NCBI RefSeq assembly: GCF_002104995.1
Contig: NW_024468264.1
Span: 282,516 to 346,515 of the forward strand
DNA length: 64,000 bases
Direction: 5' to 3'
Source: Linderina pennispora
Lineage: Eukaryota > Kickxellomycota > Kickxellomycetes > Kickxellales > Kickxellaceae
Both the position numbers and the translations under genes were made by a program. Positions 1 through 64,000 of the stretch are shown piece by piece. How positions within the stretch are numbered: position 1 is the stretch's first letter; the number at the start of each line of letters is the position of its first letter. The notes under the pieces are model-generated. The model worked only from the letters and a program-made list of their open reading frames with translations. It was not told the DNA's origin and ran no database searches.

Positions 1-279
1 TTACCTGACCAGATCCTGCGTATCCGTATCTTTGGCCGTGTGTTGCGTGTTTTGTGGGTGCGTGGCAACCACGTCGATGATACTTCATCAATAGCAGACT
101 CAGTATCAATGAACCGTACAGTGCAGAGTACAATTCCTCTGAGGCATGGGTGGCGGCGTAAGCGTCTGCATATTGAGCTGCTGTCTAAGGAGCAGGAGAA
201 GGTCGCGTGGGAGGAGTACCTGTTTTTGCGCGCGGTGCAGTACCAACTACTCAAGGAGCCAGACAATGTCATTCGATAA
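1..279 (+). CDS. 3' end of an unrecognised gene (partial)
   Basis: The reading frame is open from the first base of the window to a TGA-type stop at 277-279 and encodes the last 92 residues of a protein whose start lies outside. The C-terminus is basic then acidic (RRKR followed by an SKEQEKVAWEEY stretch) and could form a helix. I recognise no domain. The gene ends just before an AT-rich stretch, which fits a real 3' end, but a chance open frame is not excluded. Confidence 0.35.
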   Translation, partial: LPDQILRIRIFGRVLRVLWVRGNHVDDTSSIADSVSMNRTVQSTIPLRHGWRRKRLHIELLSKEQEKVAWEEYLFLRAVQYQLLKEPDNVIR

Positions 280-1238
280 CTTTTATCCCCATTCCATATA
301 TTCACTAGTTGCTAATTTATGTTTCTCTATGAATCAGTCTGCTTCCGACCTGTTCCATTTGTAGATCCATGTGTCTTACCCTCACGACTGACCAGCAGGA
401 ATGAAAGAAACTAAGAGTGAGGCTCATATAATGACATCTATTCCTCCAAAAGATGTTGCTGTACAGCTCTGTTGAGAACATTAAAGGCGTTTACTCATAA
501 TTCAACCTCTGAGCGCGCATCCAGAGTCTAGATACTTCACTTTTTGATTACTTTTATATACACCTAATATGCACCGTACGGAACAGCTGTTTGGATAAAA
601 CGCTAGCAGACAGGGGTCCTGCACTACACGTAGTTTACGCTGAGGACAATAGTCCAAGACTACACACTGGTTCGTAAAGCTGTTCTGAATGTGATTGTTA
701 GATTTCCGACATGTATCTGTTGATTCAATCTGGTGTGTCTAGTTCGCCACTGATACCGCGCCTACATGTCGTATTGTTCATTTATTAGGATACCTGACGG
801 TTCTGAAGTATCTTTGCATTAATTGAATATCCATGAATCCTCCTGAAGCAGGTTACTATTTCTGGGGATCAGACAGCTGACGGGCCGATATCCGTGCCGC
901 TACAGAATCAGCTGTTACTGATGAGTATGCCAATACAGCCAGAAGCAGGCTGGAGCAATTCCACATATATATTCGAGCGCATGGTCAGTTGGAACAGTAT
1001 ACAGGCTATGGATAGAACCATTAGCGTCAATGGCCGGCAGCAGGTATGACAGCAAGGAATGTGGTGGTGGTGTTTCGAACAGGGGGCGTCGGCTCAGCAT
1101 TCCGAGCCGCGATTGATGGGAGTTAGCCGAGATGAGCCACTTTTATGACGAGCCGTCTTTTGGATTCCGTCACAGATACATTTTTTCCTCTTGTTCCAAT
1201 TATTTGACACGCATTTCTCGACACAATCGTACTGCAGC
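280..1238. other. intergenic, AT-rich
   Basis: About 960 bases with no convincing coding frame on either strand and no tRNA-like or repeat structure that I can see. It separates the partial gene from the cullin gene and should hold the cullin promoter. A cullin reading frame without ATG extends up to 1191, so an unseen first exon is possible. Confidence 0.4.
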
Positions 1239-3476
1239 ATGTGGGCTACAAAGAGACCCGGGCCACTAGCAACTGGTCCTCAGAAGAAACTTATACTCCA
1301 AGGGCTGAAAGCGATACCAGCGCTGCCAGTGGCATTCAAAGACGAGACATGGGTTCGACTACAGAGTGCAATACGCGCAATTCAGGCCAGCAAGCCTACA
1401 GCCCAAGGGTTTGAGGAGCTGTACCGGGACTGCGAGAATATGTGTCTGCACAAATTCGGCAGCGAGCTATACGCAAACCTGCAAGGTGAATGTCTCCTGT
1501 ATGCGCGCACGCAATTGTCGGAAATCAACAAGGAGCAGGACGAGACAGAGAACGGCACAGTGCTGACGGCGACCCGGCAATTCTGGACGCAGTACACGCA
1601 GCAGCTGGCAGTCATACGGTGCGTGTTTCTGTATCTGGACCGCACGTACGTGCTACAGACGGCCAACACGCCGTCGCTGTGGGCTATGGGTCTGGCGGTG
1701 GTGCGGCAGTGCCTGGAGGACTCGGGGATGGCGGTGCGTCTGGCGCGTCTGATTGTGCAGGAGATTGCGCGTGAACGCGATGGCGCGACAGTTGACCGCG
1801 CGATGTTGCGTGTACTGACGCAGATGCTGGTCGACCTCAATTTGTACTCGCAGTACCTGGTGCCGAGGCTCATTGAGGCTACGCGCGAGCACTATGAGCG
1901 CGAGAGCCGCCGGATGGTTGGCAGACTGGTGCCCGTGCAGCCTGCAGGCGCACAGAACCAGATGGACGTACCGCTGTACCTGGATCATGTAAAGCGCCGG
2001 CTGACAGAGGAGACAGATCGCACAGCTCAGTACCTGAGCGCCAGTACCAAGAGCACGCTGCTGGCAACGGCCGTGGGCGAGCTGATCGAAAAACACACAG
2101 ACCACCTGTTGGCCACAAGCTTTGACGATATGCTGGCGCAGGATTGCGTAGCCGATCTGGGCAACCTTTACACGCTGCTGGAGTCGGTGGCTCGGCTGGA
2201 CATGCTCAAGCGACACTGGGCCGGGTACATCAAAAGGACAGGCATGGCGCTGGTGCAGCAGCCAGACTTGGACGTGGCTTTGGTCACCGAGCTGCTGGCG
2301 CTGAAGCAGCGCCTGGACAACGTGCTTGCGCAGTCATTTGCTGGCAGCGAGTCGCTGGCACATGCGCTGCGTGAGGCCTTCGAGGAGTTCATCAATGCGC
2401 GACGCAACAGGCCGACGCAGCTGATAGCCAAGTTTGTCGACCAGTGCATGCGTACCGGCAGCCGGATGGCGCCTGACCAGGCCCTGGATGCACTGCTAGA
2501 CCGGGTCATGGTGCTGTTCCGGTTCATCCAGGGCAAGGACATGTTCGAGGCCTTCTACAAGCGTGACCTGGCCAAGCGTCTGTTGACAAACAAGAGCGCG
2601 TCGAAGGATGCCGAGCGCGCTATGCTGCAGCGGCTCAAGCAAGAGTGCGGTGCTGGGTTCACAAACAAGCTCGAGGGCATGTTCCGCGACATCGAGGCGT
2701 CGGAGGACTTGGCGGGCAAGTTTGCCGGCAGTGCATCGGCAGCAGGCATCGGCAGCATGTCGTTCCATGCCAGCATTCTGGCCCATGCATTCTGGCCCAC
2801 CTACGAGCCCATGGATCTTGTCGTGCCCAAGGCTGCCGAGGAAGCGCAGAATGCGTTCACCGAGTTCTATGGCGAGACGCACCAGGGGCGCAACCTGCAA
2901 TGGCAGCCGATGCTGGGCACATGTCTGCTCAAAGTTGAATTCGATGAGGGCCCCAAGGAGCTAGCGCTCTCGGTGGTGCAGGGCACAGTGCTGTGTCTGT
3001 TCGGCGAAGCCGACGAGCTGTCGTATACCGAGATCCAGCAGAACACCAGTCTGGACGATGCCACGCTGCAGCGCACACTGCAGTCGCTGGCCTGTGGCAA
3101 GACGCGTGTCCTCACCAAAGAGCCAAAGGGGAAGAACGTAGACAGCACAGACAGGTTTATCTTCAACAAGGCGTTTTCCAGTCCGCAGGCTCGCATCAAG
3201 ATCAGCCAGATCCAGACCAAGGGAGCCGAGAAGGAGACCAAGGATACCGAGGAGAGGGTCCAGTTTGACCGCATGTACAAGGTCGACGCTGCGATCGTAC
3301 GCATCATGAAGGCGCGCCGCACGCTGAGCTACACCGACCTGCTGACCGAGATCATGGCTCAGCTCAAGTTCAACGCATCGGCCACCGAGCTCAAGAAGCG
3401 CATCGACTCGCTGCTTGAGCGCGAGTTCCTGGAGCGTGACGACAACGACCAGTCGGTCTACAAGTATGTGGCATAA
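1239..3476 (+). CDS. CUL4: cullin-4-type ubiquitin ligase scaffold
   Basis: Encodes 745 residues from the first in-frame ATG (1239); the open frame extends to 1191 without another ATG. Cullins are the rigid backbone of RING ubiquitin ligases, and CUL4 pairs with DDB1 adaptors and Rbx1 in the nucleus to act in DNA damage and replication licensing. The N-terminal cullin repeats carry FLDRTYVLQ. The cullin-homology block follows, with KPAELIAK-like and FRFIQGKDMFEAFYKRDLAKRLL motifs. It then has LQRTLQSLACGKTRVL and the C-terminal winged helix with the neddylation lysine in AAIVRIMKARRTL, ending in YKYVA like animal CUL4. The whole length aligns with the CUL4 family and no frame break is seen. 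It is transcribed away from the minus-strand TBC gene's 3' end, which lies 51 bases downstream. Confidence 0.92.
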   Translation: MWATKRPGPLATGPQKKLILQGLKAIPALPVAFKDETWVRLQSAIRAIQASKPTAQGFEELYRDCENMCLHKFGSELYANLQGECLLYARTQLSEINKEQDETENGTVLTATRQFWTQYTQQLAVIRCVFLYLDRTYVLQTANTPSLWAMGLAVVRQCLEDSGMAVRLARLIVQEIARERDGATVDRAMLRVLTQMLVDLNLYSQYLVPRLIEATREHYERESRRMVGRLVPVQPAGAQNQMDVPLYLDHVKRRLTEETDRTAQYLSASTKSTLLATAVGELIEKHTDHLLATSFDDMLAQDCVADLGNLYTLLESVARLDMLKRHWAGYIKRTGMALVQQPDLDVALVTELLALKQRLDNVLAQSFAGSESLAHALREAFEEFINARRNRPTQLIAKFVDQCMRTGSRMAPDQALDALLDRVMVLFRFIQGKDMFEAFYKRDLAKRLLTNKSASKDAERAMLQRLKQECGAGFTNKLEGMFRDIEASEDLAGKFAGSASAAGIGSMSFHASILAHAFWPTYEPMDLVVPKAAEEAQNAFTEFYGETHQGRNLQWQPMLGTCLLKVEFDEGPKELALSVVQGTVLCLFGEADELSYTEIQQNTSLDDATLQRTLQSLACGKTRVLTKEPKGKNVDSTDRFIFNKAFSSPQARIKISQIQTKGAEKETKDTEERVQFDRMYKVDAAIVRIMKARRTLSYTDLLTEIMAQLKFNASATELKKRIDSLLEREFLERDDNDQSVYKYVA

Positions 3477-3527
3477 ATGCCTAATATAATTAACCTCTTG
3501 TGCCTATCAATTCACAAAATGAAACAG

Positions 3528-6125
3528 CTAGTCGGTTGCCGGACGGCCCTGGGCGAAGATGTTGTGTACGGCTTCAGTGATCTCGGGCAGCGAAGACCCT
3601 GTTGCAGCAGGGTTGTCTTGCTCTAGCTCCTTGCCCTTGCCCGCGTCGTTGACGAGCGGTGTGGTTTCGGCAGTGTTGGGTGCCACTGACTCCTTGTCCT
3701 CGTCCCAGTCGAACGAGATCAGCTGCACTTCCTTCTTGCCATCGCCACCGCTGGCGCTGCTGCTAGGCTGCGGGGAGCTGCTATCTTGCCCCTCGACATC
3801 CTGGGACGCTGCCTTAACAAACACGGCCAGTCCGTGCTCCCTGCGCTTCTGCTCGACAACAGCGACGCGATGCCGCACAATGTAGAAGCTGGTCTCGGCA
3901 CCCTTGAGAGCGTCGTTCAGGTCAATGGTCTCGCTCAGATCCTGCACGTACTTGAGAATATCCTCGGGCGACTCTAGATGATCCATGATGACATCGGCAT
4001 GGCGCTGCAGCACAGCCAGGGCAACGAACAGAACGAAGCGGTCGGTCAGGTAGTCCGTCCACAGCACCTCCCACAGACGCAGCACATCCTCGAAGCTGAA
4101 CTCGCGCTTGAACCAAATCAGTAGCCAGCGGTAGCAGCAGAACATGTTCTCCGCGTCGTACTTTGCCAGGTGTTTGTGCAGCGGCGGGTTGGCGATCTCC
4201 ACCAGCCGCGATATCGTGGTGAGCTCGTCTTGCATGCCGCTCTGGTCGCGCAGAAAGTGCGGGCGCATGCGCTGCATAAAGTGGGTGAACGCCCAGAAGG
4301 TCGTCGGCTCGTCCTGGAATACCGAATAAATCGGCGCCAGCAGATCCGACATGCCCTGCACGTAGCCAAGCTCTGCCTCGTCGTAGTAGTGGAACGTCAT
4401 CAGAATATCCTTCATCTGCTCCAGACTGGCGCTGGATCCAGGTAGACCGGTCTCGGCCAGATTCGACTCATCGTTGCCACCAAACGTCGAGTCCGTGGCG
4501 AACAGCGGCAGGGCACGGTCGGTGCGAAGGACATCCTTCTCGATACGGCTCTGCTGCTCGATATAGTCCTCGCCGTTCTTCAGCTGTGGGTCGCTCAGCC
4601 ATTTGTCTTTCAGAATCCAGTATTGGTCAGCATTGGCCTTGTCGATGCTGGTGCGGTCCGCCTCGGTGCTCGACCAGGGGTGGATCTTCAGCAGGTACTT
4701 CCAGACCACAGGCCGGATATCCTCCTCGACGCCGCCCGCAAAAATTGCGCGCCGCACAGTATCCGGGTCGGCCACCAGTCGACGCTCGGGGTTCGACGGA
4801 CCACCCTCAGTTGCCTCAAAGAAGCCAAACCACTGCTCCGCCGACAGCGCCGGCCTGGTGCGGATCGGCGCAGGAAGATTGGCGGTCTTGTCGGTGCTGA
4901 CCACCTGGAAGCGGCCCAGGTCGCCCGACTCGGCCACCCATTCCTCCCAGATGCTGTGCGGTTGCACGTCTGTGCTGGCGCCACCCGCAGCCTTCTGCGA
5001 CTCGCGTTGGCCATCCTCATGCTGCTGCTGGATTATATGCTGTGCTGCCCACTTTGCGAGATAGATTCGAGCGCCCTCGTACTCCTTGGCCAGGCTGCCG
5101 GCAGCGCTAGCTCTGTCTCCGCCCAGTGACGGCGGCATGTAAGGAAGCACCTGGCGCGCCACTGGCGTCTCGACCAGGGAAGTAGCGGCGTCACGCACAG
5201 TGCGGGTAATACGCGCGAACCGCTCCAGGATACCCCACTGCAGCTCCTTAACTTGGCCCATCAGCGGATCCATGTTTCCATGCAATACCGAGTCCAACAC
5301 ATCGGGCGTGCTACTGCCGCGCTCTTGCGACGCATCTCCGTGCGCTGCAGTCCGAGCTTCTGATGTCTGTCCTCCGTCGGCAGTAACATTACTGTCGGTA
5401 GACCGTCTGGGAAGCACGCCTGAGGCACTGGGCGACGTTGCCGTGCTGAGCGTCACATGTGGCGACTTGGACTGCCGCATGATGTACAGATTCGGGTCGC
5501 TTGGCGCCCGTGCGATATCGATGGCGTGTGCCAGCCATACCAGTAGCTCGTCGCCACCCCAGTGCCGCGTCATGCCAAGCAGCGTGCTAGCACTCTCGTC
5601 GTCATGGAACCAAAGCGGCGCCAGCGAGCTGCCGTCACGCAGATTAAGTATCACTGACCCGTACCACTGTGTCAGCGACGGCGGGTGGATCAAAAGCGAG
5701 GCAAGCTCGCCAACAGGCTTGCAAAAAGCGTAGCTGGAGATTGACGTCATCTGCGGCCCTTGGCTTAGTGGGCCAGTTGATACCAGCACAGCGCTGTCGT
5801 CGTCCGACATCATGCTCAGAGATACGGGCTTGACAGGGTCCTTGGCTGTGGGTGCAAAGTTCGGGCACAGCTCAACTTGCACGTAGCTCTCGCGGTCGTG
5901 CTCGCTCAGCAGGGCTTCAGGTGTCCATGCAATGTAGTACTGGCTGTCGGGTCCTTGTACGATGCAGACGAATCCAGACACGCGGTCTTTCTTGTGCGCT
6001 GACCGGTAGATATATACTTTGCTCTTGGCATACACGAGCTGTACGCTCGACACTTCGCCCACGATGCAGTAGTCCGAGAACTCGGACACCGTCAAGGTCT
6101 TGTCTTCGACTGGTCCTCCACCCAT
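3528..6125 (-). CDS. GYP7: TBC-domain Rab GTPase-activating protein, Gyp7/TBC1D15 type
   Basis: Encodes 865 residues in one exon. The N-terminal half is a divergent PH-like lipid or Rab-binding region plus a Ser-rich linker. The TBC domain occupies roughly residues 440-760. It contains GGVEEDIRPVVWKYLL, the arginine-finger segment IEKDVLRTDR and the glutamine-finger segment YVQGMSDL. The CCYRWLLIWFKREFSF block and RLWEVLWT follow. These two fingers supply the catalytic Arg and Gln that speed GTP hydrolysis on Ypt7/Rab7-type GTPases at vacuolar or endosomal membranes. The order of motifs matches Gyp7/TBC1D15/17. The acidic tail is family-typical. The ATG at 6125 is the first in frame. The gene is tail-to-tail with CUL4. 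Confidence 0.88.
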   Translation of the reverse strand: MGGGPVEDKTLTVSEFSDYCIVGEVSSVQLVYAKSKVYIYRSAHKKDRVSGFVCIVQGPDSQYYIAWTPEALLSEHDRESYVQVELCPNFAPTAKDPVKPVSLSMMSDDDSAVLVSTGPLSQGPQMTSISSYAFCKPVGELASLLIHPPSLTQWYGSVILNLRDGSSLAPLWFHDDESASTLLGMTRHWGGDELLVWLAHAIDIARAPSDPNLYIMRQSKSPHVTLSTATSPSASGVLPRRSTDSNVTADGGQTSEARTAAHGDASQERGSSTPDVLDSVLHGNMDPLMGQVKELQWGILERFARITRTVRDAATSLVETPVARQVLPYMPPSLGGDRASAAGSLAKEYEGARIYLAKWAAQHIIQQQHEDGQRESQKAAGGASTDVQPHSIWEEWVAESGDLGRFQVVSTDKTANLPAPIRTRPALSAEQWFGFFEATEGGPSNPERRLVADPDTVRRAIFAGGVEEDIRPVVWKYLLKIHPWSSTEADRTSIDKANADQYWILKDKWLSDPQLKNGEDYIEQQSRIEKDVLRTDRALPLFATDSTFGGNDESNLAETGLPGSSASLEQMKDILMTFHYYDEAELGYVQGMSDLLAPIYSVFQDEPTTFWAFTHFMQRMRPHFLRDQSGMQDELTTISRLVEIANPPLHKHLAKYDAENMFCCYRWLLIWFKREFSFEDVLRLWEVLWTDYLTDRFVLFVALAVLQRHADVIMDHLESPEDILKYVQDLSETIDLNDALKGAETSFYIVRHRVAVVEQKRREHGLAVFVKAASQDVEGQDSSSPQPSSSASGGDGKKEVQLISFDWDEDKESVAPNTAETTPLVNDAGKGKELEQDNPAATGSSLPEITEAVHNIFAQGRPATD

Positions 6126-6352
6126 CGTTGGCCTGTTGTATCGGTATGTGAGTTTTTTTTAAATAATAAATATAACAACACCTGAATGTGAGGTGGAATG
6201 AGGTAAAGAAAAATGCTGGAGAGAGAAAAGTAGCGAAGAGGAGAGCGCGGTGGCCGCAACCGAGCTCAGAGAGGGCTTAAGAAGTTAATGCCAAGACTGA
6301 GTCTTGGCACATCTTGGTGACAAATCACGTGGGTTGCATATCCATGCATTGC

Positions 6353-9300
6353 CTAGGTCCAGGATTCGTTGAGCTCCATGCTCTCAACGAGACTCTTGAA
6401 CAGTGAGTCCTGAGCCAGCAGGTTGGCCGGTGAATCGAACTCTGCTACCTTGCCTTGATCCATGACCAGGATCCGGTCGCTGTCCATGACAGTGTTAAGT
6501 CTGTGCGCAATGGTCAAGATCGTACACTCGGCAAACTCCTGGCGGATGATGCGCTGCACTGCGCGGTCAGTTGCCAAATCAACATTGGCTGTGGCCTCGT
6601 CCAGGATCAAGATCTTACGCTGCCACAACAGTGCACGGCACAGGCTGATGAGCTGGCGCTGGCCGACGCTAAAGTTCTTACCGCCGCTCTCGACCCATTT
6701 GTCCAGCCCAACGCCTGCAACCCACGGGCCGCTGTCCTCGTCCTTCTCCTCGTCGTAGGAGCTGGTGGGTGTGCTGATCATTTCCTCGATCTGCCCCTTG
6801 CGGATTGCGCTCCACACCTCGTCATCAGTGAACTCGTTCATCGGATCTAGGTTCTCGCGGATAGTGCCGACAAACAGCGAGGGGTCCTGCGGGATGATGC
6901 TGATTGCCGAGCGCAGGTCCTTAAGACCGATTTTCGAGATGTTGATGCCGTCGATGTAGATGGAACCCTGGGCGGGCTCGACTAGACGCAAAAGCGCGTG
7001 GGTCAGTGACGACTTGCCAGCACCAGTGCGGCCAACGATACCGATCTTCTCCTGCGGATGTACCCTGAGCGCGAGACCTTGCAAGACCAGATTGGTGTCG
7101 TCGCGATAGCGCATGCCGTAATCACGGAACTCGATAGTACCAGCAGCAGGCCAGTTGGGCGGTGGGCGTGAATCCGCGATGACGTCAGGTGCCTCGCGTG
7201 GTAAATCCGTGTAAATGAAATAACGAGCGAGATATGGCAAGACCCTGTAGATATTCAAATCTGCATTTACAAGCCACTTGAGCCCGTTCAAGAATTTTCT
7301 TGAAAGACTCAGCGTCAGGTCAATCTCAGCCAGCCCAATATTGCTTGCCGGATCCAACGACCTGCACATCTGGATAGCAAATACGATTACCTGCATTGCT
7401 GCTTCGCAAGTGGAGTCGACCTGGAAAACGACATAGTCGAACGATACCCTTGTGAAGTGTTTGAAGATGTGTTCGCTGGCAAAAGAAACGTGAAGCTCAT
7501 CAACAAGGTGAGGGAGAGAGCCGGTGATGCGCAGTGTTTCACGTCCAGCGATGTATTCGTCCAATTGGGTGTCTGGGCTCACCGATCCCTGGTCTCCTCC
7601 AGATCTTCTCCATTGCCTTTCGGGCCGAGTTGACAGAGGTTTTTAGGTAGTATCTGGCCGCAATGTAGGGAACAACGACAAACAGTAGTACCGGCATACG
7701 GTCAGACAGCTGGACCATGGTCTTGATCGCATAGAAGACAACCTGCACAAATTCACTGAGGTCGAAAGGAAGACGGTAGCACGTCACGTAGCGACAATAG
7801 TAGAACAGCTCACGCAGCTTCTGGTTCGGCAGGCTCTCAATCAGGGGCAGCGGCATGTTTGTAACTCCATCAAGGACTTGTTTGCGGGTAGTTCTTGTAA
7901 CCGTATCGCACCACAGCACTTTGCGGAGCCACTGCTTTGATTTTATGAGCTGAAGATTCATGACTCCGACAAAGGCGTTGATGACGACGTACTTTCTGAT
8001 CGATGCCGCCATGGTTTCTGGGTTCCGATCCAGCATTGAGTCCATACGCAGGTTCTCAACCCGGTACACTGCATACGTACTGAGTGCCTGGATTGCAAGG
8101 GAGACCGATAGTGCCACAGGACCACTCAGCTTAAGATAGCGCCACAAATATGGCCATTCGAACTTGTCGACATTGCCGTCAGGCTTGTATGTAAAGTGCT
8201 CTGGTGCCGTATTCGCCTCAGAGCCGTCCGAGTCGGTGCCCACTAGCGTCGGTGATCTGGACGGGCTAAGGGCAGCTTTAGCTGGGTCCTGGCTGGCAGA
8301 AGCTACGTGCCCATCGTCAAGCGTGATGATCCTGTCAGCGAAGGGAACAACGTGTTCGGCATGCGTGACCAAGATGCGTGTCTTGCCTGCCAGCATACCG
8401 TTTCCAATCAGCACTCGATCAATCAACTGGCGCTCGACGTAGGCATCCACAGCAGCGAGCAGATCATCGAGAATGAATATGTCTGCGCGCGAATAAACAG
8501 CGCGAGCAAGCGCCAGCCGCACCTTCTGGCCACCAGACAGATTGATGCCCTTGTGGCCGATTTCAGACAGATCCTTGGCGGGGAATAGGCTAATGTCGTC
8601 GGCCAGTGCGCATGCCTCGATAACTCTCCAGTAAAAGTCCTCGTCAAAAGGCAGGCCGCACAGTATGTTCTCACGAAGTGTTGTGTTCATGATCCAGGGC
8701 TTCTGGCTGACATAGCCAATTCGCCCATACACACACCCCTGGCCGCCGGTCATTGGCATCTCACCGCAAATAGCAGACAACAGTGACGACTTGCCGCTAC
8801 CAATGCGGCCTACGACCACAGCAAACTCGCCGCTCATGACCTGCAGTGTGGTAGGCTTGAGAGCAAATTTGTCGTTATCCCACTGGAACTGCGACTCGAG
8901 CAGGTCTACCGAGACTTTGCCGCTGGCTGGCGCATTCACGATGTACGCTGACTCGTCGTCCTTCAGAAGCTGTTCAATATGCTTGGTGTTCTCTTTCAGA
9001 GTCTTGATGAGTTGCGTTGCATACATACACGAAGCAACAAACCGCGTTAAGTTTCCTGATGTCGACATAACCAGCATCACATCAACGTATGTGAGAGTAG
9101 GCGATGAGCGCATATATGCTGTAACGGCGAGTGCAGCGGCAATCTCAGTTGTCGAGCTTCCGACGAGGTCAATGGAAAACCGCAACACACGCCAGAACAT
9201 AGGCGGTATAAAGTCAGGCTCGTCTACCCACATAACAGTATCATCAAATGCGCGCTCCCAGCCGTAGAATTTGACCGTGCGGATATTGTCGATGAGAGCA

Positions 9301-10218
9301 TAGTATCTTGTACGGAAGCTAGGCTGCTTTTTAGCCTCGCTGAGCTTTTTCAGGTGCTCAATCTTCGCAATCGTCAGATGTGAAACTCCAGAGTAGACCA
9401 CCATTGCGATGACAGGAAGAACCGCCGCCCAGCCAATCTTTGAAGCAAGCATCCACATCTCGAAAACGCTGGCGAGTGCATTGCACACGATCTTTGCGAT
9501 CTCTGATGCGCTACTGACAATATCGTAGGCACCGCTGTATCGAATAGTATCGAAGCCCTCGGCCAGCTGCACGCTTCCTTTACGCTCCAGGAACTTCTTG
9601 GTAAGGAAGGCGTTGATAACAATATCTGCGCTGCATATTGCCCGTCTCTCAGTGCTGTATACGTACGAGCTGAATATCGGGGTTAGTGCCAATGCAGCCC
9701 ACAGCCCACACAGAATATACACGCGTGTATAGTCGGATTCCTGTATGTTGTGCGCAAATATTTTCGCCATGATAATGCTCTGCACATGCGGTACCTTTCC
9801 AAGGAAGACAGACGATATCAAAACAAACACCAAAGGTTTCCACACCAAAGGCAGAACTGCACGAAGCACAAAGAACCGCTTGTTCACATCGAATGTGATG
9901 TTGTCAATATCGTCCAGCATCTGCCTGTTGCTTTACCGGGTCCATGAATTCCTCGCGAGAGATCGACTGGTGCTTATATATGCGCATGAAATCCACCGCA
10001 CTGAGGTTGAACGCTGCGCGAATATGACTGCGGAGAGCGCCCTTAACAGACGGCGCTAAGAGTGGACCCAGAAAAGGAACAGGTGGGCTAGAGCGCTGCC
10101 AGGTTTGGCCAAGGCCTAGCGTGTGTGTTGAAAAATACGCAGAGGCGAAGGAAGCGCACAAGGTGCGATAATGCGACGGCATTGGAGTCCATATTGTATG
10201 CGTATGTTTGATAAGCAA
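6353..10218 (-). CDS. ABCC-family (MRP/Ycf1-like) ABC transporter, frame-disrupted
   Basis: A full ABC exporter of the multidrug-resistance-associated (ABCC) type, which pumps conjugated anions across the vacuolar or plasma membrane. Three overlapping frames form one gene. Frame A (10218 to about 9935) carries an N-terminal linker ending in SREEFMDPVKQQ. Frame B (about 9930 to 7575) carries TMD1 and NBD1, with Walker A GRIGSGKSS, signature LSGGQ and Walker B FILDD, then part of TMD2. Frame C (about 7585 to 6353) carries the rest of TMD2 and NBD2, with GRTGAGKSS, degenerate signature FSVGQ and ILILDEAT. Each junction needs a one-base skip, as in other genes here. The asymmetric NBD pair is typical of ABCC. 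Hydrophobic segments in further frames up to about 10586 may be the TMD0 region, so the true start is not fixed. Confidence 0.85.
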
Positions 10219-11229
10219 GCATCAGTGAGGCCAGCAGCGAAAGCGTCCCGCTGATCTGGCTGAAGTCGGTCGTGTCCAATAATTCGACACAAAAGAGAGT
10301 AGCCCAAGAAATATTGCTGGCCAAATATATTTCTGGGCTTTATGCCGAACCCTTCGTCCTGCGGAGGGGTCCACAATAGGCCTCCAATAAGGAGCACCGC
10401 GTCGATACTGGCACCCGTGTCCCTAGAGTGAGGAAGTTGAAGGGTGATTAGCTCTGTGCTGAATTGGCTATGCTGCTGCGTTGTCTTGTGGCCATGTGGA
10501 CATGTGGCTACGTAGATACCTCTCCTAAACAACACAAAATATTGTGCTAGCTTCAACATAAAAACTGTTGGACCCTGCCAAGGCACTTACATATGACTCA
10601 GTGATATAGTCGAAATGGTGTGGTTCTTGGTAGTGTTTTTGAAGCACTGGATGTTTAGAGCTGTTTAGTAAAAACTACTTTAAATGGAGTGGAGACAGGC
10701 CATGAGATGAAGATGATCCTGCCCATCGCCTTTTAAAGTGTCTCAGTTCCAGGGGACTTGAAATCATCAACCGACCACAACCCTGCGGGTACCGCAGCAC
10801 AAAAGCTGGCAAGGGAAAGAGAGGGGCAGGCTGCGGATGTACAATGGGATAGTCTCTCGGGCATGTGGTATCCGATTGCCTGATGCATTTACTACAATGA
10901 GCGAAGCTATGTGCCTGATATTTGGCGCATGATTTTTGCACTTTGACAGGATGCAACCGCAGCAATCCGCCACAATGGACACCTGCGCAGACCTGCGCAG
11001 ACTTGCGTTTCCGGATATAAGCCCCGTTAGGCTATTCTCCGCTACCATTCTATGTCATGCCTGCACCCAAAACATGCTGCATATGGCTCTCATTATTGGG
11101 TGTGTATGCGTGAGGCATTCTTGCAGGGGTGAGAGAAAGGCATCCCCGAGCCATCTCCTTTTTCACACTCGGCCTGTTTTCATTTCACCGACGGTTTTAC
11201 CTATTCTGCACACGCACAAGACACTGGAA
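10219..11229. other. possible 5' part of the ABCC gene, then intergenic
   Basis: From 10219 to about 10586 the minus strand has short overlapping hydrophobic frames (for example one ending at 10088 with a SLLASLMLAYQTYAYN-like stretch). They resemble the variable N-terminal TMD0 of ABCC transporters but are not in one frame. From about 10600 to 11229 I see no convincing coding sequence. This part should include promoters for the divergent ABCC (-) and AAA ATPase (+) genes and any unseen first exon of the latter. Confidence 0.35.
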
Positions 11230-14200
11230 ATGACAGACATGCAGGAAGCTGAGAGCTGCGGTCAAGAGCAGAGTGGGCGGGATAGATGGCGCAGTGGACG
11301 CGGTGGTTGATCGATTTGCGGATTATATTCGGCTTGCTGCTGCAGGTGGTGCAGCAGAGATGCCAGCTGGCGTCATATTGAGCGGCATTCCTGGCTGCGG
11401 CAAGAGCAAGCTGGCGCAAGAGTTTGCCAGGGGCACGGGCTGGCATACCTCACCGTGCATTGCCCTGATTTGTTTTCGGCAGATCACGGCAGGAGCGAAT
11501 CGAATCTGCTGACTGCCTTTGCTGCACCGGCTGGTGCCAAGAGCGAGCAGCCGCGGGTCCTGATTCTGGAGGAGATTGATGTGCTGGGCGGGTCGGCGAA
11601 GCCCGAGTCAGTTGAGGCGCGCATGCTGTCGCTTGCTGCTCAGCCTGCTCTCCAGCTCTGGTGTTTTTGTTGTCGGCACGACGACCAGGCTGCAGGCAAT
11701 TCCACCCGAGGTTCGTCGTCCTGGCCGGCTGCACACAATCGTGGAGGTCCATCTGGCTGACACGGGGGCGCGCGCCAAGGCGCTTGGAATTATTCTGGAA
11801 AATTTCGAGACAATTGCGCCCGGTGACATCCAGGCAATTGCCAGAAGGTCGCATGGATTCACGGCGGCCGACCTGCAGAGCCTGTGCCTGCGCACCTTCA
11901 TGGAGTGCAAGGGGAGCGCAACACCGAGTGACTTTCTCAGGCACGCTGAGGACGTCCGGCCGTCGAATCTGAACAGCTTCCAGTCCAAGATTCCGCGGGT
12001 CCATTTTTCTGACATTTTTGGCCTTGACGACAAGGTCGAGAGGATTCGGTCGCTTGTTGTCGACCCGCTGTTGCATCGCGGACAAGTACCGCACAATGCA
12101 GGTGGATCCGCCACGCGGGATTCTGATCCACGGGCCGCCGGGAACGGGGAAGTCGATGATGTGCTGTGCGCTGGCGGGCGAGCTCGCTGTCAACACGATC
12201 TGGGTAGATGCGTCGCAGATGCGGTCAATGGATCGTTGGCGAGTCGGAGAAGGCGATTGCCGAGCTGTTTGCGCAGGCCCGCCAGAGCGCGCCGTGCATT
12301 CTGCTATTCGACCATGTAGGTACCACCTGGGCTCGGCAAACATCAATGCAGTGGAAATTTCCTCCTCAACCGAATCTCGCCTATTTCATATGATTGTCTG
12401 TTGCCCTGTAGATTGACGCGCTCGCGCCAAGGCGAGGAACCAGCAAGACGTCAGAAAACACGAGTGACCGGATTGTGACAAGCCTGCTGATTGGTAGGTA
12501 AATTTGTATTTGATGTTTGCAGCTTCAGGGGCCGTTGCGATGCGCTTTTTGCCCCCTTGCTGCAGAGCCGTGCTGTATCATTTCACCCTTGTTCCATGGG
12601 GTCGACGTGGGCGCGATTTGCCAGCACACCTCGTGCACACGCATTTTTAGCTGTGGTGGGATATGTGCTGCCGATGGATGACATGGCAGCACAAGTTGCA
12701 TACAAATTAATCGAATTCTGCAGTGGAACCTCCACACCTTTCTTATGCAGACGACAATGCTCGCCAGGCGTAGGGGGCCTGCGAGGAGCTGCCCAGCCAT
12801 CGTCGAAACGCCAATACGCGTTTGCCTGCTGCTGTATCTGTAACAATGTTTCCAATGTGTATGACCTGGTTCTAATTTCATCAGGCTGCATTTTGTAGAG
12901 ATGGACGGGTTCGGGGCTGCCGGCTCGGATGTGTTCGTGGTTGCAGGTATGTTTACGCGCGGGCTTCTTTGTCACCGCATGTGTCAGCTGCTGCTGTTGC
13001 TGCTTGCTGTTGCTGCCGCTTGGCTGGCCCACTGCTGAATGGCTTGCTTTTTCTTCGTGTAGTCACCAGCCGCCCACATGTGGTAGATCCGGCGCTGTTG
13101 CGGCCGGGACGTCTGGATGTGCACATCGGCCTGGATGTTCCTGATAACAAGGCAAGTGTGGAGGGGATTTCTCCATTTGTTATTGTTTCTGCTAATTTCG
13201 TTGGTGGACATTCCGCATTTATTTTGGTCTCCGCATCGTTGAGGGCGATTATCACTCCACCATTTTTCTCCGCACCCGCAACTTTCCCGGGTCAGCTGTG
13301 GGCGCACGGGGGCTTGTTTGCAATCGATAGGATAGATAGAGGGTGTTCCACGCCTTTCTCCTGGCTGCTGAGCACGAAACATGCGGATTCCTGGACGCCT
13401 ACTCTTTGCAGAGTTCTCCGCGGGACTTTTCTGTGAGACAAGCTCTTGGCATCAACAACAGCACTGTGAGCTTTTGGGAATACTGCTCCCTGCCGCATTG
13501 ACGGGTCGCCTCTCTCCTGCCTCTCCCGCATATGCAGCAGGTCCTTGTGCTTTGGCTATTGGCCAAGATGTTGATCATCGCGCTGGATTCACTGGCGCTC
13601 GCAAACTGTGTCCAGACCCGGGCTGCGGCCAGCATGTGAGACAAGGTTCAGCCCAGTGATTTGCTTCTTTTTTTTTTCGACTCAGGGCAAGGACGGTTGT
13701 CAACACCGATCTCCATCGGTCAGCCCGCCGCGCTAAAAAGGATGCTCTATGGATAACTATTGGGTAACGGTTTCATTCGCCATATGTTTTGCAGTCGCAC
13801 CTTACTGGGGCGGCGCCCCGTGACCAGAAACAGCGCCCATCCTGCACAAATGCAGGTCCCTCAGACGTGACAGGCGTTTGGCTTGTCCAACAGCATGCAG
13901 TGAGGCCGTGCTTGATCGGCACAAATGAAAGTCGGCCATGGCACCTTGTATAGAAGCACCGCCGGCCAAATGGCAGAGGCCGGAATCTCAGCCATCTGAG
14001 CACATGAAAGCAGCTAAGCACTCGGATAGTCTCTTGTGTAGCAAGCGGAAGGCGAATTCTCGACGGGTACCTGAACAAGATGCCCGCGGCAGCATCACAT
14101 GTCCGGCACAGCGGTGGTAGATGAAATCGTCGCCCGCACGGGGGGCTGGTCAGGTAGGTTCTAGCAGCAGGCTCATGGAAACGGCAGGGCCAGGTGTGCT

Positions 14201-14948
14201 GTGCTGTCTCCTTGTGACTAACAATCCTTTGCGCCAAAAGCGGGCCGTGCCACAGGGCACATGCACATGGGAGTGGTTCCTCCAGCAAGCATCGCATGCG
14301 ATCCGCATATCCCGCATTTCAGATCTGTTTCCGGAAGTCACTTGCTCCGGGCAGGTTTTTGTTGGGTTCTTGATTTTGGAGTCTGAGCAGCCAAATGCCG
14401 GGTGGTATGGTGTGTGCTCCTTACCATCAGCATGTAGTATGCCCGCTTTGCGAGCAGGTGGTCTACGAGATCCTCTTGCCCCAATACAGCCGGCGATTTC
14501 TACGCCAAGCAGCGCCCTTGCTGCTTATGTCACAACATGTATTTTTTTTGGGTGGGAACAATTTTTTTAGCCCGGGTGCAAAGAGGCAAGCCAGCAACGA
14601 GAATCAGCACCCCAGAGCGACACAGCCAGCCCACGCTCGCAGTCCTGCGGCGCAGAACTGCAGCAGCGCTATTGTGAAAACGGTCTCGCTGTCCCCCAGC
14701 TCCTTTTTGTTTTCCAAGACGTCGATCTAATGGAGATGCATGTTGTGTAGGCGCCGATTTGGCAAACCTGTGCCGCGAGGCGGCATTGAGCGCGCTGCGG
14801 CGAGATATTGAATCAGCAAAGGCAAGTAAATTGTCGGAAATATGCGGCAGCTCCATTTTATAGGTGGCCATGGGCTGCGCTAACAACAAGCGACGCCTTA
14901 TTCATATTGTAGGTCACCAAGGCGGACCTACTGCAGTGCCTCAACTGA
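11230..14948 (+). CDS. double-AAA Cdc48-type ATPase (AFG2/SPATA5-like), at least 7 exons
   Basis: A type II AAA+ ATPase rebuilt from exon pieces. D1 (about 11250-11990) has Walker A GIPGCGKS, Walker B LILEEID and the sensor/arginine region VRRPGRL. D2 begins near 12010 with VDPPRGILIHGPPGTGKS and VGESEKAI. Introns with TAG acceptors are 12316-12411, 12494-12898, 12947-13062, about 13152/13156-14041, 14154-14750 and 14822-14912. Exon 3 and exon 4 join into EMDGFGAAGSDVFVVA and VTSRPHVVDPALLRPGRLD. The later exons give RILDGYLNKMPAAA, GGWSGADLANLCREAALSAL and the end VTKADLLQCLN. The last intron, and perhaps the fourth, uses a GC donor (AAAG|GCAAGT). Five or six single-base frame breaks lie in exons 1 and 5. 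D1 has Glu for the Walker B Asp, and D2 reads FDHID instead of FDEID. Relatives act in ribosome maturation. The N-terminal domain and the start are not located, and Rix7/NVL is an alternative family. Confidence 0.7.
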
Positions 14949-15429
14949 GCGGGGGGTTGAGACTCTTTCTGGCGGCAGTGGCACCACCGAATTGCCTGCA
15001 TGGCGGCGACGGTGGCGGCTACTGCTGATGGTCTCTGGCGTTCCATCTATACGGCGGTAGAGCCGTGGAAACGGCAGCATTTGGGGGTGTGGTTGTGCCG
15101 ATGCCGAGTGCAGAATAAAATATTGCGACAGGCTTGTTCGCTGAGCCTCCCCTTGGGTATTGTCTGCGGCAAATGCAAGTGCTTGTTACCTACAGGTGCC
15201 AGTTGCGGCAGCCGCCCGCCTCGCTCTCGGCGATAGACAGTTCTTCCAGACCCTGAGACAATACAGCATATTCCGGGACACTGCGCAGGCCAATGCACAC
15301 TTCAGAGTGGATTTCAGTGGGAGTAGTATTGGATGTAAAATTACAGAGCGGAAAACTAGTGGAGGGGGCCTATTTATGTGTGGTTTTGCTTTTGTTGGTG
15401 TCTGGGGAGGCAAGGGAGTCCCGTCTGCT
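14949..15429. other. convergent intergenic region
   Basis: Lies between the 3' ends of the AAA ATPase gene (+) and the small Bni4-like gene (-). It holds only short overlapping frames on both strands that show no motif. I see no RNA gene or repeat. Confidence 0.35.
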
Positions 15430-16158
15430 TTAAGCGCCAGCGCGAACCATCGAGGTGGACTTTGCGCGCTTCCAGATATCCTTGGACAGTGCGCGGCAGT
15501 GGCAGTGCTTGCGCCAGCATAGCGTGCAATACGTCGAATCGTTTGTGTTGTAGACGTCGTTGAGCTGCATCTCGTTGCGAGTGTAGTTCACCATCTCGTT
15601 GCGCATCTCGGCGCGGCTCTCCCTCGTCATCAGCTCCCAGGGATCCACCACGCGGCGGTCGTACTCCTCGGCCGAGTATGTATGCGAGACCTCGGGGGTG
15701 CTCGAGTTGAAGTGCACACGTTTGCGGGGCTTCGTCGGCGACAGCGGCGGCGACGGGTAGGCGCTGGCACCCTTACTCGAGCCCTCCACCACGCCGTCGT
15801 CGCTGGTGCGCCGCTTCTCGGACGAGTACGACTTGCTGTTCTGATTTGTGTTGTCGCTCGCGTACAAAGGCAGCGAGTAGAACTTCCGCAGGCGCCCGTC
15901 GTCCGAGGGGGCCGGCGAGTGCGAGCGCGCTGAGGACTTGTGCTTGCGGAACCCGTTGTACAGCCGCTTGATGCCCTTGAACGGATTCAGGTGTGTGCTG
16001 GACCCTGTGTCGCTCGACCGGCCGTCGTCCCGCGAGGCCTCGCGGGCCAGCGCCAGGCTGGTCTGACGCAATGCTCCCCGCTGCCCGTCCGGCAGACGGT
16101 ACATGTTGAGGTTGAGTTGGTTGAATGTCTGGCCAAGAGGTCGTGAATACGCCATCAT
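15430..16158 (-). CDS. small Bni4/Afr1-like protein with RVxF PP1-docking motif
   Basis: Encodes 242 residues from ATGATG at 16158, in one exon. The first 150 residues are Ser/Arg-rich and low in complexity. The conserved part is at residues 155-215: KRVHF, a textbook RVxF docking motif for protein phosphatase 1, then TYSAEEYDRR and an EMRNEMVNYTRNEMQ helix. The same layout (RVxF, then a YDRR box, then an amphipathic helix) ends the larger gene next door and resembles the C-terminal domain of Bni4/Afr1-type proteins that bring PP1 to septin and chitin-synthase sites. The tail differs, with a Cys/His cluster (CTLCWRKHCHC) where the relatives end in THFF-like residues. The assignment to PP1 targeting is inference from motif and order. 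Confidence 0.55.
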   Translation of the reverse strand: MMAYSRPLGQTFNQLNLNMYRLPDGQRGALRQTSLALAREASRDDGRSSDTGSSTHLNPFKGIKRLYNGFRKHKSSARSHSPAPSDDGRLRKFYSLPLYASDNTNQNSKSYSSEKRRTSDDGVVEGSSKGASAYPSPPLSPTKPRKRVHFNSSTPEVSHTYSAEEYDRRVVDPWELMTRESRAEMRNEMVNYTRNEMQLNDVYNTNDSTYCTLCWRKHCHCRALSKDIWKRAKSTSMVRAGA

Positions 16159-16649
16159 ATTGAGGTAATAGTAACAGCGATATAGGGTTTGGCTCTTAAG
16201 CTCTACGTAAGAAAAAGTCTGGTGGCTGTGGCAGCAGTGGGTGGGTGGTAAAAAGATTTGTCAGTAAAGAGATTTGGAGACTTGTTGCAAGGCTGGTCTG
16301 CGACGGGGTCTTTTATAATCCTGCTCGCAGCTGCCAAGTTTTTTTGCGCTCCACAAAGAGTGCAAGCCGCCGAGCCAAATCTGTTTTCGCTTGCCCACAC
16401 CCCATCGCCCGGGTAATCAGGGCGGGTGGATTTGCACCCCCCATGTGTGACCCGCCAAGGTCAACCCAGTGACACCAGCCTTTTTCCTGATCGCGAGTGA
16501 ACTGCCCGCCTTTATTTCGCTGGCTAATATTTTGCATTGTCGCACCATGATTTGTCCAGAAATACCAGAGAATTTTTTCCGTTTAGTCAGCACTTTTTTT
16601 TTTTTTCCTGCTCGGGTACGTGCTCGCGCAACAAGATAGAAGCCCTCCC
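16159..16649. other. intergenic region with a 13-base poly-T tract
   Basis: About 490 bases between two same-strand Bni4-like genes. It should contain the promoter of the smaller gene. A run of 13 T lies at 16594-16606, just outside the 3' end of the larger gene. No coding frame is supported. Confidence 0.4.
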
Positions 16650-19511
16650 CTAGAATATGAAGTGTGTGTTGCAGCGCGACTCCTCGTGCACAGCCATCTC
16701 GTAGACCTTGAACTCGTTGAGCTCCTGCTTGATGAGCTGGACGAGCTCCGTGTCGAGCTTGATTGCAGGCACTCCGCGCCGGTCGTAGTCTTCGGAATCC
16801 CAGGTCTCGTACACAGCGACCAGCTCGTTGAACCGGAAGGCCTTGCGCGGCGACTGCGAGCTGCTGCTGTTGCTTGTGCTGGACAGGGACATGGACCGCT
16901 GGTGTGCGATCTTGCGCTGCAGCTGACGCAGACCGGCGAGCTTCTTGCCCTTGGCAAACGCGCTCCTGAGCTTCCGTGTGGTCGACGACAGCGAGTGTGA
17001 CGACGACGAGTCATGGCGCCCATCGCTGGCATTGGCTGGACTGCCCGCCTGGCGGGATAGCGCGATTCCGCCGGATTCCTGGCGAGGAAACTTCCGGAAC
17101 TGCATGCATCGCGTGTCTTGATGCAGCATGCAAGCCGGAGTGATGGCCAGATCCAGAACCTGCGTCTGAGCTCGGCTCACGCGCATGCGCACGTAGCCGC
17201 TGCTCGGCTGCGGACGCGGACTGTGGCCTGACGCTGCTTACAAAATCGCGATCGCCAGGCCGCTGGGTCCTGTAGGTTTGCAATTGGGGAGGACAGGCTA
17301 CCCAACGCGTCGTGTCCACCGCCAGCACCGCCTAAAATAGACGCGCCCTCGTGCTGCGCGTCACTGCTGTGACCGGGGCAGGCTCGCGCGGGCGATCCCA
17401 AGCCCAACAAATCGCCTCCCCGGCTGCTGCAGTTGCTGAAGGATTGGGAAAGCTCCAGCGACACACTCGAGTCCTTGTGGACGGTCGTTGATCCGCCCGC
17501 TGCGGTTGAGCTTCCCACGGACCCGTGCTCCTCGCAGTCGTCTGCAAAGGTCGTCAGCGAGTCGCCATTGCTGCTGCCATCAGACTCCGGATGATCTTGT
17601 CGGGCAGAAGCATCTCTCGTCCCTGCATCAGCCGATGCAGCAAACGGTACACCGACCAGCAGGCGCCGGAAGGCAGTGTCTTCCGGCTGTGGCGATATGC
17701 TGGAGGTTGCGGTATTTTTAGCCCCAGTGGGTTCCACTGAGCCAAAATCCAGCTCACTGCCCCATTCTGCCACCACTCTAGCCTTCCCCGATCCGCCAGA
17801 ATAGTTGGCCGCAACAGGTGAGCGGCCGCTAGTTTGTGCGACTCCATCACAGCCTGAGTCTATACGGGCAAGATCCCGGATAGTGCCGTGGAGACTGCGT
17901 TTTTGGAATCACAGCCCTGGCAGTGTGTCTGAAACTGTCGGTACTGCCATCTGCACCGGTTGCACGATCCATGTAGCTCATCAAATCCGCATCTGGCGTG
18001 ATCCCCTGGTGAGGCGGACAGGCCACCAGTGACTCGAGAACGGCCTGTTGATACTTGGAGGAGCGTCCCGTGTCGCATGTAGCCAAGCACGGCATGCTGA
18101 TGCCAAGGTCTGTGGCATCCAGAGCCAACAGCTGCGCCTGGCCTGCTTCTGCTGGGGAGCCACTTGCACTCGCCATTGAGGGCTGGCCTACTGGCGGGGA
18201 TTCTGCCGCCGCCCCACCGCTGCCGCCACCTCATCTGATGAGGACATTGTAGAGCCGCTCTCTCGCAGCGACTGCTTGCTGGGCTTGATGACCAGCTGAC
18301 CGTCATTGGCACGAACAATCGTGCTGAGCCGCGGGGCGTACCGCTCGCTACACACATAAGCTGGGCCGACCAGCAGCAGTGCCTCGGGCAGGGACGATGC
18401 CGGCCCGCTGTCGCTGATGCTGGTACCCACCGAACACACATCGCTGGCCATGGTGCTGGTCCGTGCCCGGCACCCCTGCTGCCCAACTTCCCTCACTCTC
18501 CCATCCTCCTCCTTGTCCTTGGTTTTGTCCTGCGACCAAAGCACCTCGTTGACTGCCGATAGAAGCGGAAGATCGGCGCTCGTATATTGCGTAACGCCGT
18601 CGCTGCCTTGCTCAAAACCACCCAGACTTGGAATACTGCTGACGCTGGCATACCGGCTATCCTCATCCAGCTCACGATACAGCGACACAGCGATGCTTTC
18701 ACACGACGCAAAAGCGTCAGACATCGTTGTGACATCTGTACCAGCGCATGACGGATTGCGCACCACCAATGGCTCATCGGCGGTGGTGGCGGCAGCGGTG
18801 GCAGCGGTGGCAGTGGGCAGCAGCCGGAGTGGTGTCATCGTTCTGTACTGTGTGGTACATTGCGTAGATCAGTGACCGCTTGCGCCATGGGACCCGCGAC
18901 TTGGCCTCCATCCGGGGCAAAAGCCGCGAATCCAAGCGCGTCGGGCTCACCACTACAAAGTCACTGTCACCATTGCTTGGCTGCTGCATGATTCCATCCA
19001 GTTGCAAAATCGTCCCCGTGCCGCTGCCCGCACCCAGTGGTGCTCCATTCGCCGCCAATGGCGTCGGCGATGTGTACCGAGCCGGTACCCGCCGAATCAT
19101 CGAGTCCTTTCGTGTCTGGAACGTCCGTGTCGACGGTAGCAACTGCTCAGGCGGTATCATGGCCAGCGAGTGCTCCGCATCTGGGACTATCGTCTGTGAT
19201 GCATCGCCCGCAATTGGCAGACTGGCTATGACCGGCATGCTCCGGCGGGCACGCTGTTTGTGTGCATCTTTAATCAGCTGTGCGTCGCCAACACCTATTG
19301 GCACTGCACTGCTGCTGTAAACCTCGGTGCCACTGCATGACTGCCTGTTTGACGGCACCACTGCCGGTCCTGCTGGCCTGCGCTTGCTGCCTGACCCGGT
19401 TGATTTGCGCGCCGACAGCCATTTCTTCAGCACACCACCACTCTGCAGCCCGCTTTTACGCCCACCACCCCGCACGTCATCACCCCCGCTTACAAATGAC
19501 AGGAACACCAT
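16650..19511 (-). CDS. Bni4/Afr1-like PP1-targeting scaffold, frame-disrupted
   Basis: Five overlapping minus-strand frames (19511-18774, 18838-18188, 18176-17850, 17850-17177, about 17235-16650) read as one Ser-rich, disordered protein of about 930 residues with four one-base breaks. The N-terminus has a basic patch (GGVLKKWLSARKSTGSGSKRR). The C-terminal 60 residues hold the recognisable domain: an RVxF-like KAFRF, then YETWDSEDYDRRG, a helix LVQLIKQELNEFKVYEM, and the end HEESRCNTHFIF. This resembles the conserved C-terminus of Bni4/Afr1 proteins, which dock the Glc7/PP1 catalytic subunit and link it to septins and chitin synthesis at the bud neck. The frame breaks are probably assembly error, because the low-complexity coding signal continues across each one. 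Confidence 0.62.
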
Positions 19512-20837
19512 CCGCTGCTATTGGTCTTGACGCTCAAAAACGCACACCTGGAGACTATTCGTTCCTATAGCTAATAACGCAATTCTAGATTGCTGCAGCA
19601 CATTCAGTCCTTTGTCACTCTGAGTAACATCAACCTCATCACCCCCATCTGCACTCCCTCCATGTCACAAGCTTGGATGTGTCAAGATCTAAGCCCGAGA
19701 CTGACCCGAACCTACACCGCAGTCTTGTATGACTGAGATATGCAATCGGAGGACCCAATTTGTCAGGTTGCACGCTTGCTACGAGACGACTCACCAATAG
19801 AAATTGCAATACCTCAATGGGCTGTCGATGATATGAAAATAATTACAAATATGCACCAATATGAAAACGCTAGACATGCAGAATGCCAAGATGAAAGATG
19901 AAAAAACTGGATAAAGCTTTCTTGTGCAAATGAAAAGTGGATTGGAGAGGGAAATGCGCAAGGAGGGGTGAGGCCAGTGAAAAGAAAAAGCTGCTGCGAA
20001 TGACTGCGCTGTTTACGTTTGTTTTCTTTAGCTCGAAGCCGTAGCAAGCATGAGCACCAAGCTAGACAGCTTCCCATGCTCGTGGCCAGCCAAGGAACTT
20101 CTCCCCTCCTCCTACCTCCCGCAAATGTATTTCCAAAGAATTACTTTGGTCCTAAATATATTATCGACCTTTCCTGAGCAACGAGGTGGGGTCAGCCATT
20201 CATTCTCATTCATTTCCCCTCCTCCGCCTTTTGGTCGGAAAATGTGGAGATGTTTGTGTAGGCGGCGAGAGGGGAGGGGCCAGGACGTAGGCGGCTGTGT
20301 TTATTTCAAAGACGACGATGTCATTGAACAAAAATACAGAACCCACACAATCAACGACAATGAATGCGCAATATGACATCGAATCAACAGCTGACAGGCA
20401 GTAACTGATTCTGCGAATTGCCGTGCAGTCAGCAATTGGTAACTGTGCAAAAGAGGGGAGCTCTGCACACACCAATTGGATTCCAGGATGCAGGCTGCCT
20501 TTCTATTGAAACCCGCCCTCTCAATCTCGACTTTCGCAGCCTTTGGAAATAGCCGCACAAAATCGGCTGCCATCTATCGCTGAATAGAGCAGAATGGAGG
20601 ATGAGAAAAATAGATCTGTTTCCCCGTCATCCGAAAAATGCAGTAGTATGAAACGTTGGTTTGACTGTATTTTGCTGTGGAGCTACTGCATATACCGGGC
20701 AATCAACCCAGCAGCAATACAATAGTACTGCGCTCCACAGAACATGATGCGTGGTGGATTCTGCAGTTGACCAGCCATTTGAATTGGCAAGCTGAGAGAA
20801 AAAACGATGTTTCTACATCCAAGAAGCCGCTCTCCTC
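19512..20837. other. divergent intergenic region, no gene seen
   Basis: About 1.3 kb between the start of the Bni4-like gene (-) and the orphan ORF (+). Only short overlapping frames are present. It contains pyrimidine-rich stretches (for example 20098-20125) but nothing I can name. It should include both promoters. Confidence 0.4.
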
Positions 20838-21530
20838 ATGGCTCAAATACTGAAGCATGTGGAGAGTGAGCTGGATGTCTTTGCTCCAGAAGAGGCTTAT
20901 AATTACCACCAAACAGTTGAGTGCTGGCTCCTGGATGGCGATAGCAACCCTATCCAGTTTGCATTTACGCTGGACTGTGTTCGCCTCCCCACAAATGTAG
21001 CTACAGTTAACAAACCAGTTTTTAGCACTAGATTCATTTATAGCATGGTATATGTTCCAGAGCAAGCTTCAGCGCCAAACGAGCCTATCGCTGGTGGCTG
21101 TGTCAATGAAAAACGCATTATTATAAACACCAGCCGCTATCTCCATCCATCATCCGAGTTCGCTATTACATTGTTTCGATTACCAACCTGCAACAGCTTT
21201 GTTTCAATGGCCTCTTTTTTCGATAGCACGGCATTTCTACTTACCACGCCTGATCTGTCAATCGGCGTTGTAGAGGGCGGCAAGCTGTACACTAACATCA
21301 CAGAGATCCCTTCTCGCTCCAAGGCCCGTGTGCGGAACAAATCGTTGTCCCGCATCCGCCGCATCCATGAAGAGACCCCTGCCAATGAGCCGCTTGTGGT
21401 CTCGCTCAAGAAGAAGTTCAAGGTGGTATATACCAAAAAACGTCCTATTGTCACCTCAAGGTTTGCTGCCATGAGCCGTCGCATCTCAAGAACATTCGAC
21501 GACTTCTTTGTCGGTAAAGAAAGGCGCTGA
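20838..21530 (+). CDS. hypothetical protein
   Basis: A single-exon frame of 230 residues from an ATG at 20838. The first 160 residues look globular (mixed beta-type sequence with Cys residues, including FRLPTCNSFVSMASFF). The last 70 are strongly basic with Arg/Lys clusters (RVRNKSLSRIRRIH, VSLKKKFKVVYTKKR), which could bind nucleic acid or act as a nuclear signal. I recognise no family. It is flanked by AT-rich DNA and has less GC-biased third positions than the neighbouring housekeeping genes. A lineage-specific gene is the simplest reading. Confidence 0.5.
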   Translation: MAQILKHVESELDVFAPEEAYNYHQTVECWLLDGDSNPIQFAFTLDCVRLPTNVATVNKPVFSTRFIYSMVYVPEQASAPNEPIAGGCVNEKRIIINTSRYLHPSSEFAITLFRLPTCNSFVSMASFFDSTAFLLTTPDLSIGVVEGGKLYTNITEIPSRSKARVRNKSLSRIRRIHEETPANEPLVVSLKKKFKVVYTKKRPIVTSRFAAMSRRISRTFDDFFVGKERR

Positions 21531-21830
21531 CACAGGGCCTATTGGCTCAAACCATTGATAATAGTAGACCCCGGTTGTACCTAAAAAAAACCTTAATAAA
21601 ATGCTCATTAATAGATAGTATACTACAGTCGATATCTGGACAGTTAAGATAGGTCGCGCAACAAGTAGCGCTTGCTAATGCCTGCTTTACTGGTGTGGCT
21701 GATATGAGATGGATTATTTCACATATCATTCGCCACGCATACGCCTGGTCAAGCATGGTACATACCAGTCCGTTATCCTTCGCACTGTCGTTTGCTTTGT
21801 TTCTATTTCATCTTCCATATTGTATCTGCA
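21531..21830. other. intergenic, AT-rich
   Basis: About 300 bases between the orphan ORF and the lipase start. It presumably contains the lipase promoter. No motif is seen. Confidence 0.35.
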
Positions 21831-22964
21831 ATGTTTCGAAAGGCGCTGGTAAGGATTAGAAGGAATTGCTCCACAGATATCTACAGGATACACTAACATC
21901 TGCACTGAGGTAGTCTATTGTATACTTTTTCATACTCACATTCTTCGGCCAGACACTGGGCCAAAAGCTGGATGTTGAGCCGGGGCGGACATACCAGGGC
22001 AATGAAACACAGCCTTACTTGGCTATTATGGACAAGTATATGAGGCAAGTATCGGTAGTGCCAGCAACATCGCTCTGGAACGGGACTCTAGCTAAAGCCT
22101 CTGCATGTAGTTTCGCTGAAGCATCTTACTATTTCCTGCGCCATGGAGATGGCTTCTCGTGTGGAGCGGCTTGCAACTTCTCTGCGATTCCACGACACAA
22201 TGTTGAATACGACATGGCACAGTCCAAACCCGGTCTCAGACGGCTATCTGGCAGTTAACCCAAAGGAAAAGGAAATCTATGTGGTCTGGACTGGTACCCG
22301 TCGCATTCGGTCAGTCCTGGTCGACTTCGCATTTGTATTCGAGGACTTCCCCACGGACATTCCAGGGTCGGCTGTCCATGCTGGATTCCTCGAATCAACC
22401 AACGCAGTGTACCCGTATATCGTGAAGAATATCAACTCTCTTGCTGAAGACTATCCCGACTACACCATCGCGTTTATTGGGCATTCTCTAGGAGGAGGTA
22501 AAGTAGTAAAGCTGTGCAGGCGCATTCATCATTCGCATCGATGCTGTACAGCTAAATAGTAAACCTCTGTAGCAAGCGCAGCTCTCTCGGCGCTCCAGTA
22601 CGCCAAAGACACCTTATTCAACAAGGACCGCATCCAGGTGTGGACATTTGGCGAGCCTCGTGTTGGAAACAAGCGGTTTGCAGAGTACTACACCGAGTTG
22701 CTGGGTAACCAGACGTACAGAGTCACATTCCAGGCCGACGTTGTGCCGCATGTGCCGCCATGGCAGTTCCTTGGGTACCAGCACCACCCGCTGGAAATCC
22801 ACATCATCAATCCAGAGGGCGACTTTTACGTGTGCCAAAACACTGTTCGTGAGGATCTGGACGGTGCATACAGGTGGCCGACAGTTGATACCAGCTTCTC
22901 GGACCATATCAGCTACTTTGGCAAGCCGGATATTGTCAATTTCGACCCTCTGGTCCGCTGGTAA
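21831..22964 (+). CDS. secreted class 3 (fungal type) lipase, 3 exons
   Basis: Predicted extracellular triacylglycerol lipase with an alpha/beta hydrolase fold. Exon 1 is 21831-21848 (MFRKAL). The intron 21849-21913 ends in TAG. Exon 2 is 21914-22497, intron 22498-22572, exon 3 22573-22964. Splicing of exons 1 and 2 creates a good signal peptide (MFRKALSIVYFFILTFFGQ). The Cys pair in SCGAACNF and the GTRR oxyanion strand match Lipase_3. The catalytic Ser is in GHSLGG, the Asp in FQADVVPHVPP and the His in FSDHISYF. A one-base break lies in exon 2 near 22180, where CNFS must shift into the LRFHDTMLNTTW frame. All catalytic residues are intact, so the enzyme is probably functional. Confidence 0.88.
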
Positions 22965-23019
22965 ATGAGTGTTTACATTAAATCCGAAAACGGTATGGAA
23001 AAAGGTTGTAAATGTGTGC

Positions 23020-25354
23020 TCAGAACTCGATCAGCGGTGCCTCCTCTGGTGCACTGGCCGCAGCTACTGGCGGTGCCGACGCCTCGGGCAGCGCAGGGGC
23101 GGCGCTGGCTTTGGGCGCATGGGTTGATGTTGGCTGCAGCACCGGGAAGTCGGGAACATGCATCGCGGGCGGAACATAGTGCGGGTTAACTGGTGGCGAC
23201 TGGGGCTGAGAGCTGCCATATGATGCAGGCATTGGTGGAGCCTGAGCATGGATCTCGGTAGATAGCATACGGCTGGGATGTCGGGGTAGGGTAGACTGGT
23301 GCCTGAGGTTGGCAGTTGGAGCTGCTGCTGGCTTGCTGAGGCGGGGGTAGTGCATAACCTTCGCTATAAGTGGGCTGAGGACCAAGCGGAGACTGGGCAT
23401 GCTGGGGATTTTGTTGCGGTGGCAGCTGTTGCTGTTGCTGTGGCGGTGGCTGCGTGTACTGGACAGGTACAGGTCCTTGAGGGCTCTGGGGAAGGTAGTC
23501 TGGGTGCTGGGGCTGGGAAGGAGTCGGGTGCTGCTGCTGCTGAGGCAACGGCAAGTACGCGGGCTGGGCAGAAGGAGGCTGGTAGAATGACTGGTGTGAT
23601 GCTGGCAGCGGCGACTGGGGGGGAATTGTCGGATACATCGATGTAGGAGCGGGCGTGTGTGGAGCAATGCCTAGAGGCGCTATGCCAGTAGAGAGGAACG
23701 AGCTCGAGCGCAGCCGCTTGTCCAGTAGCTGGTCGTAGATACGGATCGCAGTGAGGATACGGTCATGGAGCTTAATAAGCTCCCTTGTGTCTCTGGTCAA
23801 CGTGGTCAACCGCATCAGTGATCTTGGGATGAAGTTGCTCAATGCTCTCGTGCAGGTACTGGATCTGAGGGTCATGGCGAATATCCTGGCCACTGTCGCG
23901 GATGCGAGTCAACAGGGACTCGAACAGCTGTACGTTCTCGCGCTCGTCGGATGTCAGCGGCTCTTCGTCATCGTTGTCCTCTTCCTGCACATGGGGCATG
24001 AAGTCCAAGCTGTGGTGGGTCTCAGCGTAGACAGGTGCTGGCTGCACTGGTGCGCTGAGATAGTCGGGTCCAGCAGTGCTGCTCTTGATATCCTGAAGAG
24101 AGGCTTCAATAGGCTGCACGCAGATCAGGATCATCCTCATCGTCCATGTCGTCGCCGTGCTCACTGGTCAGCGGATAAGGCTCGCTGCTCGACAGCGCCG
24201 GGTATGTGATCTGTGACGTGTAGGCGGGTGTTGAAGCAGTACCAGCAGCCGTGGTAGCAGCAGCAGTCGTGGTAGCAGCAGCAGCAGGCAGCAGCAGCCG
24301 TGGTTGTGGTGGGCCGCATGAAATCTGCATAATTGGGCCGCTGCTGAGCCTCCTTGAGCGAAAGCTCGATGGCAAGCTTGAGATCTTCGTCCTCATCGTT
24401 GACGTCAGGCGTCCCAGCCGGCGCAGAGCTCGCCGGGATGCTGGTCTTTCTGTCCATCTGGCTCCAGTCAGTCGTATCCTTGGCATCGTTGGACAAGGGC
24501 TGATCGTCGGCGGCAGGCACAATCTTCTTCAAGCGCAGATAGCAGCCATGGCACACGCGTACCGGCTCGTAGATGGCAAACTTGGGGATTGGCGTGCTGT
24601 TTGACGAGCAGTCCTGGCAGAAGCACTTGCCGCAGTGGCGGCAGTGGTGCTTGCGGTTGGTGAATGAAAAGGCAGTGCGGCACCGCTGGCACACCGAGCT
24701 GTCCTCCCACTCGGGCGCACTGGCTGTGTCTCCCATGGCCGTCGACGCAGCAGCATCGATTTTGGGCATTGTGTACCCCATCCGCTTCAACCGCTCGCAC
24801 ACTCCAGCGACATAGCCCATCTCGTTGTTGTCCTTTAGCACCACGGCCCACTCTTGGATCACGGTCAAAATAAGCTGCCGCAGCTCGTAGTCACGTCCGC
24901 TCTATACAAACAAGAAACTGATTAGCATTGTTTCGCAGGGATAGTACGGAGTGGAGAATGTGCCACGCTTACCTTGGAGTCCAGGAGCCCCACGATGGTG
25001 TCAATGAACTCTCGGCTAGATATCTCGAGCTGGACCAGGCTGCCTCCGTTCTTGACACATATGTCCGTCAGCTTGAGGTTCAGAATGAGCACATTGGGGT
25101 TCTGCACCTCGAAGCGCTTACGTAGAATACGAGCCACCTCCTTGGCGCTGTACTCTTTGGAGCGGACCTTGTCGGCAAAGTTTAGTGCGCTGGAAATTTC
25201 GAGCTCGTGGTTCGGTACGTCCTCGGAAGTCAACGTGTCTATGCAAATGGGGTTGTTAGAGAGGTGCAGTCTGCAAATCTACGTGCTACAGCCGGGTCGG
25301 ATACGTACTGACTTCCTCCTCTATCGGGTTCCCGTAAAAGAATCGCGCAACCAT
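23020..25354 (-). CDS. VPS27: Vps27/HRS, ESCRT-0 ubiquitin-sorting subunit
   Basis: Recruits ubiquitinated cargo at endosomes and starts the ESCRT pathway. Exon 1 is 25309-25354 (MVARFFYGNPIEEE), exon 2 24973-25238 and exon 3 24901-23020. Introns are 25239-25308 and 24902-24972, both with TAG acceptors. The VHS domain spans exons 1-3 (ALNFADKVRSKEYSAKEV, then VLILNLKLTDICVKNGG). A FYVE zinc finger follows, with CQRCRTAFSF and RKHHCRHCG. It has two UIMs (EDLKLAIELSLKEAQ and DPDLRAA|IEASLQDI), a GAT-like helical segment, a long Pro/Gln-rich tail and a terminal clathrin-box-like PLIEF. About four one-base frame breaks occur after the first UIM (near 24270, 24115, 23800 and 23260). Domain order is exactly that of Vps27. 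Confidence 0.88.
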
Positions 25355-25678
25355 TGGCGTGTACAGCTAGATATAAATTGAGAAAAAGACAAAGTAAGAA
25401 ATAGAGGCTGGAGAGAAATGGAGGTGCCGTGTACAAAATACTAATGCCAAGAAAGCCGGCCCATCGCAGCATGACCACAGCGCAGCATCGCTGATTGCGT
25501 TGAATCACTCAACTCCACTTTTCCGTCACGTGCACTGGCCATCTTGGAGCGAGGATTCTGAGCCTTGGCAACAGTGGGCTATCGCATGGAGGTGGTTTGG
25601 ACTGCAGTGTGGTCCGGCCATGTTCCAGTAGTCGCAGACTGGGTTACTTCTGGTAGACAGAGTTTATTTGTTTCAAGC
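25355..25678. other. intergenic, VPS27 promoter / PHB1 3' region
   Basis: About 320 bases between the VPS27 start and the PHB1 stop, both on the minus strand. No coding or RNA feature is seen. Confidence 0.4.
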
Positions 25679-26579
25679 TTAAGCATGTCCGATGTTGAGC
25701 AGCATCTGGTTGCCGTTCGAGTTTCCTTGGGGCAGGTATGTAACGTTGCGAGCGCCCGAAAGCGTCTCGGCGATCTCGCGCGAGGCCTCGATACGACGCA
25801 GCTTGACCAGGCCAGGGCCGGCCTTCTGCAGAGCCGTTGAGATGCGGTCGGCCGCCATGGCCTCACCCTCAGCGCGGATAATGGCTGCGTGCTTCTCCTG
25901 CTCGGCCTTCTCGACAACAAAGCGGGCACGCTCGGCCTCTTGCTGCGCAATCTGCTTCTTCTCGACAGCAACGGTAAACTCCTTGCCAAAAGTCATGTGG
26001 GTGATTGAGACATCCTCAAGCTCGATGTTGAACTCCTGCGCACGCGCCAGCAGCTCGTCGCGGATCCGGGCCGACACGATGTCACGCTGGGTAATAAGCT
26101 CACTGGCGTCAAACTGGGCCACCACGCTCTTCAGCACCTCGTTACCGATCGAGGGCAGCACGCGCTCGTCATAGTCGAGACCCAGGTTCTGGTACAGGCG
26201 CGGCAGGTTCTCCTTGTTCGGGCGCTGCAGCACACGCAGGCTCAGGCTGACCATCTGCATGTCCTTCGATCCGGTGGTGGTCGAAATCAAGCGCGGGCGG
26301 GTGCGCACATCAAAGATAATAGCGCGCTGGAGCCACGGAATGAGGAAATGCGTGCCCTCGCCAATCGTGACCTGCTTCACTCCCTGGAGACGGTCAAAAA
26401 TAACTGCGCGGTGCCCGCCCTTGACTACGAGAGATAACACTGGTTAGAAAGAGTCGCGTCTTCTGGTGCTTTCTGCGGGGTTGAGCCTTACCATCGTAAA
26501 TGCTGGACTGCACAACGCCAGCTCCCAGGCCGATCGCAATGGCCGCGTTGGTCAGTCTCTGAATCGCTTTCGCCGACAT
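25679..26579 (-). CDS. PHB1: prohibitin 1
   Basis: Prohibitin 1 forms ring complexes with Phb2 in the mitochondrial inner membrane, where they chaperone respiratory subunits and regulate m-AAA proteolysis. Exon 1 is 26492-26579 ([18 protein letters not shown], an N-terminal hydrophobic anchor). The intron 26425-26491 has acceptor CGTAG. Exon 2 is 25679-26424. Family blocks visible are [57 protein letters not shown] and the coiled coil [20 protein letters not shown]. The protein is about 277 residues, the usual length, and has no frame break. Phb1 rather than Phb2 is indicated by the short N-terminus and the terminal NVTYLP motif. Confidence 0.95.
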
Positions 26580-27018
26580 TTGAATTTGTAACGGGTAAAA
26601 ATTTGGAACGGAGGATAGAGAGCACAGCAAGGCACGTTACGACATCACAATTGCCCTAAGCATCAGCCTAATCTGATCTCGCTGATCAGAACCAGATCAA
26701 AAATACCTGCACTCCAAACAGCTGCTGGGTTCTGTGGCCTGGCTGCCAGAGCCGTGGCCGGGATCTGCTGTCCTTTTTCAGCAGTGGGCTCTTGACAGCG
26801 CGTCTCTGTTTCTTCTCCACACACGCACGCACCTCAGCTGGGTACTACCGAGAAGCATCAGCCAGCACCAGGAGCAGCTTTCTACCCCCTCTGCTTATTT
26901 ATTACGCTCTCTCCTCATTTCATACCAACCGACTACGCGTCTGCCAAGAGCTACACGACTCTGAGCAGCCCTTGCCGGAAAAACAGGAGCGCGTGCCTCT
27001 TCCTTGAGTGCAACAGCA

Positions 27019-27054
<36 letters not shown>

Positions 27055-27350
27055 CTTTTAATAGCGATACGTCGAAAGTGCTGGCGGCCGCAGCGCCTGA
27101 CAAAGAAACAAGGCGCGTCTTTTTCTGCCAAACGCTATTTAGCTAGCTCATCGGCACCTTTTCCAATTTTTCCTCTTTTGCTTCCACTTTCTTTTTTTTC
27201 ATTTCTTTTTCCCTCTCTTTCAACCATATACACGTTCTTTCTCTGATCTAAATCGGCTTTCTTTTTCATTCCGGGTTTCTTTGGTCGTTCAACTTCGCCT
27301 TAGCGAACATTCGAGAAAAAAAGCCTATATTTCAGAAAACAGAATCCACC
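26580..27350. other. divergent promoter region between PHB1 and RPB1
   Basis: About 770 bases between two divergently transcribed essential genes. It includes a CAG/CAA microsatellite (27011-27052) and a pyrimidine-rich stretch (about 27150-27290) just before the RPB1 start, as is common upstream of highly expressed fungal genes. No coding frame is supported. Confidence 0.5.
27011..27052. repeat. CAG/CAA trinucleotide microsatellite
   Basis: Fourteen trinucleotide units: CAA, two CAG, CAA, then ten uninterrupted CAG. It lies in the non-coding PHB1-RPB1 interval, about 300 bases before the RPB1 ATG. It could be transcribed in the RPB1 5' UTR. Confidence 0.9.
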
Positions 27351-30300
27351 ATGGCGTACAACTTCCAATTCGCGTATTCATCGGCGCCTCTGCGCACGGT
27401 CAAATACGTGCAATTTGGAATCATTTCTCCTGAGGAGATGGTAAGGAGGCTAAGTTAATGAACCCGCCAACTGGGGTTGCTGTGTTTACTATTGCCTGAG
27501 CCCAGTCTGGTCCTTCTAGGCGCGCGGTCCTTCTGTGTTTGTTACTGCTGGTGGCCACCGCCAACTTTCTTGTTACTACTAACTCCGCGCGTGTACCTTG
27601 GTCCTCTATGGAGTTGCTTTCGTAGAAGTCTATGGCAGTCGCAAAGATCGAGCATCCTGAGCTGCGCGACGAGGACGGCAAGCCCAAGATTGGCGGCCTA
27701 CTCGACCCGCGCATGGGCACGATCGATCGCAACTTCAAGTGCCAGACATGCGGTGAGAACATGACCGAATGTCCTGGCCACTTTGGCTACATCGAGCTCG
27801 CCAAGCCCGTGTACCACATTGGCTTTATCAGCAAGGTGAAGAAGATTCTGGAGTGTGTGTGCTGGCGCTGCTCGAAGCTCAAGGCCGACACGAGCGACCC
27901 TGTGTTCCAGGCAGCGCTGAAGATCCCCGATGCCAACAAGCGCATGAAGCGCGTGTGGGACATTTGCAAGTCGCGCACGATCTGCGAGCTGTCGGGTGAG
28001 GAGACGGCGACGGGTGAAAACATGGCAGCCAAGCTCAACGGCATGCCGATGTCGGAGGAGGACCGCGCGCGGCAGACTGTCAACGACATGCTGGGCGAGG
28101 CGCGCAAGCACACCCACGGCGGATGTGGTCATCGCCAGCCCACATACCGCAAGGAGGGCCTGAAGCTGTTTGCGACGTACAAGCCTGGCGCCAACGACGA
28201 GGGCACGCCCGAGGGCAAGCATGTGCTTAGTGTCACTGCCGTGCTGCAGGTGCTCAAGCGCATCTCGGACGAAGACTCGTTCGCCATGGGAATCAACCCG
28301 GACTATGCTCGCCCCGAGTGGATGATCCTGACTGTGATGCCAGTGCCGCCGATGGCGGTGCGCCCCAGCATCCAGATGGACGCGACTCGCCAGAGCGAGG
28401 ACGATCTGACGTACAAGCTCAACGACATTCTCAAGGCCAACGCGCGCGTGCGCAGCTGCGAGATGGAGGGTGCACCCATGCACATCATCGAGGAGTTTGA
28501 GGCACTGCTGCAGTTCCACACAGCGACGTTCATGAACAACGAGCTGTCGGGCCTGCCGCAGGCGCTGCAAAAGTCTGGCCGCCCAATCAAGTCGATCCGT
28601 GCCCGTCTGAAGGGAAAGGAGGGCCGTCTGCGTGGCAACCTGATGGGTAAGCGTGTCGACTTCTCGGCACGTACGGTTATTACTGGTGACCCAAACATCT
28701 CGATCGACCAGGTCGGTGTGCCGCGCAGCATTGCGCGCAACCTGACGTACCCGGAGACGGTGACACCATACAACATCGACCGCCTGCAGGACATGGTCCG
28801 AAACGGGCCCAGCGAGCACCCGGGTGCAAAGTATGTGATCCGCGACACTGGCGAGCGTATTGATCTGCGACACAACAAGCGCGGCGGCGACATTCCGCTG
28901 CAGATCGGATACCGCGTTGAGCGCCACCTGCTCGACAATGACGTGATCATTTTCAACCGCCAGCCATCGCTGCACAAGATGTCCATGATGGGACATCGTG
29001 TCAAGGTCATGCCGTACTCGACGTTCCGCCTTAACCTGTCGGTAACATCGCCGTACAACGCCGATTTCGACGGTGATGAGATGAACTTGCACGTGCCGCA
29101 GTCTGAGGAGACCCGTGCCGAGATCAAAGAGATCTGCATGGTTCCGAAGCAGATTGTGTCGCCGCAGTCCAACAAGCCCGTCATGGGTATCGTGCAGGAC
29201 ACGCTGTGCGCCATCCGCAAATTCACCAAGCGCGACACGCTGCTAGACATCGACATGGTTATGGCGCTGCTGCTGTGCGCACCCGACTGGGACGGTGTGA
29301 TCCCGACACCGTGCATCCTGAAGCCCAGGCCGATGTGGTCGGGCAAGCAGGTGTACAGCCTGGTCATCCCCAAGGGCACCAACTGCATGCGGTTCCACTC
29401 GACCCACCCCGATGACGAGACGACCTGGATCTCGCCTGGAGACACACGTGTGATCATCGAGAACGGCGAGCTGCTGTGTGGTATCGTGTGCAAGAAGACC
29501 ATCGGTGCCACCGACGGAGGCTTGATCCACACCATCTTCAACGAGTTTGGTCCCTGAAGTTACGCGGCACTTCTTTGACGGAACCCAGCGTGTCATCAAC
29601 AACTGGTTCCAGCACAACAGCTTCAGTATCGGTATCGGCGATACGATTGCCGACGACTCAACCATGGAGACTGTGGGTACTATCATTCGCGAGTGCTACG
29701 AGCGTGTCGACGAGCTCATCCGCAACGCGCAGGAAGACAAGCTGGAGTGCATGCCTGGCATGACCCTGAAGGAGTCCTTTGAAAACAAGGTTAATGGCGA
29801 GCTTAACCGTGCCCGTGACCAGGCCGGCAAGACTGTGCAGCGCCGACTCAAGGAGACCAACAACGTGCGCCAGATGGTCGATGCCGGATCCAAGGGATCG
29901 TACATCAACGTCTCGCAGATGACGGCCTGTGTCGGCCAGCAGAACGTCGAGGGCAAGCGTATCCCGTACGGCTTCAAGTACCGCTCCCTGCCGCACTTTG
30001 CCAAGGACGACTACTCGCCCGAGAGCAAGGGCTTTGTCGAGAACTCGTACCTGCGTGGTCTGACGCCGCAAGAGTTCTACTTCCACGCCATGGGTGGCCG
30101 TGAGGGTCTCATCGATACTGCTGTGAAGACTGCTGAGACCGGGTACATTCAGCGCCGTCTGATCAAGGCGCTTGAGGACATCATGTCGCAGTACGACGGC
30201 ACCATCCGTAACTCGCTGGGCCAGGTCGTGCAGTTCGTCTATGGCGAGGACGGCATGGACGGATGCTTCATTGAGCGCCAGAAGCTGGCGTCGACTCGCC

Positions 30301-33062
30301 TCAAGAACGCGCAGTTCGAGAGCAAGTACCGCGTCGATGTCATGGACCGCAACAAGAGCTTCAAGCCCGGGTCGCTGGACTTCTCGGTGCTCAAGAACGT
30401 CGAGGGTAACGACGAGGTGCAGCGCGTGCTTGACGGCGAGTTCAAGCTGCTGACCGAGGACCGCAACATTGCCCGCAACTTTATTGTCACTGACGGCAAC
30501 AGCAGCAAGCCGCTGCCAGTCAACCTGGAGCGTCTGCTCAAGATTGCCCAGCAGACGTTCAACATTGATCGCCGCAAGCCGTCGAACCTGAACCCCATCG
30601 AGATCGTGAATATGGTCAACATGCTGTCGGAGCGGCTCACGGTTATTCGTGGCGACGACAAGCTCAGCGCAGAGGCGCAGCACAACGCTACGCTGCTGTT
30701 CCAGATCCACCTGCGCTCGACCCTGGCGTCGAAGCGCGTGCTTGAGGAGTTCCACCTCAACAAGGACGCCTTTGACTGGGTCCTGGGAGAGGTTGAGACG
30801 CGCTTCAAGCGCTCGCTGGTCAACCCTGGTGAGATGGTTGGCGTTATTGCTGCGCAGTCGATTGGTGAGCCGGCCACGCAGATGACGCTAAACACGTTCC
30901 ACTTTGCCGGTGTCAGCTCCAAGAACGTCACCCTTGGAGTGCCGCGTTTGAAGGAAGTCATCAACGTGGCGACCAACATCAAGACGCCGTCGCTGACTGT
31001 CTTCCTGACCAACGAGGCTGGCCGCAACCTGGAGCGCGCCAAGGATGTGCAGGTCGCCATCGAGCACACCACCCTGGCCAAGGTCACGGCAGCAACTGAA
31101 ATCTGGTACGATCCCGATGTGCAGGACACGATCATCGACGAGGATCGCGACTTTGTGCAGGCGTACTATGAGATGCCCGACGAGCAGATCCCAGTCGAGA
31201 CCATCTCGCCCTGGCTGCTGCGTATCGAGCTCAACCGTAACATGATGATCGACAAGAAGCTGTCGATGACTGAGGTCACCAACAAGCTGACCGAGGTCTT
31301 CAACCGCGACCTGCTGTGCATCTGTAACGACGACAACTCGGAGAAGCTTGTGGTGCGCTGCCGCATCATCAACGCTGAGGGCATGAACAAGGACGATGAC
31401 CTTGAGGACGGCCAGATGGAGGAGGACGTGTTCCTCAAGCGCATCGAAACGCACATGCTGGACAACGTGGTGCTGCGCGGTATCCCTGGCATCAAGCGCG
31501 TGTACCTTGTTGAGAAGGACAAGATCATCACCAAGGAGACCGGTGAGTACGACAAGCAGACCGAGTGGGTCATTGAGACTGACGGCATCAACCTACGCGA
31601 GGTGATGTGGCAGGACAACGTTGATCCCAAGCGCACGTACTCCAACCACCCCATCGAGATTCTCGAGGTGCTGGGTATCGAGGCTGGCCGTGCTGCGATC
31701 CTGAAGGAGGTGCGCAACGTTATCGAGTTTGACGGTTCATATGTCAACTACCGCCATCTGTCGCTGCTTGTCGACCTGATGACATCGCGGGGTATCCTGA
31801 CTGCCATTACCCGCCACGGAATCAACCGTGCCGAGACCGGTCCGCTCATGCGCTGTACCTTCGAGGAGACGGTCGAAATTCTCATGGACGCCGCTGCCGT
31901 CGGAGCCATCGACGACTGCCGCGGTGTGGCAGAGAACATCCTGCTGGGCCAGCTGGCGCCTCTTGGCACGGGTTCGTTCGACGTCATGCTCGACGACGAG
32001 ATGCTGAGCCAGGTCGTCATTGACCCGCGTGCCCAGGGCTTCGACTTGGCCAACGCGCCCTCGGGCGTGCCAGCATATGTCCTGGCAGGATCGCCTGGCC
32101 CGAGCGGCAGCATGTCGCCGCAGATGACGCCTTATGACAGCCGCAGCCCCGACTATGTGGGCATGGGCGGACCTGGATCTCCGGTCAGCGCTATGTTCTC
32201 GCCCATTGTCGACAGCGGTGCCACGTCGCCTGGGTGGAATGGCGCCAGTCCGTACTCGCCGGCGTCGCCCTCGTACAGCCCGACGTCGCCAACATACAAT
32301 GCGACATCGCCGTCATACTCGCCAACGTCGCCGCAGTATTCCCCGACGTCACCCTCGTACAGTCCGACGTCTCCATCGTACAGCCCCACCTCGCCCAGAT
32401 ACGGTCAGACATCGCCGCAGTACTCGCCCACGTCGCCGTCCTACAGCCCGACGTCGCCGTCGTACTCGCCGACATCGCCCTCGTACAGCCCCACATCACC
32501 TTCGTACAGCCCGACGTCTCCGTCATACTCGCCGACGTCGCCTTCATACAGCCCGACGTCGCCGTCCTACAGCCCCACGTCCCCGTCGTACTCGCCTACG
32601 TCTCCTTCGTACAGTCCCACGTCGCCTTCGTACAGTCCGACTTCACCCTCATATAGCCCGACGTCGCCGTCCTACAGCCCGACGTCTCCGTCATACTCGC
32701 CGACGTCGCCTTCTTACAGCCCGACATCGCCGTCCTACAGCCCCACGTCCCCGTCGTACTCGCCGACGTCTCCTTCGTACAGTCCCACGTCGCCTTCGTA
32801 CAGTCCGACTTCACCCTCATATAGCCCGACGTCGCCGTCCTACAGCCCGACGTCTCCGTCGTACTCGCCAACCTCGCCATCTTACAGCCCGACATCGCCG
32901 TCGTACTCGCCCAACTCGCCCTCGTACAGCCCTGGCGGTGGCTTCAATGGCGATAACCAGCATGGTGGAAACCAGAGCAACGGCAACGGAGGCTCGGCAT
33001 CCGGCAGCGGGAGCACGAACGACCAGCAGCAGGGCGGTGGTGCCGGTTGGTCTCCATCGTAA
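27351..33062 (+). CDS. RPB1: RNA polymerase II largest subunit Rpb1
   Basis: Catalytic subunit of Pol II. Exon 1 is 27351-27440 ([20 protein letters not shown]), with the start in a CCACCATGG context. The intron 27441-27625 has acceptor CGTAG. Exon 2 runs from 27626. The clamp zinc site [16 protein letters not shown] comes first. Next are [24 protein letters not shown], the active-site aspartates in [10 protein letters not shown] (about 29060), the funnel, the trigger loop region [22 protein letters not shown] and the foot. The C-terminal domain has about 32 YSPTSPS heptads followed by a Gly/Asn/Ser-rich tip. One frame break occurs at 29550-29554: FNEFGP needs one C fewer (GGTCCCTGAA) to continue as EVTRHFFDG. 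Since RPB1 is essential and otherwise intact, this is almost certainly an assembly error. Confidence 0.97.
32252..32932 (+). repeat. RPB1 CTD heptad array (21-bp tandem repeat)
   Basis: About 32 tandem 21-bp units encoding YSPTSPS, with degenerate heptads at the start ([20 protein letters not shown]) and an NSPS heptad at the end. The units vary at synonymous sites, but a block of eight units (about 32513-32680) is almost identical to the next eight (about 32681-32848), showing a recent 168-bp tandem duplication. Confidence 0.93.
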
Positions 33063-33947
33063 GCGCCCAAGCACCCTTGGATCATCTGCCCGGCTTGGCC
33101 ATTTCTCACCTTTCTCTTTTCCCACTACTCGATCTCTATGCTCCACGAGTATCGACATAACTCATTACGATGCTACCAAAAAGAAAAAAATAAATAGCCA
33201 CATACATAACTAGCTTGACGATGCGCACGTGCATATGAACAATAGCATTCGGGCTTCTTGACCAAACACTGAGGCAAAGCCAGCGCATTATCGTGCAGCC
33301 GATACGATAAGCGCATGCGGATACATGTGAGGATGGTATGCTTACTAATCGTGGTATTAACCCCGCAACAGTGGCACGCAAAAGAGACGAGTCGAAATAG
33401 ACTACGTGGCTGTTACCAGACCCCGCCCATGGCACCATCGCATGTGAATATTGTTTTTTTTTTTTTTTTGGCATATCTGCCTGGCCACATATCGCGACCC
33501 ACCTTCCCGGACGCAAGCAAAACTCCGGTCGGGCCACCGAATCTGCCGAGGGCATTGGGGAACCAGTCTGCCCTTTTACGAGTGTTAGTTCCGGTTATTC
33601 TGTTCTGGGCAAAACTTCTTGGCTCTGCAGGCCATGGAGGCTCGCCCACTACTGGTGCAGAAAAGGCAGCGGTCTCCCACAGTGCAGCGTTTCCCCCCAA
33701 AGCCCAACCGAGTCTGTGCGCCGCACAGCGGATATCATGCTTTCGCTTGGTGTGCAAAGATCAGTAGTGGGTGTGAGCAACAATCTGGCTGCCAAGAAGG
33801 CAGGCCAGGTCTGATCTCTCCAAGGTGCTAGCAGTCTGCTCCGCCTTGTCTCCGCCTTTTGCCGCTTCTCTCCGCTTTCCCTTACTTTTGCGACTCTTTG
33901 TATAAATAGACGGCCGTCTCCCGCCACTGAGCAGCAATTTCATATCC
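33063..33947. other. intergenic region after RPB1
   Basis: About 885 bases. It contains the RPB1 3' UTR, a 16-base poly-T run at 33454-33469 and the promoter of the thioesterase gene. Frames on both strands overlap and show no domain. Confidence 0.45.
33901..33908 (+). promoter_or_regulatory. TATA box of the thioesterase gene
   Basis: TATAAATA lies 40-47 bases before the ATG at 33948, preceded by a pyrimidine-rich stretch. Position and sequence fit a Pol II core promoter with a short 5' UTR. Confidence 0.5.
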
Positions 33948-34835
33948 ATGTCGATATTCGCGACTCGCTTCCTAGCCAAAGCACCCGTTTCCCGACTTTC
34001 TGCGCCTCGCCAGTCCGCAGTTCGAACATACGCAATCCCGCACACTGCCACCCAGCGCATAGCCGCCGCGACCCGCAAACAGCCAAAGATGGACTCCCAG
34101 TACATATTCTCCAAGCCCATGCTTGCAACGTGGGCCACCTGCTGCATTGCCTTTGGCGTGTCAGTGGCGCTCCTGGGCGTCGACCAGGGGTGGGTGCGTT
34201 TCAGCACGGCCAAGAAGAGCGTCGAGAGCGCTGATAAGCCGGACGAGATTGAGGAGGCGAAGCGGATCAGCGATTCGCTGATGCAGACAGAGATCGCCAA
34301 GCAGTGCCTGGAGCAGCCCGACGAGTGGAAGCGGATTCCGTACTTTTGGTCGCAGAACAGCAGGGCCATGAAGCGTACGTTTGTGCAGGGTGCGCTGTAC
34401 GGCCCAGACAAGCTGACGGCCGAGCCGCTTGTGTTTCTGAACCGCGACCGCAAGCAGTTCATCGTCATTGCGCATATCGGCAACAGTCTGTGCGGCCACG
34501 AGGGCATTGTGCACGGCGGTCTGCAGGCCACGCTGTTCGACGAGATCACGGCGCGCCCGGCGTTCTGGAACCTGCCGCGCAGCGTTGCGCTGACGGCCTC
34601 GCTCAAGGTCAACTACCGGAGACCGGCGCTGGCCAACCAGATCTTTGTGTTCCGCACCAGCCTGGAGCACATGGAGGGCCGCAAGGCCACGATTAAGGCA
34701 ACCATGGAGGACCTGAAGGGGAACGTGCTGAGCGACGCCGAGTCGCTGTACGTCAGCCCCAGCAACGAGAAGCTGGTGTCTGACAACTCCAGCTTGCTGA
34801 AGATGATCGAGGGCGTGTACCCAGGCGCCTTCTGA
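33948..34835 (+). CDS. mitochondrial hotdog-fold (PaaI/THEM4-like) thioesterase
   Basis: Encodes 295 residues from ATG 33948. The N-terminus (about 45 residues, rich in Arg, Ser and Ala, no acids) is a mitochondrial targeting peptide. A hydrophobic segment at about 60-80 (MLATWATCCIAFGVSVALLGV) is a likely membrane anchor. The C-terminal hotdog domain has the active-site segment EGIVHGGLQATLFDEITA (the HGG...DE pattern of PaaI-type acyl-CoA thioesterases), followed by VALTASLKVNYRRPALANQ and DLKGNVLSDAESLYV. Family members hydrolyse acyl-CoA; the substrate cannot be told from sequence. It is convergent with PEX11, 108 bases downstream. Confidence 0.8.
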   Translation: MSIFATRFLAKAPVSRLSAPRQSAVRTYAIPHTATQRIAAATRKQPKMDSQYIFSKPMLATWATCCIAFGVSVALLGVDQGWVRFSTAKKSVESADKPDEIEEAKRISDSLMQTEIAKQCLEQPDEWKRIPYFWSQNSRAMKRTFVQGALYGPDKLTAEPLVFLNRDRKQFIVIAHIGNSLCGHEGIVHGGLQATLFDEITARPAFWNLPRSVALTASLKVNYRRPALANQIFVFRTSLEHMEGRKATIKATMEDLKGNVLSDAESLYVSPSNEKLVSDNSSLLKMIEGVYPGAF

Positions 34836-34943
34836 GACCAGCATATACATACGCACTCTTTTGTTTTTAATACCAGCAACCGTTCTAATATCCCACCGGA
34901 TGTGTCTGCACTGCATGTATTTGGCCCAGGGGCATTAGAAAGG

Positions 34944-35997
34944 CTAGGCGCAGGCATTCCAGACATTGTACGCCTGGGCAGCAGCAGCGACGGTGCCGCA
35001 CACGCCGACTGCGACGTCGGGGAACGTCGAGCCGCGAATCGACCAGTGCAGGGTCAGCGGGAAGTAGCAGGCGTTGATCAGCAGCTGGATCTTCCAGCTC
35101 TTGGTGTCGCTCTCGACGGCATCCAGCTCCTCCTGCATCTCGTGTGCATTGCGCTTGCCCTGGGTGAAGATCTTTGCGCGTCTGTTCTTGATGAGCCGGT
35201 ACTCCTCGCCAAGGTGCACAAACTGCAGCGCGACCCAGATCGCCCAGAAGCGGCACGACCAGTAGCCGGCATCTTCGATCACCTTGTCGGAAATCGGCAC
35301 CAGCTTGTGGGCGCCCAGCCAGTACGTGTGCTCGAGCGGGTAGTAGATGATCAGGGCCAGATTCATGATGCGGTCGAGCCACTGCAGGAGCTTGGTCTGT
35401 GCCGGCACCTGCTCGCCGTACCGCACATACTGGGCCATCGGGATCAGGCCCGTGAGCCGGATCATGATGCGGTAGTCGGAGACCAGGCCCGAGAATGCCT
35501 TGATGCGGTTGGCTGTCGACATGTGGCCCTTGTTGGCTGCAATCCAGGCCAGCACCTTTGTGAAGTACTGCGTCAGCTACAAAGACGCCAGCAGCATAAA
35601 ACAGGGATGTTAGCGCGGTTTCACGTGAGGGCACAGGGACATGCCAAAAATCACTTGCTCTTGCAGGCATGTGCAGGCTGCTGTTAAAACTTACCATCCA
35701 CGCCTTGTCGTGGCCGCTCGACGACGAGAGGAAGCGGATGATGTGGTCCAGGGTCGGTGCCGGGCCCTTGAGCGCGCGCCTGAGGGCCAGCGCCAGAATA
35801 TGGCTGCTCCGGAGTGACGCCGGCGGCTTGCCTGCTGTGGTCTCCTTGGTCTTCCCGGGGGTCTCCTCGTCGGGCTTCTCGGCCGGTGTCTCTTCAGGCT
35901 TTGTCCCGACAGCGGGTGTCTTCTCTGTGACGGTCTCGTTGTTGACCAAAACGCCGGAGGTCTCGAGGGAGTTGTCTGTGACTTGGCTGCCGCTCAT
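34944..35997 (-). CDS. PEX11: Pex11-family peroxisome proliferation protein
   Basis: Pex11 proteins remodel the peroxisome membrane during division. Exon 1 is 35695-35997; it has an acidic, Thr/Pro/Lys-rich N-terminal extension of about 60 residues and then TLDHIIRFLSSSSGHDKAWM. The intron 35577-35694 has acceptor TGTAG. Exon 2 is 34944-35576, beginning LTQYFTKVLAWI. Pex11 features include FSGLVSDYRIMIRLTGLIP, WLDRIMNLALIIYYPLEHTYWLG, the YWSCRFWAIWVALQFVHLGEE amphipathic/hydrophobic segment, and a C-terminal membrane helix that ends the protein. It resembles the Pex11C/PEX11-related branch in which the N-terminal amphipathic helix is less obvious. No frame break is seen. Confidence 0.8.
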
Positions 35998-36430
35998 GGT
36001 TGCAAGAAGAGTGGTTGCGAAAGGTGCAATTCAGTGAAGGGGGAAAGGAATACAAGTAATGCAGGACAAGGCAGAGATCCGCGAGAAGGGAGGCGTATTT
36101 ATGAGCTTTTTCTCGGTTTCAGCCGCCAGTGTCTTCTGAGCAAGCGAAAAAACGGGTGCACGCGGCAATTTCAAATCTCCGGCTGAACCGTGCGATTGCC
36201 GCTGTGGTTTTCTGGTGCTGAAATCCTCCGCGAAGCCCAGGAGCGAGAGCGTGGCCAGGTGCAAAAAAGCAAGAGCCGGGCTTTCTTCTCACACCGGCGG
36301 ATATAAGCAGCTGGAGCGTGCCACCTGTTATCTCTAGATAGCGGATTCTCAGATAGAGCGTCGTCGTATAGATTATCTCATGCCCCATGTATGCGCCGTC
36401 AATGTATTGCTTTTATCCTATGCATAATCT
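35998..36430. other. intergenic
   Basis: About 430 bases upstream of PEX11 and downstream of the phosphatase gene. It should hold the PEX11 promoter. No further feature is seen. Confidence 0.4.
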
Positions 36431-36941
36431 TTACAGCCACTCGGGCGGATCCCCGGGGATGCGGACCAGGTCGGTATCAAACAGCTCGATGAACTGCTCG
36501 TTGAGCATGCGCACCTTGGGCCCGGCGAACCTCCTGTACTCCTCAAAGATCGACGCCAAGTTCCATCTCTGCAGCTTGCGCAGACACCCGACGACAGTGC
36601 CTGTCCTGTGTCTGCCGATATTGCACATGATGGCCATCGGGTGGTTGGCCTTGTCCAGGATCAGATTGAATGCCTCCAGGATCGTGTCCTCGGTGATTGG
36701 GTCCGACGCGTTGCCGCTTTCAAGCACGCCCAGGTGGTGCAGTTCTATGTCCTGGTCGTCGACAAAGTTCATAACGTTCTGGTTAGGCTCCTCGGGCGCC
36801 AGCCAGACGAATGCAGCGCAGGCCGAGTTTCTCCATGAACGGGAAGTTTAGCTCGTTCGGCTGGCCGCACCGGTACAGATCGTTCTCGACATAGCCAAAG
36901 TTTACCGGCGGAATGTAGTGCTGGTATGCTGTGCGTCCCAT
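36431..36941 (-). CDS. OCA1: Oca1/Siw14-family atypical dual-specificity phosphatase
   Basis: Encodes about 169 residues from the ATG at 36941 (MGRTAYQHYIPPVNFGYV). The block DLYRCGQPNELNFPFMEKLGLRCI is typical of Oca1/Oca2/Siw14 proteins. The signature CNIGRHRTG gives the catalytic Cys and Arg of the CX5R loop. The following CLRKLQRWNLASIFEEYRRFAG and EQFIELFD are diagnostic of the family. The NIGRHRTGTVVG form is closest to Oca1. Siw14 relatives cleave inositol pyrophosphates; Oca1 itself acts in the same complex and its activity is less clear. One frame break at about 36800 (LRCIRLA then PEEPNQNVMNF) needs one base fewer. Three ATG-less codons before this start are not used. Confidence 0.85.
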
Positions 36942-37847
36942 TGTGGCAGATGTGCAAATAAAAATTATGTATATATGGCTCAGGAAATGCGAAGTCACTC
37001 GACCTCGCAAAGGAATGCTGCATAAAGCAGTGTGCAGCTAGACCTGTGACCAGAATATGGGGGTACAAGTGCAAGGGACGTATCCCCTGCCGGACTTTCA
37101 ACATAAAACTACTACTCTGCTAAGCGGCTTCGCCATGGGCATTAAATCTCATAGAAGCCGGCAGATTCAATCGTAAAAAGAAATACGCAGTCCTTATCCT
37201 GTGCCTTAACCTGGCTGTCAAAGCTATCCCGCAGTGGGCTTAGTTGCTCACAGGGTCATTAGAAATCATGCCTATATGCTGATCCACATCATGCCAGGTT
37301 TTCTCGCCATATACCGAATCATATAAAAGCTGCTCCTGCCGGTCAAGGACTGCCATGTACTGTTTAGCTCTCTGCTGTTCTTTTATCTCCAATATACCCA
37401 ATAGTTAGCAAAGCACCACCAAGCACACATACCACCGTCTTATACCGCAAGGGTGCCTGACAGCACCAACCATAGTACCACCACACGAACTCCAGCTGGC
37501 TGGGTGGTGCTGTGGTCAGTGAGCCGGAAAAGGAGAGCAGCAGCCAGAGCGGCAACAACAAGAGGGGCAAGAGGAAATCCCACACATGGTAGCTCATACA
37601 TAGCTCAATCCTGTGCCTGCCAAACAGATGAATAGACTATGCCTCGCAACCACATACCACCTGAATGCGATGATGCATCCATGTGTTTGTTCAAGATGGA
37701 TGAAAGGGGGTACTGCCAGTAGTTCTAAATAGATGTGGATAGCAGTCCCCACAAGTCATCGAAAAATCGCATAGTGAATATATTTTCCTAGCGAATACAT
37801 TACCTTTATTAGAGATACTCGCATCCCATCCCATTTTACACACAACT
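36942..37847. other. divergent intergenic region
   Basis: About 900 bases between the phosphatase gene (-) and DHX16 (+). It is AT-rich with TATA-like stretches near 36968. Frames on both strands are short and show no motif. Confidence 0.4.
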
Positions 37848-40800
37848 ATGAGCATACGCGAGTGGATTTCTGACGCAATCATTGAACTAATTGGCGAGAG
37901 CAATTCAGATATCGTCGATTATGTGCTGCATCTAGCAAAGACGTGTGCCAGCGAGTCCGACCTGACAAAATCGCTTGTGACAGCGGAGCTGCCAAGCAGC
38001 CCTGCAACCGAGGCGTTTGCTAAGCAGCTATTCGCGCGGGTTCCTCGGGCAGCTGCGAAGCCAAAACCATCACAGCGATCAGATCCCCGAGAAAGTCAAG
38101 CCGACAGTTGCATTAGCTGACGATGAGCTGACACAAAGCATCAAGATCAAGAAGAGCGAAGGTGGCTCAGAACCACGGGTGCGTGGCAGGAACATTCGAA
38201 AGCGGGTCGATACTAGCGAGGATGAAGAAGACCGCGAGGAGCTCGAGGCGCGCATCAAGCGGGCCAAGACCGGAGTTCCCGACGACGACGACGACTATGA
38301 GGACAGCGAACAAGGCGCCGAAGAGGAAGCCGAGGATTCCGCCGACAAGGACGCGCTGGAACGCGATGCATTCGCAGAGCGGCTGAGGCAAAAAGACAAG
38401 GACCGCACTAAGCAGATCGTCGAAGACCGGTCAGCAAACCCTGAGCAAAAGAAACGGCGCGACCTGGCCAACGACCGGGAGGCGCGGCAAAAGGAGGTGG
38501 GCGATATACGCGACCGTGCACGCCAAGAGTACTTGAAGCTGCGCGAAGAGCAGCGCCTGGAGCTGCTGCGGCAGGAGATTGCCAACGAGGAGTCAATGTT
38601 CAAGGGCGAGGTCATGACCGACAAGGAGGTCAACGAGCTCGAATACAAGAAGGAGTTGCTGCGGCTGGCGGAGGAGCGCAGGAACCTGGGGGATGAAGCC
38701 GACACGTATGCGATGCCTGAGGACTACATCACTGAGAAGGGCAAGATCGACCGCAAAAAGAAGCAGGACGCACTGTACAAGCGATACGAGGACAGCAAGG
38801 CGGAGGTGGTGCTGACGGAGCAGCAGCAGTGGGAGCAGCAGCAGATCCACAAGGGCAAGCTGCCGGCTAAGGAGAAGTCGGGCGGCAAAGAGTACGACTA
38901 CGTGCTGGATCTCGACAACATCGACTTTGTGCTCGAGGAGACAATGAACGCCGAGAAGGAGCAGGATGCGCGACAGCAGGCCATTGAGGCGATCGAACAG
39001 AAGGAGCGGTCGATTCGGGAGGTGCGCGAGTCACTGCCCATCTTCAAGTGCCGCGACAAACTCCTTGACATGATTGAGCGCAACCAGATCATGATCATTG
39101 TCGGCGAGACCGGATCGGGAAAAACGACGCAAATCACGCAGTACCTGCGCGAAGCAGGGTACACGAGAGACGGCAAGAAGATCGGGTGCACCCAGCCACG
39201 TCGGGTCGCAGCCATGAGCGTCGCCGCACGTGTTTCCGAGGAGGTCGGGACGAAGCTGGGCCAGAAGGTCGGGTATGCGATTCGCTTCGAGGACTGCACG
39301 TCTGAGCGTACCGAGATTGTCTATATGACTGACGGCCTGTTGCTGCGTGAGTTTATGACTGAGCCCGACCTTGGCGGCTACTCGGTCCTCATGATTGACG
39401 AGAGCCACGAGCGCACACTGCACACCGATATCCTGCTGGCGCTGGTCAAGGATGTCGCTCGCTTCCGGCCCGATCTCAAGCTGCTAATTGCCAGTGCCAC
39501 GATGAATGCAGAAAAGTTCTCCGAATACTTTGACGGTGCGCCGATTTTCAACATCCCCGGGCGGACGTACCCCATCGAGATGCACTACACAAAGGCACCT
39601 GAGGCCAACTACCTATCGGCAAGTGTGGGATCAGTCCTCCAGATCCACGCATCGCAGCCCAAGGGCGATATCCTGGTGTTCTTGACGGGACCAGGATGAG
39701 ATTGAGCAGGCGCAGGAGAGCTTGTCGCAGGCCATGAAGGCACTGGGCAGCAAGGTGCCGGAGCTGATCATCTGCCCTATCTACGCAAACCTGCCAGCCG
39801 ACCTGCAGGCCAGGATCTTCGAACCAACACCCGAGGGGGCGCGCAAGGTCGTGCTTGCCACTAACATTGCCGAGACATCCATCACCATCGACGGTGTCGT
39901 GTATGTGATTGACCCGGGCTTTGTCAAGCAGAACTCGTACAACCCACGCACCGGCATGGAGTCGCTGCAGGTGGTGCCGTGCTCCAAGGCCTCGGTTAAC
40001 CAGCGTGCCGGGCGTGCTGGACGAGTCGGACCAGGCAAGTGCTTCCGGCTGTACACGAAGCAAGCGTTCCTGACCGAGCTCGAGGACAGCACGCCGCCCG
40101 AGATCCTGCGCACCAACCTGTCGAGCGTGGTGCTGACGCTCAAGTGCCTTGGGATCCACAACCTTATCGACTTTGACTTCATGGACCCGCCCAGCGCCTC
40201 CGCCCTGCAGCAGAGCCTGGAGCACCTGTATGCCCTGGGGGCGCTGAATGAGCGTGGCGATCTGACCAAGCTAGGTCGGCGCATGGCCGAGTTCCCGATG
40301 GACCCGATGATGGCCAAGGCACTGCTTGCGTCCGAACAGTACCACTGCTCGGAGGAGATGGCATCGATCTGCGCCATGCTGTCGGTTTCTGCGGCCGTCC
40401 TGTACCGCCCCAAAGACAAGAAGGTGGCGGCTGACCGGGCCCACGCAAACTTTGTCCGTCCCGGCGGCGACCACATCACGCTGCTGACGATCTGGGAGCA
40501 GTGGGTCGAGACCGGGTGCTCAATGCAGTGGTGCTACGAGAACTTTGTGCAGTACCGCTCCATGTGCCGCGCCCGCGACATGCGCGACCAGATCATTGGG
40601 CTGATGGAGCGCGTCGAGATTGTGCCTGAGTCGAACCCGAACCCGAACGACACTGTGCCGATCCGCAAGGCCCTGACCGCCGGGTTCTTCTACAACACGG
40701 CTCGGCTGCAGCGCTCCGGCGACAGCTATGCGACCATCAAGCGGCGGCAGACCGTGTACATCCACCCCAGCAGCTCGCTGCACGAGGAGCGGCCCAAGCT

Positions 40801-40957
40801 GGTGCTGTACTATGAGCTGGTGCTGACGTCGCGCGAGTTCATGCGCCAGGTGGTTGAGATTGAGGCCAAGTGGCTGCTGGAGGTGGCACCCCACTACTAC
40901 AAGAAGCAGGAGCTCGAGGGCGACTTTAAGCGCAAGATGCCCAAGACAATCAAGTAA
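37848..40957 (+). CDS. PRP2: DEAH-box spliceosomal ATPase Prp2/DHX16
   Basis: Prp2/DHX16 remodels the activated spliceosome before the first transesterification. The product is about 1036 residues. The N-terminal segment [17 protein letters not shown] continues after a one-base break near 38080 into a charged coiled region ([39 protein letters not shown]). The helicase core has motif [11 protein letters not shown], Ia [14 protein letters not shown] as DESH ([13 protein letters not shown]), [29 protein letters not shown] and [14 protein letters not shown]. The ratchet/OB-fold C-terminus includes [15 protein letters not shown] and [15 protein letters not shown] second break at 39692-39694 ([14 protein letters not shown]) needs one base fewer. 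Both breaks are probably assembly insertions, since the gene is essential. Confidence 0.94.
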
Positions 40958-41027
40958 TCTTTTTCTTTTCTCTCGCTGATGCTTTCGTTGCATTTTTCAA
41001 CCACTCTTTCGACACATTCTACTCATC

Positions 41028-42023
41028 ATGGACATTACAGGCGAATTCCGCAGGCTGGTTCAGCAGCAGACAACGAAGCTTGAGGCCCAGGCGGGACGTG
41101 GCGAGAAAGACACAAGGCGGCGCGACATCCTGCCGCCAAGACGGCCCGACTTCACCCGCCCAAACAACATCTATCTGAGCGAAGCCTACATCATTGCCAA
41201 GCACCTGCGGGCGCTGCACCAGCGCGTTGTCTCTCTGCGGCCGTCGTACCTGAACCTGCAAACCAAAAGCCGGCGCACTTCAAAGCTGAGCGACCCGGAG
41301 CGCGATGAAATCGACCGCGGCATCAAAACAGCCATTCGGCAGATGCTCAGCAAAATACAGGCGCTGGGCGAGCTGGGCGAGCAGACATTAGAGGCAGAGG
41401 ACGATGAGCCCAGCGATGCCAAGGTGCTGTTCAAGCGACTGGTGGGGGCTCTGGACCCGCGGCAGGCTGGCGGGAAGCCGGTGGTTAGCGGGAAGGATAT
41501 GATTGCTGCGCACCAGAGCTCTGTTGCGTGGTGGCTGAATGTGCGGCTGCAGCAGACCAACACGATCCATGGCAACATGCAGGAGCTGTACCTGAAGCAG
41601 AAGCTCGAGCGACAGCGCGGCATGGTATCGGCCCAGTCGTTCTCCAAGCGACCTGCAAGTGATGTCAGAAAGGAGGACGACCCGGTTCTGAGCCATCTGT
41701 CGGAGCAGGAGCTGCAGCAGCTGCAGGTCGAAAACAACAGCCTGATGATGGAGTTTGAGAGCGCCATGGACAAGATCACCGAGACCCAGAAATCGCTGCT
41801 GGAGATATCGACGCTTCAGACGCAGCTGGCCAACGAGCTCAGTGCGCAGACACAGATGACCGAGCGCCTGTACAGCGAGGCCGTGGGCACTGTGGATGCA
41901 GTCGACAAGGGCAACGAGTTTTTGATCTCGGCGCGCAAGCACCAGTCAACAGCGCGCAAGTGGGTGCTGACTGTGTTTATTGTGCTGAGCCTGGTGCTGC
42001 TCTTTTTGGACTGGTTCGATTAG
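41028..42023 (+). CDS. UFE1: syntaxin-18/Ufe1, ER Qa-SNARE
   Basis: Encodes 331 residues in one exon, 70 bases after DHX16. The N-terminus (MDITGEFRRLVQQQTTK, then DFTRPNNIYLSEAYIIAKHL) matches the syntaxin-18 N-terminal domain. A SNARE coiled coil (about residues 225-300, LQVENNSLMMEFESAMDKITETQKSLLEIS onward) has the central Gln layer, followed by a C-terminal membrane anchor (VLTVFIVLSLVLLFLDWF) with a two-residue luminal tail. It mediates retrograde Golgi-to-ER vesicle fusion. Length and layout are those of Ufe1/STX18 and there is no frame break. Confidence 0.85.
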   Translation: MDITGEFRRLVQQQTTKLEAQAGRGEKDTRRRDILPPRRPDFTRPNNIYLSEAYIIAKHLRALHQRVVSLRPSYLNLQTKSRRTSKLSDPERDEIDRGIKTAIRQMLSKIQALGELGEQTLEAEDDEPSDAKVLFKRLVGALDPRQAGGKPVVSGKDMIAAHQSSVAWWLNVRLQQTNTIHGNMQELYLKQKLERQRGMVSAQSFSKRPASDVRKEDDPVLSHLSEQELQQLQVENNSLMMEFESAMDKITETQKSLLEISTLQTQLANELSAQTQMTERLYSEAVGTVDAVDKGNEFLISARKHQSTARKWVLTVFIVLSLVLLFLDWFD

Positions 42024-42098
42024 AGGACCATCGCGGTTCAGCCTGGTGGGGATAAAAAATCATTTCTCAGCTCTGCTACAAACTTCACTTCAATAATT

Positions 42099-44403
42099 AT
42101 GCTAAGGGTGCGATTCAAGGCAATTCAGCGACCCGCGCAGTGCATTTCCAGACGCTGGGCCTCGACGGCGCTCCTAGAACGGCGAGTGCAGCTGTGGGAC
42201 CAGGAAAAGAAGCGGCAGGCAGAAGCACCGGTCTCCGAGTCGCCACCTCTGACTCTGTCTCTGTTTGGATCCAAGCAGATCACAGTGCCCGGTGGGTGGA
42301 GTGCGCTGGACGTTGCGCGCAAGTACGAGCAGTCCGACTGCCAAGAAATACGTGGCAGCGCAGATCAACGGCACCACAGCCTGGGACATGCAGCGGCCAC
42401 TGCCTGCTAACGTGGAGACACTGAGCCTGGTCAGATTTGATACCGACAGTGAGCTGGCCAAGCAGGTGTTTTGGCACTCGTCGGCGCATGTCATGGGTGC
42501 AGCACTGGAGAAGGTTTATGGCGATGACCTGCTGCTGTGCGATGGCCCGCCGCTGTCCGATGGCGGGTTCTTCTACGAGTTCCTGCTGCTGAACAACTCG
42601 GGCGTCGAGCGGCTGGATCGGCGATCCTACACCGAGCGGATCCATGATCTGTGCGGCACGCCCGAGGCACTGAAGAGCCTGAGGTTTCTGACGCCAGCCG
42701 ACCTGGCAGCTGTGAAGAAGGCAGCGAGCAAGATTGTCAACGAGAAGCACGCGTTTGAGCGGCTCGAGGTCAGCTATGAGTTTGCATGCGACCTGTTTCT
42801 TGACAACCCGTTCAAGCTGCATTTCCTGGACCGTGCCCGTCAAAACCAGCACTCCACCAGTGGATCAACTGGGTCGGACAAGACCGTTAGTCTGTACCGG
42901 TGCGGCGAGATGATCGACCTGTGTCGCGGCCCGCATGTGCCAGTGACAACCATGCTCCAGGGCATGTCGTTCGACAAGGTCTCGTCTGCACACTGGGTCG
43001 GCCACCTTGACGACTCGTCGCAGAACTCGCCTGTGCTGAACCGCGTCTACGGCATTTCGTTCCCCAGCACGCAGCTGCTGAAGGACCACCAGACATCGGT
43101 GCAGGCTGCTGCCAAGCGCGATCACCGGGTAATCGGCAAGGAGCAAAAGCTGTTCATGATGCACCCGTGGGCGCCCGGCTCAGGCTTCATCCTGCCGCAC
43201 GGCCAGCGCATGGTGAACCGGATCATGGATGCAATCCGCAGCAAGTATGCCGAGTTTGGCTTTGACGAGGTCAGCACGCCGCTGATGTACAACAAGAAGC
43301 TGTGGGAGATGAGCGGCCACTGGGAGAACTATCGGGACGACATGTTTGTCATTTCGAGTGCGCAAAAGGCGGCTATTGAGGGCAATGGGACGTGTTGCAA
43401 CGGCGACCATCACCACGAAGGCGAGCCCGAGTTTGGGCTCAAGCCGATGAACTGCCCGGGCCACTGCTTGATCTTTGCCAGCGACCAAAGGTCGTATCGC
43501 GACCTGCCGATTCGCTATGCCGACTTCAGCCCTCTGCACCGCAACGAAGTCGCTGGTGCGCTGTCGGGTCTGACGCGGGTGCGCAAGTTCCACCAAGACG
43601 ACGGCCACATCTTTTGCACGCACGAGCAGATTGCCAGTGAAATGGCCAGCTGCCTCGAGTTCATCGATGGCATGTACAAGATCTTCCACTTCACATCGTA
43701 CGAGCTGGTTCTGTCGACGCGACCCGAGAACTTTATCGGATCCGTCGAGGACTGGGACAGGGCTGAGAATGCGCTGAAGGCGATCCTGGACAACTCAGGC
43801 AAGAGATGGACCGTCAATGAGGGCGACGGCGCGTTCTACGGACCAAAGATCGATGTTCGTGTGCGCGACGCCCTGCGCCGCAAGCACCAGACGGCGACCA
43901 TCCAGCTGGACTTCCAGCTGCCCCAGCGGTTTGACTTGAAGTACACAGGCAGCGACGGGCAGACGCACCGGCCGGTGATGATCCACCGCGCGGTTCTGGG
44001 CAGCATCGAGCGCATGCTGGCGGTGCTCATTGAGCACTGGGGCGGTCAGTGGCCGTTCTGGGTCAACCCGCGCCAGGCCGTGGTGATTCCGGTGACGGCG
44101 TCGGACAAGGCGCCAGAGATCACCAAGTATGCACAGCATGTGCAGGAGGTGCTGGCGGGGAGCAGCGACAAGAACCCGGGACACCGGTTTTTTGTGGATC
44201 TGGATACGTCTGGCAGCTGGCTGAATCGCGCAGTCAGGGATGCGCAGGTCGCCAAGTACGGGTTTATTCTGGTGGTTGGCGAAAAGGAGGTCGAGAATGG
44301 CACCGTTGATGTCAGGCAGAGGCAGGGCGGCAAGCGTATCGGATCCATGACCGTTGCTCAAGTTCGCCAGATGTTTGAAGAGCTGGTAGACATATATCAG
44401 TGA
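42099..44403 (+). CDS. threonyl-tRNA synthetase with organellar leader
   Basis: Class II aminoacyl-tRNA synthetase of about 767 residues. The first 35 residues are basic and hydroxylated (MLRVRFKAIQRPAQCISRRWAST) and look like a mitochondrial targeting peptide. A TGS domain follows (LTLSLFGSKQITVPGGWSALDVARKY). A one-base break near 42343 then leads into AKKYVAAQINGTTAWDM. The editing domain has HSSAHVMGAALEKVYG and the catalytic core has class II motifs, with GMSFDKVSSAHW, VSTPLMYNKKLWEMSGHWENY, MNCPGHCLIFA, RNEVAGALSGLTRVRKFHQDD and GSIERMLAVLIEHWGGQWPFW. An anticodon-binding domain closes the protein. The full editing domain plus leader suggests either the mitochondrial enzyme or one gene serving both compartments. 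Confidence 0.92.
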
Positions 44404-44469
44404 TAGCACACTCATACCACACAAGCACTTGTATTACATGTTCATATTGTGCAAGAGACGTGGCATATC

Positions 44470-45510
44470 CTACATACGGTGGAGAAGGTAGTCCATCAGT
44501 ACAGCAACCACGCTGACGCTCAGGCTGTTGCCGAGCAGCCGGTACCGCTGCTTGATGGTGCTGGAGTCTGGAAAGGCAAACTCTTGCGGGAATCCCATCA
44601 GGTTGGCGATTTCGCGGGCGGTGAAATACCGCGTATTCTGCACCGTCATCGGGTCCTTGCCAACCACGCCTTCAAGCTGCAGGATCGATCCAGTGCCCTC
44701 TGCGTAGTTCTTGTATCCCTTGGTGAAGCAGCATGTGCGGCTACTGTCTTTGGTCACCACGTCATACACCCACGCGTACTTTTCGAGCGTGCGGCCGCTG
44801 ATCCGGTGCAATTCCAGCGTCTGCTCATCCAGCGGCTCCAAGAACTCCTTGACCTTGCGCACCTTGTCGTGGTTCCACACGGCTTTGTCAAAGTCAACCC
44901 GTCCATCGACATCAGCCGCCGGCTGGATCAGATCGGCGCCAGGCACGTCGTGCAAAAAGCTGGGCTCAAACTGCTCGTCCTCGGCGCACTCGCGCGGCTC
45001 GGCACAGCGCTTGGCCAGCAGGTAGTACCGGGTGCGCGAGTTTGGATAGCAAAGCTGCAGCGGGTTCAGCAGGTACTCTTCAAACCTGTACCCCAGCCGT
45101 GTGAGCTGCCGGAGCAGGATCGCGCGCGTATCCGACTTTTCGAACCCAGCGACGTTCTCGACCAGCAGGTAGGTGGGCTTGCGCTGCACGCGCTCCAGCA
45201 GCTCGATGATGAACAGGAAGCTTTTGGCGCGCGCGTCTTCGGACCCCTTCTGCAGGCCCTGGCGGGTGTACGGCTGGCAGGGCGGCGACATGGTCCAGAG
45301 CTCGCACTTCAGGCCCTCGAACAGCGACATAGGCAGGGACTCGATACTGCGCTGCATGATGCGGATCTCGGGGAAGTTGTGCTTGTAGACGTCGTTGGCG
45401 ACCGGGTTGATGTCGAAGGCGCGCACCACCTCGCTGTCGATGCTGGCCGCCTTGAGCGCATAGTGCATGCCGCCGATGCCGCTGTAGAACTCTGCTACCC
45501 TGAGAGGCAT
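44470..45510 (-). CDS. TRDMT1: DNMT2/TRDMT1 tRNA cytosine-5 methyltransferase
   Basis: Encodes 346 residues from ATG 45510 (MPLRVAEFYSGIGGMHYAL). A GTG-started extension to 45543 is not used because it crosses a 10-base poly-A tract. Motif I FYSGIGG binds SAM. Motif IV SPPCQPYTRQG holds the catalytic Cys. Motif VI is ENVAGFEKS, VIII NSRTRYYLLAKR, CFTKGYKNYAEGTGS is the DNMT2 CFT-type signature, and motifs IX-X are FTAREIANLMGFP and RYRLLGNSLSV. DNMT2 methylates C38 of tRNA-Asp despite its DNA methyltransferase fold. No DNA-binding N-terminal domain is present. It is convergent with ThrRS (66 bases apart). Confidence 0.93.
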   Translation of the reverse strand: MPLRVAEFYSGIGGMHYALKAASIDSEVVRAFDINPVANDVYKHNFPEIRIMQRSIESLPMSLFEGLKCELWTMSPPCQPYTRQGLQKGSEDARAKSFLFIIELLERVQRKPTYLLVENVAGFEKSDTRAILLRQLTRLGYRFEEYLLNPLQLCYPNSRTRYYLLAKRCAEPRECAEDEQFEPSFLHDVPGADLIQPAADVDGRVDFDKAVWNHDKVRKVKEFLEPLDEQTLELHRISGRTLEKYAWVYDVVTKDSSRTCCFTKGYKNYAEGTGSILQLEGVVGKDPMTVQNTRYFTAREIANLMGFPQEFAFPDSSTIKQRYRLLGNSLSVSVVAVLMDYLLHRM

Positions 45511-45578
45511 TGCTTTTTTTTTTGGGAGGTCTGAAAATTGCACAAAAGGAATGAGAAGAAAGAAGGAAAAATTTTACA

Positions 45579-46112
45579 TCAGAAAACGCCGGCCTTGTCA
45601 AGCTTGTAGGCTCTTCCGTGCTGCCAGTCTGCCATTGCTCCCTGTGCAGCCTGGTATTTTTGCATCAGCTTCGCCTCGGTGCGGTCCAGCGACTGCACAA
45701 ACTCCAGGCCCTCGACATTCTGCCCCTGCTGCGAGATCTGCGCAACCCGCTGCACCCGCTCCATGTACATGTTGCGCAGCACCGCCGGCAGACCGGGGAC
45801 GATGTCTGCCAGCTGCAGACCAAACTGGTAGTAGTGCGGGCTGATGGCTCGCAGCTGCATGCTGGTCGCCGAGGCTGCGTACATGCGGCTGGCGCGCTTG
45901 GAGAAGACCGCCGGCGTGCTCATCTCAATGAAGCCCTCGGTGTCCAGGCGCTCGCCCATCCAGTACGGCAGCGCCCAGCGCTGGTTGCGCTGCACTTTGC
46001 TGGTGCCGCTGCCGGCAGTGCCCAGACCGTCGAGGTCGACGCGCAGCAGACAGGGGACGCGCTCTTGGCCGGCCAGGATGTCGTCAATGTCGTAGTAGTC
46101 GCGCCGTGCCAT
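45579..46112 (-). CDS. PSF3: GINS complex subunit Psf3
   Basis: Encodes 177 residues in one exon from ATG 46112. GINS joins Cdc45 and Mcm2-7 as the replicative helicase. The N-terminal YYDIDDILAGQERVPCLLRVDLDGLG is the Psf3 B-domain-like start (YxDxDxILxxxExVPC). LPYWMGERL follows, and then the all-helical A-domain with SPHYYQFGLQLADIV. Length fits the family. The stop lies only 68 bases before the DNMT2 start. Confidence 0.85.
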   Translation of the reverse strand: MARRDYYDIDDILAGQERVPCLLRVDLDGLGTAGSGTSKVQRNQRWALPYWMGERLDTEGFIEMSTPAVFSKRASRMYAASATSMQLRAISPHYYQFGLQLADIVPGLPAVLRNMYMERVQRVAQISQQGQNVEGLEFVQSLDRTEAKLMQKYQAAQGAMADWQHGRAYKLDKAGVF

Positions 46113-46228
46113 TCCAGAAATCCAAAGCTCAAATGAAAAATACCATGCAGAGACAAAAGGGGGGCGTGCTGTGTTTCTGATAAACCAGTGTATATTTATC
46201 AGAAAATGGTTAGGATAGCGAGGGAAAT

Positions 46229-46841
46229 TTAGAGCTTCTGGGCCTTGACACCGTCAGCGAAGAAGGTGAAGTACGGGGTGACACCATCGGCACGGTAGTT
46301 GAGCAGGGCAACCATGCCATCCGGGTCCATGGACTCGCCAGTGTAGAACTCGTAGTCCTTGATGTTGGACAGGATCTTCTTGACCAGGGTAGCGGCGTCC
46401 TTCTTGAAGCCCTCGACGCGCTCAGGGTTGGTCTCCTCGAGCTTGGCGGCAACAGCCTTCATGTAGCCCTTGATGTAGACCATGTACGACTTCTTGTCGA
46501 ACTGGGTCTCGACCAGGCGGAACGAGTGCACAACGTTGTTCACGGTCTCGACACCATCCTCGAGGGCCTCCTCACCGTCCTCAGCCGAGGGGTTGGCACC
46601 GATATCGATGACATCGCCACCGGTCTGGACCATGGCGCAGTCGACCTCGAAGGCACCCGGGACCTCGGTGATGGGGTAGGCATCCGAGAAGAGCTCGTCA
46701 CCTAGATACAGGGAGGCAAGGGTTAGCTTATTGAATTCAGACCATCTGCCGCAAATGGCCGTGCACCATGGGCGCCGTTGGTATTGGAGTGCTGTTTCAG
46801 CAGTGATAGTTACCAGAGATGATATCGTTATACAGAAGCAT
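46229..46841 (-). CDS. TMA19: translationally controlled tumour protein (TCTP)
   Basis: Exon 1 is 46814-46841 (MLLYNDIIS) and exon 2 is 46229-46701 (DELFSDAYPITEVPGAFEVD...); the intron 46702-46813 has acceptor CTAG. The product has 166 residues, the usual length. Typical blocks are LLYNDIISGDELFSDAYP, VVHSFRLVETQFDKKSYMVYIKGYMK and YEFYTGESMDPDGMVALLNYR. TCTP is an abundant ribosome-associated protein (yeast Tma19/Mmi1) with roles in stress and growth. Strong codon bias (almost all C or G third positions) fits high expression. Confidence 0.94.
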
Positions 46842-47047
46842 TTTGTGATTTAGTTGCGTTACCGACTGTAAATTAGAGAGCGACAAGAAACGTAAGGCAA
46901 AAGGGACGAAGGGGCGAGCAGCTCAGGATCGGGTAGGCCGAGTAAATTTTTTTGGGGAGACCATCGGCTCGCACAATCCCCGATCGAGAGAAAAAATTTT
47001 CATCCCACTAATAAAAGCCATGGCACGGCTCGGCTCGGATTTGTCGG

Positions 47048-50000
47048 TCACTGGTACTTGGGCACAAGCCTCTGAGCCGGGACCGGCAGGCCAAGCAGCG
47101 TCTGCGCGTTCTTGAACGCCAATGAATCGGGCACGACCCACACGTTGTCAGGCGACGGCAGCATGCCGATGTTGCGGAAGTCGCCAAACTCGCTGATCCG
47201 CAGGCGGCTGTGGCCCTTGACGAAGCCGTTGGTGCGCCTTGCAGTGGCAGCTGCGTGCTCGACAGCCATTGCCAGCGCGGTCCGCACGCGCGAGCCAGGC
47301 TCGCTCAGCCTGCTGCTCATGGCGTCAATATCTGCCAGGGTCTTGGAGCTGAACCCGTCCTCGATGCCGCGCTTGGCCATGTCCACGCAGCGAGCCAGCA
47401 GCGTGTCAAAGGGCTCATCGGATGAAGCCGCAATGCCATCTACCAGCCTGTGCACAGCGTCCAGCGAGAGCTCGGTCGCATTGTCCTGCTGCAGACACTG
47501 GTGCAAGGCAATGGCAGTGGCTGGGTATCTGGCCACATCCTCGGTTGCAGGCATCGGAAGCTTGGGCGACCACACCTGCACCGCGATTTCGGTGCAGTCC
47601 TGCACTGGTATCTGGATTCAGGTGCCTGTCCCAGAACTCGATCCAGATCGTCTCTGGTAACGCTCTTCAGGCTCTCGGCGTACCGCTCATCAACATCGAA
47701 CATGTAGTATCCCGACATGATGCAGGACCAGAAGCTGGTCCCCTCTTGAGTCTGGTTGCGCTTCTTCTCTATCCACGACTCAGCCAACGCCTCGATGCAC
47801 CTGGTCAACTCATCCCTCGTCCATCTCCACCAGGCTGTGCCCGGAATCCCTGCAGGAACTGCCGAATGCGCAAAAGGAGGTACGCCGGGTTGCTCTCGCC
47901 CATGAGTTCGAACTCGGAGGATACGGTGGCTATACTGCTGCATCATATAGCAAGACGCATCTAGGCTATATCCGAGCTGCTCCTTCGTGCGTAGCTGGCT
48001 GAAAGAATGGCCGGTACATGATCTGGGATAACAGAGGGCCCATGGCCTGAGATTTAATGTCTGGCAGATCGCGCATGTAGATGCGCAAATTGACAGCGCT
48101 GTTGGAGCTGTTTTCTGCTGATCCAACAATCTGACGCAGGTATGAAGCCAGCCTCGATCCAGTGCGTCTGCCTTGCAGTCCGAAGGTGCTGTGGCAACGG
48201 CGTGCATCCCAAAGAATCAATGACCATATCGCCAATATCCAATGCCTCTTGCTCGGAATGGTTGCCAACTACCAGCATCTTGATTCGCGAACTGTCAAAC
48301 AATGTGTCGGCGAACTCTTGGATCTTGTCGACCGTAATCGAGTCGATTTCCCGCAAAATGGCCTTTGGCATCCAGTCCGGTGTATATGACATATACTGGA
48401 TCTCCCTAGCAGCATACACACTAGCGCTGTCATTCAGCTTGTTCTTGAAGTGGTCGAGGTGCAGAACCTTCGCCGCATCCAGCAGCTTCTGGTCCACCTT
48501 GGTCGACTTTAGTGCCTTGAGGACCGTGTCGAGCAGCAGCGGCAGCTTGTCTGAGAGTCCATAGACGGTGAGGTAGATGCCCTCATACCCCATATCAATC
48601 GAATAGTACACACCAGCCAATGCCTGCACCAAAGGTATCTTTCTGTAGTGCCTGGACACACAATGTACTCGTAGATGTACCCCATGACGGTCATCCGAGG
48701 CGAGCGACCGAGCTTGGGAACCTCGATATTCAGGGTGATGTCTCCGCGCGGCAAAAAGAACTGGTCGTCGCGCTTGAACCACAGCTCAAGGCCCATCGTT
48801 CTGCTTCAGCAGGGTCGGCTCCTTGGCGGGCACCGGCAGCACAGCCGGCCTCTGCACCTCCAGGTTCTTGGGGATAAACTTGTTGCGGCCAGGCATATAC
48901 AAACCTTCATACACAAGCTCGCCATGCAGGTCGTCCAGTAGCTCGCTGGGAATTGCATCGGTGCGGTATGCTGCGCCCATGTACGGCTCGGTCTCGGGAA
49001 GCTCAATGTCGAAATCCTGCTGTACCAAGATTACACGCATGTTGTCTGGATTGAGCATGTCGGTGTAATGCGCAATCAGTGGTGCGTTGAACTCGCGCAG
49101 CTGTACCTGCGTCGAGGCAGCGTTTGAGGGTGCGACATACTCATCCTGCAGATGATCCGCCAGCGATGTGACTATGTGCATCGCAAACTCGGTCTCCTTG
49201 AACTTGAATTTGGCCTCTCGCGAAACGCTGATCTCGTCGTAAAACCACTTCTGCGGGCCGGCTTTTTGCAGAACCTGGATATATGCGAACACAGCCCGTA
49301 CAACATCCTGCCAGTGCTCCATTCCTTCCTCGCTGGCCATGATATCTATGGCCAGTATATTATCGCAGAAGCGGACCTCGGAAATCAGATCAGACTCGAT
49401 GCCGTGCGCCAACCCACGCACCTTCAGGTATTGCACAAGTGCGCCAGGTCCGCCATGCGTTAGCAGGCTTGTCAGATACGCGAATGGCTTCACTCTGAAC
49501 CACGGATGCGGATTCTCAACTGGGAACTCAAGCCTGATCCTGCGCGTGCTGGCGACAGTCTGGATCCGGATAAGTTTGCCCACCTCTGTCTTGGTCAGCA
49601 GGTGACCGGGCAGCTTGACCTTCGTATCGCCCTTGCTTGCGACAGCAGAGAACTTGCTGACAGCCCACTCGGTCAGCTGGTCCAGCGAATGGCTGCTGTA
49701 GACTACCAGGCGCATGATATCGCTGGAGTAGTACTGCTCGTAGAACTTGATCATCTCGGCGCGCAGATCGGCCCCGCGCCTCTCGGCTTCACCCTGTAGC
49801 GTGTCGATGGTGCCAACGCAGAACCGACTGAACGGGTGGTTTGGGTTACACAGCCGCTTGCTAATCATGAATGCGCGCCACATGTCGTTTGACGTCAGCC
49901 CATTGAACTCGGATTGCACGGCATTAAGCTCACGCTCGACCGAGCTGGCGTTGAAGAGTGGATCGATGAATATCTGCGCGAAGCGGTCGAGGCCGCCCTC

Positions 50001-50556
50001 AAATGCCTTATCGGACACCTTGAAGAAATACTTTGTGTCGTACATGGATGTCTCAGCATTCGAGTACCCGGCGTTGGATGTCAAGTACTGTGCGTACTCC
50101 TTCTCGCTCGGGTACTTCTTTGAGCCCTACAGTGATAAAACCACACATATCAAACACTGCATTGTTTCAGCACCAGGGTAATGGCCATGTTTGACAATGG
50201 GTGCGCGGAATATTTACCATGGTCAACAGGTGTTCGCAGAAATGAGCCATCCCGAGGAACTCTGGCGGGTTTGCCATGCTTCCGGCATGCAGCGACAGAC
50301 ATGCGCTGGACTGAAGCGTGTCGTTGTTCTGGATACATAGAACCACCATGTTGTTTGGAAGGCGTAAGAGACGGTACTGCTGCGGGTCGCTGGGTGAAAT
50401 CTCCAAAGCGCCTGTGAACTCCTCGTACGGCAGCCCCGAGTCGACAGTCTGACGCTGCTCAAAGTCCGTGCTCCAGTCGGCGGGTGCTGGCAGCGGAATC
50501 CCTTGCCCCACCGACTTCTTCGTATGTCCGCTCGAACTCATGTTTCTCTGTTTCAT
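47048..50556 (-). CDS. insulin-degrading-enzyme-like M16 metalloprotease (Ste23 type), frame-disrupted
   Basis: M16A zinc peptidase of about 1,100 residues that cleaves short peptides inside a closed chamber. Exon 1 is 50218-50556; it ends GMAHFCEHLLTM with the inverted zinc motif HxxEH. The intron 50127-50217 has acceptor TGTAG. Exon 2 from 50126 begins GSKKYPSEKEYAQYLTSNAG, continues with RELNAVQSEF (third zinc ligand Glu) and NPNHPFSRFCVGT, and later has LRTKEQLGYSLDASCYM, the C-terminal substrate-binding segment. At least six one-base breaks occur (near 48790, 48650, 48200, 48030, 47880-47800 and 47600), all with continued homology. The last frame (47605-47048) adds a helical segment of about 110 residues before the usual end. 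ATG 50541 is an alternative start. Confidence 0.88.
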
Positions 50557-50858
50557 AAATACGTAGAAAATAATGGATGCAGGAAGCGAAAAAGAGAGCC
50601 TGGAGAGGAGAAGGGCTTTTGTGCTGGCACGGGTGACCAACTCAGGGACAGCCCCTCCTTCGACGTAATCATCTCTGTCGATTCAAAGGTGAAAAATAAT
50701 CCTGGATAGTCAGGCTGCATATGCACGAGTGGCATGGGCGAGCTGTCGACAAGCCGCCCTGTCTCCCTTCGCGCATTGTGCGAATCCAAACAGGGAACCC
50801 GTATTCGCCCAATGCAAAAGTCTCTTTGAGACGTACTTATTGTACCAAACAGGAATCT
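50557..50858. other. intergenic, insulysin promoter / MGM1 3' region
   Basis: About 300 bases between two minus-strand genes. No coding or RNA feature is seen. Confidence 0.4.
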
Positions 50859-53800
50859 CTAGAACTCATTAAAGGGACGGAACCCAGGCCCACCTCTCCT
50901 CACACTCCTCAGCGGCGTCGCCTGCTCCTCTGCCGCCGTCTGCTGGCGCACGAGCTCGCGCAGCCTGCCCATCACCAGCTCCAGCTTGGCGCGGCGCTCC
51001 AGCAGCGCCAGCTGCTTGCCAACCCTTGGGTTCTGGCAGGCAAACTCGCGCGTCTGCTCCAGCGTCTTGCCGTAGTACAGGTTCGAGTCCAGCTCGCGCG
51101 GGAACTGGAAGAAGAAGTCGTGCAGGAGCTCGAAATTAATAAACAGCACGGCGTTATACGCCAGCTTCTCGGCCACTACATCCAGGAACACCTCGGGACA
51201 GAACCGCTTGTTGTCCATGGACGCGCACGCAGAGCTGTTCAAGGCCTTCCTGCGCATATGCAGGATGGTCAGGCGATCCTGGATCATCAGTGCCTGCTGC
51301 GCACGCCGGACCAGCCGCGGGCTGAATTGTGCGTACCCGAATTCATCGGCGGGCGCCACAGCATCATTGTCAGATGCTTGACCACTGTCTGCAGCTGACG
51401 CTGGTCCAGAAGAGCCGTCAGTTTTTGCAGCACTGTGCTCGGCATTCCTGCGCGCAATCTCGATCTGCACCGACACCGGGTCGACGCCGCTCTTCTCCGC
51501 CGACCTAACAAACTGCATTGCTTGCTGCAGCTGCTTTTTGGGCGTCGACGAGCGGATCTCGGCCAGCGACTGGCGGCACAGCCGCATCTCATTATCGATC
51601 AGAGATGACGACCGACGCAGTGCCTTCTTCCACTCGTGCGGCTCAACCTCGACCTCGTACTTGAACGGTTTGATCGTGTTCTCGACCTGGTCCACCGTCG
51701 AATGATACTTGCTGCGCAGAATCTCATGGCTAAAGTTCAGCACTGCATTACGCGTCTCCGGATGGTGGGCAAATGGCTCGCCATCCACCATTGACGCTAC
51801 ACTGTCCATCAAAAGATTGACCACCATCTGCGTTGTCCATCTGCCCACGCCACTCTTAGTCAGCAATGCCGATGCCTGCGACAGACGGTGGTCCCAGAAC
51901 GCATCGTCATCTTCGTCCCACTCGCTGCCTGCAGGAGCAGCATGGCCATTCTTTGCGTCTTTGCCCGCGCTGTTCTCTGACTTTGTCAGCCGCGGTGTTT
52001 TCTGCTCCTTGGCAGTGCTGGCCACCAGCAGCTCCGAGATCACACCGGCAGCTGCCGATGCTGCCTGTCCGGCCTGGCTGCGGATACCAGCCCACCATCC
52101 GGCAGCCCGCGACCGGGTGACCTGGTTGCTAAGCTGCTTGATCTCGGGGTCGCTCCAGTACAGCTCAGCGCACACGTCCATGACGCGGCTCTCGAGCCAC
52201 TTTTGTACTTCAGAGCGCAACTGCGGCTTGCCAAACTGCTGCTGGAACGCCTTGAACCGCTGCTTCAGCGTGTCCAGGCTCTCAGCCATGTACGACTCGG
52301 GGCTGACTCTTTCGTCGTTGTACTGCACCTTGATCTGGTACTTTGTCTCCTCCAGCTCGCTGCGCACCGCATCCACCAGAGTCGACATGCTCCGCCGCAT
52401 GCTATCTTCGAGAACGCGCACCAGCTTACGCCGCAGCGTGCCCACGCCTACCTGAACCTCGGGCTGGCGGAATTCGGCGTGCCGCTGGAAGTATTGTGCT
52501 TCGGAGAGCACAATCTCGTGCGAGGACTTGCCCGCCTTTTCACGAACTGGCTTGCACACCACGCCAATGTACCCTAGGTGCAGCGGATACTCGTTCTGTG
52601 TCAGCATATGGACTGCCATATCAGGCTCTGCCATATCGACCTTGGTGATAACACCAATGGTGCGCATGCCCAATGGATCATTGCGACGGCTCGCCTTCAA
52701 TGCCTCGGAGTTCGCCAGGTCAACATCTGCTGCACACACAGCCAGGATGATATTGGGCTGCTTCAAGTAGCCTTCGCATAGGTCGCGGATCTTTTGGCGC
52801 AACACCGGCGGCTGCTTGCGATTGACCACCTGAATGTACCCCGGGAGGTCAACCAGACGCAGGTCGGGCACATGTGGCGAGTAGATACGCAGCTCAACAG
52901 GCTTATCTGACACGCACTCGGATTCAGGGACCGACATGTTCAAATCATGTAGCGTGCGCTGGATCTGCTTGAAATCGCGGATCCGATCTAGCCCAAGCTG
53001 GGGGAACTCGCCGTACTCCTCATCAGAGTCAGGAGTGTTCACAAGTGTCAGCTCGATTGGGCGCCTCGTCACCATGTTGGTACCCTTAGGCAGAAACTCC
53101 TGTCCTACAATGGCCTCCAGTACCGAGCTCTTTCCCGAGCTCTGCGACCCAATGACAACAATGCTCGGTAGCTGCAGCGGGCTGACCTTTTTGTCCTGGC
53201 CTGGATCCGTGCTCTCCACGGTCCTCAGGATGGTCTGGATCTCAAGCAGCTTCTTTGTCAACTCCATCAGCGCGTTCTCGTCGCCAGCGTGCCCATTCTT
53301 CGGCGGCTTCTGTGGTGCGCTTGACCGAGGCGACTCAATGACATCGTCGTCCCTCTTTGGTCCGGGATCAGGGCTAGTGTAGTAGTCGCCCTTGGGTGGA
53401 GGCAATCCGCTGCCGCCATCGTTGCTGCCTGAAGCAGAGTTTGAGCCTCCACTGCCAGCACCCGACCCGAATCCAGCACCCCAGCCGCCGCTGCGCGACC
53501 CGACAGCCTTATCGACCGACTCTTCGGCAACACCCTCATTGCCGCTTTCATCACTACTGGATCCAAGTCCCTGCAGCCAGCTTGAATCCCTGATGCTTTC
53601 AAGCCACCCGCGCATCGACTCAACACCGCCCGACATCCACCCAGGCGCTTTCATCTGGCTCAGCTTGTACTCAATGTATGCCAGCGACGCAATAGCCGCT
53701 GTCAGGATCATGACCGGCAGTCGCGTACTAGCCTTGATAGTGCCCATGATAACCTTTAGGATTGGGACCAGCATCCGGCTTCCCATGAACTTGCCCAGGC

Positions 53801-54128
53801 TGCTGGTTGGCCCGCTTGGCACGTAGTAACGCATCGACGCTGCCGCAATGAACCGCTTACCGGCAGGACTGTACAGCGGTGGCCGCAAGCCGGTTGAGAA
53901 AATTGAGGCTTGGCGGAGCCCTACGCCCATGGTTTTATGGTATGCAGAGAGCCGCGGTGTCGCCAGGCGCGACAGCCCGCTGCCGGGAGTGTGTGTGTGG
54001 AGGAGCCTGCTTTTGACTAGCGCTGTGTCGGCACATTGTAAATTTGCCACAGCCAATGGACGCCAGGCACTGGCGGTCCTGCTGCTCAGCGACCGACGCG
54101 CAAGTTTGCTAGCACCAGCCAACTGCAT
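50859..54128 (-). CDS. MGM1: mitochondrial dynamin-like GTPase Mgm1/OPA1
   Basis: Encodes 1089 residues, single exon, no frame break. It fuses the mitochondrial inner membrane and shapes cristae. A basic presequence (ARRSLSSRTASAWR) is followed at about 150-170 by an inner-membrane helix (LPVMILTAAIASLAYIEYKL) and a Gly/Ser-rich linker where processing proteases could cut. GTPase motifs are G1 GSQSSGKSS, G2 GTNMVTRRPIEL, G3 DLPGYIQ and G4 ITKVDMAEPD. The middle/stalk domain and a C-terminal GED-like helix follow. The linker (GAGFGSGAGSGGSNSASGSN) is longer than in yeast. Start chosen at ATG 54128, which gives the presequence. Confidence 0.94.
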   Translation of the reverse strand: MQLAGASKLARRSLSSRTASAWRPLAVANLQCADTALVKSRLLHTHTPGSGLSRLATPRLSAYHKTMGVGLRQASIFSTGLRPPLYSPAGKRFIAAASMRYYVPSGPTSSLGKFMGSRMLVPILKVIMGTIKASTRLPVMILTAAIASLAYIEYKLSQMKAPGWMSGGVESMRGWLESIRDSSWLQGLGSSSDESGNEGVAEESVDKAVGSRSGGWGAGFGSGAGSGGSNSASGSNDGGSGLPPPKGDYYTSPDPGPKRDDDVIESPRSSAPQKPPKNGHAGDENALMELTKKLLEIQTILRTVESTDPGQDKKVSPLQLPSIVVIGSQSSGKSSVLEAIVGQEFLPKGTNMVTRRPIELTLVNTPDSDEEYGEFPQLGLDRIRDFKQIQRTLHDLNMSVPESECVSDKPVELRIYSPHVPDLRLVDLPGYIQVVNRKQPPVLRQKIRDLCEGYLKQPNIILAVCAADVDLANSEALKASRRNDPLGMRTIGVITKVDMAEPDMAVHMLTQNEYPLHLGYIGVVCKPVREKAGKSSHEIVLSEAQYFQRHAEFRQPEVQVGVGTLRRKLVRVLEDSMRRSMSTLVDAVRSELEETKYQIKVQYNDERVSPESYMAESLDTLKQRFKAFQQQFGKPQLRSEVQKWLESRVMDVCAELYWSDPEIKQLSNQVTRSRAAGWWAGIRSQAGQAASAAAGVISELLVASTAKEQKTPRLTKSENSAGKDAKNGHAAPAGSEWDEDDDAFWDHRLSQASALLTKSGVGRWTTQMVVNLLMDSVASMVDGEPFAHHPETRNAVLNFSHEILRSKYHSTVDQVENTIKPFKYEVEVEPHEWKKALRRSSSLIDNEMRLCRQSLAEIRSSTPKKQLQQAMQFVRSAEKSGVDPVSVQIEIARRNAEHSAAKTDGSSGPASAADSGQASDNDAVAPADEFGYAQFSPRLVRRAQQALMIQDRLTILHMRRKALNSSACASMDNKRFCPEVFLDVVAEKLAYNAVLFINFELLHDFFFQFPRELDSNLYYGKTLEQTREFACQNPRVGKQLALLERRAKLELVMGRLRELVRQQTAAEEQATPLRSVRRGGPGFRPFNEF

Positions 54129-54401
54129 TTGAACAGTGATTGAACTGAATATAAAAGAAAAGGAGAATAGGAGAGGTTTACGGAAGCAAAAGAGCTGTTT
54201 ATCTTAGCCCTGGCTATGATGGGCTGACCTCAGCACCCATCGGATTCTAGGCTTTGCGTGTTTCTTGGCATAACGGCTGGCGACAAGAACGCCCGATTGC
54301 AGCCAGATGTCCACTTCATGTCGAGTTTGAAATTTTTATGTAGTTGTTAGCGAGAAAAAGAACAGAGGAGATGTTTGGCTGTAGAGTTGAGGTCCTGTCG
54401 T

Positions 54402-54989
54402 TTACTTGAGCTTGGCAAAGATCTGGGGAACAGCCTACACAGCAAAAAGGGGTGGTCTTCATGATTGAGATACCTTGTGCGCAATGATAGCACGTATATA
54501 TGCCATATGTGTACACGATACTTACGCACTGGTCAACGCAGTGGAGGAAGTGCAGGAACTCCTCGGCGCAGCTCTCGCTCGAGCCGTCCTCAACCCGCTG
54601 GGCGCAGGCCTCAAGGTGGTGCTTGAGCGACTTGCACGCGTGGGTCTCACCGCAAGCTACAACAGAAACAGGTTGGCAAATTAGCTTTATGAATTCAGCT
54701 CCCAAACGGTAATTTCTCCCAGAGCAGACTGAAATTACTCACCCTCACGGATAGCAGGAGCGGGATCCTCGGGATCCTCCTCTTCCTCTTCCTCCTCCTC
54801 CTCAGCCTCTTCAGCCTCCTCCTCCTCCTCCTCCTCTACGGGGTCCTGGGCAACAATAACCTCGGGGGTGGCCTCCTCCTCCTCGACGGCGGTGGTCTCA
54901 ACGACAGCAACGGCGGTCTCGGTCTGCTCGTCGTCGGCGTGGAACGTCAGGGACGAGGTGAAAGAGCTGACAAAATCGAAAATCGACAT
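54402..54989 (-). CDS. QCR6: cytochrome bc1 complex hinge protein Qcr6, 3 exons
   Basis: Acidic subunit of complex III that helps dock cytochrome c. Exon 1 is 54743-54989 (MSIFDFVSSFTSSLTFHADD, then a Glu run), intron 54657-54742, exon 2 54526-54656, intron 54435-54525, exon 3 54402-54434 (AVPQIFAKLK). Both acceptors are TGTAG. Exons 1-2 join as IREACGETHACKSL. The twin Cys pattern CGETHACKSLKHHLEAC with SCAEEFLHFLHCVDQC is the Qcr6/UQCRH fold. The product has 136 residues. The acidic segment is encoded by a GAG-rich trinucleotide run (about 54775-54840). Confidence 0.9.
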
Positions 54990-55704
54990 GGTTGGTATAT
55001 GGAGAGCGCTGCCAGTCACAGAAATAAAGAGCTGATTTTGAATTGACGGAGAAGAAAAGGAGAATTTGCAATGCACAACGTCTTTTGAATTCGGCGCCCC
55101 AGAGCATCGCCTGCTCTGCGGTCCGCTGGCGGCAGATAATCTCTCCCTGATAAGACCCGTTATTGGAGTGCACGATCTCTAGATCAGATCAGGAACATTG
55201 CTCGAATTAGCGACCAAGCTTGGCTCAGATCACCAGCTCAGCCACAGCAGCACAGGCTTTCGCTTGGCAGCTTGCCGTACTTGGACATACGGCATGCTAC
55301 AGGCGGCGTCATATAGCTACTCAGCAGCAGCACCACAGCAAGTCTGGTGACAACCATTCCCAATTTTCTCTTACAAATAAATCGCCGGTCATGCCAAGCA
55401 TTCCTGGCATTGCCCGGGCTCACAAAGCAGCCTTTGGACAATTGGTGGTATACCTGATTGTCTGCGTTAGCATGGTGAAGAGGCAGTGAATGGGGGCAGC
55501 CGCACTATATTGTGGCTTTCTGGCCCATCAATGAACGATAGGTGTCAAGTGTGAAAACATCAGACAGGACCAAATGGACCGCTGACTAGGGGCAGCCCTC
55601 ACACGGCCACTCGCCTAGAACCCTGTGCTCCACTCTCTCTTTTGACTTTGCTGCCAACTATTCTAATTGTCTAGCTCCTATAAAATACCACCACAGCAGG
55701 GCAG
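54990..55704. other. divergent intergenic region
   Basis: About 715 bases between QCR6 (-) and the 7TM gene (+). A TATAAAAT element at 55679-55686 precedes the 7TM start by 19 bases, which is close for a TATA box unless the 5' UTR is very short. No coding frame is supported. Confidence 0.4.
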
Positions 55705-56796
55705 ATGTCTTTCAAGTTGACACCGTTTGAGCAGTCGCGGGTCGAGATCGCGGCATTTCTCGACATGAAGCTGGATCCGATCAGCTATGTCGACATGTCA
55801 ACTATCATCGTAGTCGCCACAGTCTACATCGTGGATCTTTTCGCTATTATTTTCCTTATTGTCAACCGCAACTATCCGCCGATAAAGAGCAAAGGAGTCG
55901 TCATAATGTGCTCACTCTATATTTCTGGGGTTCTCTGGTTCGTTGGCGACATCATCACAAGCGGAATGGTGCACCTTTATGTGAATAAGGCATTGATGGC
56001 GTGTAAGGTGACGGTGATCTGGTTCAGACTGGGCTTTGGCACCACGTACATCGCTACTATATTTAGTGTGCGCTGCTATGCCTTACACCGCGTGTTCTGT
56101 AAGCAGCAGCCATTTAAAGGAGTGCTTATGTGGAGTTTTATCGCACTGGCACTAGGATGGGTGGTTCTTTACGCCGCTGTTTCATCGGCATTACCTGCAT
56201 CGATGACGACCTATTACGAAGATACGCTGGATATATGCACTGCCAACAAGACATACGTAGCCGTATCTATCGGGATGATATGCTGCTTCTATCTTTATGT
56301 TGCGTGGATGACCTGGCGACTGCGAAAGATACCATTCTCGTTCAACGAGTTCCGTGAGGTCGTCTCAGCCCTGATCATCATCGGCGTGGTTATTATCGTG
56401 AATTCGTTGGCTCTATTCTCTGTCAAAATATACCCCGTCAGCGCAGCATGGCGAAACTCGCTCGTCTATATCGACCACGCATGTGCCAATATGGCCTTCT
56501 GGACTATCATGTGGGAGCCGTTCTACCAGTGCATTATGCATCGCGAGGAGTATCTGCAATATTGGATCGACACCCTGGTGGACGATGGCATGGAAGATGC
56601 ATACAGTCTTACGAATCGTCTCCTGACTGGAGTTTCCCAGTCCGTCGATGAAACAGAACAGGCCACTGTAGTCGAATCAAGGAAGGACAAAGCTGGCCAC
56701 AGCCATGCAAAGGATGGTGGCCTCACCAATGGCACCTACTGTATGCCCGCCACCCTATCCAATCTGTATCTCACAGAAAAGCTTTCACACGACTAA
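55705..56796 (+). CDS. seven-transmembrane receptor-like protein
   Basis: Encodes 363 residues, single exon. Hydrophobic segments are visible near 37-62, 75-97, 105-130, 145-165, 195-215, 232-255 and 265-290, followed by a polar C-terminal tail. There is no signal peptide. The pattern suggests a G-protein-coupled-receptor-like protein, perhaps in the fungal GprK/Rgs-related 7TM group but lacking an RGS domain. Conserved-looking features are WFRLGFGTTYIATIFSVRCYALHRVF after helix 3 and MWEPFYQCIMHREEYLQYW at the tail start. The exact class and ligand cannot be assigned. It is the last clearly conserved gene before the AT-rich tract. Confidence 0.65.
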   Translation: MSFKLTPFEQSRVEIAAFLDMKLDPISYVDMSTIIVVATVYIVDLFAIIFLIVNRNYPPIKSKGVVIMCSLYISGVLWFVGDIITSGMVHLYVNKALMACKVTVIWFRLGFGTTYIATIFSVRCYALHRVFCKQQPFKGVLMWSFIALALGWVVLYAAVSSALPASMTTYYEDTLDICTANKTYVAVSIGMICCFYLYVAWMTWRLRKIPFSFNEFREVVSALIIIGVVIIVNSLALFSVKIYPVSAAWRNSLVYIDHACANMAFWTIMWEPFYQCIMHREEYLQYWIDTLVDDGMEDAYSLTNRLLTGVSQSVDETEQATVVESRKDKAGHSHAKDGGLTNGTYCMPATLSNLYLTEKLSHD

Positions 56797-57798
56797 ACCA
56801 CACGAGCCAGAAAGTAACAGATCCACTTTTGTTTTGCTCGCTCTACCTTGTGGATATCTAACGTGTATGTGACAGCCCTTCTATTAGTGTTCACTGCAGA
56901 ATATATATCCTATGCCAATATTGTCATCTACGCCATGGTACTTCTCATCTCTGCTAGCATATCTCAGCCATATCCCCTGCGAGAAAATACGCATCATTCA
57001 TACTGTATACTAGAATCCATGCTGTGCTTATCACAAGTACAGACAGTGCAAAGGCAACTCGGAGCTGGCTATATGCAATCGTCATGTGTTCTTTGCTTTA
57101 ACGTAGTTCACAGGTACACCTTCCTAACAAGGCTCCATTTACTGCATGCTATTGGTTTTTACACGGCGGCAGAAGGACGCACACCAAACATACTGCTCGG
57201 ACAACAAGCTGATTACTGTAAGTTGGCTGTAGAAAAAAGCGTACTATTTCGAATACCATACCTTATTGCCTTGGGTACCTCAGTAGCTTGCATGCAGTCC
57301 TTACACGTACTTTCGCTGTTCCACTCTCAATATGCTTGAAGTGATGTATTTGTACAACGACTCGGAATCATATCTATCATCAGGCCGTTTTCTATAATGC
57401 AAGCGGATACTCAGAGTTTTTAGTGAGGTTGCAAAACGCTTTTGGTGTGTATGCAAGCAGTGTCAGCAAGCCGCTAGCAAGTTGCCTGTAGCTGGGTGAT
57501 AGACCCCAGAACATACCACCCCGACACTGCATGCCCCGTCCGTCGCCTGTCAGAGAAGCAAGAGACCAGCAATCGTATTGTCTGGTTCTCGCCGCTCAAG
57601 GCTCCAGGTGGTCTATACAGGTGTGTTCCGTTTAGGCCTGGTACGCATGCAGTCTTGGCGAAGGTGTTTAGCAAGGCACAAGTAGGCAGGCACGGGTGTC
57701 TTGAGAAGCACTTGTGGGGGAACCTAGATAGTCATTATGAAGAGCAGATTGTGTTTAAGTGAAGAGTACTATTACAAACGATATATAGGAGTAAGACA
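56797..57798. other. AT-rich intergenic with a GC-richer island
   Basis: About 1 kb. Frames at 56848-57339 and 57496-57762 (+) are open but show no domain or coding bias that I trust. The part 57480-57740 is richer in GC than its surroundings and is open on both strands. It could be an old gene fragment or a non-coding RNA. I cannot decide. Confidence 0.35.
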
Positions 57799-58270
57799 TT
57801 AAGTGGTGTTGTCGGAGGCTCGCTTGACATCAGTGCGCCGGGCTGCTTTTATACCCAGCAGGTCCAGTCCGTTTGTAATGAAGAAACTGGTCTTGCTGTT
57901 CCCGAGCCGGGGCAATGTGCTGCCTAAATTTTTCTGGGTCACGCTGTTCACTCCCTATTGTACAAGTATTGTGATCTGCAGGCTCTGCACACCCTAGCAA
58001 TGGCGAAACATGCCTGCAAATTAGGCTCCATTTTTGTGCAGCAGTGTATTCGCGGAGGTGTTTTTTACTCAGTGGAACTCAAACCCTGCTTAGGTCCATT
58101 TCGAACAGGTGCAGCTCGGGCTCACTTGCAGGTGTAGCAGCAGGCGAACAATAGTGATGCACCTTTATATTTTCATCACTGCGCATTCCCTGGCAACTGC
58201 TGATTGCACGATCGCTAGATTTTTGAACCTCTCGCCATGTAATGACATCATCATACCTACACACATACAT
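57799..58270 (-). CDS. unrecognised small two-exon protein
   Basis: Exon 1 is 58085-58270, starting MYVCRYDDVITWREV. The intron 57955-58084 (donor GTTTGAG, acceptor CAATAG) is followed by exon 2 57799-57954, which encodes GVNSVTQKNLGSTLPRLGN and ends DVKRASDNTT. The product is 113 residues. The frame is sensible on both sides of the junction, the acceptor TAG matches all other introns here and a TATA box lies 35-42 bases before the ATG, so I believe the gene. The C-terminal half (SKTSFFITNGLDLLGIKAARR) reads like a conserved family, but I cannot name it. Confidence 0.55.
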
Positions 58271-58713
58271 GTCTTTGGGGTACACAGCATATACGGTAAG
58301 ATAGTATTTATATGCGCCATTCACCACATATAATTATACATGGTATTCAGTATTTTATAGATATCGCTTCGATGCATATACTAGTGGCGGTGGCAGTTGT
58401 TAATATTAGCCTGTATCTATTATATTGTAAGATTGTATTATAGAAAAGCCCCCAAGCTGTTGAAGAAAAAAGGGCTACTGGAATCGCCCATACAGTTGCT
58501 GCTCTGCACCGACGGGGGAAATTGCTGTATCGGTGTGGTTATGTGGAATGGTGTGTTTAGCAAGTGGCCAGTGTATCTATGGGCGGCGTATATGAGAGGG
58601 AATTAAGAATTGACAGTGTGGGTAGAGGCTGCAATATGAATTGCATCTGCGAAAAGTCAAAGACTATCAACCCCATTGCTATCAGCTGATGAAGTGCCGT
58701 CAGTGCTGTTGCT
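58271..58713. other. AT-rich intergenic
   Basis: About 440 bases upstream of the small gene and downstream of the GATA gene. Apart from the TATA box nothing is recognised. Confidence 0.35.
58305..58312 (-). promoter_or_regulatory. TATA box of the small two-exon gene
   Basis: TATAAATA on the minus strand, 35-42 bases before the ATG at 58270. It is the same octamer seen before the thioesterase gene. Confidence 0.45.
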
Positions 58714-59642
58714 TCATCCACTGGAAAGACAATCGGGGGTGCCATATGGAAATACGAGGGTTCTGTCGGTTGAGGCATCGGCCGCCATCGGATTGGGCAC
58801 AGGGAACTGCTGATTCCAATAAATCGGCCTGGAGAGCATGTAGTTGCCTCTGGTCAACGTGCAGCGCATCTGTCGTTTCCTGTACAGCCTTCCCCATCGT
58901 ATCAGCAGTCCCAGAAATTGCATTGTCCGACATCCCACCTTAGGTTCCGGTCGTCTGTAAGGATGCGAGCTTTGTCTGGCTTTCTTCCGTGCAGGCTTGG
59001 CAGCAACCTTACCACTGCCTTTTTGCGACCGATCAACGAAAAACGCCCCATCGTCTTTGACGATAATTCGTCGGTCCCGCTTGTTGAGCTTAAAGTATAG
59101 CCCGCAACAATTGCAGACAGAGTTCAGGCTGATACCATGTCGCCGCCATGTCGACGAAACACGCGCATTACAGATCGAGCACACCTTGAATAGATTGCCA
59201 TACTCATCGCATTTCGGCAGTGAAGCAGCACGCTCTTCGAAACCTTGTAACTCCCTCATATCAGCTGGACTCAACGGCCTGCTTGAAGGGTCGATGCATG
59301 GCAGGCATTCCATACCACCCTTCAACCGGATCTTGCATGTGTGATATCCCTTGATTTGCGCATTCAGTGGAGGTACACTGCGTGTTGGCCGCTAAGCGAT
59401 AAGCCTCCAGTAGCCCGATGAGGTATTGGTCGGGGACACGAGAAAATGCAGGTGGAATATATGGGAACGGCACATTTGGCTTTATCAACTCCGCCGTCAA
59501 AAGTTGTGGATGATTGGGTCGGAAATGGCTTTCGCTTAATATCAGTGATAGCGGTTGCTAATAGGTCTCCACCCTTGCTGCACTTGGCTGGGTAAAGAGG
59601 GGCTGACGAGCAACCCGTGGTATCGCTGGTGATTGCTGCACA
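58714..59642 (-). CDS. GATA-type zinc-finger transcription factor, frame-disrupted
   Basis: The finger CSICNARVSSTWRRHGIS followed by VCNCC has the C-X2-C-X18-C-X2-C spacing of type IVb GATA factors. It is followed by the usual basic region (LNKRDRR and KPARKKARQ). Its last loop reads CNCCG instead of the common CNACG. The upstream part runs in two frames (59500-59330, then 59360-58714) joined by one base fewer near 59355. A further segment (59642-59560, LFTQPSAARVETY or the overlapping MCSNHQ frame) probably supplies the N-terminus. The tail after the finger has no domain. Such factors bind (A/T)GATA sites; the target pathway is unknown. Confidence 0.7.
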
Positions 59643-59803
59643 TCACCCAATAGCGTTTAAAGAAAAGTATATTAAATGTTGTAGCTGGCCAAGTGTTGTG
59701 GATGGATAAGAGCAAAGCAAAGGTAGTGATGATGGTGATTGCCAATAGAACACGGTTGTTGCCTGGGGTTCAAATGCTGAATGACGAGATGAGCTCAAAC
59801 AAT

Positions 59804-60226
59804 TTATACTGCAATTTGACATACAGCAATAGACCGCTCTTGCTCTGCTGCTTTCTTTTCTGTCGATTCGGAGTAGGGCCGGGCTGCCACGTAGGGAGAG
59901 AACAAGGAGGATGGGTACCTTCTCTCTTCGGTCTGTAACTTGGCGTTACATTCTTGCACTACATCTACGCATTGCATTCGTTTTGACAATGGCTCATTTG
60001 GCCCGGTCCTAAAAGCAAATATCAGAGTACTAGCCAGGGCAGCATCTGGCAGGCACAAGTGCAGTGGCGGGCTCGTGGTTGCCTGAATTCCACTCGCTTG
60101 AAGCACAGATTCACGCTCCAAATTGCCTTGCTGACACTGCCAGACGTGGACGGTAGAGATCAAAGGATTATCTGGTAGCAAACGGTTGAGAATACCGTGC
60201 TTCAAATAGATCCTTTTGATGTGCAT
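59804..60226 (-). CDS. hypothetical protein or 5' exon of the GATA gene
   Basis: An open frame of 141 residues from ATG 60226 with protein-like composition (MHIKRIYLKHGILNRLLPDN, later ECNAKLQTEERRYPSSLF). I recognise nothing in it. It lies upstream of the GATA gene on the same strand; I found no splice pair that joins the two without a frame problem, so it may be separate. Confidence 0.33.
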   Translation of the reverse strand: MHIKRIYLKHGILNRLLPDNPLISTVHVWQCQQGNLERESVLQASGIQATTSPPLHLCLPDAALASTLIFAFRTGPNEPLSKRMQCVDVVQECNAKLQTEERRYPSSLFSPYVAARPYSESTEKKAAEQERSIAVCQIAV

Positions 60227-61027
60227 CACGGAGGTTGCTGGAATTTAATTTCTATATTTGGCGAATGATATAATGTGCGGCTCGCCATTTGCAAAGTATT
60301 TTTAGGCATAATTAGACTGATCAGACCTACGCCCTCGTTTCATTCTCAAGAGCGTATGCCGTCTGGTTACTAATTCCGCACTTTCGGACTTGGACTCAGG
60401 AAGAAAGACAAGGCATGGGTAGTCTCTGGCTCTGGGAGTTCAGTTAATGTAGCCAAAGGGTGCTTGAAGAGCCAAGCATGCCTAACTACAGGCTTGCATG
60501 TATCTTGACTTACATGCCATGCTACGGTAAAAGCTAAAATCAGTGCATTGCAGATGTAAGACTGACATAATGGAGATAGCAATATGAGTATACTGACTAT
60601 TTCATCTCAATGTAAGATTCCTACTGCAATTACTGGCTCTGTAAACAAGTAGGGATGGGAGCGATAAATTGTGTCGGAGCGAGTTCATAGAGAATAGTGG
60701 ACTTAATATACCAAAATTGATCAAGGGATCAGGAGGGGTGATGGTACTGAATACAAATGCCTAGCGTGCAACTAGCTGAACACACTGTGGTTGTATATCT
60801 GTATGTGTATGCGTTCAATGCTGTTGGTTCCAGAGCGCCAAAATCACTCCTGCATAATCACATGCATAACCAGCCGTATGTAGCTGGGCCCATGAGTCAG
60901 ACTCGCCTTTTCCTCAGCACAGCTCTCATACTCATTATTGTTTTATTAAACTGGCAACCAGTCCATTCTCTGTTTTGAAAGTTGACGAATACAATTTTAC
61001 CATCAAATTACCTACATATCTTGACAA
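60227..61027. other. AT-rich intergenic, unassigned short frames
   Basis: About 800 bases. A minus-strand frame ending at 60370 (LFKHPLATLTELPEPETTH) and a plus-strand frame at 60757-60978 look faintly protein-like but have no supported start, splice or domain. No repeat or RNA gene is seen. Confidence 0.3.
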
Positions 61028-61374
61028 CTACAACTTAGACTGTTGCTGTTTGGTTGGCTGTATGCTTGTATTCACTCTGAACCCCTTCAATGGCTTCTGA
61101 CAAGTAGTATGTCTCCAAGGAGCAACGACATAAAAATCATTCAGTGCTTGAAAAGAACATCCCAGCTTCTCAGCTGGAGTCATCAGCTCAGCCTCTGGAA
61201 CACAACGTTGACGGCATAATCTTTCACCTATATATAAGATTTTATAGTCCAAAAAGTGTCCGACCGTCCGCTAGAAATTATTTAATTGGTTAAAAAAAAC
61301 TCTTAAGCTTCAACACGGGTTTGAGTGACTTGCTCTGTAAACTCCTTTTGATCTTGTGCGGCATCTGACCTCAT
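61028..61374 (-). CDS. unrecognised small protein, divergent from the Fanzor gene
   Basis: Proposed exon 1 is 61315-61374 (MRSDAAQDQKEFTEQVTQTR). A 44-base intron 61271-61314 (donor GTTGAA, acceptor TTTCTAG) leads to exon 2 61028-61270 (RTVGHFLDYKILYIGERLCR ... QQQSKL). The product is 100 residues with several Cys and a basic tail. The join is in frame and the acceptor fits, but the intron is short and the donor weak. A further open piece upstream (61378-61544, containing DAIEVIRPTDNESSSC) is cut off by stops. The start lies 457 bases from the Fanzor ATG, on the opposite strand. Function is unknown. Confidence 0.35.
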
Positions 61375-61830
61375 CGGTGAAACCAGGGTGACAAGTTGTT
61401 ATTGTAGTGGTCATAGGTCTCCACTGGATATCTCCATTGGTTCAGCACAAGAGCTGCTCTCATTGTCGGTCGGCCTGATAACTTCTATGGCGTCATCATG
61501 GTGGTCATCACCGGCTGCGCAACACCCTTAGGATATTCATTCATGAGCACCTATTGAATAAGGCCATATAGCTCTTCTGGTGGTTATGCAATATTTGTGG
61601 GTTTATTTTATAAATTAATTTGTCTTATGAACATGTGTAAGCGGTAGTATTTGGGTCACAACGGACCCAGTATGTATAGACTGATTCAAGAGACTATATC
61701 AGTGCTAAGGGCCCCAAGAACCATGCAAGCCAGATAATTTTTAATAAAAAGTTCTTAATGCTATGCACACGCAATACAGCAAAACTGAACAGCATCATTT
61801 CTCTTCTTACTTGCCTATTGAATTTCTCAA
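61375..61830. other. AT-rich region upstream of the Fanzor gene
   Basis: About 455 bases that must hold the Fanzor promoter and, if the gene sits in a transposon, possibly its left end. I looked for a terminal inverted repeat or target-site duplication, but the matching right end lies outside the window, so none can be shown. Confidence 0.35.
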
Positions 61831-64000
61831 ATGAATATTACCCGCAGCACTACTGTCATAAAGACATCACTTGGTGGTATTGGCTTCCGTGATTCTATGT
61901 TGCCCCGCCTAGAGCAATTTGTACACAGCGTCAATATCATCAAAGAGCATACATACATGCTTGCACGATGGATATTACTCCATCAACTAGCTGACGATGA
62001 TGCCTTTGACCCTGCAATATTTGTGAAAAAGGGGTTTTTTTCGTTCCATTTATTTATTTATTTATCGCAACCTGAAGGCGAAGACTGTCATATCTGCCGA
62101 GGATTTCGTCAACCGGAAGGACAGGTCAGAACTGTCGAGCGCAGATTTCGGTGATGTAGTTAGATATCATATTTATGATTATCTATTACATAATGGCGAT
62201 ATCGAGCTACATGGCGTACGTGAAATGAATCAGGTAGCGACATACGTGGATACCGAGCTGATGACAGCATACAAGAACAACATTGTGTTGCACTATGGCA
62301 GTTGCCTACAGAGGATTCTGGCCAAATTGATTGACATTCGCAGCCGCAAAAACACACTGCACAGTGCAATGGGCAATGTGTCCAAGGCTGAGTTAAATAA
62401 CGCATGTCAAGTGTATATTTATACACCTGCACAGAAGCTCCGCCAATGCCAGCTTATTGAGAATGAGCAGCTTGGCAAGTCTCCCCCCAATGCTTGCCTC
62501 TGCGGACATCATGGATCCCAGGCCATGTGCGCTTAGACAAGCAAATAATCAAGCAGGTGTTTATTTCGAAAACACGCGAGGAGGTTACCAAGATCAACGC
62601 AGCAAAGAGGGCAGCAACAGAGGCAAGGAAAGCAGCAGAAAAAAGCGAAAAATTGGCCAAGAAGGCTGCACGCGAAGCAGCGAAGATGCCATCGGATGCA
62701 ACAGAGGCCACTGCAGCAACTGCAGCAGTAGCGGCTGATTCACTTGCTGCTGCATCGGCGGCAGCAGCAGACACTGTTGCAGCACTTAACAATGCATATG
62801 CACCAGCACCCCCAGTCTGTGCACACGACCCGGTCCAAGGGATCATACAATCTGTGTGGGATGTGTGGGGCCGGGTCGCAGATCTAACATCGAAGCCATT
62901 TAAGGCGCATGGTGATAGAAAATTCCACGGAATGGCGACAACAGATGGTGTAACGATATGCATTTTGTTACAAGACAAGGTACCTAAGGCTGGTGCTGCA
63001 GGAGGCAATGCTGCGGGAGGCAATGCTACAGGCGATGCTGTGGGAGGCGATGCTACAGGCGATGCTGTGGGAGGCGATGCTACAGGCGATGTTGCAGGAG
63101 GTGATGCTGTGGGAGGCAGTACTATAGCTGACTGTCGCTATATCCACCAGATCCCACAGCCAGAGCTGCAGAATCTGAAAGGCCGCTGTGTATTCATCGA
63201 TCCAGGTCGGGGTGATTTGCTATACATGATGCACGAAAATAGCAGCAATGGGAAAGAGGGTGAGAGAATGCTCTACCGCTACACACGGCAGCAGCGCAAT
63301 AAGGAGCTCAAGCTGCGCCACTATGACAGGATTCGTCGGGCTACAAAGGATCAAGTCCCAGAAGATGCTGTCCGCAGAGCAGAGGCAGAGCTTTCCAAGC
63401 ACTGCTGCCGGACCCTTAGCCCAGCAAAATTCCGTGCCTACGTTGCTGCCCGTGCATCTGTGCGGTGTGTCCTAGCACCATTTTTATGCCAACACGATGA
63501 CAGCGCGAAGGCTACTAGAGCAGCAGCCCACTAAGTCAAACAAGCAGCATCAGAGGCGCTGGAAGGCCCATCCGGGTGTCGGGACCAGTCCCAAGGTGTA
63601 CCCGCTTCACCGCAAGCTGCGCCTTGATTCATTCATGAACCAGGCCCGTGCAGACCACAGGCTTGCCGCAAAACTCCGGAGCAAGTTTTGGTCCAGACCC
63701 AGTGCTGATCATGGGCAATTGGAGTGCGCCGATGGCCCGACACCATGCGCCGATCCGTGGCAAGGGATGGCGCGACAAGTTCAAACACCATGGCTTTGAA
63801 GTCTATCTGATCGACGAATTCCGGACATCGTCGGTGTGCCCGTTCTGCTGCGATAAGTCACTGCAGACATTCCGGCATGTTCCCAATCCGCGGCCCTACC
63901 AGAGATCGAAGAACCCAACTGTGAAGTGCCATGGCCTTCTCCGCTGTACAAGCGAGTCATGTAAGCGGGCCATGGCACAATACAGGCGGCCTATTCGTCA
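61831..64000 (+). CDS. Fanzor (eukaryotic TnpB-like RNA-guided DNA endonuclease), partial, frame-disrupted
   Basis: Fanzors are transposon-borne relatives of TnpB and Cas12 that use an RNA guide to cut DNA. The gene starts at ATG 61831 (MNITRSTTVIKTSLGGIGFR) and is still open at base 64000, giving at least 720 residues. Five frame segments join at homopolymers: T7 62035-62041, C6 62483-62488, T5 63481-63485 and T4 63686-63689. The N-terminal helical part is followed by the family block PLRTSWIPGHVRLD, an Ala/Lys-rich insert (62600-62790), KFHGMATTDGVTICIL and a Gly-rich minisatellite insert. RuvC-I is CVFIDPGRGDLLYMM (catalytic Asp codon 63199-63201), followed by RYTRQQRNKELKLRHYDRI. Next come LHRKLRLDSFMNQARAD, LIMGNWSAPMARHHAPIRGK and RuvC-II VYLIDEFRTSS (Glu codon 63816-63818). 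The zinc ribbon is CPFC with RCTSESC. RuvC-III lies beyond the window, as would a 3' omega-RNA-like guide. Confidence 0.88.
62600..62790 (+). repeat. Ala/Lys-rich low-complexity insert in the Fanzor gene
   Basis: GCA/GCN-rich coding stretch encoding an alanine-rich region. A first half with many Lys and Glu (such as KAAEKSEKLAKKAAREAAK) turns into an almost pure Ala/Ser/Thr half. It is likely helical or disordered and lies between the PLRTSWIPGH block and the domain before RuvC-I. Confidence 0.8.
63001..63120 (+). repeat. 27-bp minisatellite in the Fanzor gene
   Basis: Tandem units of 27 bases (two near-perfect copies from 63031, flanked by degenerate copies) encode GDAVGGDAT-type repeats. 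All units keep the frame. The array sits about 80 bases before the RuvC-I motif. Confidence 0.88.

Follow-up and report, generated by a model that had tools for sequence, protein, structure and literature searches.

A gene for an RNA-guided nuclease of the Fanzor type in a fungal genome raises two questions, namely to what kind of mobile element it belongs and what the nuclease does for that element. In bacterial IS200/IS605 elements, a single-strand (HUH) transposase, TnpA, is combined with an RNA-guided nuclease, TnpB, which takes its guide RNA from the 3' end. A parallel between TnpA/TnpB and Helitrons has been drawn in a 2023 Nature paper, the accessible part of which calls the biological role of Fanzor unknown (PMC10432273), and Helitrons are named among the hosts of Fanzor1 in the accessible part of another report (PMC10711439). 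The window analyzed here, a stretch of 64,000 nt of Linderina DNA corresponding to bases 282516-346515 of contig C68, ends in such a gene, and its sister copies elsewhere in the assembly were used to define the element, its partner and its insertion sites.

The window copy of the Fanzor1 gene

A first-pass annotation had assigned the end of the window to the Fanzor family by five motifs, RuvC-I, NWSAPM, RuvC-II, CPFC and C-x4-C. All of them are present in the order claimed, and their coordinates have been read from the sequence together with those of the surrounding element:

61220..64000, plus strand: the first 2,781 bp, out of about 3,360, of the Fanzor-carrying Helitron element, by similarity to sister copy L011
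61220..61295, plus strand: 5' terminus of the element, host A followed by TCTTTCACCTATATATAAG..., an end of ~75 bp in common with the Rep/helicase Helitron
61831..63999, plus strand: Fanzor1 gene, decayed, with the start codon at 61831, the frame broken repeatedly and the 3' end missing (tblastn with the L011 protein; list of open reading frames)
62441..62445, plus strand: junction of a deletion of ~172 nt relative to the sister copies (alignment to L011, also to L019)
63193..63225, plus strand: RuvC-I FIDPGRGDLLY (read; the sister copy aligns to LMDPGRRDLLY of PpFz1)
63717..63734, plus strand: NWSAPM box (read; the sister copy aligns to NWSAPN of PpFz1)
63807..63833, plus strand: RuvC-II LIDEFRTSS (read; the same string occurs in PpFz1)
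63837..63962, plus strand: C4 zinc ribbon, CPFC at 63837-63848 and C-x4-C (CTSESC) at 63945-63962 (read; weak match to Pfam PF07282, E=0.0045, under the cut-off)

The boundaries of the window element were inferred with the help of flanked sister copies, which place its start at 61220, right after a host A. The gene had been ascribed to a mobile element in an AT-rich part of the window; the element is a 3.36-kb unit with Helitron ends whose window part begins well before 61831, and the GC content of 0.43-0.48 at 56-62 kb agrees with the proposed setting, as does the fungal host. The idea of a single open gene spanning 61831-64000 has to be given up. The window element is about 97% identical to L011 over element bases 1-1231 and 1404-2977, and the intact sister protein aligns to it by tblastn in six pieces distributed over three frames; relative to L011, the window copy has suffered the ~172-nt deletion, five 1-nt indels within coding sequence, one close to where the alignment stops, and a 15-nt in-frame deletion. 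From its sequence, the window copy is a pseudogene and dead, although the family has intact members. The window copy lacks RuvC-III, a stop codon and the 3' end of the element because the assembled contig stops at its base 346515, which is window base 64000, and the missing parts are therefore no argument against membership in the family. That nothing more than an ordinary dead transposon fragment lies at the end of this contig, as the broken and cut-off state of the copy might suggest, is quite improbable, as such a description holds for the window copy only, intact sisters and their pairing with a Rep/helicase unit being found in the same genome. Overall, the window copy is probably best explained as a decayed non-autonomous Helitron that encoded only a Fanzor1 RNA-guided nuclease.

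The Fanzor1 family in the genome

The last 120 residues of the window copy were searched in all six frames against the assembly (26.17 Mb, 222 contigs), which yielded 150 scored matches from 294 candidates, some of these matches being pieces of a single copy or lying at contig ends (loci L003-L006, for instance, belong to the same copies as L010-L013). The best non-self matches are 94-97% identical to the query, and many matches fall at 90-97%. Of the 150 matches listed, 14 lie within an open frame that reaches 798 aa or more. In several sister copies, frames of 860-894 aa run through RuvC-III (SRLLNRDLAAVLNF), which reads NRDLAAVLN and had been expected from the first pass, to a stop codon, and Ala-rich and Gly/Asp-rich linkers precede RuvC-I. 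A Pfam search returned only a sub-threshold TNB match. The family assignment comes from a phmmer comparison of the intact 873-aa L011 protein with PDB chains, which retrieved the solved Fanzor1 structures PpFz1 (E=8.2e-84), SpuFz1 (E=6.1e-36) and GtFz1 (E=2.9e-6), with RuvC-I, -II and -III of L011 aligned in the two top structures, PpFz1 and SpuFz1; the identity proposed by the first pass is thereby borne out. The Fanzor1 motif given in the accessible part of PMC3627910, D-X(125,275)-[TS]-[TS]-X-X-[C4]-X(5,50)-RD, fits L011 as well, with D524, TSS from residue 732, then CPFC and CTSESC and a further 17 residues to RD; the RD of the window copy would fall past the end of the contig. The catalytic triad D-E-D and the C4 ribbon are intact in all seven copies that passed the full-length filter, and the intact sister copies (860-876 aa) quite probably encode an active RNA-guided nuclease, as far as sequence can tell.

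A database query with the whole protein returned no relatives, its Ala/Gly-rich parts having perhaps filled the candidate list; residues 640-825 succeeded, with 120 relatives at E<=1e-3 from 260 candidates. Their hosts are Coemansia, Dichotomocladium, Pilaira, Mucor, Rhizopus, Parasitella and other early-diverging fungi, and no relative was found in a scan of viral contigs. A partial tree of 46 of the 120 database relatives and three own copies places the lineage near Dichotomocladium and some Coemansia copies, with support of 88-91 only; the rows P0055, P0060, P0061, P0064, P0092, P0095 and P0099 in this tree are called Coemansia by default, and these labels are meaningless. Five Coemansia proteins (P0026, P0101, P0102, P0103 and P0113) match the C-terminal part of Fanzor despite other, partly housekeeping, Pfam domains or names, which we read as the outcome of insertion into genes or of faulty gene models.

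Ends and insertion sites of the element

Alignment of flanked copies reveals sharp element ends 3.36 kb apart, which answers the call for transposon ends made in the first pass. The left end is TCTTTACCTATATATAAGATTTTATAG..., preceded by a host A in 15 of the 18 copies examined; of the three exceptions, L015 and L037 are unreadable and L013 has a G because it follows a Rep/helicase unit. The right end is ...GAGCTCGCATCGCGAGC, followed by 8-9 nt and CTAG and then by TA. The last four bases are CTAG at 25 and CTGG at 2 of 27 loci (23 distinct copies), with TA behind the end at all 27, and a subterminal hairpin, GCTCGC-ATC-GCGAGC, lies 8-9 nt ahead of CTRR. The exact 3'-end pattern occurs 106 times in the genome, against 0 for a reversed-pattern control, and TA follows in 104 of the 106 cases, the two exceptions being TT and AA. 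To judge from these counts, about a hundred copies or remnants of the element are present in the genome. No target duplication was seen at the ends of the flanked copies. The unit thus combines all that defines a canonical Helitron, namely 5'-TC, CTRR-3', a subterminal hairpin and A/T insertion without duplication, apart from the Rep/helicase, which is supplied by a tandem partner with the same 5' end, the Fanzor unit itself having none. On this sequence evidence, Fanzor1 is almost certainly carried in a Helitron.

The 3' hairpin and the lack of target duplications would also fit a TnpB-like IS200/IS605 or IS607 element. Such an element is hardly credible here, given the 5'-TC and CTRR-3' ends with the hairpin 8-9 nt before CTRR, a 5' end in common with a unit coding for PF14214 and PIF1, and the ORF list for the Fanzor unit of L037, whose coding strand has no second frame of at least 150 aa. 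An IS200/IS605 origin was accordingly rejected, both the ends and the partner of the Fanzor element being those of a Helitron, and the same observations dispose of an IS607 origin and of a Fanzor2-type element. Extra TCTTTA units in variable number stand at the left ends of L011, L014, L015, L019, L020, L022, L027, L037 and L038, while the 3' end is constant.

Pairing with a Rep/helicase unit

Matches to PF14214 (Helitron_like_N) are found at 13 places in the genome, and six of these loci form one Rep/helicase (RepHel) family. The RepHel unit in L037 extends from oriented base 18 to 5580, its ORFs contain PF14214 and PIF1, and an HAH (HUH-type) motif is readable. The 5' end of RepHel was read in L037 and L038, where it is 96% identical to that of the Fanzor element along 99 bp and 90 bp, respectively; the other fetched RepHel pieces begin inside the unit. 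The 3' end in L037 consists of the hairpin GCTTGC-ATC-GCAAGC and CTAG and occurs eight times in the genome within 2 mismatches. Directly behind it, the 5' end of a Fanzor element is found in all seven junctions read (L013, L021, L037, L038, L040, L041 and L042), with different first Fanzor bases in L021, L037 and L038 and only the first 51 bp kept in L041. The eighth RepHel 3' end (C23:6463) is paired by spacing only, a Fanzor 3' end following 3,376 bp further on, at a distance of one element length, so that among the eight occurrences none lacks a Fanzor unit behind it. Fanzor-type 3' ends, with 106 exact occurrences, far outnumber these eight RepHel 3' ends.

The common 5' end and the tandem arrangement make it very likely that the Fanzor element is mobilized by this RepHel. 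For the Helitron Helraiser, read-through of the 3' hairpin has been reported in the accessible text of PMC4778049; by analogy, RepHel read-through of the first hairpin would account for the RepHel-Fanzor composite.

Two further observations concern Helitron-type genes. At C212:571000-596400, which comprises L039 and L013, a RepHel unit seems to be split in two; the pieces stand about 13 kb apart, with other DNA between them, and their ends overlap by ~22 bp (RepHel positions 4410-4432). The contig of the window carries another Helitron-type gene (L035, C68:198243-198650), which has an open frame of 1989 aa and did not align to the RepHel family.

Selection on the nuclease gene

For a gene that is merely carried along, dN/dS is expected to move toward 1. 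The sample consists of the seven loci in which one open frame includes both DLAAVLN and an exact N-terminal motif, further long frames having been left out. Their dN/dS is 0.30 overall, with 0.21 before the linkers and 0.24 in the RuvC/TNB part, and rises to 0.52 for the Ala/Gly-rich linkers and to 0.44 for the C-terminal tail. These ratios indicate that Fanzor is under purifying selection. The C-terminal tail of the intact copies evolves much faster than the rest of the gene (dS 0.19, p-distance 0.089).

The alternative that Fanzor is a passenger, captured by a Helitron and spread by RepHel recognition of the ends while its protein is useless to the element, draws on the known capture of gene fragments by Helitrons (PMC4778049, in its accessible part) and on the fact that most Fanzor matches are not full-length, only the 14 of the 150 listed having the long frame mentioned above. 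We consider it improbable in view of the dN/dS of 0.30, which was obtained from seven intact copies only and is at its lowest in the N-terminal part and in RuvC/TNB, of the excess of 106 exact Fanzor-type over eight RepHel 3' ends, and of the Fanzor unit behind every one of the latter, once by spacing.

A candidate guide RNA at the 3' end

The terminal block of the element can be folded into an 8-bp stem (GACACGUU/GACGUGUC) followed by the 6-bp Helitron hairpin. Compared with shuffled sequences, the 3' 168 nt do not fold significantly better (z=-1.38; 19 of 200 shuffles as good). Pairing is preserved in 326 of the 334 cells of 25 distinct rows, with one double change; covariation is nearly nil because the copies are so alike. 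In 15 of the fetched copies, the mean difference is 0.024 in the last 104 non-coding nt versus 0.030 in the RuvC coding part, and reaches 0.077 at the start of the 3' UTR, 0.089 in the C-terminal tail and 0.14 at the 5' terminus, the most variable part. The RNA of PpFz1 is described, in the accessible part of PMC11423790, as 75 nt long with one SL2 before the guide, a 7-bp SL1 being present in all three Fz1 studied. The last ~104 nt of the element are put forward as a candidate guide-RNA scaffold, their likeness to the PpFz1 RNA being suggestive only. The needs of Helitron transposition might by themselves be reason enough for the terminal block to be conserved.

Target sites and a possible role of the nuclease

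PpFz1 cleaves beside a 5'-ATN motif according to the accessible part of PMC11423790, and by analogy the insertion context A/TA (the slash marks the insertion point) fits this motif. Whether the TA belonged to the host before insertion is unsettled: among five diverged relatives of the L016 site, three have TA, one CA and one TG to the right of the insertion point, and the empty relative of the L022 site reads AA.

The following mechanism would connect these observations. RepHel would move the Fanzor element by rolling-circle transposition into A/T sites, either alone or, upon read-through of the RepHel 3' hairpin, jointly with its partner. Transcription of the conserved ~100 nt at the 3' end would give a scaffold composed of stem-loop 1 and of the Helitron terminal hairpin acting as stem-loop 2, and the host DNA immediately past the CTAG end would become the guide; with a guide that begins behind the TA, an empty site would be expected to show ATA followed by the guide sequence. 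The nuclease would then cut beside the AT(A) motif at insertion sites that are unoccupied, be it on the allele, the sister or the homologue, and cutting would favor copying-in of the element and hence its retention and spread. By analogy, the cutting of empty sites may be what Fanzor offers to its element, a proposal that we hold tentatively and with somewhat less than even confidence. The full version, a eukaryotic counterpart of TnpA/TnpB in which the Helitron target A/TA doubles as the Fanzor motif and each insertion programs the nuclease against its own unoccupied allele, is rather unlikely as it stands; if it were true, unoccupied sites would survive only when altered.

Second copies of seven insertion sites were searched with joined flanks, and unoccupied ones were found at two of them, L011 and L022, both altered. 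The second copy of the L011 site, on C24, has no element and lacks 39 bp across the insertion point at a 5-bp repeat, GTCAC; the right edge of the deletion is 17-22 nt into the right flank, and 363 of the 371 other positions are identical. At the L022 site, the empty relative on C112 reads A/AA and not A/TA, the first base on the right being A instead of T; 164 of 168 aligned positions are identical, and only 9 of these, the whole of the common left flank, lie to the left of the insertion. Of the other sites, L010 is occupied in both copies, the second copy of L020 holds an internally deleted element, L016 has diverged relatives only, and the joined-flank search found no second copy of L018. 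The second copy of L014 has 1.18 kb of other DNA, with ATT kept beside the would-be guide target; this persisting ATT is not predicted by the cutting model and does not fit it neatly. Two altered sites out of two are the outcome that empty-site cutting would give, in a number far too small to carry weight, and spontaneous deletion or chance substitution is a possible origin of both alterations.

Fanzor might help its element in some other way, as an RNA-guided regulator acting on the ends or on the Helitron circle, or by cutting competitors in trans. Action in trans with guides from many loci has been suggested by Saito et al. (PMC10432273, in its accessible part), and the many loci with different flanks described here would supply different guides; a role in binding only is at odds with the full catalytic triad kept in the seven filtered intact copies. 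We regard such other roles as possible but unlikely, and continue to favor, tentatively, the cutting of empty sites.

The flanks on several small contigs recur on large ones with about 94-98% identity (C162/C1:3.1M, C161/C1:1.09M, C140/C212:692k and C174/C24:75.5k), as would be seen if portions of two haplotypes, or recent duplications, had been retained in the assembly.

Relation to known systems

The first-pass view of the locus as a candidate for an undescribed system was too strong. Fanzors in Helitrons are already known from Chlamydomonas reinhardtii, where CRe-1, CRe-2 and CRe-3 were described as non-autonomous Helitron2 elements with Fanzor1 by Bao and Jurka in 2013 (PMC3627910). As far as the accessible part of that report goes, the likeness to the CRe elements extends to Fanzor1 as the sole gene of a non-autonomous Helitron, ends in common with other Helitrons and a high copy number. 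The Linderina element differs from them in its fungal host, in a single open frame instead of five or ten exons, in canonical TC/CTRR ends and A/T sites with no duplications seen, whereas the CRe elements follow TTTT and often show duplications, and in that the Fanzor unit also occurs joined to a RepHel unit.

Among proteins of solved structure, the closest is PpFz1 of Parasitella parasitica (PDB 9cf0-9cf3; PMC11423790), with E=8.2e-84 and aligned RuvC motifs. Further likenesses, as described in the accessible part of that source, are an ATN motif compatible with the A/TA context and a short RNA with a 7-bp SL1 and one SL2. A stretch of 27 residues in L011 corresponds to about 100 in PpFz1 (994-1096 in the numbering of the deposited chain), which are probably the cyclophilin-binding FRI domain of the latter. 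SpuFz1 of Spizellomyces punctatus (SPu-1; PMC3627910, PMC10432273, PMC11423790) is likewise a fungal Fanzor1, and its RNA-guided cleavage has been demonstrated. It matches at E=6.1e-36 only, and SPu-1, for which 17 full-length copies have been reported, is described in the accessible parts of these sources with terminal inverted repeats and putative TA duplications, and not as a Helitron. With Helraiser/Helibat1 (PMC4778049) the element shares 5'-TC, CTAG-3', a 3' hairpin (about 11 nt before the end in Helraiser), AT insertion and, possibly, 3' read-through; Helraiser is described without a Fanzor in the accessible part of this source. The combination of an HUH transposase with an RNA-guided nuclease guided from the 3' end recalls IS200/IS605, although here it is predicted from sequence, the transposase and nuclease belong to other families, and they are encoded in two separate tandem units.

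Among the papers listed from the open literature, none reports a Fanzor Helitron paired with an autonomous RepHel and none joins Fanzor and Linderina. What appears to be new is the fungal host of a Fanzor Helitron, the physical pairing with an autonomous Helitron and the agreement between target and motif. In this genome the family is abundant and includes intact nuclease genes, its Helitron partner lies next to it, a cutting motif and a guide can be predicted for every insertion, and some insertions have apparent second haplotypes, so the question whether Fanzor drives its Helitron into empty alleles becomes answerable here. More generally, the adjacency of Fanzor and RepHel opens to testing the contribution that such nucleases make to their transposons.

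Other genes in the window

The window also encodes a GPCR-like gene, which gave 73% identity to Linderina pennispora (Kickxellales) in a database comparison. The segment 27626-33062 contains what we take to be the RNA polymerase II large subunit, with a long run of YSPTSPS repeats. On the minus strand, the ORF at 44470-45573 resembles, presumably, a Dnmt2-type methyltransferase (GIGGMHYAL, PPCQPYTRQG), and an ORF with what we assume to be a GATA-type zinc finger (CSICN...CNCCG) lies at 58714-59391, about 2 kb upstream of the element.
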